Positions 1-64,000 of a DNA stretch of 64,000 bases are shown here, one piece after another; within the stretch, counting starts at the first letter, position 1, and every line of letters begins with the position of its first letter. The DNA lies in contig CP085323.1 of the NCBI GenBank assembly GCA_022870745.1, positions 3,596,001 through 3,660,000 on the forward strand. The letters run 5' to 3'. The stretch comes from Silvibacterium acidisoli. GTDB taxonomy: Bacteria > Acidobacteriota > Terriglobia > Terriglobales > Acidobacteriaceae. A program made the position numbers and the translations under genes. Under the pieces are notes generated by a model that saw only the letters and a program-made list of their open reading frames with translations, did not search any database and was not told where the DNA came from.

Positions 1-690
1 GTTGCACTGCAGACGCAGGGCAGCTACTCGACCCAGCTCTCCGTACCGTTTATCAAGAACTTCCGTCCGCATCTTCATATCGGGATGCTCTCGCATATTC
101 CGCATCTCGCCCTGATCGCCTTCCTGCCCTTCGTGCTGTTCGTCGTGCTGGTGCTGGTGGCTTCGAGCAATGCCGTAAATCTGACCGACGGCCTCGACGG
201 CCTCGCCATCGGTTGCACGATCATTACCGCCGGCGCCCTGACCGTACTCACTTATGTCAGCGGACACGTCGTCTTTTCCGACTATCTTGAACTGGCGCGT
301 ATGCCAATGGTCGGCGAGCTGACTATCTTCTGCGGATCCATGGTGGGGGCGAGCATCGGCTTCCTCTGGTACAACGCCCACCCGGCCGAGGTTTTCATGG
401 GCGATGTTGGATCGCTCGCACTCGGCGGGGCGATCGGCACTGTCGCCGTCATTATCCGGCAGGAGCTTCTGCTGCCCCTCATTGGCGGCATTTTCGTCCT
501 GGAAGCCGCTTCGGTTATTTTGCAGGTGGGTAGTTACAAGTTGCGGAAAGGGAAACGCATCTTCAAGATGGCGCCCCTCCACCATCACTTCGAGCTGCTC
601 GGCTGGTCGGAGTCGAAGGTCATTGCCCGCTTCTGGATCCTCGCCCTGGTGTTTGCACTCTTTGCACTCACCACCCTCAAGCTCCGATAA
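1..690 (+). CDS. mraY: Phospho-N-acetylmuramoyl-pentapeptide transferase (3' part)
   Basis: The open frame runs in from the left edge, so the gene start lies outside the window; 229 residues are visible. MraY transfers phospho-MurNAc-pentapeptide from UDP to undecaprenyl phosphate at the inner membrane, giving lipid I. Family signatures are clear: [22 protein letters not shown], and the cytoplasmic histidine loop [11 protein letters not shown] followed by VIARFWI, with several hydrophobic membrane helices between them. It ends at TAA 688-690, 60 bases before murD, the usual dcw order. An internal ATG at 85 is not the start, because the upstream codons continue the conserved MraY sequence. Confidence 0.97.
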
Positions 691-750
691 TCACAGTGCC
701 GGACGTGCAACAATGGCCTGTCCGGCACGCCCTTCGATAAGATCAGAGTC

Positions 751-2130
751 GTGAACATGGAATTCAAAGGCAAAAAAGTCCTCGTCGTCGGGTTGGGTAA
801 GTCTGGCCTCGCTGCCGCTCTATTTTTGCGCCGCCGGGGCGCGCAGGTGACCGTGTCCGATGTCCGCAGCGCCCAGGCGCTCGGCAAGGATCTGCCCGCG
901 CTTCTGGACCAGGGCATCGCCGTCGAAGCCGGAGGCCACGGCCTTCTCACGTTTCGCCGCCAGGATCTGATCGTCGTCAGCCCCGGCGTCCCTCTCAATA
1001 CGCCGGAACTGGCGCAGGTGCGCAACTTCGGCCTGCCGATCATCGGCGAAATCGAGCTGGCCTCGCAGTACCTGAAGGGCAAAACCATTGCCATCACCGG
1101 ATCGAACGGCAAGACGACGACCACCAGCCTTTGCGGAGAGATTCTAGCGGCTGCGGGGCTGCCGGTTACAGTTGGCGGCAACATTGGCATTCCGGTCATC
1201 GCGCTGGTCGACGAGTCCCGCGAAGATGGCTGGTCGGTGCTTGAAATCTCGAGCTTCCAGCTTGAAACGACCCAGACCTTCCGTCCGGATATCGCCGTCA
1301 TCCTCAATGTCACCCCCGACCACCTCGATCGCCACGGCAGCTTTGAGAACTACGTCGCGGCGAAGGAAAAGATCTTCGCGAACCAGAACGCGGACGACGC
1401 CTTGGTACTGAATGCCGACGACGATGTGACCCATCGCGCCGCCGCCCGCGCAAAGAGCCGCGTCTACTGGTTCAGTGCAAAGCGTGTCGTTCGCCAGGGC
1501 GCTTTCGTTCACGAGGGAGCCATCGTCTACCGCGCCTCGGAGCCGTCCGCGCCGGAGTTCATCCTCAAGCTCGATTCGATCCCGCTGAAGGGTTCGCATA
1601 ATGTCGAGAATGTTCTCGCCGCCGTCTGCGCCGCGCGCCTCGCCGGGGTTGAAGCCGAGGCCATTCGTGCTGCGGTCGAGAGCTTCCGCGCCGTCGAGCA
1701 CCGGCTGGAGTTTGTAGCCAGCGTCAACGGCGTCGCCTACTACAACGACTCCAAGGCGACCAACGTGGACGCCGCCATCAAGGCTATCGCCGCCTTCCCG
1801 CAGGGTATTCACCTGATCCTGGGCGGCAAGGACAAAGGTTCCGATTACCGTACGATGCGTCCGCTGATCCAGGAGCGGGTGCGCACGGTCTACACCATCG
1901 GGGCCGCTGCCGAAAAGATCACCACGCATCTGGAAGGCGCAGCGCCGCTTGTAGCCGCGGGCACCCTCGAAGATGCTCTGCAGAAGGCTGCCGAGTCGGC
2001 CAAGCCGGGTGACGTGGTGCTGCTTGCCCCGGCCTGCTCCAGCTTTGACCAGTTTGAGAATTACGAGCATCGCGGCAGGGTATTCAAGGAACTCGTGCAG
2101 GGTATCGCGCAGGTAGTGCCTAGCCGATGA
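751..2130 (+). CDS. murD: UDP-N-acetylmuramoylalanine--D-glutamate ligase
   Basis: Cytoplasmic Mur ligase that adds D-Glu to UDP-MurNAc-L-Ala using ATP. The 459-residue product has the normal family length: an N-terminal Rossmann-like domain (VLVVGLGKSG), the central P-loop ITGSNGKTTTTS around residue 115, and the conserved YYNDSKATN and GGKDKG segments of the ligase C-terminal domain. The frame opens with GTG at 751, and an ATG two codons later (757) is an equally reasonable start; neither has a strong ribosome site. It lies between mraY and ftsW, 16 bases before ftsW, so the genes are probably co-transcribed. Confidence 0.97.
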   Translation: MNMEFKGKKVLVVGLGKSGLAAALFLRRRGAQVTVSDVRSAQALGKDLPALLDQGIAVEAGGHGLLTFRRQDLIVVSPGVPLNTPELAQVRNFGLPIIGEIELASQYLKGKTIAITGSNGKTTTTSLCGEILAAAGLPVTVGGNIGIPVIALVDESREDGWSVLEISSFQLETTQTFRPDIAVILNVTPDHLDRHGSFENYVAAKEKIFANQNADDALVLNADDDVTHRAAARAKSRVYWFSAKRVVRQGAFVHEGAIVYRASEPSAPEFILKLDSIPLKGSHNVENVLAAVCAARLAGVEAEAIRAAVESFRAVEHRLEFVASVNGVAYYNDSKATNVDAAIKAIAAFPQGIHLILGGKDKGSDYRTMRPLIQERVRTVYTIGAAAEKITTHLEGAAPLVAAGTLEDALQKAAESAKPGDVVLLAPACSSFDQFENYEHRGRVFKELVQGIAQVVPSR

Positions 2131-2146
2131 AGGAAACCGGGGGCCC

Positions 2147-3238
2147 ATGGCAAAACGCGTCGGTGTAGATAAGTGGCTCTACGGAGCCACGCTGATGCTG
2201 GTTGTCGTCGGCCTGCTCATGGTCTTCAGCGCGTCGGCGGTCATGGCCAGCCAGCGCTTCGGCTCTCCTTACTTCTTCGTCATCCGCCAGTCGGAGTGGG
2301 CGGCGCTTGGCCTGACCGCCATGACGCTCCTGATGAAGGTGGACTATCGGATCTACAACCGGCCCAACGTGGTCTTTCCAGCTATCGGCACTACGGTCGT
2401 CGCGCTGCTGATCGCTTTCTTCATGCACGACTCGCATGGCGCGCACCGGTGGATCCGCTTCGGCCCTCTCTCGTTCCAGCCGTCGGAGATTGCCAAGCCC
2501 GTACTCATCCTCTTCCTTGCCTGGTTTTTGCAGAACCGCATGGACTCAATCGAGGACATCAGGGGTACGATTCTGCCTGCCGCTCTGCCCAGCCTGCTCT
2601 TCATTGCGCTGATTCTTAAGGAGCCCGATCTGGGTACAGCGCTGGTCTGCGCCACCGTTACCGCCTTGTTGCTCTACCTTGCCGGTATGAATATGAAGTG
2701 GCTCGGTGTGGCTGCCGTGGCAGCAGCTCCGGTGCTTTACTTCATGCTCTTCAGGGTCAAATGGCGCCGTGATCGCCTTCTGGCCTTCATGAATCCCGAG
2801 TCGGACCCCCGGGGCAAAGGCTTTCACATCATTCAGTCGCTGATCGCGGTAGGAACTGGCGGCTTTCATGGACTGGGTTACATGGACGGCGTGCAGAAGC
2901 TCTTTTACCTGCCCGAGTCCCATACGGACTACATCTTTGCAAACCTGGCCGAAGAGCTGGGGCTGATCGGGGCGCTGGTCGTCATCGGCCTGTTCGCGAC
3001 CCTTGGCTACCGCGGCATGCGTGCAGCCATTCTTTCGAAGGATCCGTTTGCGCGCTTTCTTGCCTTTGGCATCACCGCAACGCTGCTCATCCAGGCCTTC
3101 TTCAATATCAGTGTCGTACTGGCTCTCGTCCCCACGAAGGGCATTACCCTCCCGCTCGTCTCCTACGGTGGCACTTCGCTGTTCATCGTTCTGGCGTCGA
3201 TCGGCGTTCTGCTCAACATCACCCGTGAGGTCGATTAG
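2147..3238 (+). CDS. ftsW: SEDS peptidoglycan glycosyltransferase FtsW
   Basis: Septal SEDS polymerase that extends glycan strands from lipid II together with a class B PBP. The 363-residue protein is almost entirely membrane helices, about ten by inspection. Hallmarks are the VFSASAVMA first-helix region, the RWIRFGPLSFQPSEIAK loop, the large loop with FNPES-like FMNPESDPRGKGFHIIQSL, and the C-terminal PLVSYGGTS. A purine-rich GAAGGAAA site precedes the ATG. Its stop is four bases before the murG ATG, which suggests translational coupling. Confidence 0.96.
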   Translation: MAKRVGVDKWLYGATLMLVVVGLLMVFSASAVMASQRFGSPYFFVIRQSEWAALGLTAMTLLMKVDYRIYNRPNVVFPAIGTTVVALLIAFFMHDSHGAHRWIRFGPLSFQPSEIAKPVLILFLAWFLQNRMDSIEDIRGTILPAALPSLLFIALILKEPDLGTALVCATVTALLLYLAGMNMKWLGVAAVAAAPVLYFMLFRVKWRRDRLLAFMNPESDPRGKGFHIIQSLIAVGTGGFHGLGYMDGVQKLFYLPESHTDYIFANLAEELGLIGALVVIGLFATLGYRGMRAAILSKDPFARFLAFGITATLLIQAFFNISVVLALVPTKGITLPLVSYGGTSLFIVLASIGVLLNITREVD

Positions 3239-3242
3239 GGAC

Positions 3243-4328
3243 ATGCGCATTGCCATCGCCGGAGGCGGTACCGGCGGTCACATCATTCCAGCTGTTGCCA
3301 TCGCGGACGAACTTCGTATCCGGCACGGCGCCGATGTTCTCTTCATCGGCACACCGAGGGGCCTCGAATCGAAGCTTGTTCCGCAGGCTGGTTATCCATT
3401 GGAGCTGATCCACGTCGGTCAGCTCAACAACGTCTCACTGGCCACGAAAGCGCGAACGCTCCTCGACCTGCCGCTTGGCTTTGTACGCTGCCGCAAGCTG
3501 CTTCAGGACTTTCGTCCGCACACGGTTATCGGTGTAGGTGGATATGCCTCCGGTCCGGCGATGGGCGCGGCGCTGATGCTCGGTCTGCCCACGCTGGCTT
3601 TTGAGCCGAACGCGTATCCGGGTCTCGCCAACCGGCTGATCGGCAAGCGTGTCAGTGCTGCGGCCATCAACTTCGAAGCCGCGAAGAAGTTTTTCCGCAA
3701 CGCTGAAGTGACGGGGATTCCGGTTCGAAAGGCGTTCTTCGAACTGCCGCCGAGATCTGCCTCGGCACCGCCTCACCTGCTCGTCTTTGGCGGCAGCCAG
3801 GGGGCGCGCATCCTGAACACGATCATGCCCCGGATCGCTGCTCCACTGCTCGAAGCGGTGCCCGGACTCACCATCCTGCATCAGGCTGGCGCCCGCCACG
3901 CCGAGGCGACACTCGCCGCTTACCAGGCGAGTAATGCTCCGGTCGATCGCTGGCAGGTCCACGCATTCCTTGACGATATGCCTCGCCGTTTTGCCGCCGC
4001 TGACCTCGTTCTGTCCCGCAGCGGGGCCAGTACTGTTGCCGAACTCGCTGCGGCGGGCAAGCCCTCTTTGCTCATTCCGTTTCCGCAGGCCGCCGATGAC
4101 CATCAGCGGAAGAACGCCGAGGTGCTGGCACTGGCCGGAGCCGCGACGATGCTGCTCGAATCGAACCTGACCGAAGAGCTGCTTCAGAACGATCTCAAGC
4201 GCCTCCTGCTGGATCCGTTGGCCCTGGAACTGATGTCGGTCACGGCGAGGGGGCTGGCGCATCCCGATGCCACACAGAAGATCGCCGAGATGGCGGTGGC
4301 CATCCAGGCGGAGAAGCGATTCGTCTAG
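3243..4328 (+). CDS. murG: Undecaprenyldiphospho-muramoylpentapeptide GlcNAc transferase
   Basis: Membrane-associated GT28 enzyme that makes lipid II by adding GlcNAc to lipid I. The ATG at 3243 is chosen because it begins exactly at the conserved MRIAIAGGGTGGHIIPAVAIA glycine-rich loop; the frame is open further upstream, but only as an out-of-frame reading of ftsW. The 361 residues include the second glycine loop FGGSQGARILN and the UDP-GlcNAc site region RSGASTVAELAAAGKPSLLIPFPQAADDHQ. It is the last gene of the first dcw block and is followed by a strong hairpin terminator. In many genomes murC follows directly; here three minus-strand genes intervene. Confidence 0.96.
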   Translation: MRIAIAGGGTGGHIIPAVAIADELRIRHGADVLFIGTPRGLESKLVPQAGYPLELIHVGQLNNVSLATKARTLLDLPLGFVRCRKLLQDFRPHTVIGVGGYASGPAMGAALMLGLPTLAFEPNAYPGLANRLIGKRVSAAAINFEAAKKFFRNAEVTGIPVRKAFFELPPRSASAPPHLLVFGGSQGARILNTIMPRIAAPLLEAVPGLTILHQAGARHAEATLAAYQASNAPVDRWQVHAFLDDMPRRFAAADLVLSRSGASTVAELAAAGKPSLLIPFPQAADDHQRKNAEVLALAGAATMLLESNLTEELLQNDLKRLLLDPLALELMSVTARGLAHPDATQKIAEMAVAIQAEKRFV

Positions 4329-4370
4329 CTTCTTGAGCTGGAAGCGTTATTTCTAGCTTTCAGGGACAGA

Positions 4371-4402
4371 AAAAGGCCCACTCCGAAGAGTGGGCCTTTT
4401 GT
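4371..4402. terminator. Bidirectional hairpin terminator between murG and the Gly-rich gene
   Basis: The stem AAGGCCCACTC / GAGTGGGCCTT with a CGAA tetraloop has an A-run on its left side and TTTT on its right, so it can end transcription from murG (plus) and from the convergent Gly-rich gene (minus). Confidence 0.85.
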
Positions 4403-4412
4403 TTACTTCTAC

Positions 4413-5081
4413 TTAGCGGTGTCCGCCGCCGCCGTGACCGCCACCACCGCCGTGGAAGCCGCCACCACCACCGCCGTGGAACCCACCGGCGCTACCACCA
4501 TGGAAGCCGCCTGCGCTGCCGCCGTGATATCCGCCGCCGTTAAACCCATGCGCTCCACCAGCGTAGCCGCCATGGTATCCGCCGGCATAACCACCGTGAT
4601 ATCCACCACCGTAGCCGCCGCGGTATCCGCCACCGTAACCACCGTGGTATCCGCCGTAGCCGCCGCGATATCCGCCGCCCCAGCCGCCGCGGTAACCACC
4701 GCCCCAGCCACCGCGATAGCCCCAGCCAGCACCATGCCAGCCGTAGCCGTAACCGCGCCAGCCGCCGAAGTAGCCTACGTGACCCCAGCCCCAGCCCCAC
4801 GGATGGCCATACCAGCCACCGAACCACGGGCCCGCGCCGATGAAGATGCCGTTCGAAAACCAGTCTGCGCCGTAGTAACCATAGGGAGCGCAGCTATACG
4901 GGTAGTAAGAGTAATAACCCCACTCGCAGGACGGAGCGGCGCCGACAACTACCGGAGCCGGGTAATCGACCACCGGTCCAATGCCGATACCGACCGCAAT
5001 CTGCGCGTTTGCCTTGGCAGGAACCATTGCCATCGGAACCGCCAGCAAAACCAGAATCGCTAAAGAGCGCAGGATACGCAT
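4413..5081 (-). CDS. Secreted glycine/histidine/tyrosine-rich repeat protein
   Basis: The start is set at 5081 because it has a good upstream GGAGGT site and opens with a clean signal peptide (MRILRSLAILVLLAVPMAM...AKANA), giving 222 residues; the frame is open for 48 more codons upstream without signal-like sequence. After a short Cys-containing Tyr-rich segment, the protein is low complexity: G-W-G units, then tandem GGYRGG/GGYHGG blocks and a C-terminal GGGFHGGGG tail. No enzyme domain is visible. Comparable proteins are exported envelope or surface components of unknown role. A promoter-proximal element and leader motif match those of the neighbouring secreted gene at 5304-5639, so the two are probably co-regulated. 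Confidence 0.8.
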   Translation of the reverse strand: MRILRSLAILVLLAVPMAMVPAKANAQIAVGIGIGPVVDYPAPVVVGAAPSCEWGYYSYYPYSCAPYGYYGADWFSNGIFIGAGPWFGGWYGHPWGWGWGHVGYFGGWRGYGYGWHGAGWGYRGGWGGGYRGGWGGGYRGGYGGYHGGYGGGYRGGYGGGYHGGYAGGYHGGYAGGAHGFNGGGYHGGSAGGFHGGSAGGFHGGGGGGFHGGGGGHGGGGHR

Positions 5082-5174
5082 GTCTCTGAAACCTCCATCA
5101 CGCTGCCGCCAATCTTTCGTCGCCGGGAGCGCGTGGCCGGTGAGCCTTCCTTCCTGGAATCTCGCCTGCCTGTC

Positions 5175-5190
5175 TATACAAACACAGATG
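5175..5190 (-). promoter_or_regulatory. Shared upstream element, copy 1
   Basis: TATACAAACACAGATG on the plus strand (CATCTGTGTTTGTATA in gene sense) lies 94 bases upstream of the 5081 start. A near-identical block lies exactly 94 bases upstream of the 5639 start. It may contain the promoter -10 region (TATAGA) or an activator site. Confidence 0.5.
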
Positions 5191-5249
5191 CGGGGAATAG
5201 TTGCGGGGATTGCGAAAAGAAGCACCGGCGTAGACGCCGTAAAAATCGA

Positions 5250-5279
5250 ACCCCCGGATGCTGTTTGGCATCCGGGGGG
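5250..5279 (-). terminator. Hairpin terminator of the 5304-5639 gene
   Basis: CCCCCGGATGC / GCATCCGGGGG around a seven-base loop forms a strong GC stem just past the stop of the minus-strand gene. A short T-run (GATTTTTAC in gene sense) follows a few bases later, so termination may be partial. Confidence 0.7.
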
Positions 5280-5303
5280 CGAGTGGGTACGTAAGTAAGG
5301 GTC

Positions 5304-5639
5304 TTACCGGCGGAAACCGCGTCCGCCACGGCCTTCAAATCCATGATCGTACCCGCGGCCGTAAAACTGGTGGTCGTAATGGCCGCCATAATAACCGCGC
5401 GGGGCGTAGTAGTCATGGCGAGCCCAGCGTCCCGGAACCCAGATGCCGGCGTTGTAATAACCGGCGGTCCAGAAATATCCATCCCCCGGGCAGGGAGGAA
5501 TGTAGTTGTCGGCATAAACCGGTGCAGGAACTCCTACGGCGATGCCGAAACGAACCTGGGCATCGGCGGGCTTGGCGGCTACAGCTCCGGCAGCAGCGAC
5601 GATGCCGGTAAGTGCGAGAGTACGAAGAAAGCCTTTCAT
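5304..5639 (-). CDS. Small secreted Tyr/Gly-rich protein with WxxGxW-type motif
   Basis: A 111-residue product with a typical signal peptide (MKGFLRTLALTGIVAAAGAV...ADA) and an AAAGGAG ribosome site before the ATG. The mature part carries PCPGDGYFWTAGYYNAGIW followed by VPGRW, resembling the YxWxxGYY-W-VPGxW repeats of small exported Acidobacteriota and Proteobacteria proteins of unknown function, then a basic Gly/Tyr/His tail ending GRGGRGFRR. The family is recognised only at this motif level, and no catalytic residues are apparent. It is the upstream neighbour of the longer Gly-rich protein on the same strand, with a terminator between them and matching 5' elements. Confidence 0.8.
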   Translation of the reverse strand: MKGFLRTLALTGIVAAAGAVAAKPADAQVRFGIAVGVPAPVYADNYIPPCPGDGYFWTAGYYNAGIWVPGRWARHDYYAPRGYYGGHYDHQFYGRGYDHGFEGRGGRGFRR

Positions 5640-5732
5640 GATGAGAGCTCCTTTCCAGCCCGGTGTCGAACTGCTTTCGATCGCCGGAAACCGTCTGTTC
5701 GGTTGAGCTTTGCTCTTCCGAACCGCTCTGGT

Positions 5733-5748
5733 TGTACAAACACGGATG
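5733..5748 (-). promoter_or_regulatory. Shared upstream element, copy 2
   Basis: TGTACAAACACGGATG on the plus strand is the counterpart of the block at 5175-5190, at the same 94-base distance from its own start codon (5639). A second shared motif, CCGGCGA(T)CGAAAG in gene sense, lies about 33-35 bases upstream of both starts. Confidence 0.5.
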
Positions 5749-5794
5749 TGATGGAAAGTTGCGCACTAAGTCACGGAGAGAAGTCTCGGAAACG

Positions 5795-5882
5795 GCAGGC
5801 GCGGGCTTCAGCCTGCGCACAAAGTCATGCCACCAAGCGCGGCTTCAGCCGCTGAGGAGATCGACCTCAGGGCTGAAGGCCC
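5795..5882. repeat. Cluster of three small REP-like hairpins
   Basis: Three short palindromes follow each other: GCAGGC..GCCTGC (5795-5816), GCGGC-TTCA-GCCGC (5839-5852) and GGGC..GCCC (5870-5882). They share GGCTTCAGCC or its complement GGCTGAAG. The arrangement, between gene ends with no coding potential, resembles short dispersed extragenic palindromes; only one cluster was seen in the window. Confidence 0.4.
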
Positions 5883-5901
5883 ATTGAAGAGACCCGCGCG
5901 A

Positions 5902-7503
5902 CTAGCGCTTCTCACACGTGGGTACTTTTCCCGATGCAGGCCAGAGATCTTCGAAGACATGCATCGATCCGTAAGGCAGCTTCTTCACGCTCAACGTATC
6001 GCCGAAATCCATGTAAGGTGTTTCATCGTCGGAGCCGATGCGCGTCCAGTCAGAGCTTTGCATCAGCCGAGGATCTCCCGTCCGTGCGAAGTGAACCCAC
6101 GCGGTCATCATCTGGTCGGAGAGCCGATGGTCGAGCGACTCGTATCCGTCGCGCTGCGTGTCTCCGAAGACGTACCGAACCTCGTTGCCATGCGTCGCGC
6201 CGGTCTTCTGATTTGCCGGAGCCACGCGGCTGAAGCGGTAGAGATAGCCATGCTGCGTCCGCGCCAGCTCAAAGCTGCCGTAGAGAAAGAAGGCGTCAGT
6301 CACCACGCGATCCGCAGCAGGCAGAACGTCTTTGTCGGTCTTGGCCGGATATGCTTCGCGCATCTGCCGTCCGCACGGCGCGTAGGTCTTCGCAAGGTAC
6401 TCGTCGTATTCCGGCATCGTCTTCGGGGCGAAGCTGCCGAGGAAGACCGTGCCTTCATCGGCATTCGTTCCCACCATCACTGGAATCCGCATCGCCTTGC
6501 CGTTGGCGTAAAGCTTCGCGTGCTGTTCGGGCACAACGTAGCCATCGGTAAAGGCCCACCATGGCGAGTCGATGGCATCGGGATTCTGTGTATGTCCTTC
6601 CGGCTTAAGGCGCACGTGGCCGCTGCCGCCGGGGCCGAAGAGTTTCTTCACGGCTGCATCGGCTTTGTCCATCACCTCCTGCACGGAGGCGTTGCGTAAC
6701 TCCGCGATATTCGGAGCGACCGCCAGCCCCACCGTATCCATGGAAGTGAGTCCGCGCACCTCGCGCGTGCGCTCCGGGTCAGGTGTGAACAGCCCCGAAG
6801 GGCTTTCAAGAATGGCTTTATCGAACACTCCCTGCGCCAATGGAGAGACCATCAGGTAGCCGATGGCGGTTGCGCCCGCCGATTCTCCAAAGACGGTGAT
6901 GTTGCGCGCGTCGCCGCCAAATGCCGTGATGTTGTCGCGCACCCAGCGCAGCGCGGCGATCTGGTCCATCAGTCCGTAGTTGCCCGAGGCGTGATGCGGC
7001 GACTCGGCGGTGAGACCGGGATGCGCCAGAAATCCGAATACGCCCAGACGGTAGTTGACCGTGACGACCACGGCTCCGTGCGAAGCTAGCCGGGCTCCGT
7101 CGATGTTTCCTGAGCCATTGAGGAAGCCGCCGCCGTGCAGGTAAACCATGACCGGGGCGGCGATGGAGGGTGATAGCGACGGCGTCCAGACATTCAGGTA
7201 GAGGCAGTCTTCACTCATCTCCGATGGAGGAATCTTTGCCCAGGATTGCGGCTGCATGCAGGCCGGTCCATAGCTCTTTACCATCCGCACCGGGCCCCAG
7301 GGCGTGACCGGCTGCGGCTCGCGCCAGCGGCGGTCGCCGGTCGGCGGCGCAGCGTAGGGGATTCCCAGGAAGGCCATTGGCCCCGCGTCGTCGTATGTCC
7401 CCTCAAGATCTCCAGCCGCGATGTGCACATGCGGCGGCGCAGGCTGTGCAGTGAGAACGAAGGCGGCGGACAGCAGGCAGAGCGAAAACAGACGGAATCG
7501 CAT
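5902..7503 (-). CDS. Secreted type-B carboxylesterase
   Basis: An alpha/beta-hydrolase of the carboxylesterase type B family (COesterase), 533 residues from the ATG at 7503, which starts a clear signal peptide (MRFRLFSLCLLSAAFVLTAQP). The reading frame is open upstream, but that part overlaps the murC promoter. Expected signatures are present: the oxyanion segment YLHGGGFLNGS, the nucleophile elbow FGESAGA (Ser208), the acid in GTNADEG (Glu350) and the histidine in GATHGNE (His438), with EDCLYLNVW typical of the family. It probably hydrolyses carboxylic esters in the periplasm or outside the cell; the substrate cannot be told. It is divergent from murC, inside the dcw locus. Confidence 0.92.
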   Translation of the reverse strand: MRFRLFSLCLLSAAFVLTAQPAPPHVHIAAGDLEGTYDDAGPMAFLGIPYAAPPTGDRRWREPQPVTPWGPVRMVKSYGPACMQPQSWAKIPPSEMSEDCLYLNVWTPSLSPSIAAPVMVYLHGGGFLNGSGNIDGARLASHGAVVVTVNYRLGVFGFLAHPGLTAESPHHASGNYGLMDQIAALRWVRDNITAFGGDARNITVFGESAGATAIGYLMVSPLAQGVFDKAILESPSGLFTPDPERTREVRGLTSMDTVGLAVAPNIAELRNASVQEVMDKADAAVKKLFGPGGSGHVRLKPEGHTQNPDAIDSPWWAFTDGYVVPEQHAKLYANGKAMRIPVMVGTNADEGTVFLGSFAPKTMPEYDEYLAKTYAPCGRQMREAYPAKTDKDVLPAADRVVTDAFFLYGSFELARTQHGYLYRFSRVAPANQKTGATHGNEVRYVFGDTQRDGYESLDHRLSDQMMTAWVHFARTGDPRLMQSSDWTRIGSDDETPYMDFGDTLSVKKLPYGSMHVFEDLWPASGKVPTCEKR

Positions 7504-7558
7504 GGCGCTGTCCAGACTATCGCAAGCGGTTTGACGATAGCATGGAAGAAACGCCTTT

Positions 7559-8926
7559 ATGTTTCTTAAAGCCCAGCGCATTCACTTTATCGGAATCGGC
7601 GGCATCGGCATGAGCGGCATCGCCGAGATCCTGCTCAACCTAGGCAATACTGTCAGCGGGTCAGACCTGCGACGTACGCCCACCACCGACCGCCTCGTCG
7701 CGCTTGGCGCGACCGTCTTCGAGGGGCATGTGGCCGCGAACGTCGTCGGAGCCAACGTCATCGTGGTGAGCTCGGCCATCAACGAGCACAATCCCGAGGT
7801 GATAGAGGCACGGCGCCGCAAGATTCCCGTCATTCTGCGGGCGGAGATGCTGGCCGAGCTGATGCGCCTGAAATACGGCATCGCCGTTGCCGGCATGCAC
7901 GGTAAGACCACGACCACGTCGATGATCGCAACCGTATTAGCCGCCGGAGAACTCGACCCCACGGTCGTTGTCGGTGGACGCGTGGACGCGCTCGGCTCGA
8001 ACGCACGCCTCGGCAAGTCGCAGTACCTCGTCGCCGAAGCCGATGAGAGCGACCGCTCCTTCCTGAAGCTGTCGCCGATTCTCGCCGTCGTGACCAACCT
8101 CGACCGCGAGCACATGGATTGCTATCGCGACATGGCCGACGTGGAGAACGCCTTCATCGAGTTCATGGATCGCGTGCCTTTCTACGGAGCTTGCGTCGCC
8201 TGCCTCGACAACCCCATGCTGGCGGCCATTCTGCCGCGGGTGCGCCGCCGAGTCTTTACCTACGGCACCAACTCCAGCGCGGATTACGTGCTGCGCATGC
8301 TGCCGCTCGCGGGCGACGCACGCGCACGCTTCGAGGTCGCAGCCGATGAGGTTGTTCTCGGCCCGTTTGAACTGCACGTGCCCGGCATGCACAACGTGCT
8401 GAACGCGACCGCGGCGGTTGCCATCGCGGCGCAGCTCGAGATCGGCTCCGACGCCATCGCGCAGGGGCTGAAGAACTTTCGTGGCGTCGATCGCCGCTTT
8501 CAGCTCAAGGGCTGCGTGCGAAACATCTCCGTCATCGACGACTACGGGCATCACCCTACCGAGATTCGCGCTACTCTCCGTGCCGCGCGCGAGTGCGGAT
8601 ACGGTCGCATCCACGTCATCTTTCAGCCGCACCGCTACAGCCGCACCCGCGACCTGATGCACGAGTTTGCAACGTGTTTCGATGACGCCTCTACCGTCGA
8701 AATGCTGGACATCTATGCCGCGAGCGAAGAGCCGATTCCCGGCATTACCACCCAGGCCCTGGTGGCGGATATCGGACGGCGTGAGGATGTGAAGTACGCG
8801 GCCAGCGCCGAGGAAGCAGTGGCGGAAGTGGTAGCCCGCGCGCAGGATGGCGACGCCATCGTGACGCTCGGGGCAGGAAATGTCTCGCAGATTGCACCGC
8901 TGGTGCTGGAGAAGCTGAACCGCTGA
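7559..8926 (+). CDS. murC: UDP-N-acetylmuramate--L-alanine ligase
   Basis: First Mur ligase of the pathway, adding L-Ala to UDP-MurNAc. The 455-residue sequence has the N-terminal dinucleotide-like loop IHFIGIGGIGMSGIAE, the P-loop AGMHGKTTTTSM near residue 110, EADESDRSF and the C-terminal DDYGHHPTEI and FQPHRYSRT motifs diagnostic of MurC. The ATG at 7559 sits 55 bases from the divergent esterase start. In compact dcw clusters murC follows murG directly; here 3.2 kb of unrelated minus-strand genes separate them, and murB and ddl, which often follow, are not in the window. Confidence 0.97.
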   Translation: MFLKAQRIHFIGIGGIGMSGIAEILLNLGNTVSGSDLRRTPTTDRLVALGATVFEGHVAANVVGANVIVVSSAINEHNPEVIEARRRKIPVILRAEMLAELMRLKYGIAVAGMHGKTTTTSMIATVLAAGELDPTVVVGGRVDALGSNARLGKSQYLVAEADESDRSFLKLSPILAVVTNLDREHMDCYRDMADVENAFIEFMDRVPFYGACVACLDNPMLAAILPRVRRRVFTYGTNSSADYVLRMLPLAGDARARFEVAADEVVLGPFELHVPGMHNVLNATAAVAIAAQLEIGSDAIAQGLKNFRGVDRRFQLKGCVRNISVIDDYGHHPTEIRATLRAARECGYGRIHVIFQPHRYSRTRDLMHEFATCFDDASTVEMLDIYAASEEPIPGITTQALVADIGRREDVKYAASAEEAVAEVVARAQDGDAIVTLGAGNVSQIAPLVLEKLNR

Positions 8927-9024
8927 CGCGAATCTATCTGGACAGTGCATCCATGGGCCTCATACAATTCCGCTGCTTTCTAACGCAGTGAAATCTCTGT
9001 CATCTGACGATTGTTGAGAGGCCC

Positions 9025-11481
9025 ATGCGACATCCGCTTCGAGCGTTTTCTTCTGCCTTTTTGCGTTCTTCCTCTGTTGTCAAAATCTTTGCGTGTCTCG
9101 CTGCCGGGATAGCGCTTTCTTCCTCTATTCTTCACGCACAGGACAACTTCACCCTCGAGCGCAACGGCAAGACGCTGGTGCTCGAACCGTATGCTCCGAA
9201 CGTTCTGCGCGTCACCATGAGCGACACCAAGGCAGCAGCATCGACAGCGCCCGGTTATGGCTTCATCGGCAAACCTGCCATGGCAGGATGGTCGCACGAG
9301 GCGGATCCCGCTGGTGGTGACGTATTCCGCTCCGGCGAAATGGTTGTGCACATCACGCCGGATCATCAGCCGGAGTCCGCGCTGCCGCACCGCATGCCGC
9401 TCGATCAGCTCAATGAGGACCTGCGCCAGCAGTACTTCGGCGGAGGCCATCACGCAGGCCCGAACTTCGACGCCATCTCCGTGACCACGCCGTCAGGCAA
9501 GACGCTGCTCAACATGCGCAGCTGGTCGATGAATCCGAACAAGCCGGATTCCGTTACGGTATCGACGAAATACAAGAACGAGCCCGGCTACCGGGTTTCC
9601 GCCATCTTCGATTCGCCCGTTGGCGAACATTACTACGGGCTTGGACAGCAGCAGCAGGGCTGGCTCGACCTGCGCGACCACCGCATCGATTGCTGGCATG
9701 ACTATGTCGCACCTGGCGGACAGAACGTCTGCGTGCCGTTCATGGTTTCGAGCAATGGCTACGGCATCGTCTGGGACAATCCCTCGAAGACCACCATCGA
9801 CCTCGGCTTCAACCAGCAGAACGTCTGGACGTCAGAGGTAGGCGACCGCGTTTCGTTCTTCATCATTGCGGGCGATAAGGTAGACGACATTTACAAGGGC
9901 TACCGCGAGATTACCGGCATCACGCACATGTTGCCGCGTGGCGTTTACGGATATATCCAGAGCAAGGCGATCTATTCGTCACAGCAGCAGATCATGGATG
10001 TTGCGAAAGGGTATCGCGACCGCAACCTGCCGCTCGACGTGCTGGTCGTTGACTTCCTCAACATGACGCGTCAGGGTGAGATGGATCTCGATCCGAAGCG
10101 CTGGCCCGATCCCGCGGCAATGAACGATCAACTGCACCAGATGGGCATCTCCACGCTGCTCAGCGTATGGCCACACTTCGCTCCCGGCACGCGCTACTAC
10201 GACATGCTGAAGGAGAAGGGCTATCTCATCAATCACGCCGATGGGTCACCCGACATGGGCGGCAATCCCAATACCGTCGGCCCCAACATCGATACGACAA
10301 ATCCGGAAGCGTCACGATTCTGGTGGGAATCGATCCGTGACCGTTACATTAAGCCGTTTCACTTTGACTACCTGTGGCTCGACGAAACCGAGCCCGATAT
10401 CAACCCCTACAACGATTTCTTCTACGTTGGCTCAGGCAAGCGCTTCTTCAACATCTATCCGCTCTTTCACACGGCTTCGGTGTACGAAGGTTTCCGCCGC
10501 GATTTTGGAGACAGCCGCCGCGTCATGATCCTCGCTCGCGCCGCCTACACCGGAGCACAGCGCAACGGCACCATCTTCTGGTCGAGCGATATCACGTCTA
10601 CATGGGACATGCTCAGGCGTTCGATTCCTGCCGGCCTCAATTTCACTGCATCCGGCATGCCTTACTGGGATACCGATATTGCCGGATTCTTCTCGCCAAT
10701 ACTGCCAGCTAACTATCACGCTGCGCACAAACCACTCATCGATCCATCTGACGTGCGCGACAACGTAGATCGCTACGAGGACTATCCTGAACTCTTCGTG
10801 CGCTGGTACGAGTGGGGAGCGTTTCATCCCATCATGCGCGCGCACGGCGAGCGTCCGCATAACGAAGTCTGGGCGTACGGAAAGCAGGCCGAGCCAATTC
10901 TCGAAAAGTACCTAAAGCTGCGCTACCAGCTGTTGCCGTACACCTACTCACTTGCATACGGTTCCTACCAGACCGGCGCGCCGTACACGCGTGCGTTGTT
11001 CATGGATTTCCCGAACGATCCGAATGTCTCCAACATCCCGGATGAATATATGTACGGTCCGGCTTTCCTCGTTGCTCCTGTGACCGAACAGGGAGCAACC
11101 GAGCGCAAGGTATACCTGCCCGCCGGCAGCGACTGGTACAACTACTGGACCAATGAACGCGTGAAGGGCGGCCAGACCATCACGGTTTCCGCTCCGATTG
11201 ATACGCTGCCGCTCTTCGTGCGCGCAGGCTCCATCATTCCGATGGGCGCTCCTGTCGAGAGCGCGCAGCAGAAGGATGCGGTCACCTCGGTGCGTGTCTA
11301 TCCTGGTGCGGACGCAGACTTCACTCTCTTCGCTGATGACGGTACGACCTACGCCTATGAGAAAGGTGAAGGTGCGATCACGAAGCTGCACTGGAATAAC
11401 GCAAGCCACAAGCTTGAGCACTCCGGTGCATCAGCTTGGAGCGCTTCCGATAAGTCCGTCGTCGAAGTGATCGGTCGCTAG
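9025..11481 (+). CDS. Secreted GH31 family glycoside hydrolase (alpha-glucosidase/alpha-xylosidase-like)
   Basis: 818 residues with an N-terminal signal (cleavage probably near ILHAQD). The middle of the protein is a GH31 TIM barrel: the nucleophile region YLWLDETEPD (Asp453) and the general acid region WSSDITSTWDMLRR (Asp522), followed by GMPYWDTDIAGFF and, further on, WGAFHPIMRAHG. The W-x-D-x-TEP form of the nucleophile motif is nearer to secreted alpha-xylosidase/alpha-glucosidase members such as Xyl31A than to intracellular YicI types. N-terminal and C-terminal beta domains (residues ~25-250 and ~690-800) fit the family. It would release alpha-linked glucose or xylose from plant oligosaccharides; which one is undecided. 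A strong terminator follows. Confidence 0.92.
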   Translation: MRHPLRAFSSAFLRSSSVVKIFACLAAGIALSSSILHAQDNFTLERNGKTLVLEPYAPNVLRVTMSDTKAAASTAPGYGFIGKPAMAGWSHEADPAGGDVFRSGEMVVHITPDHQPESALPHRMPLDQLNEDLRQQYFGGGHHAGPNFDAISVTTPSGKTLLNMRSWSMNPNKPDSVTVSTKYKNEPGYRVSAIFDSPVGEHYYGLGQQQQGWLDLRDHRIDCWHDYVAPGGQNVCVPFMVSSNGYGIVWDNPSKTTIDLGFNQQNVWTSEVGDRVSFFIIAGDKVDDIYKGYREITGITHMLPRGVYGYIQSKAIYSSQQQIMDVAKGYRDRNLPLDVLVVDFLNMTRQGEMDLDPKRWPDPAAMNDQLHQMGISTLLSVWPHFAPGTRYYDMLKEKGYLINHADGSPDMGGNPNTVGPNIDTTNPEASRFWWESIRDRYIKPFHFDYLWLDETEPDINPYNDFFYVGSGKRFFNIYPLFHTASVYEGFRRDFGDSRRVMILARAAYTGAQRNGTIFWSSDITSTWDMLRRSIPAGLNFTASGMPYWDTDIAGFFSPILPANYHAAHKPLIDPSDVRDNVDRYEDYPELFVRWYEWGAFHPIMRAHGERPHNEVWAYGKQAEPILEKYLKLRYQLLPYTYSLAYGSYQTGAPYTRALFMDFPNDPNVSNIPDEYMYGPAFLVAPVTEQGATERKVYLPAGSDWYNYWTNERVKGGQTITVSAPIDTLPLFVRAGSIIPMGAPVESAQQKDAVTSVRVYPGADADFTLFADDGTTYAYEKGEGAITKLHWNNASHKLEHSGASAWSASDKSVVEVIGR

Positions 11482-11490
11482 AGTAATAAA

Positions 11491-11531
11491 TAAAAGACAC
11501 CCTGCTTCGAAAGAAGCAGGGTGTCTTTTAT
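11491..11531 (+). terminator. Intrinsic terminator of the GH31 gene
   Basis: A long perfect stem AAAAGACACCCTGCTT / AAGCAGGGTGTCTTTT with a short loop, followed by ATTTG; it is nearly symmetrical and lies ten bases after the GH31 stop. Confidence 0.88.
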
Positions 11532-11567
11532 TTGCACGAAAGCTCGTCAGGATATATTCAAGTTCTT

Positions 11568-13094
11568 ATGGCTGAAAACAATGTTCAGGTGTTGATCGCT
11601 GGAGCTGGCCCCACCGGCCTTGCCCTGGCCTGCGATCTCGCGCGCCGCGGCGTGGCATTTCGCATCATCGATAAATCTCCGCAACCCTTCATAGGGTCGA
11701 AGGGAAAAGGCCTGCAGCCGCGCACGCTTGAAGTGATGGACGACTTTGGCATCATCGAACAGGTATTGAACAATGGAAAGTTTCACCTTCCGTTTCGCGC
11801 TTATGAAGATGGCAAGGCGCTGGGCGAACTGGATATGCATGCCGGCCGCTATCCCACGCCGAACACGCCATATGCCAGCCCATTGATCACTCCGCAGTGG
11901 CGTACGGAAGAGGCTTTGCGCGGATTGCTTGAGCGTAGCGGCGGAAAGGTCGATCAGGGCACCGAGTTGGTATCCATCGAGCAGAACGATGTGTCTGTCT
12001 CGGCGACGCTGCTGCACGAGGGGCGTGAAGAGCACATCCGCTGCGATTATCTCGTGGCGTGCGATGGAGGAAAGAGTTTCGTACGCCACTTCCTGCAGGT
12101 GCCATTCGAGGGCGAGACATGGAAGGATGAGCGCATGTATCTCGGAGATGTGCGCTTGCGCGGACTCGATCGTGAAGCCTGGCACTCTTGGGCGAAGCAT
12201 CCGGCGGGGTGGCTCGCGCTGTGTCCGTTGCCATCGACTGACACGTTTCAGTTGCAGGCGATGATTCCGGTGGGTGAAGAGCGTGAGCCATCGCTCGAAC
12301 TCTACCGCGAGATCGTGAAGGAACGCACCGAAGGCATGGATATCGAGCTGACCGAGGCGCCGTGGCTGTCGCTCTATCGCGTCAATATCCGCATGGTGTC
12401 GAAGTATCGCGTCGGCCGCGTTTTCCTGGCAGGAGATGCCGCGCATGTTCACTCTCCCGCTGGCGGCCAGGGCATGAACACCGGCATCCAGGATGCCTAC
12501 AATCTCGGCTGGAAGCTTGCAGCCGTTTTGCGCGGTGCTCCCGACGGGCTGCTCGATACATACGAAGAAGAACGCCTGCCGGTTGCGGCCGATGTGCTGG
12601 GCATTAGCACTATGCTGCATCGCACCATGCTCTCAGACGAGGAGCAGCGTGTACGAAGGGAGGCGATCACATTGCAGCTGGGCATCACGTACAAGGAAAG
12701 ATCGCTCAGCAGAACATCCGGACAGAGCACACTGAAGCTTGCAGCAGGAGAGCGTGCGCCCGATGCGCGGGGAGTGAACGCGACAGGTGATGCGATACGG
12801 CTCTTCGATTTGTTCCGCGGTCCTCACTTCACACTCCTGCATCTTTTCGGAGCTCAAGGAGCTTCGCCTCGGTTGCCGATGCAGGGTGTCAGATTCGTGA
12901 ATGTGAGCCAGAAGCCTGTCACCGATGCTGCGGGAGCTGAGGTTTTTGTGGATACCGAAGGACATCTCGAAGCAGCGTATGGCGGAGCCGGAGAGTTCGC
13001 GCTGGTGCGCCCCGACGGATACATCTGCTGGATTGGAGACCGGCAGCATCTCGCCGATCTCCAGAAGTATTTCAAACTCGTAGCGCTGGCTTAG
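11568..13094 (+). CDS. FAD-dependent aromatic-ring monooxygenase (PHBH/MhpA-like)
   Basis: 508 residues from the ATG at 11568; a TTG twelve codons upstream lies against the preceding terminator and is unlikely. The flavoprotein monooxygenase signatures are all there: VLIAGAGPTGLALACDL at the N-terminus (GxGxxG), a DG-type motif (LVACDGGKSFVR), and the second FAD motif VFLAGDAAHVHSPAGGQGMN near residue 290, followed by the helix NTGIQDAYNLGWKL. The C-terminal ~110 residues look like the thioredoxin-like domain of phenol-type hydroxylases. It probably hydroxylates an aromatic compound using NAD(P)H and oxygen; the substrate is unknown and no pathway genes are next to it. Confidence 0.9.
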   Translation: MAENNVQVLIAGAGPTGLALACDLARRGVAFRIIDKSPQPFIGSKGKGLQPRTLEVMDDFGIIEQVLNNGKFHLPFRAYEDGKALGELDMHAGRYPTPNTPYASPLITPQWRTEEALRGLLERSGGKVDQGTELVSIEQNDVSVSATLLHEGREEHIRCDYLVACDGGKSFVRHFLQVPFEGETWKDERMYLGDVRLRGLDREAWHSWAKHPAGWLALCPLPSTDTFQLQAMIPVGEEREPSLELYREIVKERTEGMDIELTEAPWLSLYRVNIRMVSKYRVGRVFLAGDAAHVHSPAGGQGMNTGIQDAYNLGWKLAAVLRGAPDGLLDTYEEERLPVAADVLGISTMLHRTMLSDEEQRVRREAITLQLGITYKERSLSRTSGQSTLKLAAGERAPDARGVNATGDAIRLFDLFRGPHFTLLHLFGAQGASPRLPMQGVRFVNVSQKPVTDAAGAEVFVDTEGHLEAAYGGAGEFALVRPDGYICWIGDRQHLADLQKYFKLVALA

Positions 13095-13105
13095 AGTCGA
13101 GGAAG

Positions 13106-13366
13106 TTACGCAGCAGCGGCTTTTCCTTTGAACAATCGATAGATCCCAAGCAGGATCAGGGCGCCGACGAGGGACATGATGAAGCCGGCGCTCTGGCCCT
13201 CCTGATACCAGCCCAATGCGCGTCCCAGGTAGCCGGCCAGCAGCGAGCCGGCGATGCCGATCAGCATCGTCACAAAGATGCCGCCCGGATCCTTACCAGG
13301 CATAATGAGTTTTGCGAGGGCTCCAATAACGAGCCCGATGATAGCCATCCAAAGCCAATGCAGCAT
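13106..13366 (-). CDS. GlsB/YeaQ/YmgE family membrane protein
   Basis: The start at 13366 has a GGAGG ribosome site and gives 86 residues; a longer open frame upstream lacks one. The protein is three hydrophobic helices with conserved glycines (MLHWLWMAIIGLVIGALAKLI, then GKDPGGIFVTMLIGIAGSLLAGYLG and LVGALILLGIYRLF), the pattern of the transglycosylase-associated/GlsB stress-response family. These are small inner-membrane proteins often induced by stress; their biochemical role is not established. It converges on the monooxygenase gene, whose stop is 11 bases away. Confidence 0.88.
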   Translation of the reverse strand: MLHWLWMAIIGLVIGALAKLIMPGKDPGGIFVTMLIGIAGSLLAGYLGRALGWYQEGQSAGFIMSLVGALILLGIYRLFKGKAAAA

Positions 13367-13497
13367 ACTGCCTCCGTGGTTGTGTGATCGCAGCCCCTCT
13401 GCGGATGGCCGCAATCATAACCCAGCGCGGCTCCGGTTCGATCAGGAAATAGGCGCAACCACCATCTGGCCACAAGTTGTTTTCGGAGGCGGGCTTG

Positions 13498-16173
13498 TTA
13501 CTCCGCTCGCAAGGCATGCATGGGGTCAACGAGTGCGGCTGTTCGCGCGGGAATGAAGCTCGCAGCCAGTACGGCTACGCTCAACATGGCTGCGACGGCA
13601 AGAAGCGTCGCCGGATCCCATGCAGAGACACCGAAGAGCAGTCCATGCAGCAGCGATCCAGCAGCCAGTGAACAGACGATACCCACGGCCATTCCCGTCA
13701 GCGCCAGCCGTACTGCTTCACCCAGCACCATGCGGTGAATGGTGCTGCGCTGCGCTCCCAGCGCCATGCGCACACCTATCTCCCGCGTGCGCTGACTGAC
13801 GGAGTAGGCGATGACTCCGTAAAGGCCGACCACGCCGAGTAAGAGGGCCATCCAGGCGAAACAACCCACCACCCACGCCGACGCGCGATGCATGTAAGCA
13901 GAAGGTGAGTCATGAATGCGCTCCGCCATGGTCTCGCCATCCGAGGGGGTGATGTTCTGATTCAGGTGGCGTAGCGATTTTACGATTGAAGGAAGCGCGC
14001 TTTCGACGTCTTGCGACGTACGGACAATCACGAAGAAGCTGGCATTCGGCAATTGACGGAAGGGTTCATAGAATGCGGGCCTGGTCTCCGTATCGAGTTG
14101 ACCTTCTTTGATGTCATCGATCACACCTACGATTTCAACGGCATCTCCGCCTGGAAAACTCAGCCTTGAGCCGATCGGACTTTTCGTGCCGAAGAAGCGC
14201 TTTGCCAGCGAGTGATTAACGACGGCTACGTAAGGGCTCTTTGCGTCGTCATGCACGCTAATGCCACGGCCCTGCAGGAGAGGCGCTTTCAGTGTTGAGA
14301 AGTAGTCTTCGCTCACCCATCGTCCATTGGCCTCGGGTGTACCGAGGTCAGGCATATCCGGGAATGAGATTGGCGATAGGCCATCGCCATCGCCTACCGG
14401 TGCGTCAGTTGTGATCGCTGCCGATTTCGTTCCTGGCAGTGCGCGAAGCGTCGCCAGTACCTCATCTGCAAGCGCATTCTCCTGCTCATCGCCATCGGAG
14501 GCGGGAGGTGGAGCAGTGCAGCCAGCCGGTCTTTCGCCTTCGCGGGCGCATGGCTGCGTCATGACGTGAAGCACTGCGAGATTGTCGATGTCCATGCCTG
14601 TGTCCACCTGTGAGAGGCGATAAAAACTCTGGCCCAGCAATCCGGCGCACACCAGCAGCACCATGGCAGTCGCCAGTTCGACGGCGACCAGGTTTGAGCC
14701 GAAGCGCTTCCACACATTGTTCGTGCCACTGCGTCCACCGTCAGCCAGGCCGTCGCGCATGTTGTTTGTAGCGAGGCGGAGCATCGGAGTCAGCGTGCAG
14801 ACCACGGTGATGACACACGAGAGCGCGACAGCCGCAGCGATCATATGCCCATTCAGCGTGATGTGTTCAAGGTAAGGCATCGCCTGCATGCGGTTTGCGG
14901 GTATCAGCGACTTCAGCATCCGGATGCCGAGCAGCGCGAGCGCAAGGCCAACTGCGGTTGCACTCGATGCAAGAAGCAGCCCTTCGGTAAGGAACTGCCA
15001 TGCCAGGCGTGTGGTGCTGGCCCCCAGTGCATTGCGCAGGGCTATCTCACGACGCCTTTTTTCGGCGCGAACCATCAACAAACTGGCAACATTGGTGATG
15101 GCTATTAAGAGCAGAAGAGCTGCACCGGCCAGCAGCATTTCCAGCAACGGACGGATGTCTCCCACGATCACATCGCTGAGCGGTAGAACAGTGGCTCCGC
15201 GGCGAAAGTTCGACTGCGGATTCTCCTTTTCAAGCTGGGCTGCGATGTTGTTCATCTCCGCGCTGGCTGCGGCGATCGACGCGCCCTGCCTGAGCCGTGC
15301 AATGCCGTAGGCATTATGGCAACCGCGCATCTGGTTACAGCCGGCAGAGGAGGCAATCACCCAGAAATCTGTCGCATCGGTCGGGGCAAATTGAAAGCTT
15401 CGCGGCAGCACTCCAATGATTGTGGTGCTCACTCCATTGAGACTCAGCGCGCGTCCCACCACATGCGTGTCGCTGCTGAAGCGCTTCTGCCACGCGGCAT
15501 AGCTCAGGATGACAAGGTTTGAAGACGAGGAACGATCCTCGCCTTCACGAAAATCACGGCCGATGATCGGAGCAACACCGAGCGTGCGGAAGAAGCCGCT
15601 GCTGACAGCGGTTCCGAGTACGCGTTCGCCACCCTCGGGCGTATCCAGCACAAAGTCGCCCCCGGAATTGAAGTCGAGAGAACGAGCCGAATAGAAGGCG
15701 ACTGACTCAAAGACATGATTGCGCCGTTTCCAATCCAGGTAGTCAAGCCATGAAAGATGAAAACGTGGTCCCGCGGGAATGCTCTCGAATAAATTCACCA
15801 GCCGCGATGGCTGCGCATAAGGCAATGGCCGGATCAGTGCTGCATCTACAAAGGCAAAGATAGTGAGAGCCGCTCCCATGCCAAAGGCAAGAACTAGAAT
15901 CGCCGTTAGCGCGAAGGATGGATTTTTGTGAAGTTGCCGCAGCGCATAGCGCAGGTCGCGCGAAAGGTTTTCGAACCACTCGCTGCGTCCCCGAAGATAA
16001 AACCGCTCCTGCGCTTCGCGCACGTTGCCGAAGGTGCGAATGGCCTGGTAACGGGCCTCGTCATGGGTCACCCCTTCACGTTCGAGCTCATCGGCTTCCA
16101 GTTCGAGATGCGAGCGGATCTCCGCGGCGAAATCCGCTTCACTGCGTTTACGGCGAAACAGATTACGGAGCAT
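13498..16173 (-). CDS. ADOP-type ABC transporter permease (MacB/FtsX-like)
   Basis: An 891-residue permease of the acidobacterial duplicated orphan permease (ADOP) kind. It starts with a soluble permease-prefix domain (residues ~1-85, ending before NLSRDLRYALRQLHKNPSF), then has the MacB_PCD/FtsX architecture twice: TM, periplasmic domain, three TMs, with repeats at ~90-450 and ~500-891. The ends of the FtsX units carry ALRNALGAS and SVSQRTREIGVRMALGA motifs. No ATPase gene is adjacent, which is what orphan means for this family. It directly follows a PadR-type repressor on the same strand (one base between stop and start), the standard pairing, so its expression is probably controlled from the padR promoter. 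The substrate is unknown. Confidence 0.93.
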   Translation of the reverse strand: MLRNLFRRKRSEADFAAEIRSHLELEADELEREGVTHDEARYQAIRTFGNVREAQERFYLRGRSEWFENLSRDLRYALRQLHKNPSFALTAILVLAFGMGAALTIFAFVDAALIRPLPYAQPSRLVNLFESIPAGPRFHLSWLDYLDWKRRNHVFESVAFYSARSLDFNSGGDFVLDTPEGGERVLGTAVSSGFFRTLGVAPIIGRDFREGEDRSSSSNLVILSYAAWQKRFSSDTHVVGRALSLNGVSTTIIGVLPRSFQFAPTDATDFWVIASSAGCNQMRGCHNAYGIARLRQGASIAAASAEMNNIAAQLEKENPQSNFRRGATVLPLSDVIVGDIRPLLEMLLAGAALLLLIAITNVASLLMVRAEKRRREIALRNALGASTTRLAWQFLTEGLLLASSATAVGLALALLGIRMLKSLIPANRMQAMPYLEHITLNGHMIAAAVALSCVITVVCTLTPMLRLATNNMRDGLADGGRSGTNNVWKRFGSNLVAVELATAMVLLVCAGLLGQSFYRLSQVDTGMDIDNLAVLHVMTQPCAREGERPAGCTAPPPASDGDEQENALADEVLATLRALPGTKSAAITTDAPVGDGDGLSPISFPDMPDLGTPEANGRWVSEDYFSTLKAPLLQGRGISVHDDAKSPYVAVVNHSLAKRFFGTKSPIGSRLSFPGGDAVEIVGVIDDIKEGQLDTETRPAFYEPFRQLPNASFFVIVRTSQDVESALPSIVKSLRHLNQNITPSDGETMAERIHDSPSAYMHRASAWVVGCFAWMALLLGVVGLYGVIAYSVSQRTREIGVRMALGAQRSTIHRMVLGEAVRLALTGMAVGIVCSLAAGSLLHGLLFGVSAWDPATLLAVAAMLSVAVLAASFIPARTAALVDPMHALRAE

Positions 16174-16174
16174 C

Positions 16175-16543
16175 TTACGCCCCCTCGTTCTGCGGGCCCT
16201 TGTTGTTCAAAATCAACCCGATGGCGCGCGCCAGCCGCTCCCACTCGCTGGTCTTCTCGGCCAGCTGCGCGCGGCCTTTGGTGGTGAGCGTGTAGAAGCG
16301 CGCTTTGCGGTTATTCTCGCTTACGCCCCACTTTGCGGAGATCCACTTTCTGTCTTCGAGCCGCTGCAGCGCGAGGTAAAGCGAGCCGTGATCGACAAAG
16401 AGAACTTCTTCCGACTGCCGCTGGATCAGGCGCGCCACGCCCTGTCCATGGCACGGGCCCATAACCAGCGTCTTCAGAATCAGCAGGTCGAGCGTGCCCT
16501 GTAGCAGGGCCACGCGGTCATCGGTTTTCTTTTGGGTTGTCAT
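16175..16543 (-). CDS. PadR family transcriptional repressor
   Basis: 122 residues from the ATG at 16543. The winged helix of PadR proteins is clear: [25 protein letters not shown], then the recognition segment [19 protein letters not shown] and the wing [12 protein letters not shown], ending in a helical dimerisation tail. It is encoded immediately upstream of the ADOP permease. A perfect 13-bp inverted repeat overlaps the start codon and a consensus promoter, so autorepression is likely. A TTG three codons further upstream is possible but lies inside the -10 element, which makes ATG 16543 the better start and the mRNA nearly leaderless. Confidence 0.93.
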
Positions 16544-16580
16544 CCGACCCAAGTATCCGCTCGCTTGGGTCGGATGTCAA
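16541..16580 (-). promoter_or_regulatory. padR promoter with overlapping 13-bp inverted-repeat operator
   Basis: In gene sense: TTGACA (16580-16575), a 17-bp spacer, then GATACT (16557-16552), with the ATG beginning nine bases after the -10. The arms CATCCGACCCAAG (16541-16553) and CTTGGGTCGGATG (16564-16576) are exact reverse complements with a 10-bp gap and cover the -10, the spacer edge and the start codon. This geometry suits a PadR dimer blocking RNA polymerase. Confidence 0.75.
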
Positions 16581-16592
16581 CATGAGAAAAGA

Positions 16593-19500
16593 TCAGCGGG
16601 TTTTCAGGCTGAAAAGAGCGTGGTGCGCGAGGATGAAGAGCGTCTTTTTGTCCGCGCCGCCGAAGAGCAGCTGCAGCGGCCGCTCCGGCACATCGATCCG
16701 TCCGATCTGCCTCCCATCAGGGCTGTAGACGAAAATTTCGCCATTCGCCACATACACGTTGCCTTTGCCGTCGACCGCTACGCTCTCACCGCCCCGTTGC
16801 ACAAAGGGTTTGAGATCTACGAGCGATCCATCAGCGCTTACTTTTACACGGTAGGTCACATCTTCTGACTCGCTGCTGACATAAGCGTTGCCGCCCGCAT
16901 GCGCAGGAATGAAGCCATAGGTGTCGAGGTTGTCAGAGAAACGCCAGCCGGTGTAATCCGGCGGACCCTGTTCAAACACACGCCCAGCCGGCAGAAAGAG
17001 GCTTCCGTCAGGCGACACATACTGCATGGCCTTTGGAGTGGAAACATCCTCGGCAAACATCTGCGCCAGCGTCTTGTATTGAAAAGTGCTGAAGTCGAGC
17101 TGGTTCGCGAACTCACCATTGTTCCAGTAGTTGCCATCAAGCAGCGCTGTGGCATCCGCTTGCGGAGTTGCCGGCTGCGCCTTGAGAATCGTCAGCGTGT
17201 CCGCGTGTGAGCCGGGCTTGAATGTATACACGGTGCCTTCGTGCCCGTCCGACGAAAGGACGAGCATGTTGCCCGATTTGTCGAGGGCAAGGTTCACGGC
17301 ATCGAGAGGGTTATCGCGTTCGATGGTCAGTCCTTCTTCAGGCGACCATCCATAGATGCGCTGCTGATGATGATCGACGAAGTAGAGCTTGCCCGCTGCA
17401 TCGACCGCCGCACCGGAGATTGAGTAGAAGCCGTCCTCCAGCTTCTGCAAGCTCGCGCCGGGAGCTGCCACTGCCGACGCGTCACCAGCGGTTGATTTCT
17501 CAGGTTGCATCGGGATATCGAGCACAGCAAACTCACGCTCACGTACCGCGAGGTGATGTGTCATGTCCTCAATCGCGTCTTCGTAAGGGAACTTGCTGGC
17601 GCGAAGAAAGGTTCCGCAGCCATTGCGATCGCAGGTGCCGAAGCCGCTCTCGGCGTTCACGTGCAGGTTGCGGAAGTGCAGATCGCCCGAGTTGTAAATG
17701 CGCACCGCCGCTGCAAAGGGAGCGATGGTGCGCGTCACGCGATAGCCGTGGTAGTTGGCGATGGTGATGTTGCGCGAGTTGTCGAACTCGAGTGATAGCG
17801 ATTCAGGACTTTCGCCTGATTCTTCTTCCGTTTGCGGCGCGTCGATGTCCCAGTTCTCGGCGTGATCGAACTTGATCTCGTTGCGCGTGTGGTGCTCGAC
17901 CGAAAGCTCATACACATGGCCGGGCGTGGCCGTGTTCGATACAAGGAAGCCTGCCTGCGCGAAGGTGTCCGGTGTCCAGATGTTGGCGAAGCTGCCGCCT
18001 CCTCCATCGGTTACCCATAGGCTCGCGTACTGCCCGTTCCAGCGCTTGTGCAGGTCGGGATCGGCAGTGTGATTGTTGTTGTACGGGTTAGTGCCGCTGC
18101 CATGTCCGCCGAGGAAGCGCACGTCGTCGATGAGGGAATCGGCGCCTGCCTTCCACATCACGCCCACCGCACGAGGGTTGATGCCGCCGGTGAAGACGCC
18201 GATGCCGCTCAGGATGTTCGTGCCACCGGCAGGCGCGGAGATGACCGGCCTGGGTGTGCCTACGCCTTCGTATCCCGGAGTGTTGTCGAGCAGATCGATC
18301 TGCGCCATGGTTGGATGAAGCGCGATCAGCACCGTGTCCGGCTTCAGTTCGAGCGTGTCGCTTACGATGTAGTGTCCGCTGGGAAAGTAGACGACGCGGT
18401 GCGCGGCGATTGCCTTGCGGATGGCCTCGGTGTCATCCGTCTTGCCATCACCGGCAGCGCCCATCGTACGCACGTTCGCCCAATCGCTCACCGGTGGCAG
18501 CGGACGAATCGCCGCAGGCAGCGCAGGAGGCATGGCATTCAGCGATTCCGCGTCGTAGAGCATTCCGACCGTGCCCATGCTGCCTTCGCCCGGGACGATC
18601 AATCCATAGTTGAAGCTCTTCACACGATAGATCGCGCCTTTGCCTGCGATCTTTTTTCCGCTCTCGCGCAGCAGCGCAAGGGTCGGCACATCGCGCAACA
18701 CGGCATTCTCGAAGCCGATCTCTGTCAGCGGGCTTTGCTCGTTGCTGATGGTCACCGCCGAGCCGGAGAGCTTCTCGAAGCGGCAATCCTTTACCCACAG
18801 CTGATCGGAGTAATGCGGATCGATATCGATGGCAACCGGAACATCGCGGAAGCTGTCGTGGATCAATGTCAGCCCCGCTTCGTGCTCGCGGATTGCCGAT
18901 TCGCGTTGACCTTCAAAGGTTGAATCGATGAGCGTGAACTGCCATGCAGGCGATGGCTTGTCGGTGAGGATGCCATAGCGGCCTCCATAGAAGTGCAGGT
19001 CTTCGGCCTCGTTGCCGATCTCGGTCAAACCCGCGAGGCCCGCACCGACGTGAAAGTCCATGTGGCTCAGGTAGGCGTGCTGCGCCGTGTGAAAGCGGAT
19101 CGCGATGGCCGCGGGGTTGCCGTCACCAATCTCGAAATCGATGTTGCTCATCGCGGAGTAGAATGTGCCCGGGTTCGCATCGGCGATGTTTTCGTTCGGC
19201 GGAACGCTGCCCGGCGGTGGGAAGGGAATCTTCCTGCCCGCCATCGGTCCACTCGCGCCTGGACGAAAGCCGGTGAAGATCACCATATCGGCTACGTCCT
19301 TATCGAAGCCCGGAGTCTTCGCGCCCAGCACCAATACGGGCCGGGTCGCGCCGAATCCGAATACGCGCACTCCTGGCCATACATAAATCGTGCGCGTGAT
19401 GCGATAGCGTCCCGGGGGAATGAAAACGATGCCTTCGTGCGCGCCTTCTTCTGCCTTATCGATCGCCGATTGGATCGCCGCGCTGGCGTCGGTCGTACCA

Positions 19501-19622
19501 TCGCCCGGAGCCTCCAGCGTTACCGCCTTTGGATCATCCGGCTTCTGAGTGAAAACTGAGTTGGCGAAGCATGGAGACACGAATCCTGACAGCAGCACAA
19601 GAGCGAGAGCGTAAGTTTTCAT
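16593..19622 (-). CDS. Large secreted double beta-helix (GH55/pectate-lyase-3-like) protein with C-terminal propeller
   Basis: 1009 residues with a signal peptide (MKTYALALVLLSGFVSPCFA). Two right-handed beta-helix segments each begin with the pectate-lyase-superfamily signature: PGDGTTDASAAIQSAIDKA near residue 40 and GAAGDGKTDDTEAIRKAI near residue 390, each followed by a VVYFPSGHY-like strand. Two tandem copies are the layout of GH55 exo-beta-1,3-glucanase-like proteins. From about residue 730 the sequence changes to SMP-30/NHL-like propeller strands (LYFVDHHQQRIYGWSPEEG; GNVYVANGEIFVYSPDGRQ). An exported polysaccharide-binding or -degrading role is inferred; I could not assign catalytic residues. 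Its stop lies 13 bases upstream of the padR promoter. Confidence 0.8.
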   Translation of the reverse strand: MKTYALALVLLSGFVSPCFANSVFTQKPDDPKAVTLEAPGDGTTDASAAIQSAIDKAEEGAHEGIVFIPPGRYRITRTIYVWPGVRVFGFGATRPVLVLGAKTPGFDKDVADMVIFTGFRPGASGPMAGRKIPFPPPGSVPPNENIADANPGTFYSAMSNIDFEIGDGNPAAIAIRFHTAQHAYLSHMDFHVGAGLAGLTEIGNEAEDLHFYGGRYGILTDKPSPAWQFTLIDSTFEGQRESAIREHEAGLTLIHDSFRDVPVAIDIDPHYSDQLWVKDCRFEKLSGSAVTISNEQSPLTEIGFENAVLRDVPTLALLRESGKKIAGKGAIYRVKSFNYGLIVPGEGSMGTVGMLYDAESLNAMPPALPAAIRPLPPVSDWANVRTMGAAGDGKTDDTEAIRKAIAAHRVVYFPSGHYIVSDTLELKPDTVLIALHPTMAQIDLLDNTPGYEGVGTPRPVISAPAGGTNILSGIGVFTGGINPRAVGVMWKAGADSLIDDVRFLGGHGSGTNPYNNNHTADPDLHKRWNGQYASLWVTDGGGGSFANIWTPDTFAQAGFLVSNTATPGHVYELSVEHHTRNEIKFDHAENWDIDAPQTEEESGESPESLSLEFDNSRNITIANYHGYRVTRTIAPFAAAVRIYNSGDLHFRNLHVNAESGFGTCDRNGCGTFLRASKFPYEDAIEDMTHHLAVREREFAVLDIPMQPEKSTAGDASAVAAPGASLQKLEDGFYSISGAAVDAAGKLYFVDHHQQRIYGWSPEEGLTIERDNPLDAVNLALDKSGNMLVLSSDGHEGTVYTFKPGSHADTLTILKAQPATPQADATALLDGNYWNNGEFANQLDFSTFQYKTLAQMFAEDVSTPKAMQYVSPDGSLFLPAGRVFEQGPPDYTGWRFSDNLDTYGFIPAHAGGNAYVSSESEDVTYRVKVSADGSLVDLKPFVQRGGESVAVDGKGNVYVANGEIFVYSPDGRQIGRIDVPERPLQLLFGGADKKTLFILAHHALFSLKTR

Positions 19623-19725
19623 TGATCTTTACCCGCCACCGTTTGTACACGACGGGCCGGTCGATGGGGAATCGGCTTTCTTCGAGAAGAGATTTTCGAT
19701 TGACACGCGAAGATTGTCCCGTGTA

Positions 19726-19742
19726 GCTTTGCAATGTAAAGT
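19726..19742 (+). promoter_or_regulatory. Palindromic operator, copy 1 (upstream of the membrane protein/regulator pair)
   Basis: GCTTTGCAATGTAAAGT is an imperfect palindrome of ACTTTRCA-N-TGYAAAGT. It lies just downstream of a TTGACA hexamer (19700-19705) where a -10 should be, and 18 bases before the ATG at 19761. A second copy occurs at 20759-20775. It is probably the binding site of the winged-helix regulator encoded at 20365. Confidence 0.6.
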
Positions 19743-19760
19743 GAATTGAGGGAGGGCGCG

Positions 19761-20375
19761 ATGGACGATCTCGAAAAAGCTCTCGGCGACATTTACAGAA
19801 TTCGCAACCAGGTGGCGCGCACCACGGAGTTTCGCGGATACGGCCCCGCGACGCTGCTCGCAACCGGAGTCTTCGCCATTGGGGCTTCCTTCCTGCAAAA
19901 CCGGTTGCTGGCCAATCCGGCAGAGCAGTTCGGTGGTTATCTGCGCATCTGGATTGCCACCGCGGCGCTATCGATCGCAGTCGCAGGAGCGCAGGCCATA
20001 ACCCGGTCGCGCCGCATGCACTCCTCGCTTTCCAACCAGATGATTCGCGAAGCCGTGGCCCAGTTCCTGCCGGCGCTTGGCGCGGGGCTGCTGACCACAT
20101 TTATCGTCGCCCGCTTCGCTGCTTCCGCCGACTGGCTGCTGCCCGGCTTGTGGCAGATCTTTTTCGGAGTCGGCATCTTTGCTTCCTGCCGTGTTCTGCC
20201 GCGCCTGATGGCTGTACCCGCCGCGTGGTACCTGCTTGCGGGCGCGGCGGCGATTGCTGGTGGACCCGTTCATGCGCTTTCGCCCTGGACCATGGGCATC
20301 GGCTTCGGAGCGGGGCAGGCGATCGTCGCTGCCGTGCTGCACCTGAAGACGCAAGGAGCCAGCAATGAAGAATAA
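19761..20375 (+). CDS. Membrane protein of unknown function, paired with a winged-helix regulator
   Basis: 204 residues from the ATG at 19761, preceded by GAGGGAGGG; a TTG five codons upstream is less likely. A short N-terminal amphipathic stretch (MDDLEKALGDIYRIRNQVAR) is followed by about five hydrophobic helices. No recognised catalytic motif is seen. Its last 11 bases overlap the start of the winged-helix regulator, so the two are translated together. Such two-gene units of an integral membrane protein with a small wHTH repressor recur in Acidobacteriota; the job of the membrane partner is unknown. Confidence 0.82.
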   Translation: MDDLEKALGDIYRIRNQVARTTEFRGYGPATLLATGVFAIGASFLQNRLLANPAEQFGGYLRIWIATAALSIAVAGAQAITRSRRMHSSLSNQMIREAVAQFLPALGAGLLTTFIVARFAASADWLLPGLWQIFFGVGIFASCRVLPRLMAVPAAWYLLAGAAAIAGGPVHALSPWTMGIGFGAGQAIVAAVLHLKTQGASNEE

Positions 20376-20742
20376 GCCGGAGTCGAGCGAAGCTCCTTTT
20401 GCCTATGAAGGACTGGACCGCGTGATCCACGAGCGTGCGCGGCTCAGCATTCTCACCTCGCTGCTGACGCATCCCAAGGGGCTGTCCTTCGTCGATCTCA
20501 AGCAGCTTTGCGCCCTGACGGATGGAAACCTGAGCCGCCACCTGAGCGTGCTCGAGAAGTCCGGGCTCGTCGAATCGCTCAAAGGGCACGACCGCAACCG
20601 TCCTCTTACTACCTCCCGCATTACGCCGGAGGGCCGCAGCCGTTACCTGGAATATCTCTCCACGCTCGAGCAGGTGGTTCGCGACGCGACCGGGCAGAAA
20701 CGTTCTGCGCAGGCGCGTGATCTTGCGCCGGGCAAAGCTTAA
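20365..20742 (+). CDS. Winged-helix transcriptional regulator (MarR/ArsR-like, HTH_34 type)
   Basis: 125 residues beginning at an ATG with an AAGGAG site, overlapping the end of the upstream membrane-protein gene by 11 bases. The N-terminal helix LDRVIHERARLSILTSLL leads into the helix-turn-helix FVDLKQLCALTDGNLSRHLSVLEKSG and a wing rich in basic residues (KGHDRNRPLTTSRITPEGR), then a helical tail for dimerisation. No ligand-binding domain is present. Two copies of the palindrome ACTTTRCA-N-TGYAAAGT, before this operon and at the start of the next gene, are its likely targets, implying autoregulation plus control of the prenyltransferase/radical SAM pair. Confidence 0.88.
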   Translation: MKNKPESSEAPFAYEGLDRVIHERARLSILTSLLTHPKGLSFVDLKQLCALTDGNLSRHLSVLEKSGLVESLKGHDRNRPLTTSRITPEGRSRYLEYLSTLEQVVRDATGQKRSAQARDLAPGKA

Positions 20743-20758
20743 ATTTTTTTGCGAGGAA

Positions 20759-20775
20759 ACTTTACAGTGCAAAGT
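20759..20775 (+). promoter_or_regulatory. Palindromic operator, copy 2 (at the start of the cis-prenyltransferase gene)
   Basis: ACTTTACAGTGCAAAGT has a single mismatch between its half-sites. It is centred on the GTG that probably starts the prenyltransferase gene, so a bound repressor would cover the initiation region. Compare copy 1 at 19726-19742. Confidence 0.6.
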
Positions 20776-21485
20776 GAATCGTTCTCTGGACTTCACGCCG
20801 CCATCATTATGGACGGCAACGGCCGCTGGGCCACACAGCGCGGACTGTCCCGCTTCGCAGGGCATCGAGCCGGAGCGGCCGCGGTTGAGCGGGTTGTCGA
20901 GCGCGCATCGAATCTCGGCATCGCCAGCCTGACCCTCTACGCGTTCTCCTCCGATAACTGGAACCGTCCCATGCCGGAAGTGCAGGGCATCTTCTGGTTG
21001 CTGCGGGCATACCTGCGCATGCAGATGGAGTCGCTGCGAAGGCGCGGCGTTCGCCTCCAGGTCATCGGGCGCCGCGACCGTCTGCCTGCGCTGGTTTTGC
21101 GAGAGATCGAGCTAGCGGAGGCGCGCACTGCCGAGTGCAACGGCATGTGCCTTCGCGTTGCAGTCGATTATTCCTCCCGCTACGCCATTGCCCAGTCTTT
21201 CGGCCGGCTCAGTTCTGTGAGCCATCGGCTTGTCGAGGAGCAGATCCATGCCGTTAATCTGCAGGCTGGCGCGATCGATCTGCTGATTCGCACCGGCGGA
21301 GAAAAACGGCTCTCCGATTTCCTGCTGTGGGAGGCAGCCTACGCCGAGCTGGTTTCATGGATTGCATGTGGCCTGACTTCGACGAGCAGGCCTTCGATGA
21401 GGCGCTCTGCGAATTCTCAATGAGGGAACGGCGCTACGGCGCACTGCCTGAAGCCGAACTTGCTGTTGCGGGGGCGGCGCGATGA
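20767..21485 (+). CDS. uppS: Cis-prenyltransferase (UppS-like), frameshifted near its 3' end as read
   Basis: The product would join isopentenyl diphosphates into a cis-polyprenyl diphosphate. Signatures are IIMDGNGRWA (catalytic Asp), AFSSDNWNRP and DLLIRTGGEKRLSDFLLWEAAYAEL. The start is placed at GTG 20767, ten bases after GAGG; a TTG at 20749 is the alternative. As read, the frame leaves the family sequence right after AYAEL and stops at 21423. In the neighbouring frame the expected tail continues: GFMDCMWPDFDEQAFDEAL, then RERRYG, ending at TGA 21483-21485, which overlaps the ATG of the radical SAM gene. One base appears missing in CTGG (about 21348-21352). This is either a sequencing or assembly slip or a true mutation; the tail helps form the dimer interface, so it matters for function. 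Confidence 0.8.
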
Positions 21486-22924
21486 GTATCCCCGTGCACT
21501 GTCCATTGCGCGTGAAATTCATCCTGCCTGCGCTCATTGAGGCGACCAGCCCCCAGTGGCGTCCCATCAAGTACTCACTCTTCCCGCCGCTCGGGCTGGC
21601 CACGCTTGCTGCGTACCTGGGGCCGGACGACGAGGCAGTTATCGTCGATGAACATGTAGAAAAACTCTCGCTGAACGATGCACCTGACCTGGTGATCATC
21701 CAGGTCTACATCACGAACGCTTACCGCGCGTATCGCATCGCGGATCACTATCGCACGCAGGGTGCATTCGTCTGTCTCGGAGGCTTGCATGTGACCTCTC
21801 TGCCTGACGAAGCAGCGCCTCATGCGGATGCGATCTTCCTCGGCCCCGGCGAGCAGACCTTCCCAGCGTTTCTCGCTGATTTCAGGGCTGGACACCCGGG
21901 CAAAATTTATCGCTCCGCATCGGGGCGCACACTGGACCGCGTCCCTCCGATTCGCCGCGACCTGATTCAGCGGAATCGCTACCTGGTGCCGAACTCGATC
22001 GTGGTGACCCGCGGATGCCCCCAGCATTGCGACTTCTGCTATAAGGATGCCTTCTTCGAAAATGGACGCGGCTTTTACACCCAGCGCGTCGACGATGCTC
22101 TGCGCGAAATCGAACGGCTTCCGGGCCGCCATCTCTATTTTCTCGACGACCATCTGCTCGGAGATCGCCGCTTCGCCGAATCCCTCTTCGAAGGTATGCG
22201 CGGTATGAAGCGCGTCTTTCAGGGAGCTGCCACCGTCGACTCGATCCTGCGCGGCAACCTGATCGAACGTGCAGCCGAGGCCGGAATGCGCAGCATCTTT
22301 GTAGGCTTTGAGACGCTTACCCCGGAAAATCTGAAGAGCAGCAACAAGCGTCAGAACCTGGGTCGCGACTACAAGGCGGTCACCGACCGTCTGCACTCGC
22401 TGGGGATCATGGTGAACGGCAGCTTCGTCTTCGGTATGGACAATGATGGAGACGATGTCTTTCGGAGAACGGTGGACTGGGCGATCGAACACGGCATTAC
22501 TACCGCGACCTTTCATATCCAGACGCCGTATCCCGGCACTCGGCTCTATGCGCGGATGGTCGAGCAGGGAAGAATACTCAACTGCAACTGGGATCTCTAC
22601 GACACCCGTCATGTTGTCTATCGCCCGGCGCGGCTGACGGCGGAGGCTCTGAAGACCGGCTATGACTGGGCCTATCGCGAGTTCTATCGCTGGGGATCCA
22701 TCGCGCAGGCATCTCTACAGCATGGGACGGTCAAGCACCAGCTCAAACATTTCTTCTATGCGGCGGGATGGAAGAAATTCGAGCCGCTCTGGGATGCGAT
22801 GATTCGCGCTCGCCAGCTCGCGCGGATGACACCGCTGCTGGAAGGAGTTCTGTCCCGCATCAGCCGCCGATCATCCACTGCGGAGGTGGCCCCGGAAGCG
22901 ATGTTTCCAATCATTCAGAGCTGA
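21482..22924 (+). CDS. B12-binding-domain radical SAM enzyme
   Basis: 480 residues. The N-terminal ~140 residues have the fold pattern of a cobalamin-binding domain (PPLGLATLAAYL, VIVDEHVEKL, LVIIQVYITNAYRAY, VCLGGLHVTSLPDEA, ADAIFLGPGEQTFP). The radical SAM core follows, with the cluster motif CPQHCDFC (Cys179, Cys183, Cys186), LYFLDDHLLGD and SIFVGFETL. Relatives include HpnJ-type hopanoid and other lipid-modifying enzymes, but the substrate here is open. Its ATG overlaps the restored stop of the cis-prenyltransferase (ATGA), so the two are translationally coupled and may act on one polyprenyl-derived substrate (inference). Confidence 0.88.
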   Translation: MSIPVHCPLRVKFILPALIEATSPQWRPIKYSLFPPLGLATLAAYLGPDDEAVIVDEHVEKLSLNDAPDLVIIQVYITNAYRAYRIADHYRTQGAFVCLGGLHVTSLPDEAAPHADAIFLGPGEQTFPAFLADFRAGHPGKIYRSASGRTLDRVPPIRRDLIQRNRYLVPNSIVVTRGCPQHCDFCYKDAFFENGRGFYTQRVDDALREIERLPGRHLYFLDDHLLGDRRFAESLFEGMRGMKRVFQGAATVDSILRGNLIERAAEAGMRSIFVGFETLTPENLKSSNKRQNLGRDYKAVTDRLHSLGIMVNGSFVFGMDNDGDDVFRRTVDWAIEHGITTATFHIQTPYPGTRLYARMVEQGRILNCNWDLYDTRHVVYRPARLTAEALKTGYDWAYREFYRWGSIAQASLQHGTVKHQLKHFFYAAGWKKFEPLWDAMIRARQLARMTPLLEGVLSRISRRSSTAEVAPEAMFPIIQS

Positions 22925-23036
22925 CACCTGGATTTCCGGCTATCTTCCTTGATTCCTCCCCGAGTTTTCTCGTACCCATTCACAGGGCTCGACAAGCTAT
23001 AGTCAAAACGGCGATTCTTCACGACCTGGCTCGGGC

Positions 23037-24221
23037 GTGGCAAAAAACGATTTCCAATCCAAACGCGGCACCGCGTTCGTTGACGACGAACAGGACGAGG
23101 CTTTTCTCCGTCCCGCTTCGCCGCGTTCACGCTCACGCACTGCCCGCGACGACGCCCGTCAGGCTGCGCGCGCCTCTGCAGCGGACCGCCTCCTGAACAA
23201 GGCTGCCGACGGCATCGGCGAAGAGGACGACGACGGCTTTCTGCGCACCCGCCGCCGTGTTCCCGTCCGCAAGGGTTTTCTGCCGCTCTGGACGCGAACC
23301 CGCTGGGGCCGTATTGCCATCTTTGCTGGAATCGCTCTCATACTGGGCGGCCTGGTCGCGGGTTTTCTTGCCGTACGCCACTTTTTCCTGACTGATACCC
23401 GGTTTCGCATTGAGACTTCGTCCTCGGTCCAAACCGTCGGCAACAGCCAGCTCACCCGCGAGGATCTGCTTTCGGTCTTTGGGGCAGATATTGGCCGCAA
23501 CATCTTCTATGTGCCACTGGCCGCCCGCCGCAGCGAGTTGGAGCAGATTCCCTGGGTTGAGCACGCCACCGTGATGCGCCTGCTGCCCGATCAACTCCGC
23601 GTGGCCGTGGTCGAGCGGACGCCTATCGCATTCGTTCGCATCGGCAACCAGGTAAAGCTGGTCGACGGCGCCGGGGTGATCCTCGATATGCCCGCAGCCA
23701 TGCTGGCCGCCAAGCACTATTCGTTCCCGGTGGTCAGCGGGATTCGTCCTGAAGACCCGCTCTCGATTCGCGCTCCGCGCATGAAGCTCTACCAGCGATT
23801 CATCGCTGACATCGATTCCGGCAGCGAGAAGATCTCTCCTGAAATCAGCGAGATCGATCTGTCGGACCCGGAAGATGTTCGCGCCACCGTGCCTGCCAAG
23901 GGCTCGGATATGCTGCTGCACTTTGGGGACGAAAAGTTCCTCACGCGCTATCGCATCTACCAGAGCCACCTTGCCGAATGGCAGCGGAACTACCCTGACC
24001 TCGTCTCGGTCGATCTACGCTACGACACGCAGGTGGTGCTGAAACGCGGTAATGGGCACTCTGCCGACGCGAGTCCTCAACCCGCTCTGGCCGCGGCTCC
24101 TGATCCGGCGAGCCAGGACGCAGCGCAGGCTGCGCCGCCAGCTCCAAAGCCTGCTGCGAAGAAGCCCGCTCCCCACAAACACCAGGCACCTGTGAAGAAA
24201 CACGGAAAGGCGAAAAGATGA
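23037..24221 (+). CDS. ftsQ: Cell division protein FtsQ
   Basis: Bitopic divisome protein that links FtsA/FtsZ-side and FtsL/FtsB/FtsW-side components. It starts at GTG 23037 and has 394 residues: a long, highly charged Arg/Asp-rich cytoplasmic N-terminus (~1-88), one membrane helix (IAIFAGIALILGGLVAGFL), a POTRA domain (~122-195; LLSVFGADIGRNIFYVPL, then IPWVEHATVMRLLPDQLRV) and the FtsQ beta domain (PIAFVRIGNQVKLVDGAG). A Pro/Ala/Lys-rich tail of about 45 residues is extra compared with E. coli FtsQ. Its TGA overlaps the ATG of ftsA, so the pair is coupled. Confidence 0.93.
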   Translation: MAKNDFQSKRGTAFVDDEQDEAFLRPASPRSRSRTARDDARQAARASAADRLLNKAADGIGEEDDDGFLRTRRRVPVRKGFLPLWTRTRWGRIAIFAGIALILGGLVAGFLAVRHFFLTDTRFRIETSSSVQTVGNSQLTREDLLSVFGADIGRNIFYVPLAARRSELEQIPWVEHATVMRLLPDQLRVAVVERTPIAFVRIGNQVKLVDGAGVILDMPAAMLAAKHYSFPVVSGIRPEDPLSIRAPRMKLYQRFIADIDSGSEKISPEISEIDLSDPEDVRATVPAKGSDMLLHFGDEKFLTRYRIYQSHLAEWQRNYPDLVSVDLRYDTQVVLKRGNGHSADASPQPALAAAPDPASQDAAQAAPPAPKPAAKKPAPHKHQAPVKKHGKAKR

Positions 24222-25438
24222 GCCAGCACCCCGACAATCTGATCGCCGTCGTCGACATGGGCAGCTCCAAGACCCGGGTGTTGATCGCCGAAATCAATGA
24301 CGGAGCTCTTCGTTATCGCGGCCACGGCATCGTCGACTCAGCCGGAACCCGCAAGGGAGTCATCGCGGAACTGCGCCCCGCTGCCGAATCGCTGAACAAG
24401 GCCGCCGAGCTGGCTGAAAAGCGCGCGGATGCTGTGATCGAGAAATGCATCGTTTCCATCGGCGGACCCCACGTGCGCGGCGTCAACAGCCGTGGAGGCA
24501 TCAGCCTGGGCAGCAACCGCATGCGCGAGATTACCCGCGAAGATGTCCGCGCCGCTGTGGATCGCGCCCGCTCGATTTCGCTGCCGCCGGACAGGGAAGT
24601 GATCCACCTGTTGCCGCAGCAGTTCATCCTGGACGAACAGCCGGGCATCCACGACCCCATTGGCATGGTAGGCAATCGCCTGGAAGTGAACCTTCACATT
24701 GCCACCTGCTCGGCCAGCGCCCAACAGAGCCTCGTCACCTGCGCCAATCGCTCCGGCCTTGAAGTCTCGGAGACGGTTTACGAGGGCATCGCCGCCGCCG
24801 AAGCCACGCTCTCCGCCGACGAGCGCGAATTGGGTGTCTGCCTGATCGACGTCGGAGCCAACACCACGGAGCTGATCGTCTTCTTTGAGGGCTCGGTCGC
24901 ACATACGGCGGTGATTCCCATCGGCGGCGATCACTTTAGCAACGATCTGGCCGTTGGCCTGCACATTTCACCCGAAGAAGCGGAGTGGATCAAGCAGCAT
25001 TACGGCAACGCCGTCGTCACATCGGTCTCGACATTGGCGGAGATCGAACTGCACGGCATGCCTGGATTCGAGCCGCGCATGATCAAGCAGCGGCTGGTGG
25101 GAGAGATTCTTGAACCGCGCGCCCGCGAACTTTTCCACATGCTGCGCGACAACCTGAGGCAGGGCGGCGTGCTCGAAGCTCTAGGGGCAGGCTGCGTGCT
25201 GACCGGCGGTGGTTCGCGCCTGGCCGGCATGATCGACGTTGCCGAAAGCCTGCTGCGGGTACCTGCACGAATCGGTTCCCCTGTGCCGCTTTCTCGCATG
25301 CCCGACGAGCTTGCACAGCCCGAATGCGCTACGCTGGTGGGAACGCTGCTGTACACCCACCGCACCAGCATCCTGCGTGCGGCTGAAGACCACAGCCTGC
25401 GTGCCAAACTGCGCGCCATCTTTGCCGGAAGCCTATAG
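24218..25438 (+). CDS. ftsA: Cell division protein FtsA
   Basis: Actin-family ATPase that tethers FtsZ to the membrane. The 406 residues include the phosphate-1 loop IAVVDMGSSKTRVLIAEI, the FtsA-specific 1C domain (GVIAELRPAAESLNKAAELAEKRA, KCIVSIGGPHVRG), phosphate-2 VCLIDVGANTTELIVFFEGS and the adenosine motif GCVLTGGGSRLAGM. The usual C-terminal amphipathic membrane-targeting helix is represented by the last ~20 residues (SLRAKLRAIFAGSL). It overlaps ftsQ by four bases and is followed 15 bases later by ftsZ. Confidence 0.96.
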   Translation: MSQHPDNLIAVVDMGSSKTRVLIAEINDGALRYRGHGIVDSAGTRKGVIAELRPAAESLNKAAELAEKRADAVIEKCIVSIGGPHVRGVNSRGGISLGSNRMREITREDVRAAVDRARSISLPPDREVIHLLPQQFILDEQPGIHDPIGMVGNRLEVNLHIATCSASAQQSLVTCANRSGLEVSETVYEGIAAAEATLSADERELGVCLIDVGANTTELIVFFEGSVAHTAVIPIGGDHFSNDLAVGLHISPEEAEWIKQHYGNAVVTSVSTLAEIELHGMPGFEPRMIKQRLVGEILEPRARELFHMLRDNLRQGGVLEALGAGCVLTGGGSRLAGMIDVAESLLRVPARIGSPVPLSRMPDELAQPECATLVGTLLYTHRTSILRAAEDHSLRAKLRAIFAGSL

Positions 25439-25453
25439 GAGTACAACGCACCC

Positions 25454-26758
25454 ATGACAAACCCCGAAGAAATTCGCATTCAATATCACGACGAACTCCT
25501 CCACGGAGCCCGCATCAAGGTCATCGGAGTGGGCGGTGGAGGCGGCAACGCCGTCAACCGCATGATTTCGGCACGGGTCGAAGGCGTCGAGTTTATTGTT
25601 GCGAATACTGACCGCCAGGCGCTGCAGCTCTCGCAGGCCCCGGTCAAGCTGCAGCTTGGCACCAAGCTGACCTCGGGACTGGGCGCAGGCGCGAATCCTG
25701 ATGTAGGCCGCAAGGCCGCTCTCGAAGATTCGGAGAAGATCATCGAAGCCCTCGAAGGCGCGGACATGGTTTTCGTTACCGCTGGTCTCGGCGGAGGCAC
25801 CGGCACCGGGGCTGCCCCTGTGATCGCCTCGCTGGCGAGCGAAATGGGCGCTCTGACTGTCGCCGTGGTTACCCGGCCCTTCAGCTTCGAGGGCAAGCGC
25901 CGCATGGCCCAGGCCGAGCGCGGCATGCAGGAGCTGCTCGATTCGGTCGACACGATGATTGTGATCCCGAACGAAAAGCTGCTGGCTGTGGCCAAGGACG
26001 CTGGCTTCTTCGAATCCTTCCGCATCGCCGACGACGTGCTGCGCCAGGGCGTGCAGGGCATTTCGGACATCATCACCATCCCCGGCATCATCAACCGCGA
26101 CTTTGCCGACGTGAAGACCACGATGGCCGGCATGGGCTACGCCGTGATGGGCACCGCTGTTCGCGGTGGAGACAACCGCGCTGTTGAAGCCGCCCAGGCG
26201 GCGATGGCATCTCCGCTGCTCGAAGACGGAGCCATTGACGGAGCGCGCGGCATCCTTATTAATATCAGCGGTTCCAGCTCGCTCAAGCTGAACGAAGTCA
26301 ACGAGGCTTCCAGCCTCATTCAGAACGCTGCCCATGAAGAGGCCAACATCATCTTCGGCGCTGTGCTGGACGAAGCCATGGGAGACGACATCAAGATTAC
26401 GGTCATCGCCACCGGCTTCCGCAAGGAAATGCCCGAGCGCCGTGAGCGCATGCTGAGCTCATCCCTTCGTGAACCGGTAACGCCCAAGGTCCAGATGGGC
26501 GGATCAGGCCCGGCTCCTCGCTTCGCCAGCGAAGAGATCGACGACCTGCCCTATATCCCCAACGTGCGCCACGTGGTCGATCCTGAACCCCAGGCCCAGG
26601 TCGAGCCGCCTGCGCAGCCGGAAGCTCATACGCATTCCGAACCTGCTGTCGCTGTTGCCGAACAGGCGACTCAGCCCAGCATCTTCGAGGAGCCGGCTAA
26701 GGAAGAAGAAGGCGAAAACCTTGATATTCCAGCATTTATGCGCAGAGGCGGTCTTTAA
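25454..26758 (+). CDS. ftsZ: Cell division GTPase FtsZ
   Basis: Tubulin homologue that forms the Z-ring. The 434 residues show [13 protein letters not shown] at the N-terminus, the tubulin signature [15 protein letters not shown] near residue 115, and the T7-loop segment [12 protein letters not shown]. An acidic/Pro-rich linker of about 75 residues leads to the conserved C-terminal peptide [11 protein letters not shown] that binds FtsA and other partners. It ends the ftsQAZ block; no hairpin terminator directly after it is convincing, but a promoter-like sequence follows in the 312-bp gap. Confidence 0.98.
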
Positions 26759-26814
26759 AAAAGGCCGCGCATCTGCCCCGTTTATGAGGCATATTACCTG
26801 CGCGTAAAAAATTG

Positions 26815-26842
26815 TTGGAATCGAAGGGGCACCGGGTATTAT
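26815..26842 (+). promoter_or_regulatory. Predicted promoter of the PBP gene
   Basis: TTGGAA (26815-26820), 16 bp, then TATTAT (26837-26842), in the 312-bp ftsZ-PBP gap that otherwise holds no gene. It would give a leader of roughly 220 nt. Confidence 0.4.
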
Positions 26843-27070
26843 CTGAAATATAACGATCTTTACAGCGGGTTGCTCCTCGATTTCGACACGACAGTTCGCA
26901 AAGATCAGTGTCTAAATGAAAGAGTGTTTTCCGATTTTGAATCGACTCTTCAAATCGGGATTTGCTCTTAGGAATCTTTTCTTTAAAGCTTTACTGCACG
27001 GCTGACGATCCATAGCATCATCACCGTCGGACCATGCAGGCAATCGCGGGCCCCACCACCGGGAGTTTGA

Positions 27071-28315
27071 ATGAAGCGTTTCGTACCGTTCGCATTGATG
27101 GCAGTCCTGCTCTTGCTGCCTGTTTCTCTTAAGGCAAGCGCCTCGACCCGTCGGCGCGCACGCAGCCACGCGGCTGCGGCCTCTGTGCGGCATACGGCTC
27201 GCCGCGCCGGTACGAAAACCACTGCGAAGACCGTTTCAGTCCGGACCACCCGTACGTACCGCGGAGCGCACCTGCGCCGCGCGAACATTGTGGTTCGCCG
27301 TCACCGCATCTACGAGCGCTTCACGGCCGACTCCTTCACAGATCAGGATCTGACCCAAGGCGACGTCACGGCGGGTGAAGATCCGGTCGTGCGCCAGGCC
27401 GCGATTTCAGCTCTCGGCAACATGTACGGCACTGTCCTCGCCATCGATCCGAACAATGGGCGCATTCTAGCCATGGTCAACCAGAAGCTCGCTCTTTCGA
27501 GCGGGGCTGAGCCCTGCTCGACGATCAAGCTTTCGGTTGCGCTGGCCGCACTGGAAGAGGGAATCATCACCAAGGACACGCAGGTCAATCTCGGCGGCAG
27601 CTACTCCGTTAACCTGACCTACGCGCTGGCTCGCTCGATCAATCCTTATTTCGAAGTTCTGGGACGCCGTCTTGGTTTTGAGCGCGTTCGCCATTACGCC
27701 AACGAGTTCGGCCTGGGCGAACTGGCCGGTTACAACATTCCCGGCGAGCAACTGGGTGTTTACCCCAGTGAGCCGCTGCCCGAAGCTAAGGGTGGCGTAG
27801 GCCGTATGTGCTCCTTCGGCGAGAGCGTTTCAATGACTCCGCTGCAACTGGGAGCCATGGTGGCTGCGATCGCCAACGGAGGCACGCTCTATTACCTGCA
27901 GCATCCAACTACGCCGAACGCGGCTGTGAATTACACGCCCCGCATCAAGCGTCAGCTCGACATCGGCAAGATCATCCCTGAGATCCAGCCGGGTATGGCA
28001 GGCGCGGTAGACGCGAGCTACGGCACAGCCCGCTCACTCAAGGCGAACTTCAACCAGTTTCCGGTGATGGGCAAGACCGGCACCTGCTCGGATGACGGCA
28101 CCCGCTTCGGCTGGTTTGCCTCCTATGCAGACACCCAGTACGGCCGCATCGTGACGGTAGTCTTCCTCGAAGGTGGGCGCGCAACCTTCGGACCGAAGGC
28201 CGCCGAGTTGACCGGCATGTTCTACCGCAATCTCTGGGATCACAGCTATTTCGCTTCGAAGCAGCCGTTGAACGACGGGACCCAGCAGACGACGGCTGTC
28301 GGAGTTAGCCAGTAA
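27071..28315 (+). CDS. Stand-alone penicillin-binding transpeptidase domain protein
   Basis: 414 residues with a signal/anchor sequence (MKRFVPFALMAVLLLLPVSL) and a very basic linker (residues ~25-80, many Arg). It then has a penicillin-binding transpeptidase domain with the three active-site motifs: STIK (Ser150-Lys153), SIN (Ser189-Asn191) and KTG (335-337). There is no class B pedestal domain or PASTA repeat, so it is shorter than FtsI/PBP2 (usually >550). Its position right after ftsZ suggests a role in septal wall crosslinking (inference). A strong terminator follows. Confidence 0.87.
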   Translation: MKRFVPFALMAVLLLLPVSLKASASTRRRARSHAAAASVRHTARRAGTKTTAKTVSVRTTRTYRGAHLRRANIVVRRHRIYERFTADSFTDQDLTQGDVTAGEDPVVRQAAISALGNMYGTVLAIDPNNGRILAMVNQKLALSSGAEPCSTIKLSVALAALEEGIITKDTQVNLGGSYSVNLTYALARSINPYFEVLGRRLGFERVRHYANEFGLGELAGYNIPGEQLGVYPSEPLPEAKGGVGRMCSFGESVSMTPLQLGAMVAAIANGGTLYYLQHPTTPNAAVNYTPRIKRQLDIGKIIPEIQPGMAGAVDASYGTARSLKANFNQFPVMGKTGTCSDDGTRFGWFASYADTQYGRIVTVVFLEGGRATFGPKAAELTGMFYRNLWDHSYFASKQPLNDGTQQTTAVGVSQ

Positions 28316-28336
28316 TCTTCGCTACGGATAAACAGC

Positions 28337-28370
28337 AAAAGGCGGAGCGATCTGATCGCTCCGCCTTTTT
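28337..28370 (+). terminator. Intrinsic terminator after the PBP gene
   Basis: AAAAGGCGGAGCGA-TCTGA-TCGCTCCGCCTTTTT: a 14-bp stem followed by ATTTTTG. Confidence 0.9.
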
Positions 28371-28388
28371 ATTTTTGCTACGGGCTTT

Positions 28389-28550
28389 TTAGAAGCCATT
28401 TTGCCGTTGAGGAGAAAGCACGGTTTCCTTGGTGGCGACAAGGTTGAAGTCCATCCCTTCATGGCGCGCATGGCGGACCTGAACGTTCGGACCTGATTGT
28501 CCGGACAGCAGATGAATTTTCTTCGAACGGGTGACGCCCTGATGTTCCAA
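28389..28550 (-). CDS. Possible small hypothetical protein (53 aa)
   Basis: A short minus-strand frame divergent from nnr. It reads with protein-like composition (EHQGVTRSKKIHLLSG, then GPNVQVRHARHEGMDFNLVA, ending PQRQNGF). The frame stays open about 26 codons further upstream but has no ATG or GTG there; TTG at 28550 is the only usual start and its ribosome site is weak. It could be a real short gene, the remnant of a longer one, or a chance frame. No family is recognised. Confidence 0.33.
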   Translation of the reverse strand: MEHQGVTRSKKIHLLSGQSGPNVQVRHARHEGMDFNLVATKETVLSPQRQNGF

Positions 28551-28605
28551 TGATTTGCGGCTTTCAGGCAGCGCGATTCGAACTCTGTGCCTCGTATCGA
28601 ATACG

Positions 28606-30228
28606 ATGGCAGAGAGTATGCCGATTCCTTACGTTCCCGTCCTGACCGCCGACGAGATGCGCGCCGCCGACCGTTCCACGGCGGAGCGCGGCATTCCAAC
28701 CATGACGCTGATGCGAAATGCGGGAGCAGCCGTCGCCCGTTTCGTGCTGAAGGAATATCCAGAGGCGCACCGTATCACCGTGCTGTGCGGCAAAGGCAAC
28801 AACGGCGGCGACGGGTTCGTCGCTGCCAAAGCTCTTAAAGAGGCGGGAAAGGAAGTACACGTCCTGCTACTCGGCGTGCCTGAGGATCTGAAGGGCGATG
28901 CATGGCAGGCCTTCGACGAGATGCGCCTCCAGCCGGTGCTGGTTCCGAATGAGGACGATGTTAATGCGCCGCCGGTTGAAGAGCATTTTCTTGAAGCCGA
29001 CCTTCTGCTCGATGCTGTTGTCGGAACGGGTTTCAAGCCTCCTCTGCGGGGAGCAGCTGTGGCGCTTCGGGATCGCGTCAATGCGCTCACGATCCCGGTA
29101 GTGGCGGTCGATCTACCGTCAGGGTGGGACGCGGACTCGCGCGAATTCGCAGCAGAGGGAGCTTTCCGAGCGAGTGCGGTGGTCAGCTTCACGGCGCCCA
29201 AGCTCGCCCATGTTTGCGGCAACCTGGCCGGGGGAGTTTTCGGCCCAATCGTCATCGCCGGCATCGGTTCGCCGCAGGAGGCAGTGCATTCCGGCCTGAA
29301 GATGAGCTGGGCTGGTGCCGCGAAGGCGATTGCCGATCCGCCGCGCAAAGCCGATAGCAACAAGGGCATCTACGGCCACGTGCTGCTCATCGGCGGAGGC
29401 CGCGGCAAGTCGGGAGCGCCGGCCATGTCGTCGCTTGCCTGCCTGCGTGCCGGTGCAGGACTCGTTACCGCAGCCGTCGCCGCTTCCACGCTTCCTTTTG
29501 TTGCCCAGATCACGCCTGAACTGATGACCTACGCGCTCCCTGAAGGGCAGAACGGTGAGATTACCGGCCGAGGCTTGGACCTGGACGAACTGCTTGAGAA
29601 GAGAACTGTTCTCGCGATCGGACCGGGACTGGGTCAGGAGCCGGAGACGGAAGCTTTTGTACTCGATCTGCTTGAGAACTCGACCATTCCTGTCGTTCTG
29701 GACGCCGATGCACTGAATATCGTCGCGAAGCACCTGGTGAGGGTCGATGGCCGTAAACGGACGATGATTCTTACCCCTCATCCGGGTGAGATGGGCCGCC
29801 TTGCCGGCATCTCCACAAAAGAGGTGCAGGCCCGGCGCGAGCCGTTGGCTAGGGAATTCGCTGTGCGACACGGTGTAACACTCGTGTTAAAAGGGTGGCG
29901 TACACTCATCGCGCATCCCGATGGAAACATGAGCATCAACACGACCGGCAATCCAGGTATGGCCAAAGGAGGCAGTGGAGATATTCTGACCGGCATTGTC
30001 GCTGCCATGGTGGCCCAGTTTCCGGATCGGGTAGCCGAAGCGGTTTCGGCAGCAGTTTATCTGCACGGGCTGGCAGCGGACTTTGCCGTTCGCGAGCAGG
30101 ACGAGCATACGCTGCTTGCCACGGATACGGTAAGTCATCTCTGGCGCGCCTTCCGGTTTCGTCCGGAAGATTCTGCCGGTTATACATGGATTCAAGGATT
30201 ACCCACTCAGGTCACGGAGACCCCGTAG
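28606..30228 (+). CDS. nnr: Bifunctional NAD(P)HX epimerase / ADP-dependent dehydratase
   Basis: Repairs damaged hydrated NADH and NADPH. Residues ~5-225 form the YjeF_N epimerase domain (GIPTMTLMRNAGAAVA, then CGKGNNGGDGF and VAVDLPSGWDADS); residues ~245-520 form the ribokinase-like dehydratase (GGGRGKSGAPAMSSLACLRAG, ILTPHPGEMGRLAG, GNPGMAKGGSGDILTGIVAA). The fused order is the common bacterial form. ATG 28606 is used; ATG 28618 is an alternative, and the open frame upstream to 28555 lacks family sequence. The gene is 14 bases upstream of tsaE, a frequent neighbour. Confidence 0.94.
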   Translation: MAESMPIPYVPVLTADEMRAADRSTAERGIPTMTLMRNAGAAVARFVLKEYPEAHRITVLCGKGNNGGDGFVAAKALKEAGKEVHVLLLGVPEDLKGDAWQAFDEMRLQPVLVPNEDDVNAPPVEEHFLEADLLLDAVVGTGFKPPLRGAAVALRDRVNALTIPVVAVDLPSGWDADSREFAAEGAFRASAVVSFTAPKLAHVCGNLAGGVFGPIVIAGIGSPQEAVHSGLKMSWAGAAKAIADPPRKADSNKGIYGHVLLIGGGRGKSGAPAMSSLACLRAGAGLVTAAVAASTLPFVAQITPELMTYALPEGQNGEITGRGLDLDELLEKRTVLAIGPGLGQEPETEAFVLDLLENSTIPVVLDADALNIVAKHLVRVDGRKRTMILTPHPGEMGRLAGISTKEVQARREPLAREFAVRHGVTLVLKGWRTLIAHPDGNMSINTTGNPGMAKGGSGDILTGIVAAMVAQFPDRVAEAVSAAVYLHGLAADFAVREQDEHTLLATDTVSHLWRAFRFRPEDSAGYTWIQGLPTQVTETP

Positions 30229-30242
30229 GGCACGGAGAGAAG

Positions 30243-30710
30243 ATGAGCGCAGAAGCCACGCAGACCAAGGTTCACAATTTCGAAACCGCCAGCGCCGCCG
30301 AGACCATCCGTGCCGGTCACGAGATCGCAAAGCTCCTCAACCCGCCACGCCTGCTTATCCTGCGTGGAGACCTGGGAGCGGGTAAAACCACCCTCGTAAA
30401 GGGCATTGCCGAGGCCATCGGAGCAGCAGAGCCGGACGAGGTGACCAGCCCGACCTTTACGCTGATTCACGAATACGAAGGCTCGCGCGATGGAAAGCCT
30501 GTGCTGCTCTATCACCTTGACCTCTACCGCATTGAGAGCGAGCGCCAGCTCGCGTCTCTCGGCATAGACGAGCTTGAAACCCCCGAGAGCCTTGTGCTGG
30601 TGGAATGGGGAGAAAAATTTCCCTCGATCGTAAAGCGAGCCCAGGGTGAAATCGTGATGCATTCAACCGGCGGGGATTCGCGGAAGATCACTCTCTCGAT
30701 GAAGGACTAG
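30243..30710 (+). CDS. tsaE: tRNA threonylcarbamoyladenosine biosynthesis ATPase TsaE
   Basis: 155 residues from the ATG at 30243, preceded by GGAGAGAAG. The P-loop LRGDLGAGKTTLVKGIAEA and the TSPTFTLIHEYEG and LVEWGEKF motifs are diagnostic of TsaE (YjeE), the ATPase that supports the TsaB-TsaD complex making t6A37 in ANN-reading tRNAs. It is co-directional and close to nnr; the operon ends here, converging with the amidohydrolase gene eight bases away. Confidence 0.94.
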   Translation: MSAEATQTKVHNFETASAAETIRAGHEIAKLLNPPRLLILRGDLGAGKTTLVKGIAEAIGAAEPDEVTSPTFTLIHEYEGSRDGKPVLLYHLDLYRIESERQLASLGIDELETPESLVLVEWGEKFPSIVKRAQGEIVMHSTGGDSRKITLSMKD

Positions 30711-30718
30711 TTCAGGCC

Positions 30719-31751
30719 TTACCGGCCCCGCGGAGCCCATCCGTAGGGAGCCACATTACCGCGGATGATGGCCCATTCCTTTGGCGTCAGGCCGAGTTCA
30801 GGGTAGACACGGGAGTAGTAGTCCACCAGGTCGTCCCCGTTGTAAGGCCAGTCTGAGGCAGGAAGAAAATGCTCAGGGCCAATGCGCCGGATCAGCGCGA
30901 TCAGAGCGTCTTTGTCGGCGGGTTTGCTTTTATCTGTCCATACTCCGGATAAATCAAACCACACGTGGCGAAACTTCTCAGGGTGTGCGGTGATCGCATC
31001 TGCAAATGCTCCCAGTGCGGAGAGCGTCTGCACGTCAATGTCGTCGCCCCAACCGGCGGCGTGGGCAATCTGGACGGGCGTGTCTCCTGCGGCCGGCAGC
31101 ACCTCGTTGATGAAACGCTGCACGTCGGCTGCGCCGTAGTCCATTCGTTGCGTGCGCAGGTGAATCATGATCGCCAGATTAGATTCGGAAGCCGCATGGA
31201 AGACTTCGGCAAGGGCTTTGATGTCTTCGTCCTTCCGCAAATCTACCCCCGAGCTCGTTAAATGCAGCTTGATGCCGGTTACAGCGGGATCGTTCCGCCA
31301 GCGGGCGATTTCTGGCAATGCCGTCTGGCGAATCGGATCGACAGCGATGAATGCAGCCAACTGCTGCGGATGACGCCTTGCCAGCTCTACTGTCCAGTCA
31401 TTTGCGGCACGCAACAGGTCGGCGGCGTCTTTCCGCTCTGGCTGCATCAGAGGACTCTCGGCGAGATATCCGTCTGACATGACAAGTGCCCGCTGGATTC
31501 CCGCACCAGCCATTTCCGTCAACAAGTCGTTTACCGAAGCCAGGGAGGAAGTCCTGAATGGCCGGCGAGTTGAGATGGACATGATGATCGACGCGAACAG
31601 GCGTCAGCGGAAGTGCGGCGTGCTCCGGCTGCTGGCCGGCCAAGGCTCCACAGCATGCTGTCATTAACAGCAGTGCCGAAAGTCCGCAGCGGCTGCGATG
31701 AATGAGCCATGTAGTGAGGGCGAATGCGCGTGTACAGATCCGAACTGGCAT
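30719..31751 (-). pseudogene. Exported amidohydrolase (PF04909-like), split by a frameshift
   Basis: Two frames together make one protein. The first part starts at ATG 31751 with a signal-like segment (GLSALLLMTACCGALAG) and the metal-binding VRVDHHVHLNSPAIQDFL. The second, in the next frame, continues LASVNDLLTEMAGAGIQRAL to the end with the expected TIM-barrel elements GIKLHLTSSG, IMIHLRTQRMDYG, QIAHAAGWGDD and the late aspartate FLPASDWPYNG. Dropping one base of a CCC run (about 31543-31548) joins them. The cause may be a real mutation or a homopolymer error. It lies 14 bases downstream of ackA on the same strand. The substrate is unknown. Confidence 0.75.
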
Positions 31752-31764
31752 AGGCAATACTGTT

Positions 31765-32934
31765 TTAAAGTAGAGAGCGCACTTCACGCGCAATCTGCGA
31801 CTCTTCCTTGCTGGGCACGATGCGGACTTCAACCCTGCTGTTACTGCTAGAGATCACATCGGAAGCGGAATCGTTCTTTCCTGGCGCTAGAACGAGGCCG
31901 AAGTGAGACAGCTTTTTCAGGATAGCGCTGCGAGCTCTTGCGCTGTGCTCGCCGATGCCCCCGGCAAAGATCAACTGATCGAGGCCGCCGAGTTCCACTG
32001 CATATGCCACGATGGTTTTCGCAATCGATAACGTAAAGATTTCGATGGCCAATGCGGCCTGCGTGTCTCCCGCAGCGGAGCGCTGCTCCAGGTCGCGCAT
32101 GTCGGCCGATCCGCCGAGCGCAAGCAATCCCGATTCGTGATTGAGCATGGCTTCGAGCTGATCTGCATCGAGGTTATGCACGCGCATCAGGTAGAGCAGT
32201 ACACCGGGATCGAGATCTCCTGTGCGTGTACCCATGGGGATGCCGCCGGTCGGTGTCATTCCCATGCTGGTATCGATCGATTTTCCATCGCGCATTGCGC
32301 ACAGGCTCGATCCGTTGCCAAGATGGGCGACCACTGCCAGCGGCTTCATTTGCGAGCCGAGCTGATGCACGATCGACGCGTACGAGAGACCGTGGAAGCC
32401 ATAGCGCCGGACGCCCTCCGCAACGAGCTTTTCCGGCAACGGATAATGCCATGCGATCTCCGGCAGAGTCGTGTGGAAGGTGGTGTCGAAGCAGGCAAAC
32501 TGAGGCGCTTTCGGATAAAGCTTCTCCGCGCTGCGGATCAGTTCAAGCGAAGTCGGTATGTGGAGCGGTGCGAAATGTACCGCTTCCTGCAATGCGCGAA
32601 AGACCTGCGGGGTCAGCAGCGCATGCTCGCGCAGGCGAGGGCCGCCGTGCACCAAGCGATGCCCTACTGCCGCGGGCTCCGGAGATTGCAGTGAGGGAAG
32701 CGTGGAGCAGACATGCTGCAACGCGTCATCCTGTGAGGTATATTTCTGCTCTTCATGGTGGACGGTTTTACCGCTGCCGTCTTTGATCTCGAGCCTACCG
32801 GCATCTTTGCCGATTCCCTCGGCGCTGCCCTCAAACAGCGGCTTCTCTTCACCTTCTTCGAGCTGGAAGAGCCCGAACTTCAGTGTCGAGGAACCGCTGT
32901 TGACTGCAAGGATCGCTCCGGAGGAGCCGCTCAC
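31765..32934 (-). CDS. ackA: Acetate kinase
   Basis: 389 residues starting at GTG 32934, which overlaps the TGA of xfp (GTGA), so the two are coupled. ASKHA-fold signatures are [45 protein letters not shown] and TGDLDPG, ending with [13 protein letters not shown]. It converts acetyl phosphate plus ADP into acetate plus ATP, using the acetyl phosphate made by the upstream phosphoketolase. The pair forms a short ATP-yielding bypass from pentose or fructose phosphates to acetate. Confidence 0.96.
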
Positions 32935-35372
32935 GCGTTGTCTCCGCCGGTGTCCTCGGCCTTGTTCGCAGCCTTGCCGTCCTTCGGGTGAGACCAGCGC
33001 CAGTTGGCCACTTCGGGCATGTCCTCACCGTGTTGCGAGACGTACAGCTTATGCTCCTGCCGCTTTTCGGTGAACTTCTGGAATGCTTCGGCCTCCTGAT
33101 CTTTCAGGCGTGGAACGTACTCGAAGGCGTCGAGCGCGAGCCGGAAGCGATCGATGCCGTTGCGTACGCACATGTCGAAAGGCGTCGTGGTTGTGCCCTC
33201 TTCCATATAGCCGCGGACATGGAAGTTGTCATGATTTTTCCGCTTGTAGGTGAACTTGTGGACCACCGTTGGATAGCCGTGGAAGGTAAAGATGACCGGC
33301 TTGTCGAGGGTGAACAGTCGATCGAAATCCTCATCGGCAAGCCCATGCGGATGTTCCTTGTTCGATTCGAGCGTCATGAGATCGACGACGTTGACCATGC
33401 GAATCTTGAGGCTGGGCACATGCTCACGCAGCAGCGAGATCGCAGCCAGGGTCTCCATGGTGGGAATGTCGCCGGAGGCTGCCATGACCACGTCGGGTTC
33501 GCCGCCGCCATCGTTCGAAGCCCAATCCCAGATGCCAAGACCCGCGGTGCAGTGACGAACTGCTTCTTCCATCGTCAGCCACACAGGAGCGGGCTGCTTG
33601 CCTGCGATGATGAGGTTCACGTAGTTCTTGCTGCGCAGGCAGTGGCTCGCGACCGAGAGCAGGGTGTTGGCATCCGGCGGAAGATAGATGCGAACCACCT
33701 CGGCCTTTTTATTGGCAACGTGGTCGATAAAGCCGGGATCCTGGTGTGAGAAGCCGTTGTGATCCTGCCGCCATACGTGCGAGCTGAGCAGGTAGTTCAG
33801 GGACGCGATCGGCTTGCGCCAGGGCAGGTCGCGGCTGACCTTCAGCCACTTGGCGTGCTGGTTGAACATCGAGTCGATGATGTGAATGAAGGCTTCATAG
33901 CAGTTGAAGAGGCCATGTCGCCCGGTAAGCAGGTAGCCTTCGAGCCATCCTTCACACATGTGCTCACTGAGCACTTCCATCACGCGGCCATCGGGAGCCA
34001 GATTTTCATCGACTTGTTCCGTCTCGGCCAGCCAGCGCTTTCCCGTTTCGGCATAGACGGCTTCCAGACGGTTCGAAGCTGTTTCGTCCGGGCCGAAGAG
34101 GCGGAAGTTGCTGGTGGATTCGTTCTCCTTCATCACATCGCGCAGGAAGACGCCAAGCACGCGGGTAGCTTCTGAATCCGTCGCACCTGGAGCAGGGCAG
34201 GGTACCGCGTAGTTCTCGAAGTCAGGCAGACGCAGCGGCTCAAGCAGCAGGCCGCCATTCGCATGCGGACTCATGCTCATGCGCAGCTGCCCCTTGGGTG
34301 CGATGTCTTGATATTCCTCTGCGAACTCGCCGTTCTTATCGAAGAGTTCCTGCGGCTTGTAGCTCTTCATCCACTTCTCAAGCAGCTTCAAGTGCTCAGG
34401 CTTCTCGCGCAGTTCGGCAAAGGGGACCTGGTGCGCGCGCCACGTTCCTTCCACCGGCTTGCCGTCCACTTCCTTTGGACCGGTCCAGCCCTTGGGTGTG
34501 CGCATCACGATCATCGGCCAGATAGGACGGGTGAGGTCGCCGGTATCGCGGGCTTTCTTCTGAATCGCGCGGATCTCGTCATAGATCAGGTCGAGGGTTG
34601 CGGCCATCTTCTGGTGCATCTCCTCCGGCTCATGACCGCTGACGAAGATGGGCTTGTAGCCATAGCCGCGAAGCAACGCTTCCAGTTCGCCTTCGGGAAT
34701 TCGCGCCAGCACGGTGGGGTTGGCGATTTTGAAACCGTTCAGGTGCAGAATCGGTAACACCGCGCCGTCCGTCGCCGGGTTCAAGAACTTGTTGGAGTGC
34801 CAGCTGGTGGCTAATGCTCCGGTCTCCGATTCGCCGTCGCCGACGACGCAGGCAACGATGAGGTCAGGATTGTCGAAGGCCGCTCCATAGGCATGCAGCA
34901 GGGAATAGCCGAGTTCACCGCCTTCGTGGATGGAGCCTGGAACCTCCGGGGAAACGTGGCTGGGGATGCCGTAAGGCCAGGAGAACTGCCGGAAGAGCCG
35001 CTTGATGCCATCGCGATCACGCTCAATATGCGGATAGATCTCGGTGTATGAGCCTTCGAGGTAGCTGTTGGCGACGATACCGGGGCCGCCGTGTCCGGGT
35101 CCGATGACGTACATGAACTTCGCCTGCGTTTCGCAGATGAGGCGGTTCAGGTGTACATAGATGAAGTTCAGGCCGGGAGTCGTGCCCCAGTGACCGAGCA
35201 GGCGCGGCTTGATGTCGTCGATGGTCAGTGGACGTTCGAGGAGAGGGTTGTCTTTAAGGTAAATCTGCCCGACCGAGAGATAGTTGGCGGCGCGCCAGTA
35301 GGCGTGCATCTTCTGTAACAGTTCGGGGGAAAGCGGATGCGGACGTGTCTCCTGCTGAAGCTTGGGGCTCAT
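32931..35372 (-). CDS. xfp: Xylulose-5-phosphate/fructose-6-phosphate phosphoketolase
   Basis: TPP-dependent enzyme cleaving xylulose 5-P or fructose 6-P with phosphate into acetyl phosphate and a triose or tetrose phosphate. The 813 residues start at ATG 35372, with AAGGAG seven bases upstream; an upstream GTG at 35396 overlaps that site. Family sequences include [62 protein letters not shown] (TPP-binding), ANPTVLARI and [11 protein letters not shown]. It is followed by and coupled to ackA. It is divergent from the precursor-peptide operon, with about 200 bp between the two start codons. Confidence 0.96.
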
Positions 35373-35412
35373 CGGTGCTCCTTTTTTAACGGACACTTAC
35401 AAAAATTCGCCT

Positions 35413-35440
35413 TTGATTACTGTGACATGAAGGTTAGGAT
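35413..35440 (+). promoter_or_regulatory. Predicted promoter of the precursor-peptide operon
   Basis: TTGATT (35413-35418), 16 bp, then TAGGAT (35435-35440). The match is moderate. It would give a leader of about 130 nt containing the inverted repeat at 35462-35498. Confidence 0.35.
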
Positions 35441-35461
35441 GCTGCATGAAGAGAACACAAA

Positions 35462-35498
35462 AAACGGTTATGTGATGCCCGGGCCCTGAGAACCGTTT
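35462..35498. promoter_or_regulatory. Inverted repeat in the leader of the precursor-peptide operon
   Basis: AAACGGTT (35462-35469) and AACCGTTT (35491-35498) are exact reverse complements enclosing a GCCCGGGC core, so the leader can fold into a stable stem; as DNA it could be an operator. Confidence 0.45.
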
Positions 35499-35578
35499 CA
35501 AATCTCTTCGCTTCCGGATGAATCGCCTGTGGTCCATCCTCCACCCTGCAGACGGAAAAAGAAAGTGAAGGAAGAAAG

Positions 35579-35794
35579 ATGACTGACGCCTACAGAAGGC
35601 TTTACGACAAAGTCCTCCGTGATGAAACATTCCGCGAGTTTCTCGATGCCGACCCCAGGGCCGCGCTCGAATCGATCGAAATCAACCCCACGCCCGAGAT
35701 CATGAAGGGCGTCGAAAATACACTTAAGGCCATCCGCGAGATGCAGCGTGATTTCGGCATCGAGGATGTCGAAAAAGAGATATGCATTACTTAG
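35579..35794 (+). CDS. RiPP-type precursor peptide 1 (NHLP/Os1348-like leader)
   Basis: 71 residues after a good GAAGGAAGAAAG ribosome site. The sequence is a helical, charged leader (YRRLYDKVLRDETFREFLDA, DPRAALESI, then NPTPEIMKG) closely matching the second peptide of the locus up to the shared MQxDFG; it then ends in a short divergent tail, IEDVEKEICIT, with one Cys and a C-terminal Thr. The F-R-E-x-L and AL-x-S spacing recalls the nitrile-hydratase-leader (NHLP) clan, including Os1348-type precursors. That it is a modified peptide is inferred from its size, its paralogue and the LanM-type dehydratase two genes downstream. Confidence 0.75.
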   Translation: MTDAYRRLYDKVLRDETFREFLDADPRAALESIEINPTPEIMKGVENTLKAIREMQRDFGIEDVEKEICIT

Positions 35795-35798
35795 ACCA

Positions 35799-35819
35799 AT
35801 CTGAATAATTTATTCAGAT
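35799..35819. promoter_or_regulatory. Perfect AT-rich palindrome between the two precursor genes
   Basis: ATCTGAATAA-T-TTATTCAGAT: ten-base arms around one base, five bases after the first stop codon. It is too AT-rich and lacks a T-run for a good terminator, so an operator or RNA-processing hairpin is more likely. Confidence 0.5.
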
Positions 35820-35914
35820 ATGACTATGAATATCGTGTAGCTTCAGAATTCATTGTTGCGTTTATCGGGAGAGCTGTGGAAGTTTTTTCCAGGAAACAAA
35901 GAAAGGGATGCCAC

Positions 35915-36124
35915 ATGTCAACACTTCAACTGGTCTATGACAGGGCTCTTCTGGATAGTTCCTTCCGTGAACAACTTAGCAGCAATACCGAGCGCGCACT
36001 TGCATCGTTGGGCATTCTGCCAACTTCCGATATTGTCGATCGGGTTAAGCATGTTCTCACCGTTGTAAAGCAAATGCAGCAGGATTTCGGACAAAAATAC
36101 TTTAATGATCCAGCTGTAAGCTAG
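35915..36124 (+). CDS. RiPP-type precursor peptide 2 (NHLP/Os1348-like leader)
   Basis: 69 residues from the ATG at 35915 (AAAGGGATG upstream); the frame is open 13 codons earlier, but that part is unlike peptide 1. It aligns with peptide 1 over the leader: VYDRALLDSSFREQLSS, ERALASLGILPTSDIV, and QMQQDFG against EMQRDFG. The tail after DFG is QKYFNDPAVS, with no Cys and a single hydroxyl residue, the C-terminal Ser. Without cysteine it cannot form a lanthionine, which agrees with the absence of a LanC cyclase. It is followed by the hairpin element at 36126-36182. Confidence 0.75.
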   Translation: MSTLQLVYDRALLDSSFREQLSSNTERALASLGILPTSDIVDRVKHVLTVVKQMQQDFGQKYFNDPAVS

Positions 36125-36125
36125 T

Positions 36126-36182
36126 CTGAGGCTGGTATCACTTCCAGCCTCAGGCTTGTTCCCGGCCTGAGGCTATGTTTTT
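36126..36182 (+). promoter_or_regulatory. Mutually exclusive hairpins between precursor 2 and the enzyme genes
   Basis: Segment A CTGAGGCTGG (36126-36135), segment B CCAGCCTCAGG (36144-36154) and segment C CCTGAGGCT (36166-36174). B pairs perfectly with A (10 bp) or with C (9 bp), not both. The B:C stem is followed by ATGTTTTT, terminator-like, and also hides the GAGG that is the probable ribosome site of the next gene (ATG 36183). A ribosome at the peptide 2 stop (36122-36124) would cover A and favour B:C. It is probably an attenuator keeping peptide output above enzyme output. Confidence 0.6.
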
Positions 36183-37133
36183 ATGAGTCGTGTGGATATT
36201 GATCCGTTCAGTGCTGAGTTTAAGTCGATCGCGGAAAGCTCTGTAAGGCGTGCCGTAGCCAGTCTTGAACAGAGGGCCCCGCTATTAACGATACCCACGC
36301 TCAAATGGTTAACTACACACTGCGATATTCAGAAGCCCGAAGAATACTTCCTACATCCCAATGCGCTTACGCTTTTTTCTCTGCCCTGGTGGTTGGAGTT
36401 GAGTTTGCAACGGACGGTAGATTCTGCCTTCCAGGGCCGCCTGATGGAAGCTTCAACCAATCTCTACTACTTTGCTCGGATGCTCGACGATCTAATGGAC
36501 GGCCATCCAACAGAGAAGTCCGGCTTACCTGCGCTCTATCCTTTTCTGCTCGACTTCCAACGCATATTCTTTGAATATTTCCCTGCTTCGCATGTTTTCT
36601 GGACTTGCTTTCACCGCTATATGGATGAAACCGCGGAAGCGGCGTCCGTTGATGCATCGCTTATCGAGATCGGCGAGAAGGAATTCCGGAATATCGCAGC
36701 GCATAAGACCATCGCGGCCATGGTGCCGGTGGCGGCAGTCTGCTTCCGGTACGGGCGTGAAGATTTGCTGCCCGCGTGGGAAGACTATTTTCATAGTTTC
36801 GCTTGTTGGCATCAATTCCGTAATGATCTGCTGGGCTGGAGCGGCGATGCTGAACGCGGAGCTGTTACCTGGCTTCTTTGCGAAGCGAAACAGCGCATGA
36901 CGCTCGATGAGTCGCTTGCAATGTGGATGGGGCGCGAAGGGTTTGCCTGGGCCGGTGAGCGTCTTGCGGAGTGGATGGTAGAGATCAGGCAGAAGGCCGC
37001 CGTGCTCAACAGCTCGGAACTGCTGCGCTATCTTGATCTGCGGGATCGGCTTTGCACAGCGGAAGTCGGATTTCTTAAGCAATCTGCCAGCGCATGGGCG
37101 CGTTTGCTCGAGCCTGTTTCTGAGAAGCTCTGA
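36183..37133 (+). CDS. Class I isoprenoid-synthase-fold enzyme (terpene synthase/prenyltransferase-like)
   Basis: 316 residues, mostly helical. ARMLDDLMDGHP carries a DDxxD-type metal motif (Asp102, Asp103, Asp106). About 110 residues later, HQFRNDLLGWSGDAERG resembles the second metal motif NDxxSxxxE, with Gly218 and Asp222 in place of Ser and Glu. The spacing and length (300-350) fit class I terpene cyclases and related prenyl-diphosphate enzymes. It lies eight bases before the dehydratase gene and is probably translated with it. Whether it cyclises a diphosphate, prenylates the peptide or is a non-catalytic member cannot be told. Confidence 0.65.
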   Translation: MSRVDIDPFSAEFKSIAESSVRRAVASLEQRAPLLTIPTLKWLTTHCDIQKPEEYFLHPNALTLFSLPWWLELSLQRTVDSAFQGRLMEASTNLYYFARMLDDLMDGHPTEKSGLPALYPFLLDFQRIFFEYFPASHVFWTCFHRYMDETAEAASVDASLIEIGEKEFRNIAAHKTIAAMVPVAAVCFRYGREDLLPAWEDYFHSFACWHQFRNDLLGWSGDAERGAVTWLLCEAKQRMTLDESLAMWMGREGFAWAGERLAEWMVEIRQKAAVLNSSELLRYLDLRDRLCTAEVGFLKQSASAWARLLEPVSEKL

Positions 37134-37141
37134 GGCTGTTC

Positions 37142-38485
37142 ATGCGGATATTCGAATTGCTCACTGCGGTCATCGATAACGACATCCCGGCTTGCTCAGA
37201 AGAATCACTATCAGCAATTTACGGACTGCTGGCGCAGCAGAATGCAATTTTGGCGAACCATGAAATTCTCTCGGCAAAGGCGCGCGATGAAATGATCGGC
37301 TCCCTGAGAGAGGAATTGAAGTGGAGGGCGCGTCTACGTAACGATCCTGCGAGCCTTCATACCGCGGCTGCGCAATGGACCACAGCTCAACTCACAATGC
37401 TTCGCAGGCTGGAGCAGGATCGTGACTGTCTGCAACTGCAACTTTTTGCAGGCTGTTCAATCGGCCAGATTGTCGCGATTGCGATCGATCTTTCGGATCG
37501 CCATGATGGCGCCTGCGCGGTGGCGATCCTGTCTTTCGCTGACGGCGGGAGACTTGTTTACAAGCCACGATCGCTTGATACCGAAAGTTGGTTCTACCAG
37601 TTCCTTATCCAGGTGAACGGGCTGACCCCTCCATTTTCGTTCGCGAGCCTCAAAGTCCTGGCACGCGAGAGTTACGGGTGGGTCGAGTTCGCCCTGCACC
37701 GCACCTGCGCTTGCGAAGTCGAGCTTTACGACTACTATCGCCACGCCGGAGCTCTGCTCTGCCTGCTCCGCTTGTTGCGAGTGAGCGACTGCCACTTTCA
37801 AAACCTGATCGCCTGCGGTTCGCAGCCGGTTCTCATTGACGCAGAGACTCTTTTCCAACCTCTGACCGATGGTTCGCACGATTTTGCAATTTCCAATACC
37901 AGCATGCTGCCGGCAATGCGGCGGCCATACGATATTGGTGCGTTGAGTTGCTCGATGCCACAGCAGATCGTTCTCGATTTGCCCGGTTTCGTATGCTCTC
38001 CCGTGACACTGAATCCGCGCGAAAATCTGCCGTTCCGGGAAGATCAGGCGCGTTCTCCACATCTTTTCGTTGAACAGATGGAGGAAGGATTCTCGGCGAC
38101 CTGGCATTTTCTCTCGGAGCACCGCGCGCAGATTGCGTCCCTGCTTGACTCAGCGAGAAATCTGCCTGTGCGTGTTCTGCATCGTGATACTCCGGAGTAT
38201 TACCGCCAGATTCTTCTATTCGCGCTTGGCATGGAGACAGACAGCACACTTTCGGCCGGGGAAGTTGAGGCGCTGAGAAGATGCGAGGTTCCGCGCTTTA
38301 CGAGAATCGCGGATGAAAATCAGAACGGAGCTATTGTCTCCGGCTTCGAAGCAGTGCTGCAGGAAGTTGCAGTAATCGATGACGCCGGACTCGACAGGCA
38401 GTTGAGAATGCTCCGACTGCTTTGGACGATTTACGGAGGCATGCGGGGGATAGCGGACGAAGCAGTTAGAATGACCCCAGAATGA
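37142..38485 (+). CDS. Stand-alone LanM-type dehydratase domain (DUF4135), no cyclase
   Basis: 447 residues matching only the N-terminal dehydratase half of class II lanthipeptide synthetases. Seen: SDRHDGACAVAILSF, then LVYKPRSLDTE (Lys141), SDCHFQNLIACGS (Asp216, His218, Asn221), VLIDAETLF (Asp233) and VRVLHRDTPEYY (Arg344, Thr350). In characterised LanM enzymes the equivalents of Lys/Asp/His/Asn/Asp phosphorylate Ser or Thr, and the Arg/Thr pair removes the phosphate to give Dha or Dhb. The protein stops where the LanC-like Zn cyclase would begin. Its expected substrates are the two small peptides upstream. Its stop overlaps the ATG of the kinase gene (ATGA). Confidence 0.82.
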   Translation: MRIFELLTAVIDNDIPACSEESLSAIYGLLAQQNAILANHEILSAKARDEMIGSLREELKWRARLRNDPASLHTAAAQWTTAQLTMLRRLEQDRDCLQLQLFAGCSIGQIVAIAIDLSDRHDGACAVAILSFADGGRLVYKPRSLDTESWFYQFLIQVNGLTPPFSFASLKVLARESYGWVEFALHRTCACEVELYDYYRHAGALLCLLRLLRVSDCHFQNLIACGSQPVLIDAETLFQPLTDGSHDFAISNTSMLPAMRRPYDIGALSCSMPQQIVLDLPGFVCSPVTLNPRENLPFREDQARSPHLFVEQMEEGFSATWHFLSEHRAQIASLLDSARNLPVRVLHRDTPEYYRQILLFALGMETDSTLSAGEVEALRRCEVPRFTRIADENQNGAIVSGFEAVLQEVAVIDDAGLDRQLRMLRLLWTIYGGMRGIADEAVRMTPE

Positions 38486-40740
38486 TCGGGCAAGTCATTG
38501 GACATTATCAGATCCAGGAGCTTCTGGCTGAAGGAGCCATGGGCGTTGTTTACAAGGCCCGCGACCTGAACCTGGAGCGCTCCGTCGCCATCAAGGTGCT
38601 CAAGTCGAGTCAGACCTCCGACGAGCACGCCACCCGCCGCTTCATCCATGAGGCGCGGGCCGCCTCGTCTCTCGATCACCCCAATGTATGCACCATCTAC
38701 GAGATCGAGACTGCGTCCAGCGGACAGCTCTTCATCGCCATGGCCTATTACGAGGGCGAAACATTGCGCCGCAAGCTCGCACGCGGTCCGCTGGTGATGG
38801 AAGACGCTTTGCAGCACACCATCGATGTGGCTCACGGCCTGGCCAAGGCGCATCGCCACGGACTGGTGCATCGCGATATCAAGCCTGAAAACGTCATCGT
38901 CACGGATGACGGCATTGCCAAGATCCTGGACTTCGGGCTGGTCAAACTCACACAGAACACACCGGCGATCCAACCCGGAGGCTACGCGGGAACGATGGCG
39001 TACATGTCTCCCGAGCAGATTCAAGGTTTCGCCGATCCGCGCAGCGATATCTGGTCGTTAGGGGTAGTGCTCTACGAGATGGTCACCGGCCGTCGTCCGT
39101 TCCAGGGGCGCGGCGCGGAACTGATGCTGGCCATCGAGACGGGAAGCTTCGCGCCTGTGACCGAATCGCGTGAGGGAGCTTTGCCCGAGGTGCAGCGCGT
39201 CGTTGCGCGTGCCCTTGCCAAGTCGCCCGAAGACCGCTACCAGCGCGCGGAAGAGATGCTTGCGCATCTGCATGCAGCGCGCCATGGCATCGATCTGCCG
39301 ACTGTCTTCGGCGCTTCTGACGGAGCGAAGGGCCCAACGTCCATCGTCGTGCTGCCGTTTGGCAATGTCGGCGGAGGCGCCGACACGGAGTATTTCAGTG
39401 ACGGGCTAACGGATGAGCTGATTCACCTGCTCTCTCAGTTGCAGGGTCTTCGCGTCGTTTCTCATACCTCGGCCTTCGGCTTCAAGGGGAAGGAGCGCAA
39501 CGTTCGCCAGATCGCGGAGCAGTTAAACGTCGATACGATTCTCGATGGAAGTGTTCGCTGGTCGGAGAACAAGCTTCGCGTGACCGTGCAGCTGACCGAC
39601 GCCCGTACCGGCTACCAGATCTGGTCGCAGAAATACGACCACGAGCTGAAAGACATCTTCGCTATCCAGGAAGACATCGCAAGCTCGGTTGCAGCGAAGT
39701 TCGAACGCAAAGAGAAAACCGGGCTTCCCCGGATGCATTCACGGTATGCGGGCAACGTGGACGCTCACGGTCTTTACCTGAAGGGCAGATACCACTGGGA
39801 ACAACGCACGGAAGCGAGTTTCAAACTTGCATTTCAGGCGTTTCAACAGGCCATCGAGACCGATCCGCTTTGTGCCCCGGCATATTCAGGCCTGGCTGAT
39901 TGCCATATCAGCTTTGGATACTGGGGAGTTGCTCCTCCACGTTCGGCCTGGAAAAAAGGACGGGAACTGGCATTTCAGGCTATGAGGATTGATCCCGGAC
40001 TGGCCGAAGCCGAAATCTCTCTGGCAAAGTGCGCGTTGTATGACGATCTTGACTGGCGGGAAGCAGAAGAGAGATGTCTGCGAGCAATAGAGTTGAATCC
40101 TGCGCTTTCTACTGCGCACTTCGTCTACTCGATACTTCTGCTTCAACTGGGTCGATTCGAGTCGGCCATGTTGGAATTGCGTACGGCGAGAAGGCTGGAC
40201 CCATTGTCTCCAATCGTCTGTACAGGGTTGGCATGGCCGCACTACTACGCTGGACGATATGAAGACGCTCAGGAACAGTGTGATCGGGCGTTGCAGCTCA
40301 CGCCCGATCACTTTGAAATTCCCCTGTGCATGGGACTGATTGAAGTACAGCGCGGTCAATATGCTTCGGCGGTCACGTGGCTAGAGAAATGCGTCGCCCG
40401 ATCCGGAAATAATGCCACACTGATGGGAATCCTCGGCTATGCATACGGGCTGGACGGCCGCATAGAGACCGCTCGCACCATGCGCGAGCAGCTTATCCAA
40501 TTCGGTACGCAGCGGTACATCTCTCCCATGGGGCCTGCACTCATTTCCATCGGGCTCGGCGAACTCGATACCGCCATGGACTGGATGGACAAAGCCTACG
40601 AAGCGCGCGATGCCTTCCTGGCCTACGCACGCATCTTCCCGCCGTACGATCCGCTGCGCTCCACGCCGCGTTTCCGGCTGCTGCTAGAAAAGCTCGGCCT
40701 CGCCGGAGATGTAGAGCAGCTCACCACAGATCTCTATTAA
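38482..40740 (+). CDS. Soluble Ser/Thr protein kinase with TolB-N-like and TPR regions
   Basis: 752 residues. Kinase domain ~8-270: glycine loop LLAEGAMGVVYKA, Lys38 (VAIKVLK), LVHRDIKPEN (Asp131), DFG at 149-151, APE-like MSPEQI. Next is a region resembling the TolB N-terminal/adenylate-cyclase-associated domain (SIVVLPFGNVGGG, then YFSDGLTDELIHLLSQLQGL, DTILDGSVRWSENKLRV; ~290-400), then TPR-like helical repeats to the end. No membrane helix is evident, unlike many bacterial PknB-type kinases. This kinase-TolB-TPR layout is abundant in Acidobacteriota. The start codon overlaps the dehydratase stop, which places it in the peptide operon; a role there is inference. Confidence 0.9.
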   Translation: MIGQVIGHYQIQELLAEGAMGVVYKARDLNLERSVAIKVLKSSQTSDEHATRRFIHEARAASSLDHPNVCTIYEIETASSGQLFIAMAYYEGETLRRKLARGPLVMEDALQHTIDVAHGLAKAHRHGLVHRDIKPENVIVTDDGIAKILDFGLVKLTQNTPAIQPGGYAGTMAYMSPEQIQGFADPRSDIWSLGVVLYEMVTGRRPFQGRGAELMLAIETGSFAPVTESREGALPEVQRVVARALAKSPEDRYQRAEEMLAHLHAARHGIDLPTVFGASDGAKGPTSIVVLPFGNVGGGADTEYFSDGLTDELIHLLSQLQGLRVVSHTSAFGFKGKERNVRQIAEQLNVDTILDGSVRWSENKLRVTVQLTDARTGYQIWSQKYDHELKDIFAIQEDIASSVAAKFERKEKTGLPRMHSRYAGNVDAHGLYLKGRYHWEQRTEASFKLAFQAFQQAIETDPLCAPAYSGLADCHISFGYWGVAPPRSAWKKGRELAFQAMRIDPGLAEAEISLAKCALYDDLDWREAEERCLRAIELNPALSTAHFVYSILLLQLGRFESAMLELRTARRLDPLSPIVCTGLAWPHYYAGRYEDAQEQCDRALQLTPDHFEIPLCMGLIEVQRGQYASAVTWLEKCVARSGNNATLMGILGYAYGLDGRIETARTMREQLIQFGTQRYISPMGPALISIGLGELDTAMDWMDKAYEARDAFLAYARIFPPYDPLRSTPRFRLLLEKLGLAGDVEQLTTDLY

Positions 40741-40749
40741 GCAGCAAAG

Positions 40750-40783
40750 AAAATGGCGGCTCCGTTGGGAGCCGCCATTTTTA
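40750..40783. terminator. Bidirectional terminator between the kinase and amylase genes
   Basis: AAAATGGCGGCTCC-GTTG-GGAGCCGCCATTTTT: a 14-bp stem with an A-run on one side and a T-run on the other, between two converging genes. Confidence 0.9.
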
Positions 40784-40792
40784 TTACGACGC

Positions 40793-42121
40793 CTAAGCAG
40801 GCACGTAAACCGCAAAGCCGCGCGGCGGAGCAGGGAACTCGGCCTCGCCATGTTCATTGGTAGTACGCTCAGTGGGCTCGGCCTGGTCGTGGCCGTCCCA
40901 TGCGACGGGAATGAATTTCTGGTTCGGCCACTGCGTTTTCACAGTTGTGCCGCTCCACTGGTTGCCGAGGTTGTTGAGCACGTAAATCAGGCCGGGCTGA
41001 CCTTCGTGTCCGTTGCGCTGCATGATGTAGAGGTCGGGGTCGGCATGCAGGATCTGCGAGTCTCCGCCTGCATACCGGTGATGCACGTCGATCAGCGCAT
41101 CGATGCCGTTCTTGGTGCCGGGCCGGGCGAGACCGAAGTTGTAATAATCCAGCCAGAAGACCGACGGGTAACCTTCGTGCACGAGGATGTAGCTATAGGC
41201 CAGCATCTTGTCGTTGGCGATAGCGATGCCGTCGTTCTCGAGGTCGTGATTGTCGACGAAGGTGACCGCGTGCATGGGCCGCTTGGCCACGATCACGCCA
41301 TCTTCGGTCAACTTGCGCAGGTCGTAATTGGGAGTGTCGCAGACATCTTTCAGGCGATAGCGCAGAGGAAAATCGAAGGCGGCAATCTGGTTGTCAGAGA
41401 AGCTGTTCACCTTGCCCAGCCACTCGTCGATGCTGCTGTTGTCCTCCCAGTATTCGCCGACGACGAATGGGGTAATGTCTTTGCCGTCGCGCTGGTACTT
41501 GTACTTCGATATGGTGCCGACCATCCACGGACCGTAGCCCTTGACGAAGTCGAAGCGGAAGCCATCGAAGCCGAGCTGCTCGATGATCATCTGCGAGTAC
41601 TCCATCAGCGCCATGTATACCAGCGGGTTGCGGTGGCAGAGGTGAGGAAAGCCCGCGAAGACCTCGCCCTCAAGCGTGGCCTCGTAACGGCTGGGGTGGA
41701 AGCTGTTCCAGTCGCGGGGAAACATACGGCTCTTGGGAGTGAACTTGGTCCAGCGTTTTTCGCCGTCGAGCGGATTGACCTCTTCCTCATCCGCGCCCGA
41801 GTTATGGTTGATGACCATATCGGCATAGGCGCCCATTCCATGTTCGTGAATGCTGGCGATAAGAGTTTCGAGCTCGCTGCGGTTGCCGAAGAAGGTTTTT
41901 ACGCCGCCCTTCTGGTCGTAATCGCCGATGTCGAAATAGTCGTATGGGTCATAGCCCATCGAGGTTGTAGTGGCGGCTTTTGAAATCGGGGGAAGCCATA
42001 ATGCGTTGAAGCCGGCCTTGCTCAGTTCGGGAACTTTCTCAGCAACAAAGTTCCACCATTCGCCGACCTTGTCTTCTTTGGCAGGGGAATCCCAGTAAAA
42101 CGCCTGAAACATGACGCTCAT
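40793..42121 (-). CDS. Cytoplasmic GH13 alpha-amylase
   Basis: 442 residues from the ATG at 42121; the frame is open 18 codons further but without a signal peptide. GH13 motifs: GAYADMVINHNSGA (region I), GFDGFRFDFVKGY (nucleophile Asp191), FVVGEYWED (acid/base Glu223) and FVDNHDLEND (Asp293). The sequence resembles the intracellular bacterial alpha-amylases that start with MFQAFYWD and have few disulphides. It probably degrades maltodextrin or glycogen-derived glucans inside the cell. It converges with the kinase gene. Confidence 0.93.
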   Translation of the reverse strand: MSVMFQAFYWDSPAKEDKVGEWWNFVAEKVPELSKAGFNALWLPPISKAATTTSMGYDPYDYFDIGDYDQKGGVKTFFGNRSELETLIASIHEHGMGAYADMVINHNSGADEEEVNPLDGEKRWTKFTPKSRMFPRDWNSFHPSRYEATLEGEVFAGFPHLCHRNPLVYMALMEYSQMIIEQLGFDGFRFDFVKGYGPWMVGTISKYKYQRDGKDITPFVVGEYWEDNSSIDEWLGKVNSFSDNQIAAFDFPLRYRLKDVCDTPNYDLRKLTEDGVIVAKRPMHAVTFVDNHDLENDGIAIANDKMLAYSYILVHEGYPSVFWLDYYNFGLARPGTKNGIDALIDVHHRYAGGDSQILHADPDLYIMQRNGHEGQPGLIYVLNNLGNQWSGTTVKTQWPNQKFIPVAWDGHDQAEPTERTTNEHGEAEFPAPPRGFAVYVPA

Positions 42122-42327
42122 GATTTGCAGTCTCCGGTTGTATGGTTCGCGTGAATGGGATGCGGAGAAATGCACAGGCGCTGCATGGGCCGGTTTTTAC
42201 AGATGCCAGAAAGTTTTCAGGCGGGATGAAGTATTGGAACTGCGTGGCCAGGATTCCGGCCTGCACTCTTCCTTAGCTTCTATAATGAAGTGGATGTGTT
42301 GCCCTTCGGGGTCTTTGAGGAGCTTGA

Positions 42328-42477
42328 ATGCTTAAGGAAATTGTCATCGGTTGCGCCGTTGCTGTGGGTGCGCTTTTTGTGCTGGCCACGGTCGCCTTCC
42401 TCCTCTTTTCACTGCTGCCGTCACCCACCGCGCGCCGGCTCATCAAGCGCTGGCAGGGCCGCCAGGCCGCCCGCTAA
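42328..42477 (+). CDS. Small single-span membrane protein (49 aa)
   Basis: ATG 42328 follows a TGAGGAGCT ribosome site, and a TATAAT hexamer lies at 42281-42286. The product is MLKEIVIG..., one hydrophobic helix of about 22 residues (AVAVGALFVLATVAFLLFSL), then a basic tail RRLIKRWQGRQAAR, the topology of an inner-membrane peptide with a cytoplasmic C-terminus. No family is recognised. Confidence 0.6.
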   Translation: MLKEIVIGCAVAVGALFVLATVAFLLFSLLPSPTARRLIKRWQGRQAAR

Positions 42478-42535
42478 CCCGCCAGGCGTTGCCGGGGTTT
42501 GAGGTGAACGCACGGCAATGTAAACTCAATCCAGT

Positions 42536-42612
42536 GGCCCTGTAGCTCAGGTGGATAGAGCGACGGTTTCCTAAACCGCAGGTCGGAAGTTCGAATCTTC
42601 CCAGGGTCACCA
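42536..42612 (+). tRNA. tRNA-Arg (anticodon CCT)
   Basis: A full cloverleaf: acceptor GGCCCTG pairs with CAGGGTC (one G-U), D-arm GCTC/GAGC, anticodon loop TTCCTAA giving CCT, T-arm GGAAG-TTCGAAT-CTTCC, and an encoded CCA. It reads AGG codons. The base pair at the top of the anticodon stem is A-C. Confidence 0.95.
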
Positions 42613-43042
42613 TAAACCTCTTTAAAATGAGTAGTAGCGGTGTTTCCTGACGTCTATGCGATTTGCACTGAATCGCATAGAACCGCGCGCTTTTGCGAAC
42701 GCAACTGACACCACTACTGACACCAGTTCATCTCCGAAAATTCAGATATCGAACGGCTTCGGCGTGGTTGTTATGAGGTCGTTATTGCGTCCTACAAATA
42801 GAGAGCCAGCGTTCGGGAAGTGTTCGCTGAATACTGAATCGTCGCCGCGGCTGGTCCGGTAGACGTGATGCTTGACGGCCAGGAGACAGAATTGATCGTA
42901 TCTGTCTGCGTAGGGGATGAGCTGCCGTAAGCAAATCCATTTCCATCAATGGGCGAGGGTGGAGATAACACGGCGAAAGCTTACAGAGTCTGTATGCAAT
43001 GCGCACAGTGAGCTTTGTAAGAACAGTACGATGCCGAGAACC
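42613..43042. other. Gap of ~430 bp downstream of tRNA-Arg, no supported gene
   Basis: No frame here looks coding; several stops break a weakly protein-like stretch around 42735-42900. The position behind a tRNA 3' end is a typical integration site, but no second copy of the tRNA 3' end was seen in the window and no integrase is recognisable. Confidence 0.4.
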
Positions 43043-44449
43043 TCACTCTCCTTGGGGACGAGTAAAGCGCTGCATCTTTTCGTAAAGAAGCCGACGCTGT
43101 ATGCCGAGACGCTTCGCCGCATCCGACTTGTTTCCGCCGGACAGGATTAACGCACGCTCAATGAGATGTTGCTCCCAGCGTGCGATTGCTTCATGGAAGG
43201 GAAGGTCTTCCCACAATTTCAGGTCAGCTCCCGCATGCTGTGAGGCCGGTCGCAGGTAAGGGCGAAGGATCGCCTCAGTGACCGGTCGACCCGCAGCCTC
43301 TACCGCAACCTTGTTCATTAATTGTTCCAGCTCACGAACGTTTCCAGGATACGAATAGCTTTCAAGAGCCGCTTTCGCACCTGGATCCAGAATGGAAGGC
43401 GGCATTCGGTGCAGCGACGCGAAACGTTCCAGAAAGTAGTCGGCCAATGAGACGATGTCGGCCTTCCTTTCACGGAGTGGTGGAAGGCCGATGTAATAAG
43501 CATTCAACCGGTAGAAGAGATCTGAACGGAAGCGGCCTTGCTCGACTTCTTGCGCCAGGCTTCGGTTCGTTGCGGCAATGACCCGCACATTGGATTGCAT
43601 CGGACGCATTCCACCGACCCGCTGGTAGGTCTTCTCCTGCAGGACGCGCAACAGCTTCGGCTGAACGGAGAGCGGCATCTCGCCGATTTCGTCGAGGAAT
43701 AACGTGCCACCGTCTGCTTGTTCGAAGCTGCCGATGCGCTGTGATGCAGCCCCGGTGAAGGCTCCACGCTCGTGCCCGAAAAGCTCCGACTCGACAAGAT
43801 CTTCCGGGATTGCGGCGCAGTTCACCGCGATGAACGGCCCTTTCACACGTTGGCTGTTGCGATGAATTACCTTCGCGACGACTTCTTTACCCGTTCCCGT
43901 TTCGCCTTCGAGCAGGATGGTGAGGTCCGTCTGAGCAACCTGGCCGACGCGCTTAAACGCTTCGATCCAAGCGGATGACTTACCGATGAGTTGTTCGCTT
44001 GAACCAAGAGATGCGGAGGGAACCGGCAATCGTCCATCCCGGAATCGCTCCTGTTGGAGACGGTCGAGGCTCCGCTGCAGTTCGACGTGTTCCAAGGCTC
44101 GATTCACGGTCGAGAGAACCGCATCGACATCGACTGGCTTCATCAAGAAATCGTAGGCCCCAGTTTGCATTGCCTGCACCGTGCTTTCAGCGTCGCCATA
44201 CGCCGTGAGCACGATGATGGGAATGGAGTCTTGTCGCCCTTCCTGTTGTATAGCCTTGAGCACGTCGAGACCGCCGAGCGGAGACATGCGCCAGTCACAG
44301 AGCGCTACGTCTAGCCTCTCTGTGTGCAAAATGGCGATCGCTTCTTCGCCGTTCGCGGCTTGCAGGACATCGTGACCCTCGCTGCGAAATAGATCGGAAA
44401 GAGTCTCGCGCAGATTCTTATCGTCATCGATTACGAGAACAGTCGACAT
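43043..44449 (-). CDS. NtrC-family sigma54-dependent response regulator
   Basis: 468 residues: receiver domain 1-120 (phospho-acceptor Asp52 in ALCDWRM; LTAYGD and FLMKPVD), AAA+ domain ~150-380 with Walker A LEGETGTGKEVVAK, the sigma54-contact loop GAFTGA, Walker B FLDEIGEMP and RSDLFYRLN, then a Fis-type helix-turn-helix (SGGNKSDAAKRLGIQRRLLYEKM). It activates transcription by RNA polymerase with sigma54. It is two bases downstream of its histidine kinase on the same strand. A strong -24/-12 promoter lies on the other side of the kinase gene, facing the opposite way. Confidence 0.95.
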   Translation of the reverse strand: MSTVLVIDDDKNLRETLSDLFRSEGHDVLQAANGEEAIAILHTERLDVALCDWRMSPLGGLDVLKAIQQEGRQDSIPIIVLTAYGDAESTVQAMQTGAYDFLMKPVDVDAVLSTVNRALEHVELQRSLDRLQQERFRDGRLPVPSASLGSSEQLIGKSSAWIEAFKRVGQVAQTDLTILLEGETGTGKEVVAKVIHRNSQRVKGPFIAVNCAAIPEDLVESELFGHERGAFTGAASQRIGSFEQADGGTLFLDEIGEMPLSVQPKLLRVLQEKTYQRVGGMRPMQSNVRVIAATNRSLAQEVEQGRFRSDLFYRLNAYYIGLPPLRERKADIVSLADYFLERFASLHRMPPSILDPGAKAALESYSYPGNVRELEQLMNKVAVEAAGRPVTEAILRPYLRPASQHAGADLKLWEDLPFHEAIARWEQHLIERALILSGGNKSDAAKRLGIQRRLLYEKMQRFTRPQGE

Positions 44450-44451
44450 GT

Positions 44452-46137
44452 TTATCGTGGCTCCGCTGGAAATAGAATGCGAACAACTGCACCGTCACCT
44501 TCGTTGGCAATCGAGAGTGTGCCATGCATCGCGTGAACAATCTCTTGGGTAATCGCCAGGCCCAGGCCGGTACCTTTCGCGCGTGTCGTGAAAAACGGCT
44601 CAACCGCACTCTTGAGTGCCGCTAGGCTGAAGCCTCCGGCATTGTCCGACACTGTGAGAGTCACCTCTCCAGACTGCTCCTGGCAATCAACTTTGATCCA
44701 AGGCCGATCTGTTTTCTGCTCGTCGAGTTGGTGAATCGCATTCTCAATCAGGTTGTCGAAGACTTGTTCGAGTCGAAGGGGATCGACAGTTGCTTCCACA
44801 TCATTCTGACCAATGAAACGCAGATTGATGTCCGCTCGGCGAGCACGCCACCTCACGACCGCGGATTCAGCGATCGTGCTGATCTCAGTTTTCACTGTGC
44901 TTAAACGGATCGGCCGGGACAAGTCGAGGAGACGTTCGATCATGGCATCCAGCCGGTCGACTTCGGCAAGAATCACGGTACTGCCTTGGGAAGAGAGCTC
45001 TTCTTGAGTCTTTCGCTGCGTCATTTGCGCCCGCAAGCGGATAGTTGCCAGTGGATTCCGAAGCTCATGGGCAACGCCAGCGGCTAGTTGACCGATAGCA
45101 GCGAGCCGTTCATTCTGACGGACGCGCTCCTGTAGCTCGCGTTCGCGGTCGATCTGCCCGCGAAGCGCGACGCCGAGACGGTCCAGACCGTCCAGGACAC
45201 GATGGAATTCTGCGAGACGGACTGTTGGCGGATGTTGCTGCTGATTGAGGTCTGACTCCATCCAGGTTAGCCGGTTCAAAATGGCTTCTGTTCCTTGACC
45301 AACCTGTCGAAGGACGAAGAAGGCAAAGAGTACAGTGACACACGCAATCGCCCCAAAACCGAAGGCACTCCAGAGGAGAGCTCGCTTTCGATCTGATTCC
45401 GCGCCAGGAATGCGTTGCATCAACCAGGCAGAGCCAACAGGGGCGCCGGCACAGCTCGCTGTATCGCAGACGGGAACGGCGATAAACAACACAACATCGT
45501 GCGGACCATAGAACTCGTTTTGCTGGAGACTCTCAGCAGTGAAGGCCGCCGACGCGATGTTGACGATATCCGGCGTTTCACGAGCCGGGAGCGCTTTGGG
45601 GTCGCCCGGACCCTCATGCGTCGGGAAGGCATAACCCAATAACCGTTGATCACCTGGTCGAAAGAATCCACCTTCTATTCCAGTTTCGTCTTGCAGAACC
45701 TTGGCCGTGATTTGTTCAAGGCTTTGTTCTTCGGGTGATTGAGATCTTCCGCCCGGTGGCTTCGGCTTCTGTTCAGGTGGGGGCGGTGGAGCTATTTCCG
45801 TGCTGTTACCAGCAGGAGAGCGTTCGGGCTTCGGTGGTGGAGGCGGCCCAACTTCGACCCTTGTAATCGTCGCAGTTGGATTGGGGCGTGATTCATAAGC
45901 GGTCTTGAGCGATTTCGCGACCGCTGAAAGGTGCTTCTGCGATCTTGCAACAGCGTTTGCCTGTGTAGTGCGGAGAACCCATAGAAGGATCAGCAGGGTC
46001 CCGACCAAAAGAATGACGACCGTTCCCGCAAGCAAGGCAACTCGGCTCCGTAAGCTCGGCGCATGCCATGCGGAGATCATCGGCCCTGTTGTTTGCGTCT
46101 CTTTCATCGCAGTGTAGCCATGCAAATTCCGTTCCAA
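44452..46137 (-). CDS. Membrane sensor histidine kinase (NtrB-like)
   Basis: 561 residues from 46137; ATG 46107 (MKETQ...) is an alternative start. TM1 ~32-55, a periplasmic domain of about 200 residues, TM2 ~253-277, a HAMP-like helical segment, then DHp with His357 (GVAHELRNPLATIRLR) and an ATPase domain (NLIENAI, DNAGGF, GTGLGLAI). The periplasmic part contains a polyproline stretch (GPPPPPKPERSP and PPPPPEQKPKPPGG) and a two-Cys segment CDTASC. A similar proline-rich tail occurs in the divergently encoded exported protein, so that product might be sensed or bind here (inference). Confidence 0.93.
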   Translation of the reverse strand: MERNLHGYTAMKETQTTGPMISAWHAPSLRSRVALLAGTVVILLVGTLLILLWVLRTTQANAVARSQKHLSAVAKSLKTAYESRPNPTATITRVEVGPPPPPKPERSPAGNSTEIAPPPPPEQKPKPPGGRSQSPEEQSLEQITAKVLQDETGIEGGFFRPGDQRLLGYAFPTHEGPGDPKALPARETPDIVNIASAAFTAESLQQNEFYGPHDVVLFIAVPVCDTASCAGAPVGSAWLMQRIPGAESDRKRALLWSAFGFGAIACVTVLFAFFVLRQVGQGTEAILNRLTWMESDLNQQQHPPTVRLAEFHRVLDGLDRLGVALRGQIDRERELQERVRQNERLAAIGQLAAGVAHELRNPLATIRLRAQMTQRKTQEELSSQGSTVILAEVDRLDAMIERLLDLSRPIRLSTVKTEISTIAESAVVRWRARRADINLRFIGQNDVEATVDPLRLEQVFDNLIENAIHQLDEQKTDRPWIKVDCQEQSGEVTLTVSDNAGGFSLAALKSAVEPFFTTRAKGTGLGLAITQEIVHAMHGTLSIANEGDGAVVRILFPAEPR

Positions 46138-46320
46138 AGATTCCAGGGTCTATTTTCCGCGAAATGGCCTGGTTTCTGAAAAGGTGCCACTGGCTTGCGT
46201 TCGCTTCCCGTACATGTTGTTGGACGGATTCCGTACAAGAGGAAGACGGTGTACTGAGCGCGAGTGCCGTGAAACCCAAGAAAACACGGAAAAAGTGGGC
46301 GTTTTTGTATGGTTTGCACT

Positions 46321-46336
46321 TTGGCACGCCGCTTGC
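46321..46336 (+). promoter_or_regulatory. Sigma54 (-24/-12) promoter
   Basis: TTGGCACGCCGCTTGC: GG and GC are separated by exactly ten bases, and the match to the TGGCACG-N4-TTGC consensus is nearly complete. The expected transcription start near 46348 is 15 bases before ATG 46363, with GAGG between. The nearby NtrC-type regulator is the obvious activator. Confidence 0.85.
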
Positions 46337-46362
46337 CCTAGAGCAGGTAGAGGTGCGGTCCC

Positions 46363-46875
46363 ATGAATCATCAAATCCTTTCCATTCCACTCTTTCTCGC
46401 GGCAGTTTCTGCGGGCGCTCAGGCACCAGGGAATTCTCCGCCTCCCCCTTCAGCAGCTCAGGTAGCCGAAACCAGCCACATCGCACGCTTCGTAGCTGGA
46501 CCTGGGGATCGGCTTCAAGGCCTCATGCTTCGCAATGGAACCTTCGTTGTTTTATCGCCCGGTCTTGCTCAGCGTATCCCGTCGACATTGAGGAAGAGCG
46601 CATCTGTGCAAGTAGCCGGGGACGAGTTCTCGTACTCGGGCAGCAAGACGATCCAGGCGAGAGCGATCACCATCGCCGGGGTCTCCTACGCGGACGACGC
46701 TCCGCGAGTCGGTCCCGGCCCTGCGGGAGGCCCGCCTGCTCCACCGCGGGAGCCTCGCGGCCGGCGCGACGATCCCCGTCCTTGCGACGCGCCCCTGCCC
46801 CCACCGCAAGGTGCGCCTCCCCCGGACGGCGTAACACCGCCTGCTCCTCCACCGCCGACACCACAAGGCCTGTAA
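46363..46875 (+). CDS. Exported proline-rich protein under sigma54 control
   Basis: 170 residues: a signal peptide (MNHQILSIPLFLAAVSAGAQA), a ~90-residue domain (ETSHIARFVAGPGDRLQGLM, GTFVVLSPGLAQRI, then SYSGSKTIQARAITIAGVSY) and a disordered Pro/Arg-rich C-terminus ending PPAPPPPTPQGL. The folded part may be a small beta domain; no family is recognised. It is the first gene after the -24/-12 promoter and probably forms an operon with the next two genes (gaps of 90 and 2 bases). Confidence 0.8.
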   Translation: MNHQILSIPLFLAAVSAGAQAPGNSPPPPSAAQVAETSHIARFVAGPGDRLQGLMLRNGTFVVLSPGLAQRIPSTLRKSASVQVAGDEFSYSGSKTIQARAITIAGVSYADDAPRVGPGPAGGPPAPPREPRGRRDDPRPCDAPLPPPQGAPPPDGVTPPAPPPPTPQGL

Positions 46876-46965
46876 GCAAGCTCTGTCGGCAACAGCATCC
46901 AACGGAGGCCTGCCACACGAAGTTGTGCAGCGGGCGCTTCCTCAGCTTACCCAAGGACTTGAACA

Positions 46966-47511
46966 ATGCCTCCACCGAAGAAAGCCGCCAAGAAAGCGGC
47001 GAAGAAAGCAACTGGACATCACGATCCGCATAAAGCCGCGAAAGATGCCCGTCGGACCTTTGAGCATCTCGGTCGCGTGCAAGCGATAGCCAAGCTCACG
47101 AACTCTGAAAGCGAGACACTCGCCTTTCTCTCGCAAACTGCAGACAGGGCCTTTCGCGCGGGTCAATATAAGGACTCCGCAGACCTGTTGCGCGCCGCTG
47201 AGCATCTCTCGTTCGCTTCGCTTTATCGTGAAGCCACTGAAACTGTTGCTGACAACTTGAAAGCCACGATCAAAGACGAGTTCGACCATCTCCTGGAACG
47301 AGCCGAAGATCATGCCAATCACCACTCCGCTCCAAAGGAAGTTCATGCGTTGATGGAGCGCATGACTAAGGAAGCGAAGGCGGCTCTCAAGCGTGGATCG
47401 TATCGAGCGGCGCTTGAGTTCGCTCGAGGCGCCGAGGCACTCGCCCATGTCGACGAACTGAAGCCCGCTGAACTTTCGGCGGGCAAAGAGCAGAAGAGGC
47501 TTCAGGACTAG
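46966..47511 (+). CDS. Hypothetical protein with histone-H1-like basic N-terminus
   Basis: 181 residues. The N-terminus is Lys/Ala-rich (MPPPKKAAKKAAKKATGHH), like H1-type tails, and is followed by an all-helical region with two similar segments (FRAGQYKDSADLLRAAEHLSF and LKRGSYRAALEFARGAEALAH), suggesting TPR- or HEPN-like helical hairpins. Four histidines cluster near HANHHSAPKEVH. The function is unknown. It ends two bases before the MFS gene, so the two are co-translated. Confidence 0.75.
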   Translation: MPPPKKAAKKAAKKATGHHDPHKAAKDARRTFEHLGRVQAIAKLTNSESETLAFLSQTADRAFRAGQYKDSADLLRAAEHLSFASLYREATETVADNLKATIKDEFDHLLERAEDHANHHSAPKEVHALMERMTKEAKAALKRGSYRAALEFARGAEALAHVDELKPAELSAGKEQKRLQD

Positions 47512-47513
47512 CT

Positions 47514-48779
47514 ATGGCGGCGACAGCACATGACGCGGTTTCGCAAGCAGCGGACAAAAAACGCTCCAGCGTCCGCGCCTTGGAATGGACCAACTTCTTT
47601 CTTGCCGACGTGCAGGCGGGACTTGGTCCATTCGTCGCTGCCTATCTGGCAAGTATCGGCTGGCAAGCAGGCGCAGTCGGTCGCGCACTAACGTTCGGCG
47701 GAATTGTCACCGTTGTTCTCCAAACGCCAGCCGGATGGATCGTCGATCGCGCTACACGGAAGAGGCTCATCTTGGTCGCGGGGAGCATTGTTCTCGCTCT
47801 CGGCGCTGTTCTGTTCGCCCTCTCGGGACGCGGCAGTGTGGTCTATACGGCACAGGGATTGATTGGTCTAGCGGGACCTTTCTTAGGGCCGACCGTCGCT
47901 GCCATCACGATGGGTCTTGTCGGCAGCAAACTCTTCGATTGTCAGTTTGGCCGCAACCAGGGCTTCAATGCGGGCGGCAACCTATTCGCGGCTGCGGTGA
48001 TCGCTGCCACGTCACACTACCTTGGCAATCGGGCGATCTTCTACGCCGTCGCCATCCTCGTACTTCCGACCATCATCGCGACCCTGCTGATCAAACGCGA
48101 CGACATCGACTTTGATCTGGCACGCGGTGGCTGCGAGGACGGGAAGGCCGAGGGCGGTGACAAAGCTGTCCTGCTAAACCTCGCGAAAGATCGCGTGCTC
48201 CTGGCCTTTCTGGCATGCGCCTTTCTCTTCCACTTCGCAAACGCTGCCATGCTCCCGCAACTCGGTGAGCTTCTAGCTCACGGGTCGCCAAAAGCGGCTG
48301 CCCCCTTTATGGGTGCATGCATAGCGATAACGCAGATTGTCATGCTTTGCACCTCCGCTTACTTCGGTAAGTTCGCGAATCAGAATGGTCGCAAGCGGAT
48401 TCTTCTTGCTGGGTTCGCGGTTCTCCCATTCCGTGCGGCTCTCTATACGATCTTCCACGCCGTGCCTGCTTTGCTCGCAGTCCAGATCCTGGATGGCGTT
48501 GCGAATTCGATCTTCGGGGTGGTCTCAATCCTCGTTATCGCTGACCGTACGCGCGGCACCGGACGCTTCAATCTCGCTCAGGGTGCTCTTGCAACCGCCG
48601 TGGGGCTCGGAGCCGCATTGAGCAACACCTTCGGGGGAACTTTGATGGAGAAGGCTGGTTATCGCACATCGTTTCTAGCTCTGGGTGGCGTCGCATGCCT
48701 CGCGACTCTGCTCCTCTTCTTCGCCGTTCCCGAGACCGTTCATGGAGCTACTAGTTCTCCGCAACCCGCACAAGGATAA
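47514..48779 (+). CDS. MFS transporter
   Basis: 421 residues with about twelve membrane helices in two halves. The loop between helices 2 and 3 has the MFS signature form GWIVDRATRKRLILVAGSI, and the equivalent in the second half is GKFANQNGRKRILLAGFA. The opening WTNFFLADVQAGLGPFVAAY is typical of a family often annotated simply as MFS transporter. The substrate is unknown. It is the third gene of the sigma54-driven unit, which suggests export or uptake of a compound tied to the sensed signal. Confidence 0.9.
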   Translation: MAATAHDAVSQAADKKRSSVRALEWTNFFLADVQAGLGPFVAAYLASIGWQAGAVGRALTFGGIVTVVLQTPAGWIVDRATRKRLILVAGSIVLALGAVLFALSGRGSVVYTAQGLIGLAGPFLGPTVAAITMGLVGSKLFDCQFGRNQGFNAGGNLFAAAVIAATSHYLGNRAIFYAVAILVLPTIIATLLIKRDDIDFDLARGGCEDGKAEGGDKAVLLNLAKDRVLLAFLACAFLFHFANAAMLPQLGELLAHGSPKAAAPFMGACIAITQIVMLCTSAYFGKFANQNGRKRILLAGFAVLPFRAALYTIFHAVPALLAVQILDGVANSIFGVVSILVIADRTRGTGRFNLAQGALATAVGLGAALSNTFGGTLMEKAGYRTSFLALGGVACLATLLLFFAVPETVHGATSSPQPAQG

Positions 48780-49259
48780 GCGAAGTCGCCTTGTATGGAT
48801 TGGAAGGATTGTTGTTCTCGCGGCTCGGCAAGGTCCGCAGAGAGTTGGTCGAGCAAGAAATCCCAAAAGACGGGTGTCGGCTTCTTTCGTGGAACTTTGT
48901 TCCAACGCCGACGGCCGTAGCGACAGGCCAGTTAATGCTGCCGCCTTCGCAAAGTGAGCATCGGCATCAACGTGCACTGAATGATGGGGAAGGGGCTATC
49001 CAACCGCTCCAGTTCTCGCGTCGTCCATCAACATCCTTAGCGTCCGTGCTGCTCCTTAAGCTTTTCTTAAGGGGAAAGCCGGTACTCTGTTCGTGTCGTC
49101 TCCGGGCTGTTCATAGACAAAGAGTCAGTGATTTGTAATTTTCTTTGGCGGAATCTTGAGGCAACATGAGTGGCGGGTTGAAGCCGAATCAGAAGGACGA
49201 GCTTAAAAGTGTAGGTCTTTTCTTCTGACCCCGCTGTTGTTCTGTCCCGTGGATCAATC
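48780..49259. other. 480-bp gap, no supported gene
   Basis: A 115-codon frame opens with TTG at 48791 (LYGLEGLLFSRLGK...), but it has no ribosome site and loses protein-like composition halfway. The 3' half becomes AT-rich and probably contains the promoter of the regulator at 49260. Confidence 0.35.
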
Positions 49260-49934
49260 ATGAAAGTTCTTCTTGTTGAAGATGACAAGCGCATCGCAAA
49301 TCTGGTCGCGCAAGGCCTACGGGAAGGGGGCCATGACGTAACGAATTCATACGACGGAGTTGAAGGTACGCTCCTGTTACTTAACAGCCGATATGATGTC
49401 GTACTGCTGGATATTAATCTCCCCGGAGTAAGCGGTATGCAGATATTAGAAACGGTACGTAGTCGCCAGAGTGTAGTTCCAATCTTGATGCTCACTGCGG
49501 TAGACAGCGTTCCTGATGTCTTGAAAGCATTCAATCTTGGCGCGGATGACTACATTGTTAAGCCGTTCCTTCTCCAAATATTACTCGCTCGAGTGGAGGC
49601 CATTGCAAGACGAACTCAGACTGTGCAGAATACGATTCTTCGGATCGCAGGCATCACTCTCAACCCCGAGCTTCGGGTTGCGTGGCGCGACGGACGCGAG
49701 ATTCAACTTACGCAAAAACAAGCCAAGTTGCTGAAGGCGCTGATGCGGCGCAGTGGTCATTTAACTTCGCGTGAAGAGCTGATTGATGCAGCCTGGGAAA
49801 AAGGAGCTGATGTCAAAGGAAACACTTTGGATGTGTACATGCACGGCTTGCGAGCGAAGCTTGGCGACGGAGCTGAGGCCACACCGCTCATACGGACAGT
49901 CCACGGCATGGGGTACATTTTTTCCAGCGAGTGA
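49260..49934 (+). CDS. OmpR/PhoB-family response regulator (orphan)
   Basis: 224 residues: receiver 1-118 with phospho-acceptor Asp51 (VVLLDINLPGVSG) and the Lys of YIVKPF, then a winged-helix effector domain (ILRIAGITLNPELR, LTQKQAKLLKALMRR, then DVYMHGLRAKLGD and TVHGMGYIF). It resembles QseB/CusR types. No histidine kinase is next to it; the nearest candidates are the NtrB-like kinase at 44452 and the CpxA-like kinase at 59723, each with its own regulator. Confidence 0.93.
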   Translation: MKVLLVEDDKRIANLVAQGLREGGHDVTNSYDGVEGTLLLLNSRYDVVLLDINLPGVSGMQILETVRSRQSVVPILMLTAVDSVPDVLKAFNLGADDYIVKPFLLQILLARVEAIARRTQTVQNTILRIAGITLNPELRVAWRDGREIQLTQKQAKLLKALMRRSGHLTSREELIDAAWEKGADVKGNTLDVYMHGLRAKLGDGAEATPLIRTVHGMGYIFSSE

Positions 49935-50536
49935 AAGAATACGCATTTATCGATTAAGAGGAAATTTCCCGGCACAATATTCTCAGCGCTTGTTCTCTCT
50001 GCATAGCTCATGTGGTCAGGTGATAAATCGGTTTACCAAGTAGCCGAAAAGCTCAGTTGCAGTAAAGGTCGAGAGGTCGAAAAGATCTTCGTTGAAAAAA
50101 TCGCCACGTATGCACAGCATCTGCCCCACTAAGGGGCACGTCTTGAGCGGCCGGCCGCCGCACATCACACGAAGAAATAACGATGACAAGCGTGGTGGGT
50201 CCGATGTAGTGGCGGACGCGTCATCCAATACTGCGCAAGAACAAATCTGCCTTCCATTGGAAATGCGTATATCTATCCGAAGCAAGTAGCATTGGGGCGT
50301 GAAGCTGTCACTGCTTGATGAGAAAGCAGCATTGCCGTTACAGTGTCGTAGATTGAATATCGCCCTGGATGTTACGAGAGGCCTTCTAGGGAGGCATCGA
50401 ACCTCGCGCTTCCACTCTAGTGCTGGGGATTCCCCTGGGCAAAAGCTGAACATCTTAAGGAAATCTGAAAGCCTTTTTAAATAGGTGTTTACAGGGAGAT
50501 GAAGGGCATTCGGCATACTAGCAACAGTGTTCAGCA
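49935..50536. other. ~600-bp gap, no supported gene
   Basis: Overlapping short frames on both strands have no ribosome sites or recognisable sequence; the stretch is AT-richer than the left half of the window. Confidence 0.35.
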
Positions 50537-50563
50537 ATGTCTCGACTGGAGCCGGTGTTTTAT

Positions 50564-50908
50564 ATGCAGCGCAATTTTAAAATCCCGGCCAAACTGAGAA
50601 GGCTTGGATATTTGTTGCTCGCATTATTGGTTTTAAGCTGGGGCACTGCTTCAAAGGTGTCGCTTTACCACGTCAAGCTTCAGGGCGGAAAGTGCCCTCT
50701 TGCAAAGCTTCTCTCTGAGGCGGAGCGCGCGAACGCCCCCTCTGTAGTTCCCGGTACATTGGACGTTCAGTGGCCGGGAGACAGTTTGAATACTACTGAG
50801 ACCTGGAGCCTCGAAAATCCAGATCCAGTGCAGGATGCAGACCGGCTGCATGCCTTCGCTTCTTTCCCGGATAACCACTCCCCGGCTTTTCTCCCTCTTC
50901 GACTCTAA
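50564..50908 (+). CDS. Small single-span membrane or exported hypothetical protein
   Basis: 114 residues from ATG 50564 (another ATG nine codons earlier). A basic start (MQRNFKIPAKLRRLGY) precedes one hydrophobic helix (LLLALLVLSWGTAS), followed by about 80 residues rich in Asp, Asn and Pro with one Cys (GGKCPLAKLLSEAERA). No family is recognised. It lies 215 bp upstream of the TonB-dependent receptor gene in the same direction and may serve it (inference). Confidence 0.55.
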   Translation: MQRNFKIPAKLRRLGYLLLALLVLSWGTASKVSLYHVKLQGGKCPLAKLLSEAERANAPSVVPGTLDVQWPGDSLNTTETWSLENPDPVQDADRLHAFASFPDNHSPAFLPLRL

Positions 50909-51123
50909 GCCAAGTCCTCATACTCACATTTGACATCGATTTCTTGCTAGCTCTATGAGCCATGCTCGCTCGTATGCGGGTTAGTGTCTGAAATCTCTTG
51001 CGTGCACGAAGTAGAGCACTGGCGTCTTGCCGGTGCGTCAGCCCCCGCATGCCAGATCGTGGCTGCAGGCATCACCGTCAACATTTCGATTCGTTCCCTT
51101 AACCTCATTGGAGAGCCATTCAG

Positions 51124-53733
51124 TTGAGACATAAATTGCTTTTCTTGTTAGGAATCGTCTGCTTGCTCGTACCGGGTCAGACTACATTTGCGCAGACAGC
51201 AGGTACAAAAGTTAGTGGCACCATTGTTGATTCCTCTCAGGCTTTTGTTAGCGATGCCGTCGTGACATTGACGGACTCACACGGCAACTCTGCGGCCACC
51301 GTAAGCAACAATGCGGGCGTCTTCACTTTTGATCGCGTCCAGCCAGGTGCGTACAAGATAGCAGTCGAAAAAGATGGTTTTGCCGCTGCGCGCCGCGACA
51401 ATCTGAACGTGACACTTGGAGCAACGTTGGCGGTAAATATCCAGATGCAGCTAGCCAGCAGCATGCAGTCTGTTACCATTAGTGCTCACATGATGAATGG
51501 TGTGACTACGCAGCCGTCACAAGAGCAACTCTTTGAGTCAGGACAGAGCACCCGCACCCTTGACCGCAGCCAGATGGACACCCTTGGTCCAGTAGCCGGC
51601 GCTGGGCAGATCCTCTCACTGACACCTGGGGCTAATGTGACTGGTTATGGCAACACCGGGGCGCAGAAATATTCCATCATGATTAACGGCATCAGCCAGG
51701 GATGGGGCGGCTATGGCGGCTTAAGCACTTCGGGGTCCCTCGCAGTCACTTTCGATGGTATCCCGATGTCTGACCCTGCCACAGACTTGTGGCAGTCGGA
51801 CATGCTGCCAGTCTCACAAATGATTCAGAATACGAACGTGACCTATGGATCTGGAGAGCCGGCTGACCGTTGGTATAACAATATTGGCGGCGGCATTGAC
51901 TTCACTCCTGTTCAGCCTACCGATCGCCCTCATGCCACGGTTTCAGTTGCCTACGGCAGCTATCAGCAGAAGCAGCTGAGCTTCAACGCCAGCTCCGGCC
52001 TGTATCACGGATGGTCAACCTTGCTTGCAGGAGGAGGCGGGCAGGGAAATGATTTTCGCACCGGTATCGGTGACGGATTTGCCAGCCCGTCAAAGGACTT
52101 TGCCCTTTACTCAAAAACGCTCAAGTCGGTCGGTTCGAATAGCTTTGAGCTCGGTGGCTATTACGCTCATAGCGGGAGCTATCGCTCGCAAGTAACTCCA
52201 ATCGTCGCAAATCCTCTTATCACGGTGAGTGGCACGCCGGGTATCGGCGAAGTTTACAGCGAGCAAACTTCTGGATATTACAGTACTCTTCCGTATAACA
52301 GCTACAACAAGTACGACACCAACGATATGGCCATAATCTATGGGCGTGAAACTATGCATCTGGATCCGCTCACCACGTTACAGAATACGTCGTGGTTTCA
52401 GCGCATCGACCGCACGCATTACCGCACGGATGATGTCTATTCTCCAGGAGCTCAGCTGCGAGAATGGAACGATCCGCATACTGACACGATAGGTGACCGG
52501 CTTTCTTTCAGCTCATTGCTTCCCAAAAACACGATCAGTGGCTCTGCATATTACATCCATGCGCTCTACAATACGCGGAATAATTTTTACAATCCGGCAG
52601 ATGGCGGATCGAAAACTGTAGCGAACATCGGCGGCAAGGTGCGCTCGTCATACTTCAATCAGGACGATTTCGCCATTGCCTTGCAAGATGACATCCACCC
52701 GATCGATCGAATCCACATTACGCCGGGAATTCGCTATGTGGGCTTTACCGCAAGTTTTGCTGACCATGCCCAGCAAGACTTTACGCTTGGGCCAGGAGCG
52801 ATCTGGGATACCGCTTGTCGCTATAACGGCGAAGGTGAAAGCTACACAAACGGCGTAAACGATCAGGGCGCCTGTCCCGCAAACAGCCAGAATCGTAGCG
52901 GAGTTGAGCCATCCATAGACGCTAACGCACAAGTGCTCAAGTGGTTGGCAATATATGGTGGGTACGCAGAAGCGTTGCGTGCTCCAGAGCTCGGCGGTGG
53001 TGGCGGTGTCTTCCAATCAGTTGATCCAAGCAGCTATCACCTGCAGCGTGGCAAGTATGGACAGGTTGGTTTTAAAATCCACACAGACGGCAGTGGATTT
53101 AAACATAATCTTCTTTTTGGCCTCGCCTACTTCCATAACAGCTATGAAAACCAGGAAATCGATACTTCTTTAGCTAACGGCGACACGATAGACTCGAGCG
53201 GGAGTTCGCTCTTCCGCGGCGTCAACATGTATTTCGACGACGATCCGATCGAACATCTCACCATCTTCACAAACGCCACTTTTCAAAGCTCGAAATTCAC
53301 AAATTATGTTACTGGTGGCGTGAGCTATAACGATCTTCCTGTTTCATATGTGCCAAATGCCACGTTCAATTTCGGTGCTACGTATGACTGGGCAGCAAGA
53401 TATCGTTTGCATATCCAGCCAACGTTTTTTCTGCAGACAATAGGAAGTCAACACATATTTGACAACAGCACTGGAACGCCAAGTCAGACGACGATGCCCT
53501 CTTATACAACTGCGAACTTCTCTGTAAAAGTTCCTCTTAAGCGGTTTGATGTCACCTTCAATGCGTCAAATCTGACAAACTCAAAGTACAACGAGTATGA
53601 GTACATATCCGCAGGCAGCTATTTCGGTACCAGTGCTTACACCAGTGCGCCTGCGAATGAACAATCGGGGTATCTGCTTGGGTATCCCGGAGCACCTTTT
53701 ACAGCTTACGGATCGGTTACCTATCACTTCTAA
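51124..53733 (+). CDS. TonB-dependent outer-membrane receptor with carboxypeptidase-regulatory-like N-terminal domain
   Basis: 869 residues starting at TTG 51124, nine bases after GGAGAG. The signal peptide ends near TTFAQT. Residues ~28-112 form a carboxypeptidase-regulatory-like beta domain (VSGTIVDSSQAFVSDAVV, FTFDRVQPGAYKIAVEKDGF), then a plug domain (~140-265; GAGQILSLTPGANVTGYG, VTFDGIPMSDPAT, IGGGIDFTP) and a long beta barrel ending in YHF, as expected for BAM insertion. The ligand is unknown. A terminator follows. Confidence 0.92.
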   Translation: MRHKLLFLLGIVCLLVPGQTTFAQTAGTKVSGTIVDSSQAFVSDAVVTLTDSHGNSAATVSNNAGVFTFDRVQPGAYKIAVEKDGFAAARRDNLNVTLGATLAVNIQMQLASSMQSVTISAHMMNGVTTQPSQEQLFESGQSTRTLDRSQMDTLGPVAGAGQILSLTPGANVTGYGNTGAQKYSIMINGISQGWGGYGGLSTSGSLAVTFDGIPMSDPATDLWQSDMLPVSQMIQNTNVTYGSGEPADRWYNNIGGGIDFTPVQPTDRPHATVSVAYGSYQQKQLSFNASSGLYHGWSTLLAGGGGQGNDFRTGIGDGFASPSKDFALYSKTLKSVGSNSFELGGYYAHSGSYRSQVTPIVANPLITVSGTPGIGEVYSEQTSGYYSTLPYNSYNKYDTNDMAIIYGRETMHLDPLTTLQNTSWFQRIDRTHYRTDDVYSPGAQLREWNDPHTDTIGDRLSFSSLLPKNTISGSAYYIHALYNTRNNFYNPADGGSKTVANIGGKVRSSYFNQDDFAIALQDDIHPIDRIHITPGIRYVGFTASFADHAQQDFTLGPGAIWDTACRYNGEGESYTNGVNDQGACPANSQNRSGVEPSIDANAQVLKWLAIYGGYAEALRAPELGGGGGVFQSVDPSSYHLQRGKYGQVGFKIHTDGSGFKHNLLFGLAYFHNSYENQEIDTSLANGDTIDSSGSSLFRGVNMYFDDDPIEHLTIFTNATFQSSKFTNYVTGGVSYNDLPVSYVPNATFNFGATYDWAARYRLHIQPTFFLQTIGSQHIFDNSTGTPSQTTMPSYTTANFSVKVPLKRFDVTFNASNLTNSKYNEYEYISAGSYFGTSAYTSAPANEQSGYLLGYPGAPFTAYGSVTYHF

Positions 53734-53750
53734 CGTGAAGAGTCTTCCTC

Positions 53751-53780
53751 TGGCGTCAGCGAATGCTGGCGCCATTTTTT
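53751..53780 (+). terminator. Intrinsic terminator of the TonB-receptor gene
   Basis: TGGCGTCAGC-GAAT-GCTGGCGCCA (one G-T pair) followed by six T, 17 bases after the stop. Confidence 0.88.
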
Positions 53781-54225
53781 AAAGGGAATCTAGATTGAGG
53801 ATGGGCGCTTATCCGATTGGGCGCATAATCGTTTGAGGCAGTGAGGCCTGGTATTCGAAGGTGCGATGCCAAGGTGGCGAAATGGGACATCTGTGATGAA
53901 CGCCCTCTCCATTAGCGCTGAAAATGTGCTCTCGTCCTCGCGCATCTCTCGCGTGCAGGACACCAAGCGAGCTGGCCAACCAGACCAGCCGCGGACAAAA
54001 TTCAGCTTGTTTCAGGAACACTGAGCCCTTCAGAGGGTTTGAGGCCTGAAGGGAATTAGAAGCCGGAAAGGAATGCGTCCCGGAGCCGAAGCACGAGCCG
54101 GAAGCACAGGCAGACTTGTTTCCATTATCGGGCTCACCCGAAGAAGCGATACACGTTCCTGCTTCATCGGATCAGCCCTTCTCGCGGGAATTATTGAACG
54201 GTGAACGCGCATTCCTTTTCGCGCT
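53781..54225. other. ~445-bp gap, no supported gene
   Basis: Only short shadow frames are visible between the receptor terminator and the end of the convergent propeller gene. Confidence 0.35.
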
Positions 54226-55314
54226 TTATTTCACTGGAGTGAAGATTGCGATTCTGGGCGCAACCAACAAGCTGGCGTAGGCGACAAACACCTTGTGTGT
54301 GACGGGATCGACAGTGAGCGTATGTGCCCCATAATGAGTGTGAATGCGATCCAGGACTTGATATGTATCGGGCCCGTCTTGCTGAATTACCGTCAGCTCT
54401 CCGGATATGCCTGCGGAGTAAATGCGACGTAAAGCCGGATCGAACGCCACCACATCGGGTCCGCCACCGATATTGAGAGAGGCGACAACGCGATGAGCAT
54501 CCAGATCGAAGACCACCAGTGTTGCATTCTTCGCGCACACTGAGAACAGACGGTGCAGCTTTGTATCGATCGCCATTCCTGTCGGTCCCAGGCATGGATT
54601 CAGAGACCACTGCCCGGCAATCGCTCTCTTAGTCACATCGATCGCCACGATCGACCCATTATCGGTAAGGTTCTGATAGAGCCAACCAGTTTTGGGATCA
54701 AGAGAGGCAGACTCCGGCTTGCCAGGAAGAGGAATGGTCCCAACGGGTACGCGCTTTAAAGGGTCGATCAACGTTGCCAGCTTGGGATCGCCGCTTGCTA
54801 CGTATAAAAGTCTTGATGATGGAAGATACTGGATTGCATCGGCATCGTCCGCTACAGGAATAGTTGCCTGCAATGCCAACGATTGCGCATCGAAAACGTC
54901 TACCTTGTTTTCTTCACTACGCGTAACGAAGGCGACGTTCGTGCCTGGCAGAAGTACGACTCCGTGTGCGGAGCCACTACCATGCTGTACCGATACAGAA
55001 CTGCTGAGAAGGTCATGCGGGTTCAAATCGATTTTAAAAACGGAACCGGTCGACTCGCTTGTGGCAAAAAGCGTGTTACCGGCCAACGTCAAATAATCGA
55101 GAACGTTCAGTGTGCGTTCCTTGGGCAGTTCGATAAAGCCTTCGAAGCTCATGTATTTGGAGTGACTCGGCTTACCGATATAGGCCAGATAAACCACAAT
55201 GCTGCCCGCCGCCACGATTCCTGTGATCACCGTGAACAGGAACGCTCTCAGCACGATCGTTCTGCTCGTCTTTGTAGTGCGGGGCGGTTCGTCATTAAAA
55301 GGTGCAAAAGGCAT
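54226..55314 (-). CDS. Membrane-anchored YncE-like beta-propeller protein
   Basis: 362 residues from ATG 55314 (GGAGCGCC upstream); 30 open codons further upstream look non-coding. One N-terminal membrane helix (FLFTVITGIVAAGSIVVYL) is followed by seven-blade-type repeats of the YVTN/YncE kind (HGVVLLPGTNVAFVTRSEEN, YLPSSRLLYVASGDPKL, DTKLHRLFSVCAKNATLVVF, FDPALRRIYSAGISGEL). Such propellers act as binding scaffolds in the periplasm. It converges on the TonB receptor, with which it may work (inference). Confidence 0.82.
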   Translation of the reverse strand: MPFAPFNDEPPRTTKTSRTIVLRAFLFTVITGIVAAGSIVVYLAYIGKPSHSKYMSFEGFIELPKERTLNVLDYLTLAGNTLFATSESTGSVFKIDLNPHDLLSSSVSVQHGSGSAHGVVLLPGTNVAFVTRSEENKVDVFDAQSLALQATIPVADDADAIQYLPSSRLLYVASGDPKLATLIDPLKRVPVGTIPLPGKPESASLDPKTGWLYQNLTDNGSIVAIDVTKRAIAGQWSLNPCLGPTGMAIDTKLHRLFSVCAKNATLVVFDLDAHRVVASLNIGGGPDVVAFDPALRRIYSAGISGELTVIQQDGPDTYQVLDRIHTHYGAHTLTVDPVTHKVFVAYASLLVAPRIAIFTPVK

Positions 55315-55420
55315 GATGGCGCTCCATAGGGAATGATTCGGTTGAAGTTTCCGCGGAGGCATTCGATTTGCTCTTAAAGAGTGGCCTCTTTGCCTGATCC
55401 ACACGGGGCTCTGCGTTTAC

Positions 55421-55612
55421 TTACGATGGAATAACACTGACGATCTCTTCGGCTCTCGTTTGCAGATTGAGGAAAGCCGAAAGCATACGATCGCGATTCT
55501 GACGCTGGATCTTTCTTTTGATTGGGGGAAATTGTGTTAGTCGGCGTCTGCGATCAGCCTCTTTTAAGTCTGTATGGACAGCATGGACCTGCGACAGAGT
55601 TGACCACATCAT
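55421..55612 (-). CDS. Possible small basic protein (63 aa)
   Basis: MMWSTLSQVHAVHTDLKEAD followed by a basic helical stretch (RRRRLTQFPPIKRKIQRQNR) and a short acidic end. It is upstream of the propeller gene on the same strand. The ribosome site is weak and no family is recognised, so this may be a chance frame. Confidence 0.3.
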   Translation of the reverse strand: MMWSTLSQVHAVHTDLKEADRRRRLTQFPPIKRKIQRQNRDRMLSAFLNLQTRAEEIVSVIPS

Positions 55613-55853
55613 CGGCTCTTGTGGCTTCGCGTTCCTGAAAGCCTGGCCGCATGTAAGCCGGATCTGCAAAGACTCAGGCAAGAAGCAAGTTGCCTTGTTC
55701 GCTTGGCCAGACCGGTCTTACTTCAGCCGATGAGAATAATAAGACGGATCGCAGCATATGCAGTCCAACACACTATCCAGCGCACATTCCATACGATGGC
55801 TCGATTATCGAGAATCTCCATGCCCTTATTGTTGCGGGTTTGCGACCTCTCTG

Positions 55854-55894
55854 CTGTCAGGAAAATCTTAGTCACCGTCAAGATTTGTATGGAT
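55854..55894 (+). promoter_or_regulatory. Composite motif CTGTCAGGA-N18-AGATTTGTATGGAT, copy 1
   Basis: The same two blocks with the same 18-base spacing recur at 59605-59645. This copy lies in the gene-poor stretch 55613-56148; about 90-120 bases downstream (55985-56012, opposite strand) are two TTTTGTAT repeats 21 bases apart. It is probably a shared promoter or response-regulator site. Confidence 0.45.
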
Positions 55895-56148
55895 GCCAGC
55901 TCATCATTCATTCATAGCTTCGGAGGCAGACGAGCAAGATCTTTCAGGTAAAGTCTCGATCTAGAGCGGCCGTGAAGCCAATACAAAAGTTCACAGCGTC
56001 TATACAAAAACTGACCGATTGCCATGGAGCGATATTGTTTAATTCATCAAAGCAGATGCTGAACACGTGCCCCTAAAGCCCATTCGGGGAGGGGTAGCAA
56101 GACGGGCCTTCCCAGAAGTTTACGCACAGCACGAGCTGGAAACCTTCT

Positions 56149-57003
56149 ATGAATAATCATCCAAGGGCAGAGGCGGAACGTAGAAGACTCAATCCTTTGT
56201 ATGCGAACTTTAGCGACGAAGCTTTGCTGGAAATCAGTTCCGACGAGCTCATCGATTCCGAGACGGAGTCTGAGCGCGAAAAGCGAGGTTTGCTGCGCAA
56301 AGATGATTCCACCCAAGCGCATGCTTCCAGAGAAGAGATTGCTGTATGGGAAGGGGAAACCGTGCAAGATGTTGTGCAGGCTTCCGATGTGCTTCGACGG
56401 ACGGAGATTGGAGCGAGCGTCGAGAGTCTTCATCTCCAGCCAACCTCCCGACAATGTCAGGTGAGTGCGCCTTCAGTGAAAGCTGCCGTCGGCATCGGGA
56501 GTGACGATGATGCTGTGAAAAGATTCGATAATCGCCTGACAGATTCTGAAGATTCAGCGGATAGACACGCAGCAACTCGAAAGAGATGGCGCTGCAGCAT
56601 CGTGACGATCTCCGTGGTACTTCTCGTGACGGTATTCATCATCGCAGCCTGGTGGTCGCATCCATGGACCGTCCTGAGAATATGGGGCTTGGGTCTGGCA
56701 GTAGTTTTTCAAGGACTGGGCATTGTCGCGCGTTGGCAGCTTGGCTCGTCATTTGCGGGGAGGGCCGAAGCCCATACCCTCGTAACCAACGGGCTTTACG
56801 CTCGTATTCAAAACCCGATTTATCTGTTCAGCTCGATCGCCCTGGCAGGCGTGCTTTTGTACTTGAATTGTCCAGTCGCGGCAATCGCATTGCTGGCAGT
56901 ATTGATCCCGGTGCAGATCGTGCGAAGTCGAAAGGAGCGTGAGGTCCTTGCCGCACGCTTTGGTCGAGCCTATGAAGAATACCGAAAGCGTACGTGGATC
57001 TGA
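56149..57003 (+). CDS. ICMT/PEMT-like membrane methyltransferase with long acidic N-terminus
   Basis: 284 residues. The first ~140 are hydrophilic and acidic (LNPLYANFSDEALLEISSDE, LIDSETESEREKRGLL), of unknown function. From ~147 there are membrane helices (IVTISVVLLVTVFIIAAWW, AVVFQGLGIVARWQLG), and the C-terminus matches isoprenylcysteine/phospholipid methyltransferases: LVTNGLYARIQNPIYLFSSI, then RSRKEREVLAARFGRAYEEY. SAM-dependent methylation of a small membrane-associated substrate is expected. The N-terminal extension is unusual for the family. Confidence 0.75.
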   Translation: MNNHPRAEAERRRLNPLYANFSDEALLEISSDELIDSETESEREKRGLLRKDDSTQAHASREEIAVWEGETVQDVVQASDVLRRTEIGASVESLHLQPTSRQCQVSAPSVKAAVGIGSDDDAVKRFDNRLTDSEDSADRHAATRKRWRCSIVTISVVLLVTVFIIAAWWSHPWTVLRIWGLGLAVVFQGLGIVARWQLGSSFAGRAEAHTLVTNGLYARIQNPIYLFSSIALAGVLLYLNCPVAAIALLAVLIPVQIVRSRKEREVLAARFGRAYEEYRKRTWI

Positions 57004-57207
57004 GGAGCATTGCGGTACGCAAGAGTCCAACACCTATCTCTATCTTCTCGTTAAGTCCCGTTGTTATAACCGACGGACCGCTAGAAGCACGAGCCCTGAT
57101 GCTCACGAAGTTGCCGTCGTTCCCGCCGATGGCGAGCACGTCGGTGCACGATGACTTTAGCTGGGCGCCGGAGCTAACATAAGAGAAGCGTCTCGAGACG
57201 CGGAGAA

Positions 57208-57969
57208 ATGATTTTGCAAAGCTCAGATAGAACGATTGACCGTACGAACCCTTGTCTGCTCATCGTGGACGATGATAAAGACCTGTGCGATCTCGTGGCT
57301 CGTTATCTGGAGCCGGAGGGATTTTTACTGTCGGCGGTGCACACAGGCGCAGAAGGTCTGGAAAGCGCGGTTGGGGGGGGCTTCCAGCTTATTGTGCTCG
57401 ATGTGATGTTGCCAGACAAGAAAGGGTTCGACGTATTGCGGGAGATTCGAAACCGTATTCGTACGCCTGTTCTCATGCTTACCGCAAAGGGTGACGAGTT
57501 CGACCGGGTTCTCGGCCTTGAGCTTGGAGCTGACGACTATCTGCCAAAGCCATTCAGCCCGAGAGAGTTGGTGGCCAGGATCTCGGCTTTACTTCGCCGC
57601 TCCGGCTGGCAGGCGGAGGCCACCGGCGTAGCACGCCCCCCGGTGATTCGCTCAGCGGATATTGAGTTGGATCTGGCAGCGCGAACAGTATTGAAGTCTG
57701 GGCAGTCATTGAAGTTGACATCTGCGGAATTCGATCTGCTTCACGCATTCTTAAATGCCCGCGGCCAGGTTCTCACTCGCGAAGCTCTTGTCCAGGAGGT
57801 GCTCGACAGAAAGTTCTCGCCCTTCGATCGCAGCATCGACCTTCACGTCAGCAATCTTCGCCGCAAGCTGGGCTTACAGGGCGATGGAAGCGAGCGAATT
57901 TGTAGCATCCGCGGGATAGGTTACCTGTACGCGTGGCCGGCGTCTGCGTCTTCTATGTCAAGACCCTGA
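57208..57969 (+). CDS. OmpR-family response regulator (CpxR-like)
   Basis: 253 residues: receiver ~16-130 with Asp65 (LIVLDVMLPDKKG) and LMLTAKGDEFDR, YLPKPFSPRELVAR, then a winged helix (IELDLAARTVLKSGQSLKLT, FDLLHAFLNARGQVLTRE, LHVSNLRRKLG, SIRGIGYLY). The PFSPRELVARI segment and length resemble CpxR. Its likely partner kinase is at 59723, separated by the minus-strand gene at 58064, an unusual break in a normally contiguous pair. Confidence 0.93.
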   Translation: MILQSSDRTIDRTNPCLLIVDDDKDLCDLVARYLEPEGFLLSAVHTGAEGLESAVGGGFQLIVLDVMLPDKKGFDVLREIRNRIRTPVLMLTAKGDEFDRVLGLELGADDYLPKPFSPRELVARISALLRRSGWQAEATGVARPPVIRSADIELDLAARTVLKSGQSLKLTSAEFDLLHAFLNARGQVLTREALVQEVLDRKFSPFDRSIDLHVSNLRRKLGLQGDGSERICSIRGIGYLYAWPASASSMSRP

Positions 57970-58063
57970 GTAGGCAAGGGCGCCGGCCCACGATCAAACA
58001 TCGTTCGCTTCGTGGGCCCGCGCTTTCAGATGCGCATGACTGAGGTCAGAAGTGTTGGGGTGT

Positions 58064-59278
58064 TTACGGTATATAAGGTGGTGCAGGACCTGGCGGTACG
58101 GATTTCGGAGCATTCTTCGTGACCTTCCTGCCCAGAAATTCTTGCAGAACTGCAGCGCCTGCCCTTCCCGCGATGCCAACAGCCGCACTTGTGAAGACTA
58201 GATTGGCACCACGATCGGCATGCGGGTAGTAGGCGTTTGAGAGAGCGCCCGAGACCATTGTTCCCAGCAGATAAGAGTAGTTCGGCATCGTCTTGCCGCT
58301 ATCGCTGCGCGCGACGAAGGCACTGCTCACGGCATGAATCAGGCGTGATTTGTTTGTTCCCGTTCCCTGGTAAAAGTAGCGCGGATCCTGATGGAACAAA
58401 GAAGCAAAGACGTAGTGGTCGAGAAAATCGCTCGAACGCCCGTCTCCGAATTTTGCGGCCCATCGCTTGGCATAGCCGGCTGCGCCTTGTCCATAACCAG
58501 CATAAGAGTTGTTCGCCTGTTCGATGCCGGCTGTTGCGGTAATTCCGACAAATGAAGTCCAGTCGAGCGTATCGTGTGCGGCCAGTGATAGCTTCTGTCT
58601 TGACGTCATCGGAGCAGCGTTTTTTTCGTAGCTCACATAAAAGTTAGGCACAATGCCAAGGAGTCGCTGCTTTTCCTCCTGTTTGATTTGCTCTGCCGCG
58701 ATCACCTCGGTAGGGCGAACAGTCACCTCTGTGATCGCCGAGCCGACGGATAAGCTTATGTCTGGAATCATATAGAACTGCTGTTCCGAGACAGAAATGT
58801 CCCCGGATGTGTAGGGGGCAAATCCCTTGGCGGTGACGACAACCAGGTACGACCCCGCGACGAGGTTTGTAAACGCAAACTCGCCGTTTGCTCCCGACGT
58901 TACCGTTTCTAATGTCTTTCCATCTTTCCGCGTCAGGCTGACTTGAGCGCCAGCCACAATCGCCTTTGTCGTATCTTGAACCGTCCCCGAAATGCTCGCT
59001 TGTCCAGTAGTGGATGCGCTTTGTGGGTCGTTCTGCGGTTGAGGAGCATCCGGAAGGGGGTCATTGGCGACTGATGCCAAGGCCATCTGTTGCTGAGCCG
59101 TGGCCGCAACAGGAGAACATGACACTAGCACGAGTGCACATATCATCGCGGCATGGGATCGAGAGATTCCTCGTGTCCGCTTACTAAGCACCTGTCTGGA
59201 TACGAAGCGTGGTATTGAGTCGCGACACTTGAAAGGGGGCACTGTGATGGAAGGGAAGTCTGATTTCTGCACGGTCAT
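58064..59278 (-). CDS. Exported protein with carboxypeptidase-regulatory-like domain
   Basis: 404 residues from ATG 59278 (GGAG upstream). About 43 leading residues precede the hydrophobic export segment AAMICALVLVSCSPVAATAQ, so a later start is possible. Residues ~95-185 form a carboxypeptidase-regulatory-like beta domain (SISGTVQDTTKAIVAGAQVS, GEFAFTNLVAGSYLVVVTAKG). The remaining ~200 residues contain DPRYFYQGTGTNKSRLIHAV and AYYPHADRGANLVFTSAAVG, seen in exported acidobacterial proteins of unknown role. It lies between the CpxR-like and CpxA-like genes, on the opposite strand, and could be a target of that system. Confidence 0.82.
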   Translation of the reverse strand: MTVQKSDFPSITVPPFKCRDSIPRFVSRQVLSKRTRGISRSHAAMICALVLVSCSPVAATAQQQMALASVANDPLPDAPQPQNDPQSASTTGQASISGTVQDTTKAIVAGAQVSLTRKDGKTLETVTSGANGEFAFTNLVAGSYLVVVTAKGFAPYTSGDISVSEQQFYMIPDISLSVGSAITEVTVRPTEVIAAEQIKQEEKQRLLGIVPNFYVSYEKNAAPMTSRQKLSLAAHDTLDWTSFVGITATAGIEQANNSYAGYGQGAAGYAKRWAAKFGDGRSSDFLDHYVFASLFHQDPRYFYQGTGTNKSRLIHAVSSAFVARSDSGKTMPNYSYLLGTMVSGALSNAYYPHADRGANLVFTSAAVGIAGRAGAAVLQEFLGRKVTKNAPKSVPPGPAPPYIP

Positions 59279-59722
59279 CTATCTCCACAAGGTCTTCAAA
59301 GAATGGGGCATCGCTAAGTGAATTGGCGGTCTTGCGCTAAGTCTTGCGGATAGGGAAATGCCCTCCGCGCGAGGTCTGACGCACACCGGAGGAAACGAGG
59401 TGAAGCGCCCTACAGTCCTCACAAGGGTTCGTGAATGGGTCTCAGAAGCCCCTCCGATCCTGGCTCACACTCAGGCGAAGGTCTGTAGTCTCATGTTCTT
59501 CACACTATGAAAAATGCGACTTGCATGCTGTCAGGAACCGTGAGGCATTCGTAAAGTTTTGTATTTCTTCGACGATTGATCTCGCATGCATGTCAACCCA
59601 ACATCTGTCAGGATTTGTGTCGCTTCTGTGTAGATTTGTATGGATTGTTTGCCGGTCGCAGCAGCGCATTCCGGCTTGGTGTATATACCGAGTGTGAGAA
59701 GCTCGTGTTCAGGGGAAAAGCT
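59279..59722. other. ~440-bp regulatory gap upstream of the CpxA-like kinase
   Basis: No gene is supported. The 3' part (59550-59660) is AT-rich with TTTGTRT-like heptamers at 10-11 base steps (TTTGTGT, TCTGTGT, TTTGTAT), the arrangement of OmpR/PhoB-family binding sites; the composite motif copy 2 is here. Confidence 0.45.
59605..59645 (+). promoter_or_regulatory. Composite motif CTGTCAGGA-N18-AGATTTGTATGGAT, copy 2
   Basis: Second copy of the two-block element also found at 55854-55894, here 78 bases upstream of the GTG start of the CpxA-like kinase. The 18-base middle (unlike copy 1) adds TTTGTGT and TCTGTGT repeats, so autoregulation by the CpxR-like protein is plausible. Confidence 0.5.
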
Positions 59723-61159
59723 GTGAAGTCCAATCTCAACGCCAGGCTGAATAGACTTAAAGCGAAGGTGCCTGTGCACCGCTTCTTTTTCAAGATTTTC
59801 GTGTGGTTTTGGGCGACGGTTCTCGGAATGTTTCTGCTGTTCTGGCTCAGTTATATGTTCTCAGGTCTGAAAGAGGTGAGTACCCCGAATATGTACGCTA
59901 CGGTCGCCCCAGTTCTAGCGGCGGAGGTCGTTCACTCCTACGAGTCCGCTGGACCGAAGGAGTTTGCCCGATTTACGCGTAGCAATATTGATGACCGAGA
60001 CCGCAAGCTCTATCTGCTGGATGGCAACTATAAAGATGTCCTGGGACGCCCGATTGAGGATGAGGGACTTTACACCGCCAGGGCCGCCAAGCTGAACCGC
60101 CTGATTGTTTATCGCGATCACATCGCAGCTTTCAAGGTAGTGTCCCCTACAGGCCGCCCATATATCCTTCTTCTCTACATTCGATCGGATCTGGGAGAAT
60201 TGGGTTCATTCCTGGTGGGGCAAGGTTTCCCGTATGCCGCAGGGATGGTTCTTTTTGTGAGTCTATTCTCGTTGTTGCTTGCCTACCACATCGCCTCACC
60301 TGTTCATAACATTCAGTCCGCGGCCAGGAGTGTTGCGACGGGCAATCTGAAAGCGCGAGTTGACCCGGCGGTTTCAAGGCGGCACGATGAGTTGGCTTCA
60401 CTCGCCGTCGACTTCGATTCCATGGTAGATCGCCTCGAAGCGTTGATCCGGTCCCAGAAGGAACTTCTTAGTTCGGTTTCGCATGAGGTGCGTTCTCCGT
60501 TAGCCCGCATCAACCTTTCTCTGGCAATTCTGAGAAGGGAATACGCAGGAAGATCAGAGGATGTATTAGATCGCCTGGAAAGCGATGTGGAACGTGTCGA
60601 CTTGTTGATGACTCAACTTCTGACACTCTCACGGCTTGAAGCAGGTCTGTCATCTGCGGAGAGAGAGAATGTGCACATCCGCGAGGTTCTGGAAGAGGTG
60701 ACGGCCGATTGCAACTTTGAAGCACAGGCGTTCGACAAGGCCGTGACTTTGTCAGCCATGGATGAGATATACATTAGCAACGCGGACGCTTATGCCCTCA
60801 GAAGTGCCTTCGAAAACATTACTAGGAATGCTGTTCGATTCACGGCTCCCGGCACTAGGGTAGAGGTTGCACTAAAGGTTGAAGAACGAGCAGAAAAATT
60901 ATTTGCGATGGTTTCGATCCGCGATCATGGCCCGGGAATTCCAAACGAATCACTCGAAACTATCTTTCATCCCTTCGTGCAGTTAGCGAGCAACGATCCA
61001 TCTGGTGAGAGCCACAATGGTTTAGGGCTCGCGATCGCATCAGAAGCCATCCGCATGCATCAGGGGCAAATCAGGGCGTTGAATCTACCGAGCGGCGGTC
61101 TGGAGGTATCTGTGAGCCTTCCTGTAGTCGACCGTTTCTCGCCTCACATTCATGTGTAG
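59723..61159 (+). CDS. Sensor histidine kinase (CpxA-like)
   Basis: 478 residues from GTG 59723, preceded by AGGGGAAAAG; the open frame back to 59576 overlaps the regulatory repeats and is unlikely to be translated. TM1 ~22-45, a periplasmic domain ~46-170, TM2 ~172-190, HAMP (SPVHNIQSAARSVATGNLKARV), phospho-acceptor His254 (LLSSVSHEVRSPLARINLSL), then the ATPase domain (NITRNAVRF, DHGPGIP, HNGLGLAIASEA). The layout matches CpxA. It is encoded after the convergent gene at 58064 and probably pairs with the regulator at 57208. Confidence 0.92.
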   Translation: MKSNLNARLNRLKAKVPVHRFFFKIFVWFWATVLGMFLLFWLSYMFSGLKEVSTPNMYATVAPVLAAEVVHSYESAGPKEFARFTRSNIDDRDRKLYLLDGNYKDVLGRPIEDEGLYTARAAKLNRLIVYRDHIAAFKVVSPTGRPYILLLYIRSDLGELGSFLVGQGFPYAAGMVLFVSLFSLLLAYHIASPVHNIQSAARSVATGNLKARVDPAVSRRHDELASLAVDFDSMVDRLEALIRSQKELLSSVSHEVRSPLARINLSLAILRREYAGRSEDVLDRLESDVERVDLLMTQLLTLSRLEAGLSSAERENVHIREVLEEVTADCNFEAQAFDKAVTLSAMDEIYISNADAYALRSAFENITRNAVRFTAPGTRVEVALKVEERAEKLFAMVSIRDHGPGIPNESLETIFHPFVQLASNDPSGESHNGLGLAIASEAIRMHQGQIRALNLPSGGLEVSVSLPVVDRFSPHIHV

Positions 61160-61823
61160 GCTCAAAATCCAGTCCTCCAGTCGACAGTAAAATAATAGGA
61201 GCCGCTTTCTCATTCGATTCTGCATAACCCCTTCGTTTCGCCTGCTAGCTCTACAAGAGAATCGCTTTGCATACCCGGGACAATGCTGTGCGAGTGCCGT
61301 CCGCGGGTTTTGGCATCTCGGCCGATGACCTCGGAGGTTTTAGGCGCATCCCTCTCTTACAAATCCTTACAGTTAGCTAATTGATCCATACCGCACTCCC
61401 GTCTTCAAAAAACGAAAATGGGACAGCGGAGAAGAGATGATGAGATGGCTGTCGGGAATGCTCATGGAAGTGCTCTTCCACTTGCTCCGACTGATTGGCG
61501 CCCGTACAAGGCTCCACGGAAAGAGCGTTAGAAGAGACGACTCGTGAGTGATGGGGTTTAAAAAGTAAAACTTAGAGGGCCGCAGTAGACGAGGATCTAT
61601 CAGGAAGTTGTGTCTCGCCACTCATGCCGCAATGAAGCTGTGTTGCGAATGGGGCACCTGGCTCATGATCGAGTGCTCTGCGTCGATCAGAAGTTGCGGC
61701 TGCCACTTCTGAATGTAATGACTGGTGTGGAGTGCGGTGATGAATCTCGTTTCGGCAGATAGGCTTGCTATGTCCTGTTGCATCTCGTGCCATACAGGTT
61801 CCGGCGAAATGGCTGCTCCGGCG
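61160..61823. other. ~660-bp gap, no large gene
   Basis: Apart from the possible 36-residue frame at 61437 I see no supported coding sequence, hairpin terminator or repeat in this stretch. Confidence 0.35.
61437..61547 (+). CDS. Possible 36-residue amphipathic peptide
   Basis: ATG 61437 directly follows GGAGAAGAG. The product has a hydrophobic/amphipathic helix (LSGMLMEVLFHLLRLIG) and a basic tail (RTRLHGKSVRRDDS). The size is compatible with a membrane-associated small protein, but the evidence is only the ribosome site and composition. Confidence 0.28.
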   Translation: MMRWLSGMLMEVLFHLLRLIGARTRLHGKSVRRDDS

Positions 61824-62330
61824 CTATTTCTTCGTTTCTGGATCAGGCACTGGAGTGCTGTGCCAGAACGCAATCTTCCAGGCACCCGAGCGCTCTTCCA
61901 GAAAAACCGATTCCAGCCATCTGCGATTCCTGGTGCCAGCTGATGGTGAGGTCATGCTTCCATCGTTGATGTAGGCGATCCAGGCCGCTTTCCCTGTGAT
62001 ATGGACATCGGGATCTGTGACACTCCAATGGAAGGTCGTTCCCGAGCGCCGCGCTTGTTCGAGCTGACCTAGAAGGCTGGCGGCGTCAAAGCGCTTTCCT
62101 CCGTCAAAGATGTAAAACCCAGGCTCCAGGTGAGACTGGAATGCGCGCGCATCTCCGCCTTCAGCGGCTTTGAGGGTGTCTGACACTGTGTCTACAACAG
62201 CCGCTCGGGCGTGATCCTGCGCGGATGACGTCTGCGCTGATGACGGGACTAGGCTGCCTCCCGCAAGTGCAAGAGCCGAAAGCATGATGGCAGTATGGAG
62301 GCGAGACTGAGTCAGTCGATAGTTAGGCAT
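61824..62330 (-). CDS. Exported NTF2/SnoaL-like (DUF4440-type) protein
   Basis: 168 residues from ATG 62330, which gives a good signal peptide (LHTAIMLSALALAGGSLVPS...SAQ); an ATG 14 codons upstream is weaker. The mature part has the NTF2-like cone-fold pattern: VVDTVSDTLKAAEGGDARAF, then FYIFDGGKRFDAASLL, WSVTDPDVHITGKAAWIAYI and RWLESVFLEERSGAWKIAFW, ending HSTPVP. These domains bind small ligands or act as simple enzymes; the role here is unknown. It is 139 bases downstream of the NHL-propeller gene on the same strand. Confidence 0.82.
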   Translation of the reverse strand: MPNYRLTQSRLHTAIMLSALALAGGSLVPSSAQTSSAQDHARAAVVDTVSDTLKAAEGGDARAFQSHLEPGFYIFDGGKRFDAASLLGQLEQARRSGTTFHWSVTDPDVHITGKAAWIAYINDGSMTSPSAGTRNRRWLESVFLEERSGAWKIAFWHSTPVPDPETKK

Positions 62331-62468
62331 GTTGGTTCGATGGGGAAAAGGAAGAATCGAAAACAGCTTCATGCGACAGAAAGGCCACGAAAACTGCCTT
62401 TCGCGACGAACGAAAGCAGAGAAGGAGCAGCGACAACAGGTCTAGCTTTCTGCTCAAGCCGTACAGTA

Positions 62469-63437
62469 TCAGCGCTGCGAGAAGAGAAGGAGGCCCTGGC
62501 TCGCGGTGACTACAATGTCTGTTGGTGAGAGCAGGTCGATCGCGTGGCCCTGACGCTGATCGGGCACATTCACATGCCCTATGATCTTCCCGCTCTTGGG
62601 ATCTAGCTTTACAAGCCAGCCCGGCGACCCTGGGTCCTGGCCCATGGGGCTCATGCTTGCCCACAGCGCTCCGTGCGCGAGTACCAGCGAGTAACATCTC
62701 CCAAGTTGATCGATTGTTCCGAGGAATTTTCCATTCAAGTCGAACTTTTCAATGCGCCCATTCTCTCGATCGGCAACGTAAACGACACCATTTGAGGCGA
62801 TCTGGATCGCGTGCGGAAGATGAAACTCGGCGCTTGCTGTGCCGGCGTGTCCCCATTCCCGTAGTTTTTTGCCGTTGGCCGAATACTCAAGGACACGGGC
62901 ATTGCCGTAGCCGTCAGTGATGTATACGTTGCCGGCCGGGGCAAACGCTACATCCGTGATGCCTCGAAACGGGCTTCCGGTGTCAGGGACGGGTTCGACA
63001 GAGATTGTAAGAAGCTTCTCTCCCACTGGCGAATACTCGATCACCCTGGATGATCCCGCATCCACAGCCCAGACATTGCCCTTTGCATCGAGCCTCAGGC
63101 TATGCGGGAGCGTGAAGTCTCCAGCGCCCCACGAGCGCAGAAGATTGCCTCGCTTGTCAAAGACCAGAATGGGGTCAGCTTTCGTACCCCGCTGAATCAC
63201 ATACAGGTCTCCACTCTTCGCGGCGGCTACTCCAGATATAGATCCGACCTCCCAGCCGGGGAGCGAAGCGTGCAGGACCAGCCGCTGCTCCCTGAGCGAC
63301 AGGACGGGAGAGCGCTCAATTCGTCGAGCGAGTGCGATGTCTGAGGTCTCAGTGGATTGCTGGGAAAACGAAGCGCCTGGCGCCGTAAGGAGAGTGAGGC
63401 TGAAAGCCAGGAGCCAGCGGAAGCGTGGACTTTTCAC
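62469..63437 (-). CDS. Exported NHL-repeat six-bladed beta-propeller protein
   Basis: 322 residues if started at GTG 63437, which opens a signal-like segment (WLLAFSLTLLTAPGASFSQ); the frame is open to 63533 with 32 extra residues that do not look like an export signal. NHL-type blades repeat through the rest: SGVAAAKSGDLYVIQRGT, PHSLRLDAKGNVWAVDAGSS, TDVAFAPAGNVYITDGYGNA, PHAIQIASNGVVYVADRENG. The closest named relatives are peptidyl-alpha-hydroxyglycine amidating-lyase-like propellers; catalysis is not demonstrated. Confidence 0.82.
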   Translation of the reverse strand: MKSPRFRWLLAFSLTLLTAPGASFSQQSTETSDIALARRIERSPVLSLREQRLVLHASLPGWEVGSISGVAAAKSGDLYVIQRGTKADPILVFDKRGNLLRSWGAGDFTLPHSLRLDAKGNVWAVDAGSSRVIEYSPVGEKLLTISVEPVPDTGSPFRGITDVAFAPAGNVYITDGYGNARVLEYSANGKKLREWGHAGTASAEFHLPHAIQIASNGVVYVADRENGRIEKFDLNGKFLGTIDQLGRCYSLVLAHGALWASMSPMGQDPGSPGWLVKLDPKSGKIIGHVNVPDQRQGHAIDLLSPTDIVVTASQGLLLFSQR

Positions 63438-63618
63438 TCGATAAGAATATCTCGATCTTTGCGATGTTTTATTGGCACGTATTGCGGTGACGTTGTCCGG
63501 AAGAGGAAGCTCTTGGAGAATGCAGCAAGGCATCAGATGGCAGTGAGAGTAAGCAGGCGCGCAGCGGTATTGGATTGCGGCGCCGAAGCTGAACTCATTC
63601 TTCAGAGGTGACCTTCCT

Positions 63619-64000
63619 ATGCAAGCGCGTCACGGATTTTTCTGCACATTTATAGGTGTCCTTAGCCTTGGTTTGTCCGCAACCATGAGCAGCTGTAGCT
63701 CGGGTTCGGCGCCGAAGGTTCTTCCTGGCCAAATCACGCTGGTGAACAACCGCCTCATGCGGGATGGTCAACCATGGGTTCCCCACGGCTTCTTCCAGGT
63801 CGCATTCCAGGCGTCTCCGAACGAGCAGAATGTGCCTAACTTCGAAGCCCAGGCACAGGCGAACTATACGCCGCTGGAGTATTCAAACATGGTGAAGGCA
63901 GGCGCCGATTCTGTTCGAGTCATGCTTGGACAAACCGTCGGGGATCCGCAGAATACACAGTTCTACTCCAAGGATTTTGTGAATCAGTTCATCGCTGCGG
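63619..64000 (+). CDS. GH5-like exported (lipo)protein, 5' part
   Basis: The frame starts at ATG 63619 after GAGGTG and runs off the right edge (127 codons visible). An export segment ends with a possible lipobox (LSATMSSC). The mature start NNRLMRDGQPWVPHGFFQVA, followed by TPLEYSNMVKAGADSVRVML, has the form of the first barrel strands and helix of GH5/cellulase-like glycosidases (an R-G-F/N-type motif after a domain opening, then a dip in which the hero residue is Arg in SVRVML). The catalytic glutamates lie outside the window, so the family call is tentative. Confidence 0.6.
   Translation, partial: MQARHGFFCTFIGVLSLGLSATMSSCSSGSAPKVLPGQITLVNNRLMRDGQPWVPHGFFQVAFQASPNEQNVPNFEAQAQANYTPLEYSNMVKAGADSVRVMLGQTVGDPQNTQFYSKDFVNQFIAA

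Follow-up and report, generated by a model that had tools for sequence, protein, structure and literature searches.

The window analysed here, a 64,000-nucleotide stretch of the Silvibacterium acidisoli genome, carries a conserved operon whose central enzyme, a protein of the trans-isoprenyl-diphosphate-synthase fold (IPS), is best assigned, given the company that its relatives keep, to the trans-IDS-like peptide prenyltransferases (ComQ, PalQ and ChrPC). The precursor peptides encoded beside it lack Trp and end in Ser or Thr, and this C-terminal rule together with the missing Trp is what is new over the earlier note. That note had described a five-gene operon of two peptides, an isoprenoid-fold enzyme, a LanM dehydratase half and a kinase; the composition is confirmed, as two NHLP-like peptides, IPS, a stand-alone DUF4135 protein and a Ser/Thr kinase. 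We see about an even chance that the product is a RiPP on which dehydratase and prenyltransferase both act at the C-terminal residue. The features of the locus are as follows.

35579..35794, + strand: pepA, 71-aa NHLP-like precursor, ending ...EKEICIT
35915..36124, + strand: pepB, 69-aa NHLP-like precursor and pepA paralogue, ending ...NDPAVS
36119..36182, + strand: two overlapping, mutually exclusive hairpins from the pepB end to the IPS start (terminator scan and fold)
36183..37133, + strand: IPS, trans-isoprenyl-diphosphate-synthase-fold protein, proposed peptide prenyltransferase
36486..36500, + strand: first Asp-rich motif of IPS, D102-D-L-M-D106; D102, M105 and D106 invariant in 7/7
36822..36848, + strand: second Asp-rich region of IPS, N214-D-L-L-G...D222; D215 and D222 invariant in 7/7
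37142..38485, + strand: DUF4135, stand-alone LanM-type dehydratase domain without the LanC part
37496..38191, + strand: DUF4135 active-site residues, placed by alignment, roles as given in the available part of PMC4550811
38482..40740, + strand: Ser/Thr protein kinase with TPR repeats
40750..40784, + strand: inverted repeat and T run after the kinase gene, seen by eye and missing from the terminator scan

The same gene order, which the earlier note had suggested looking for in other Acidobacteriota, was found in four other genomes of the genus, giving five loci in all with peptide, IPS, DUF4135 and kinase in succession. When genes of at least 90 aa inside a 27-kb stretch were compared at a threshold of E 1e-15, IPS, DUF4135 and the kinase were the only ones common to the window and the other four loci. 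Because the block is kept in these genomes amid different surroundings, it is a real unit, which supports the proposal that its genes act together as a RiPP-type system. Pairwise identities among the five loci are 43-58% for IPS, 33-51% for DUF4135 and 53-71% for the kinase. Distribution within the genus is all-or-none (n=9 genomes): five members carry peptide, IPS and DUF4135, and four, with completeness of just 72-88%, carry none of the three. The absence of a cyclase, protease or transporter, also claimed before, holds for the block: a LanC cyclase profile (PF05147) matched 0/6 genomes (its positive control matched 1/14), and the window's block contains no protease or transporter gene and no terpene cyclase gene or domain. 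Upstream of the block, L008 and L010 (two of the five loci) carry a gene assigned by eye to the ABC-type exporters on its ATPase motifs, and in the window an MFS transporter gene follows the block at a distance of about 7 kb downstream.

The kinase gene closes the block in 5/5 loci; we propose that its product regulates the system, and it could belong to a large paralogous set. The terminator scan returned 9 terminator-like sites in the region versus 5.1 +- 2.2 in shuffles. Ahead of IPS, the segment 36119..36182 folds with a z of -3.6, and its second hairpin (36146-36174) is followed by ATGTTTTTAT, an arrangement resembling a terminator or attenuator. These hairpins are possibly a brake yielding more peptide than enzyme. 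The inverted repeat at 40750..40784 likely marks the operon end.

IPS shares its fold with ordinary polyprenyl diphosphate synthases, and PF00348 matches weakly in two of its relatives. In the window protein the second Asp-rich motif is partly eroded (NDLLG), Gly replacing the last Asp of DDxxD; the other six A2 sequences have DDxxD or NDxxD. Profile-profile comparison links the window's group to a sister group found beside Trp-containing peptides (probability 99.5%, E 1.3e-22), and a 100/100 branch parts the two in a tree that is unrooted and has long branches inside the Trp group. A candidate small peptide lies near IPS in 19/19 mapped loci from two phyla, and DUF4135 in only five of the 19, so the IPS-peptide pair is the constant element. 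At L028 no peptide was recognised within about 1.5 kb of IPS, and L027, a near copy of L026, was not extended. In Chloroflexota the peptides beside the distant IPS relatives mostly carry a Trp close to their C-terminus, and some of these loci also have cyclase-like proteins. At L025 and L026 IPS is fused to a squalene-hopene-cyclase and adjoins ...CWAN... peptides. At L018 the cyclase link is indirect. Another Acidobacteriota genome (L012) combines IPS and a peptide ending KQIC with a Pyr4-type transmembrane terpene cyclase (TMTC; PF25129, E 1.3e-24), an FAD monooxygenase and a 2OG oxygenase, and is the sole locus with a terminal Cys and no dehydratase. It is this company of small peptides, in some cases with terpene cyclases and in Chloroflexota mostly with Trp-tailed peptides, that suggests peptide prenylation by IPS. 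A true terpene synthase was considered and dropped, candidate peptides being present in all 19 mapped loci.

On the NHLP family model the window's two peptides score 29.3 and 33.6 bits against a cut-off of 40, a relative (L067b) scores 72.3 bits, and the peptide profile matches 6lk7, of the Os1348 family in the NHLP clan, at E 5.9e-5. All six peptides of DUF4135-bearing loci end in [ILV]-[Ser/Thr], with terminal codons ACT, AGC, ACC, TCC, ACC and TCC; since these peptides are kin, they do not count as six independent events. Among background proteins 8/87 end in Ser or Thr and 3/87 in [ILV][ST], and among the other IPS-associated peptides 0/15 end in Ser or Thr. Only the last two positions of the variable tail are kept. 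For two members of the clade to which the window's IPS belongs, L018 and L066, the peptides terminate in Leu and Ile, and terminal Ser/Thr/Cys is therefore not a rule across the whole clade. Neither pepA nor pepB contains Trp. A Trp within the last 13 residues occurs in 0/9 peptides of the window's group and 12/12 of the sister group, where the profile matches the two L067 peptides, the others, like that of L066, are assigned by position only, and the L077 tail is read from L026 on the same contig; the chance level, as Trp in the last 20 residues of small ORFs in Chloroflexota loci, is 179/524 (34%). Cys is absent from four of the six DUF4135-locus peptides, and the remaining two have one at position -3; the pepA Cys was accordingly rejected as a general acceptor.

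The DUF4135 protein retains 9/9 of the residues examined, D119, H121, K141, D216, H218, N221, D233, R344 and T350, equivalent in that order to D252, H254, K274, D347, H349, N352, D364, R506 and T512 of CylM, whose roles are described in the available part of PMC4550811. The window's protein has the complete elimination set of four residues; L010 has His instead of D119, a member of that set. A dead enzyme was dropped from consideration, as the catalytic residues are kept. According to the accessible text of PMC10676384, the DUF4135 domain of CcaM required its cyclase domain for activity.

DUF4135 was found in 21/300 genomes of the family and IPS in 6/300, the two 300-genome draws being taken as identical from their matching genome lists. 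The outcome is mixed for the earlier note's coupling of DUF4135 to a synthase neighbour: the genus's five DUF4135 genomes are among the six with IPS (5/21), and the other 16/21 lack IPS. These 16 hold LanM-length frames in six cases and a type of about 560-610 aa in ten (one cut by a contig end), and a haem-oxygenase-like protein adjoins eight of the ten. The DUF4135 proteins of L039-L048 were rejected as the same system, having other neighbours and 28-32% identity over the aligned part.

The A2 profile gave two matches in 396 genomes of the phylum, both in this genus, and recovered the same six genomes from 328 of the order. A scan of genome contigs reduced 30 pattern matches to five loci, L018 alone being new; 45 pattern matches in viral contigs gave no relative by tblastn, and plasmids gave no IPS match. 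PF13575 did not match the Chloroflexota genome G654, where its control was also silent, making the search uninformative. No paper joining DUF4135, an isoprenoid and a RiPP was found in the open-licence literature.

These data have led us to propose a model in which the NHLP-like N-terminal part of pepA and pepB serves as leader and the terminal Ser or Thr as target. DUF4135 would phosphorylate this residue and then, because the elimination residues are present, probably dehydrate it to Dha or Dhb, a step that we favour as preceding prenylation. The Asp-rich motif of IPS would hold an allylic prenyl diphosphate and the prenyl group would pass to the peptide end, IPS acting like ComQ and PalQ, yet on an acceptor other than Trp. 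The enamide carbon of Dha/Dhb would be the nucleophile attacking the allyl cation, the part that indole plays in the Trp-modifying enzymes; in a locus of the L012 type the terminal Cys thiol may be nucleophilic enough to need no dehydratase. The kinase would provide regulation. The most specific form of the model, C-prenylation of a C-terminal dehydroamino acid by a trans-IDS-fold enzyme to give terminal isoprenyl amino acids or, after hydrolysis, keto acids, is tentative and unlikely. It counts against the model that C-terminal dehydroamino acids are fragile, that we know of no enzyme for C-prenylation of Dha or Dhb, and that the block lacks an exporter or protease gene, as do the eroded second Asp-rich motif, the His of L010 and the behaviour of CcaM.

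TolF reportedly catalyses forward O-prenylation of Ser/Thr, a precedent for IPS O-prenylating the terminal residue directly or, in a variant, esterifying the C-terminal carboxylate, with DUF4135 acting as a kinase on a different substrate such as a prenyl alcohol. Another kinase role would fit the lipid-kinase fold reported for LanM dehydratase in PMC4550811. We consider this unlikely, however, as the four elimination residues kept in the window's protein would be superfluous for a kinase alone. In pearlin-type pathways a scaffold peptide carries the growing small molecule, and the NHLP-like peptide may similarly be a carrier whose terminal residue is built up and then released. The two conserved tail positions and the lack of a protease gene in the block agree with such a role, and hydrolysis of a C-terminal N-acylimine might free a keto acid protease-free; nevertheless, the pearlin logic is an analogy and release a supposition, making the carrier rather improbable. 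That DUF4135 dehydrates Ser/Thr while IPS makes an unattached isoprenoid, giving two molecules or a later conjugate, accords with the polyprenyl-synthase fold and the weak PF00348 matches. It appears distinctly improbable given the constancy of the IPS-peptide pair relative to DUF4135, and given that sister-group peptides have the Trp near the end that known peptide prenyltransferases need (PMC13290415, in the part available). Chance clustering or gene decay with no joint function, to which the eroded second motif might point, is very improbable and largely refuted by the block's presence in five genomes with different flanks and its all-or-none distribution in the genus; the kept dehydratase residues also count against it.

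Should the proposed dehydration and prenylation at the peptide end be correct, isoprenoid-synthase-fold peptide prenyltransferases would reach beyond tryptophan, lanthipeptide dehydration would be useful outside thioether rings, and a route towards peptides with modified C-termini would open. With the dehydroamino acid as nucleophile, Dha/Dhb would gain a new use, and the system would define a RiPP class having Trp-independent trans-IDS-like prenyltransferases. From a Trp acceptor, through a Cys terminus accompanied by a terpene cyclase, to a Ser/Thr terminus accompanied by a dehydratase, the loci form a natural series that makes acceptor choice by IPS-type enzymes directly testable.

The trans-IDS-like peptide prenyltransferases (ComQ, PalQ and the ChrPC P domain) are covered in the review PMC13290415, which has Hubrich et al. 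2024 (Chem 10:3224) among its references. According to this review every characterised member acts on Trp, and PalQ likewise depends on an acceptor placed C-terminally. Since such enzymes are already described there, prenylation of a RiPP is in itself no novelty. Of the undefined class suggested earlier, the conserved RiPP-type unit stands, but the enzyme joins a described kind and the mpp cluster, as far as PMC12715784 is available, offers a precedent; overall, the first reading is partly supported. Like ComQ, PalQ and ChrPC, the window IPS has an isoprenoid-synthase fold, two Asp-rich motifs and a nearby precursor peptide, and some of its relatives are fused to or beside terpene-cyclase-like proteins; unlike theirs, its peptides are Trp-free and Ser/Thr-ended, and a LanM-type dehydratase is added. 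In contrast to the ChrPC/NctPC polycyclic-isoprenoid RiPPs, the window's block has no terpene cyclase. Meroterpenoid logic joins a prenyltransferase, a flavin epoxidase and a Pyr4-type cyclase on a small-molecule acceptor; the L012 gene set resembles it, with a ribosomal peptide as the presumed acceptor instead, and none of the meroterpenoid cyclase genes is present in the window's block. As in the class II LanM enzymes LicM2 and CylM, DUF4135 has the phosphorylation and elimination residues; unlike in that class, there is no LanC part, no LanC was found in the genome, and 4/6 peptides are Cys-free. The mpp cluster, in the available part of PMC12715784, similarly combines a lanthionine synthetase and a prenyltransferase within one RiPP cluster with a structured (Nif11-like) leader, but uses a full LanM with ring formation and an ABBA-type prenyltransferase acting on Trp. 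The dehydrazoles made with CcaM, as described in the accessible text of PMC10676384, share DUF4135 dehydration (proposed here), an NHLP-like leader and freedom from lanthionine rings, and the Os1348-family peptides of the NHLP clan (6lk7; PMC7726476, in part) probably share the leader fold, in combination with other modifying enzymes.

The plus strand of the window carries the genes for two small peptides, pepA and pepB, followed by those for a protein of the trans-isoprenyl-diphosphate-synthase fold (IPS), a proposed peptide prenyltransferase; a stand-alone LanM-type dehydratase domain (DUF4135); and a TPR-containing Ser/Thr kinase. The earlier note's five-gene set on one strand is present, its 8-base gap and ATGA overlap are as claimed, and comparison bears out that the peptides are paralogous. 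Both have an NHLP-like N-terminal part and a variable tail. The peptide profile has two matches in the window's own genome, both at the operon, and DUF4135 occurs in that genome once. A convergent alpha-amylase gene lies on the far flank of the operon and a gene that we take to be phosphoketolase-like on the other. The features are:

35579-40740, plus strand: the five-gene operon
36119-36182: two overlapping, mutually exclusive, attenuator-like hairpins, with a T run after the second one, directly ahead of the IPS start codon
47514-48779: MFS transporter gene, ~7 kb downstream of the operon

Using IPS as query, matches were obtained in 6 of 300 family genomes, five of them (own genome included) in the window's genus. 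A search for the same gene order in other Acidobacteriota, proposed in the earlier note, found peptide, IPS, DUF4135 and kinase in that order in four further genomes, which are all the other same-genus genomes with IPS (L008-L011). When neighbourhoods were compared across the five loci for genes of at least 90 aa, the window had only IPS, DUF4135 and the kinase in common with the other four; among those four, the pair L008 and L010 has an exporter-like gene upstream and two more neighbours in common, and the pair L009 and L011 one downstream gene. Peptide, IPS and DUF4135 are all present in five of nine genus genomes and all absent from the other four, which are less complete. As judged from gene order, peptide, IPS, DUF4135 and kinase are a four-gene unit.

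A profile of five DUF4135 proteins matches LicM2 (E 1.7e-56) and CylM (E 2.9e-39). The CylM residues for phosphorylation and elimination were established by mutation (PMC4550811), and every one is present in the alignment of the window's protein; D119, one of four elimination residues, is His in L010. Activity without the rest of the enzyme is reported for excised LanM dehydratase domains, but CcaM requires its cyclase domain (PMC10676384). No LanC was found in the six genomes searched and Cys is absent from four of six peptides of DUF4135 loci; lanthionine rings are thus not the purpose.

None of nine peptides in the window's IPS group has Trp in its tail; the one Trp of the peptide from L012, a related Acidobacteriota locus, lies within the leader. 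In all six peptides of DUF4135 loci the last residue is Ser or Thr and the one before it Ile, Leu or Val, while residues further in vary. Since Ser codons of both kinds (AGC and TCC) are used, the end is kept and not merely inherited letter by letter. A terminal Ser or Thr occurs in 0 of 15 other IPS-associated peptides (12 of the Trp group; L012 Cys, L018 Leu, L066 Ile), a difference with a one-sided Fisher value of 1.8e-5 assuming independence, although the peptides are not independent. We propose from these sequences a switch of acceptor, which in the window's group would not be Trp. Both enzymes would act on one terminal residue: the dehydratase would first convert the terminal Ser/Thr to Dha/Dhb, whose enamide carbon would attack the allyl cation as the Trp indole does. 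Direct prenylation of the Ser/Thr oxygen by IPS is less preferred, as it leaves little reason for a complete dehydratase. With one Cys case to draw on, we infer that dehydration would precede prenylation, the order preferred because it explains a dehydratase present with a Ser/Thr end and absent with a Cys end.

L012 (6008-9740 and 9830-14113) tightly groups IPS, the Cys-ending peptide and, in place of the dehydratase and on the same strand, a Pyr4-type transmembrane terpene cyclase (PF25129), a 2OG oxygenase and a VioC-like FAD monooxygenase. It has the look of a cluster for a ribosomal meroterpenoid and, set beside the window's operon, is arguably the stranger of the two. An adjoining adenylate-cyclase/AAA/TPR gene is shared with L018, from a different phylum (43% over 1358 aa), and lies next to IPS in both; the Silvibacterium loci carry the kinase; a signalling protein therefore often adjoins these genes. 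The kinase matches NCBIfam TIGR03903 (TOMM kinase/cyclase) and TIGR04510 (peptide modification cyclase), both far under cut-offs.

Several further loci were observed. L018:12954-14921 and L066:6541-8535 encode homologous ~660-aa proteins (28% identity) with no telling Pfam or NCBIfam match; that of L018 has partial similarity to fused IPS-cyclase proteins, and both are probably degenerate prenyltransferase plus cyclase. In Anaerolineales, L067:6763-11464 encodes two IPS-like enzymes, two NHLP peptides ending in CLWE and CTWD, and what we read as a radical SAM/SPASM-like protein; L068-L075 share a recurrent set of an IPS-like enzyme and a peptide of 71-89 aa in which Trp lies close to the end, with a presumably SARP-like regulator in most. 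Ten loci in ten family genomes (L039-L048) hold a further type of stand-alone DUF4135, with frames of ~560-610 aa and no IPS. A 247-aa haem-oxygenase-like protein (PF14518) adjoins it in eight, and was not found in L040 or the contig-cut L048; a Ser/Thr kinase often lies beyond the pair.

In the literature searched, no example turned up that combines a stand-alone DUF4135, a Trp-free enzyme of the trans-IDS-like kind and a Ser/Thr at the C-terminus; Hubrich et al. 2024, the nearest in subject, could describe loci of this type. Already known are prenylated RiPPs and trans-IDS-like peptide prenyltransferases (PMC13290415), NHLP leaders with DUF4135 (PMC10676384), and the pairing of a lanthionine synthetase and a prenyltransferase (PMC12715784).
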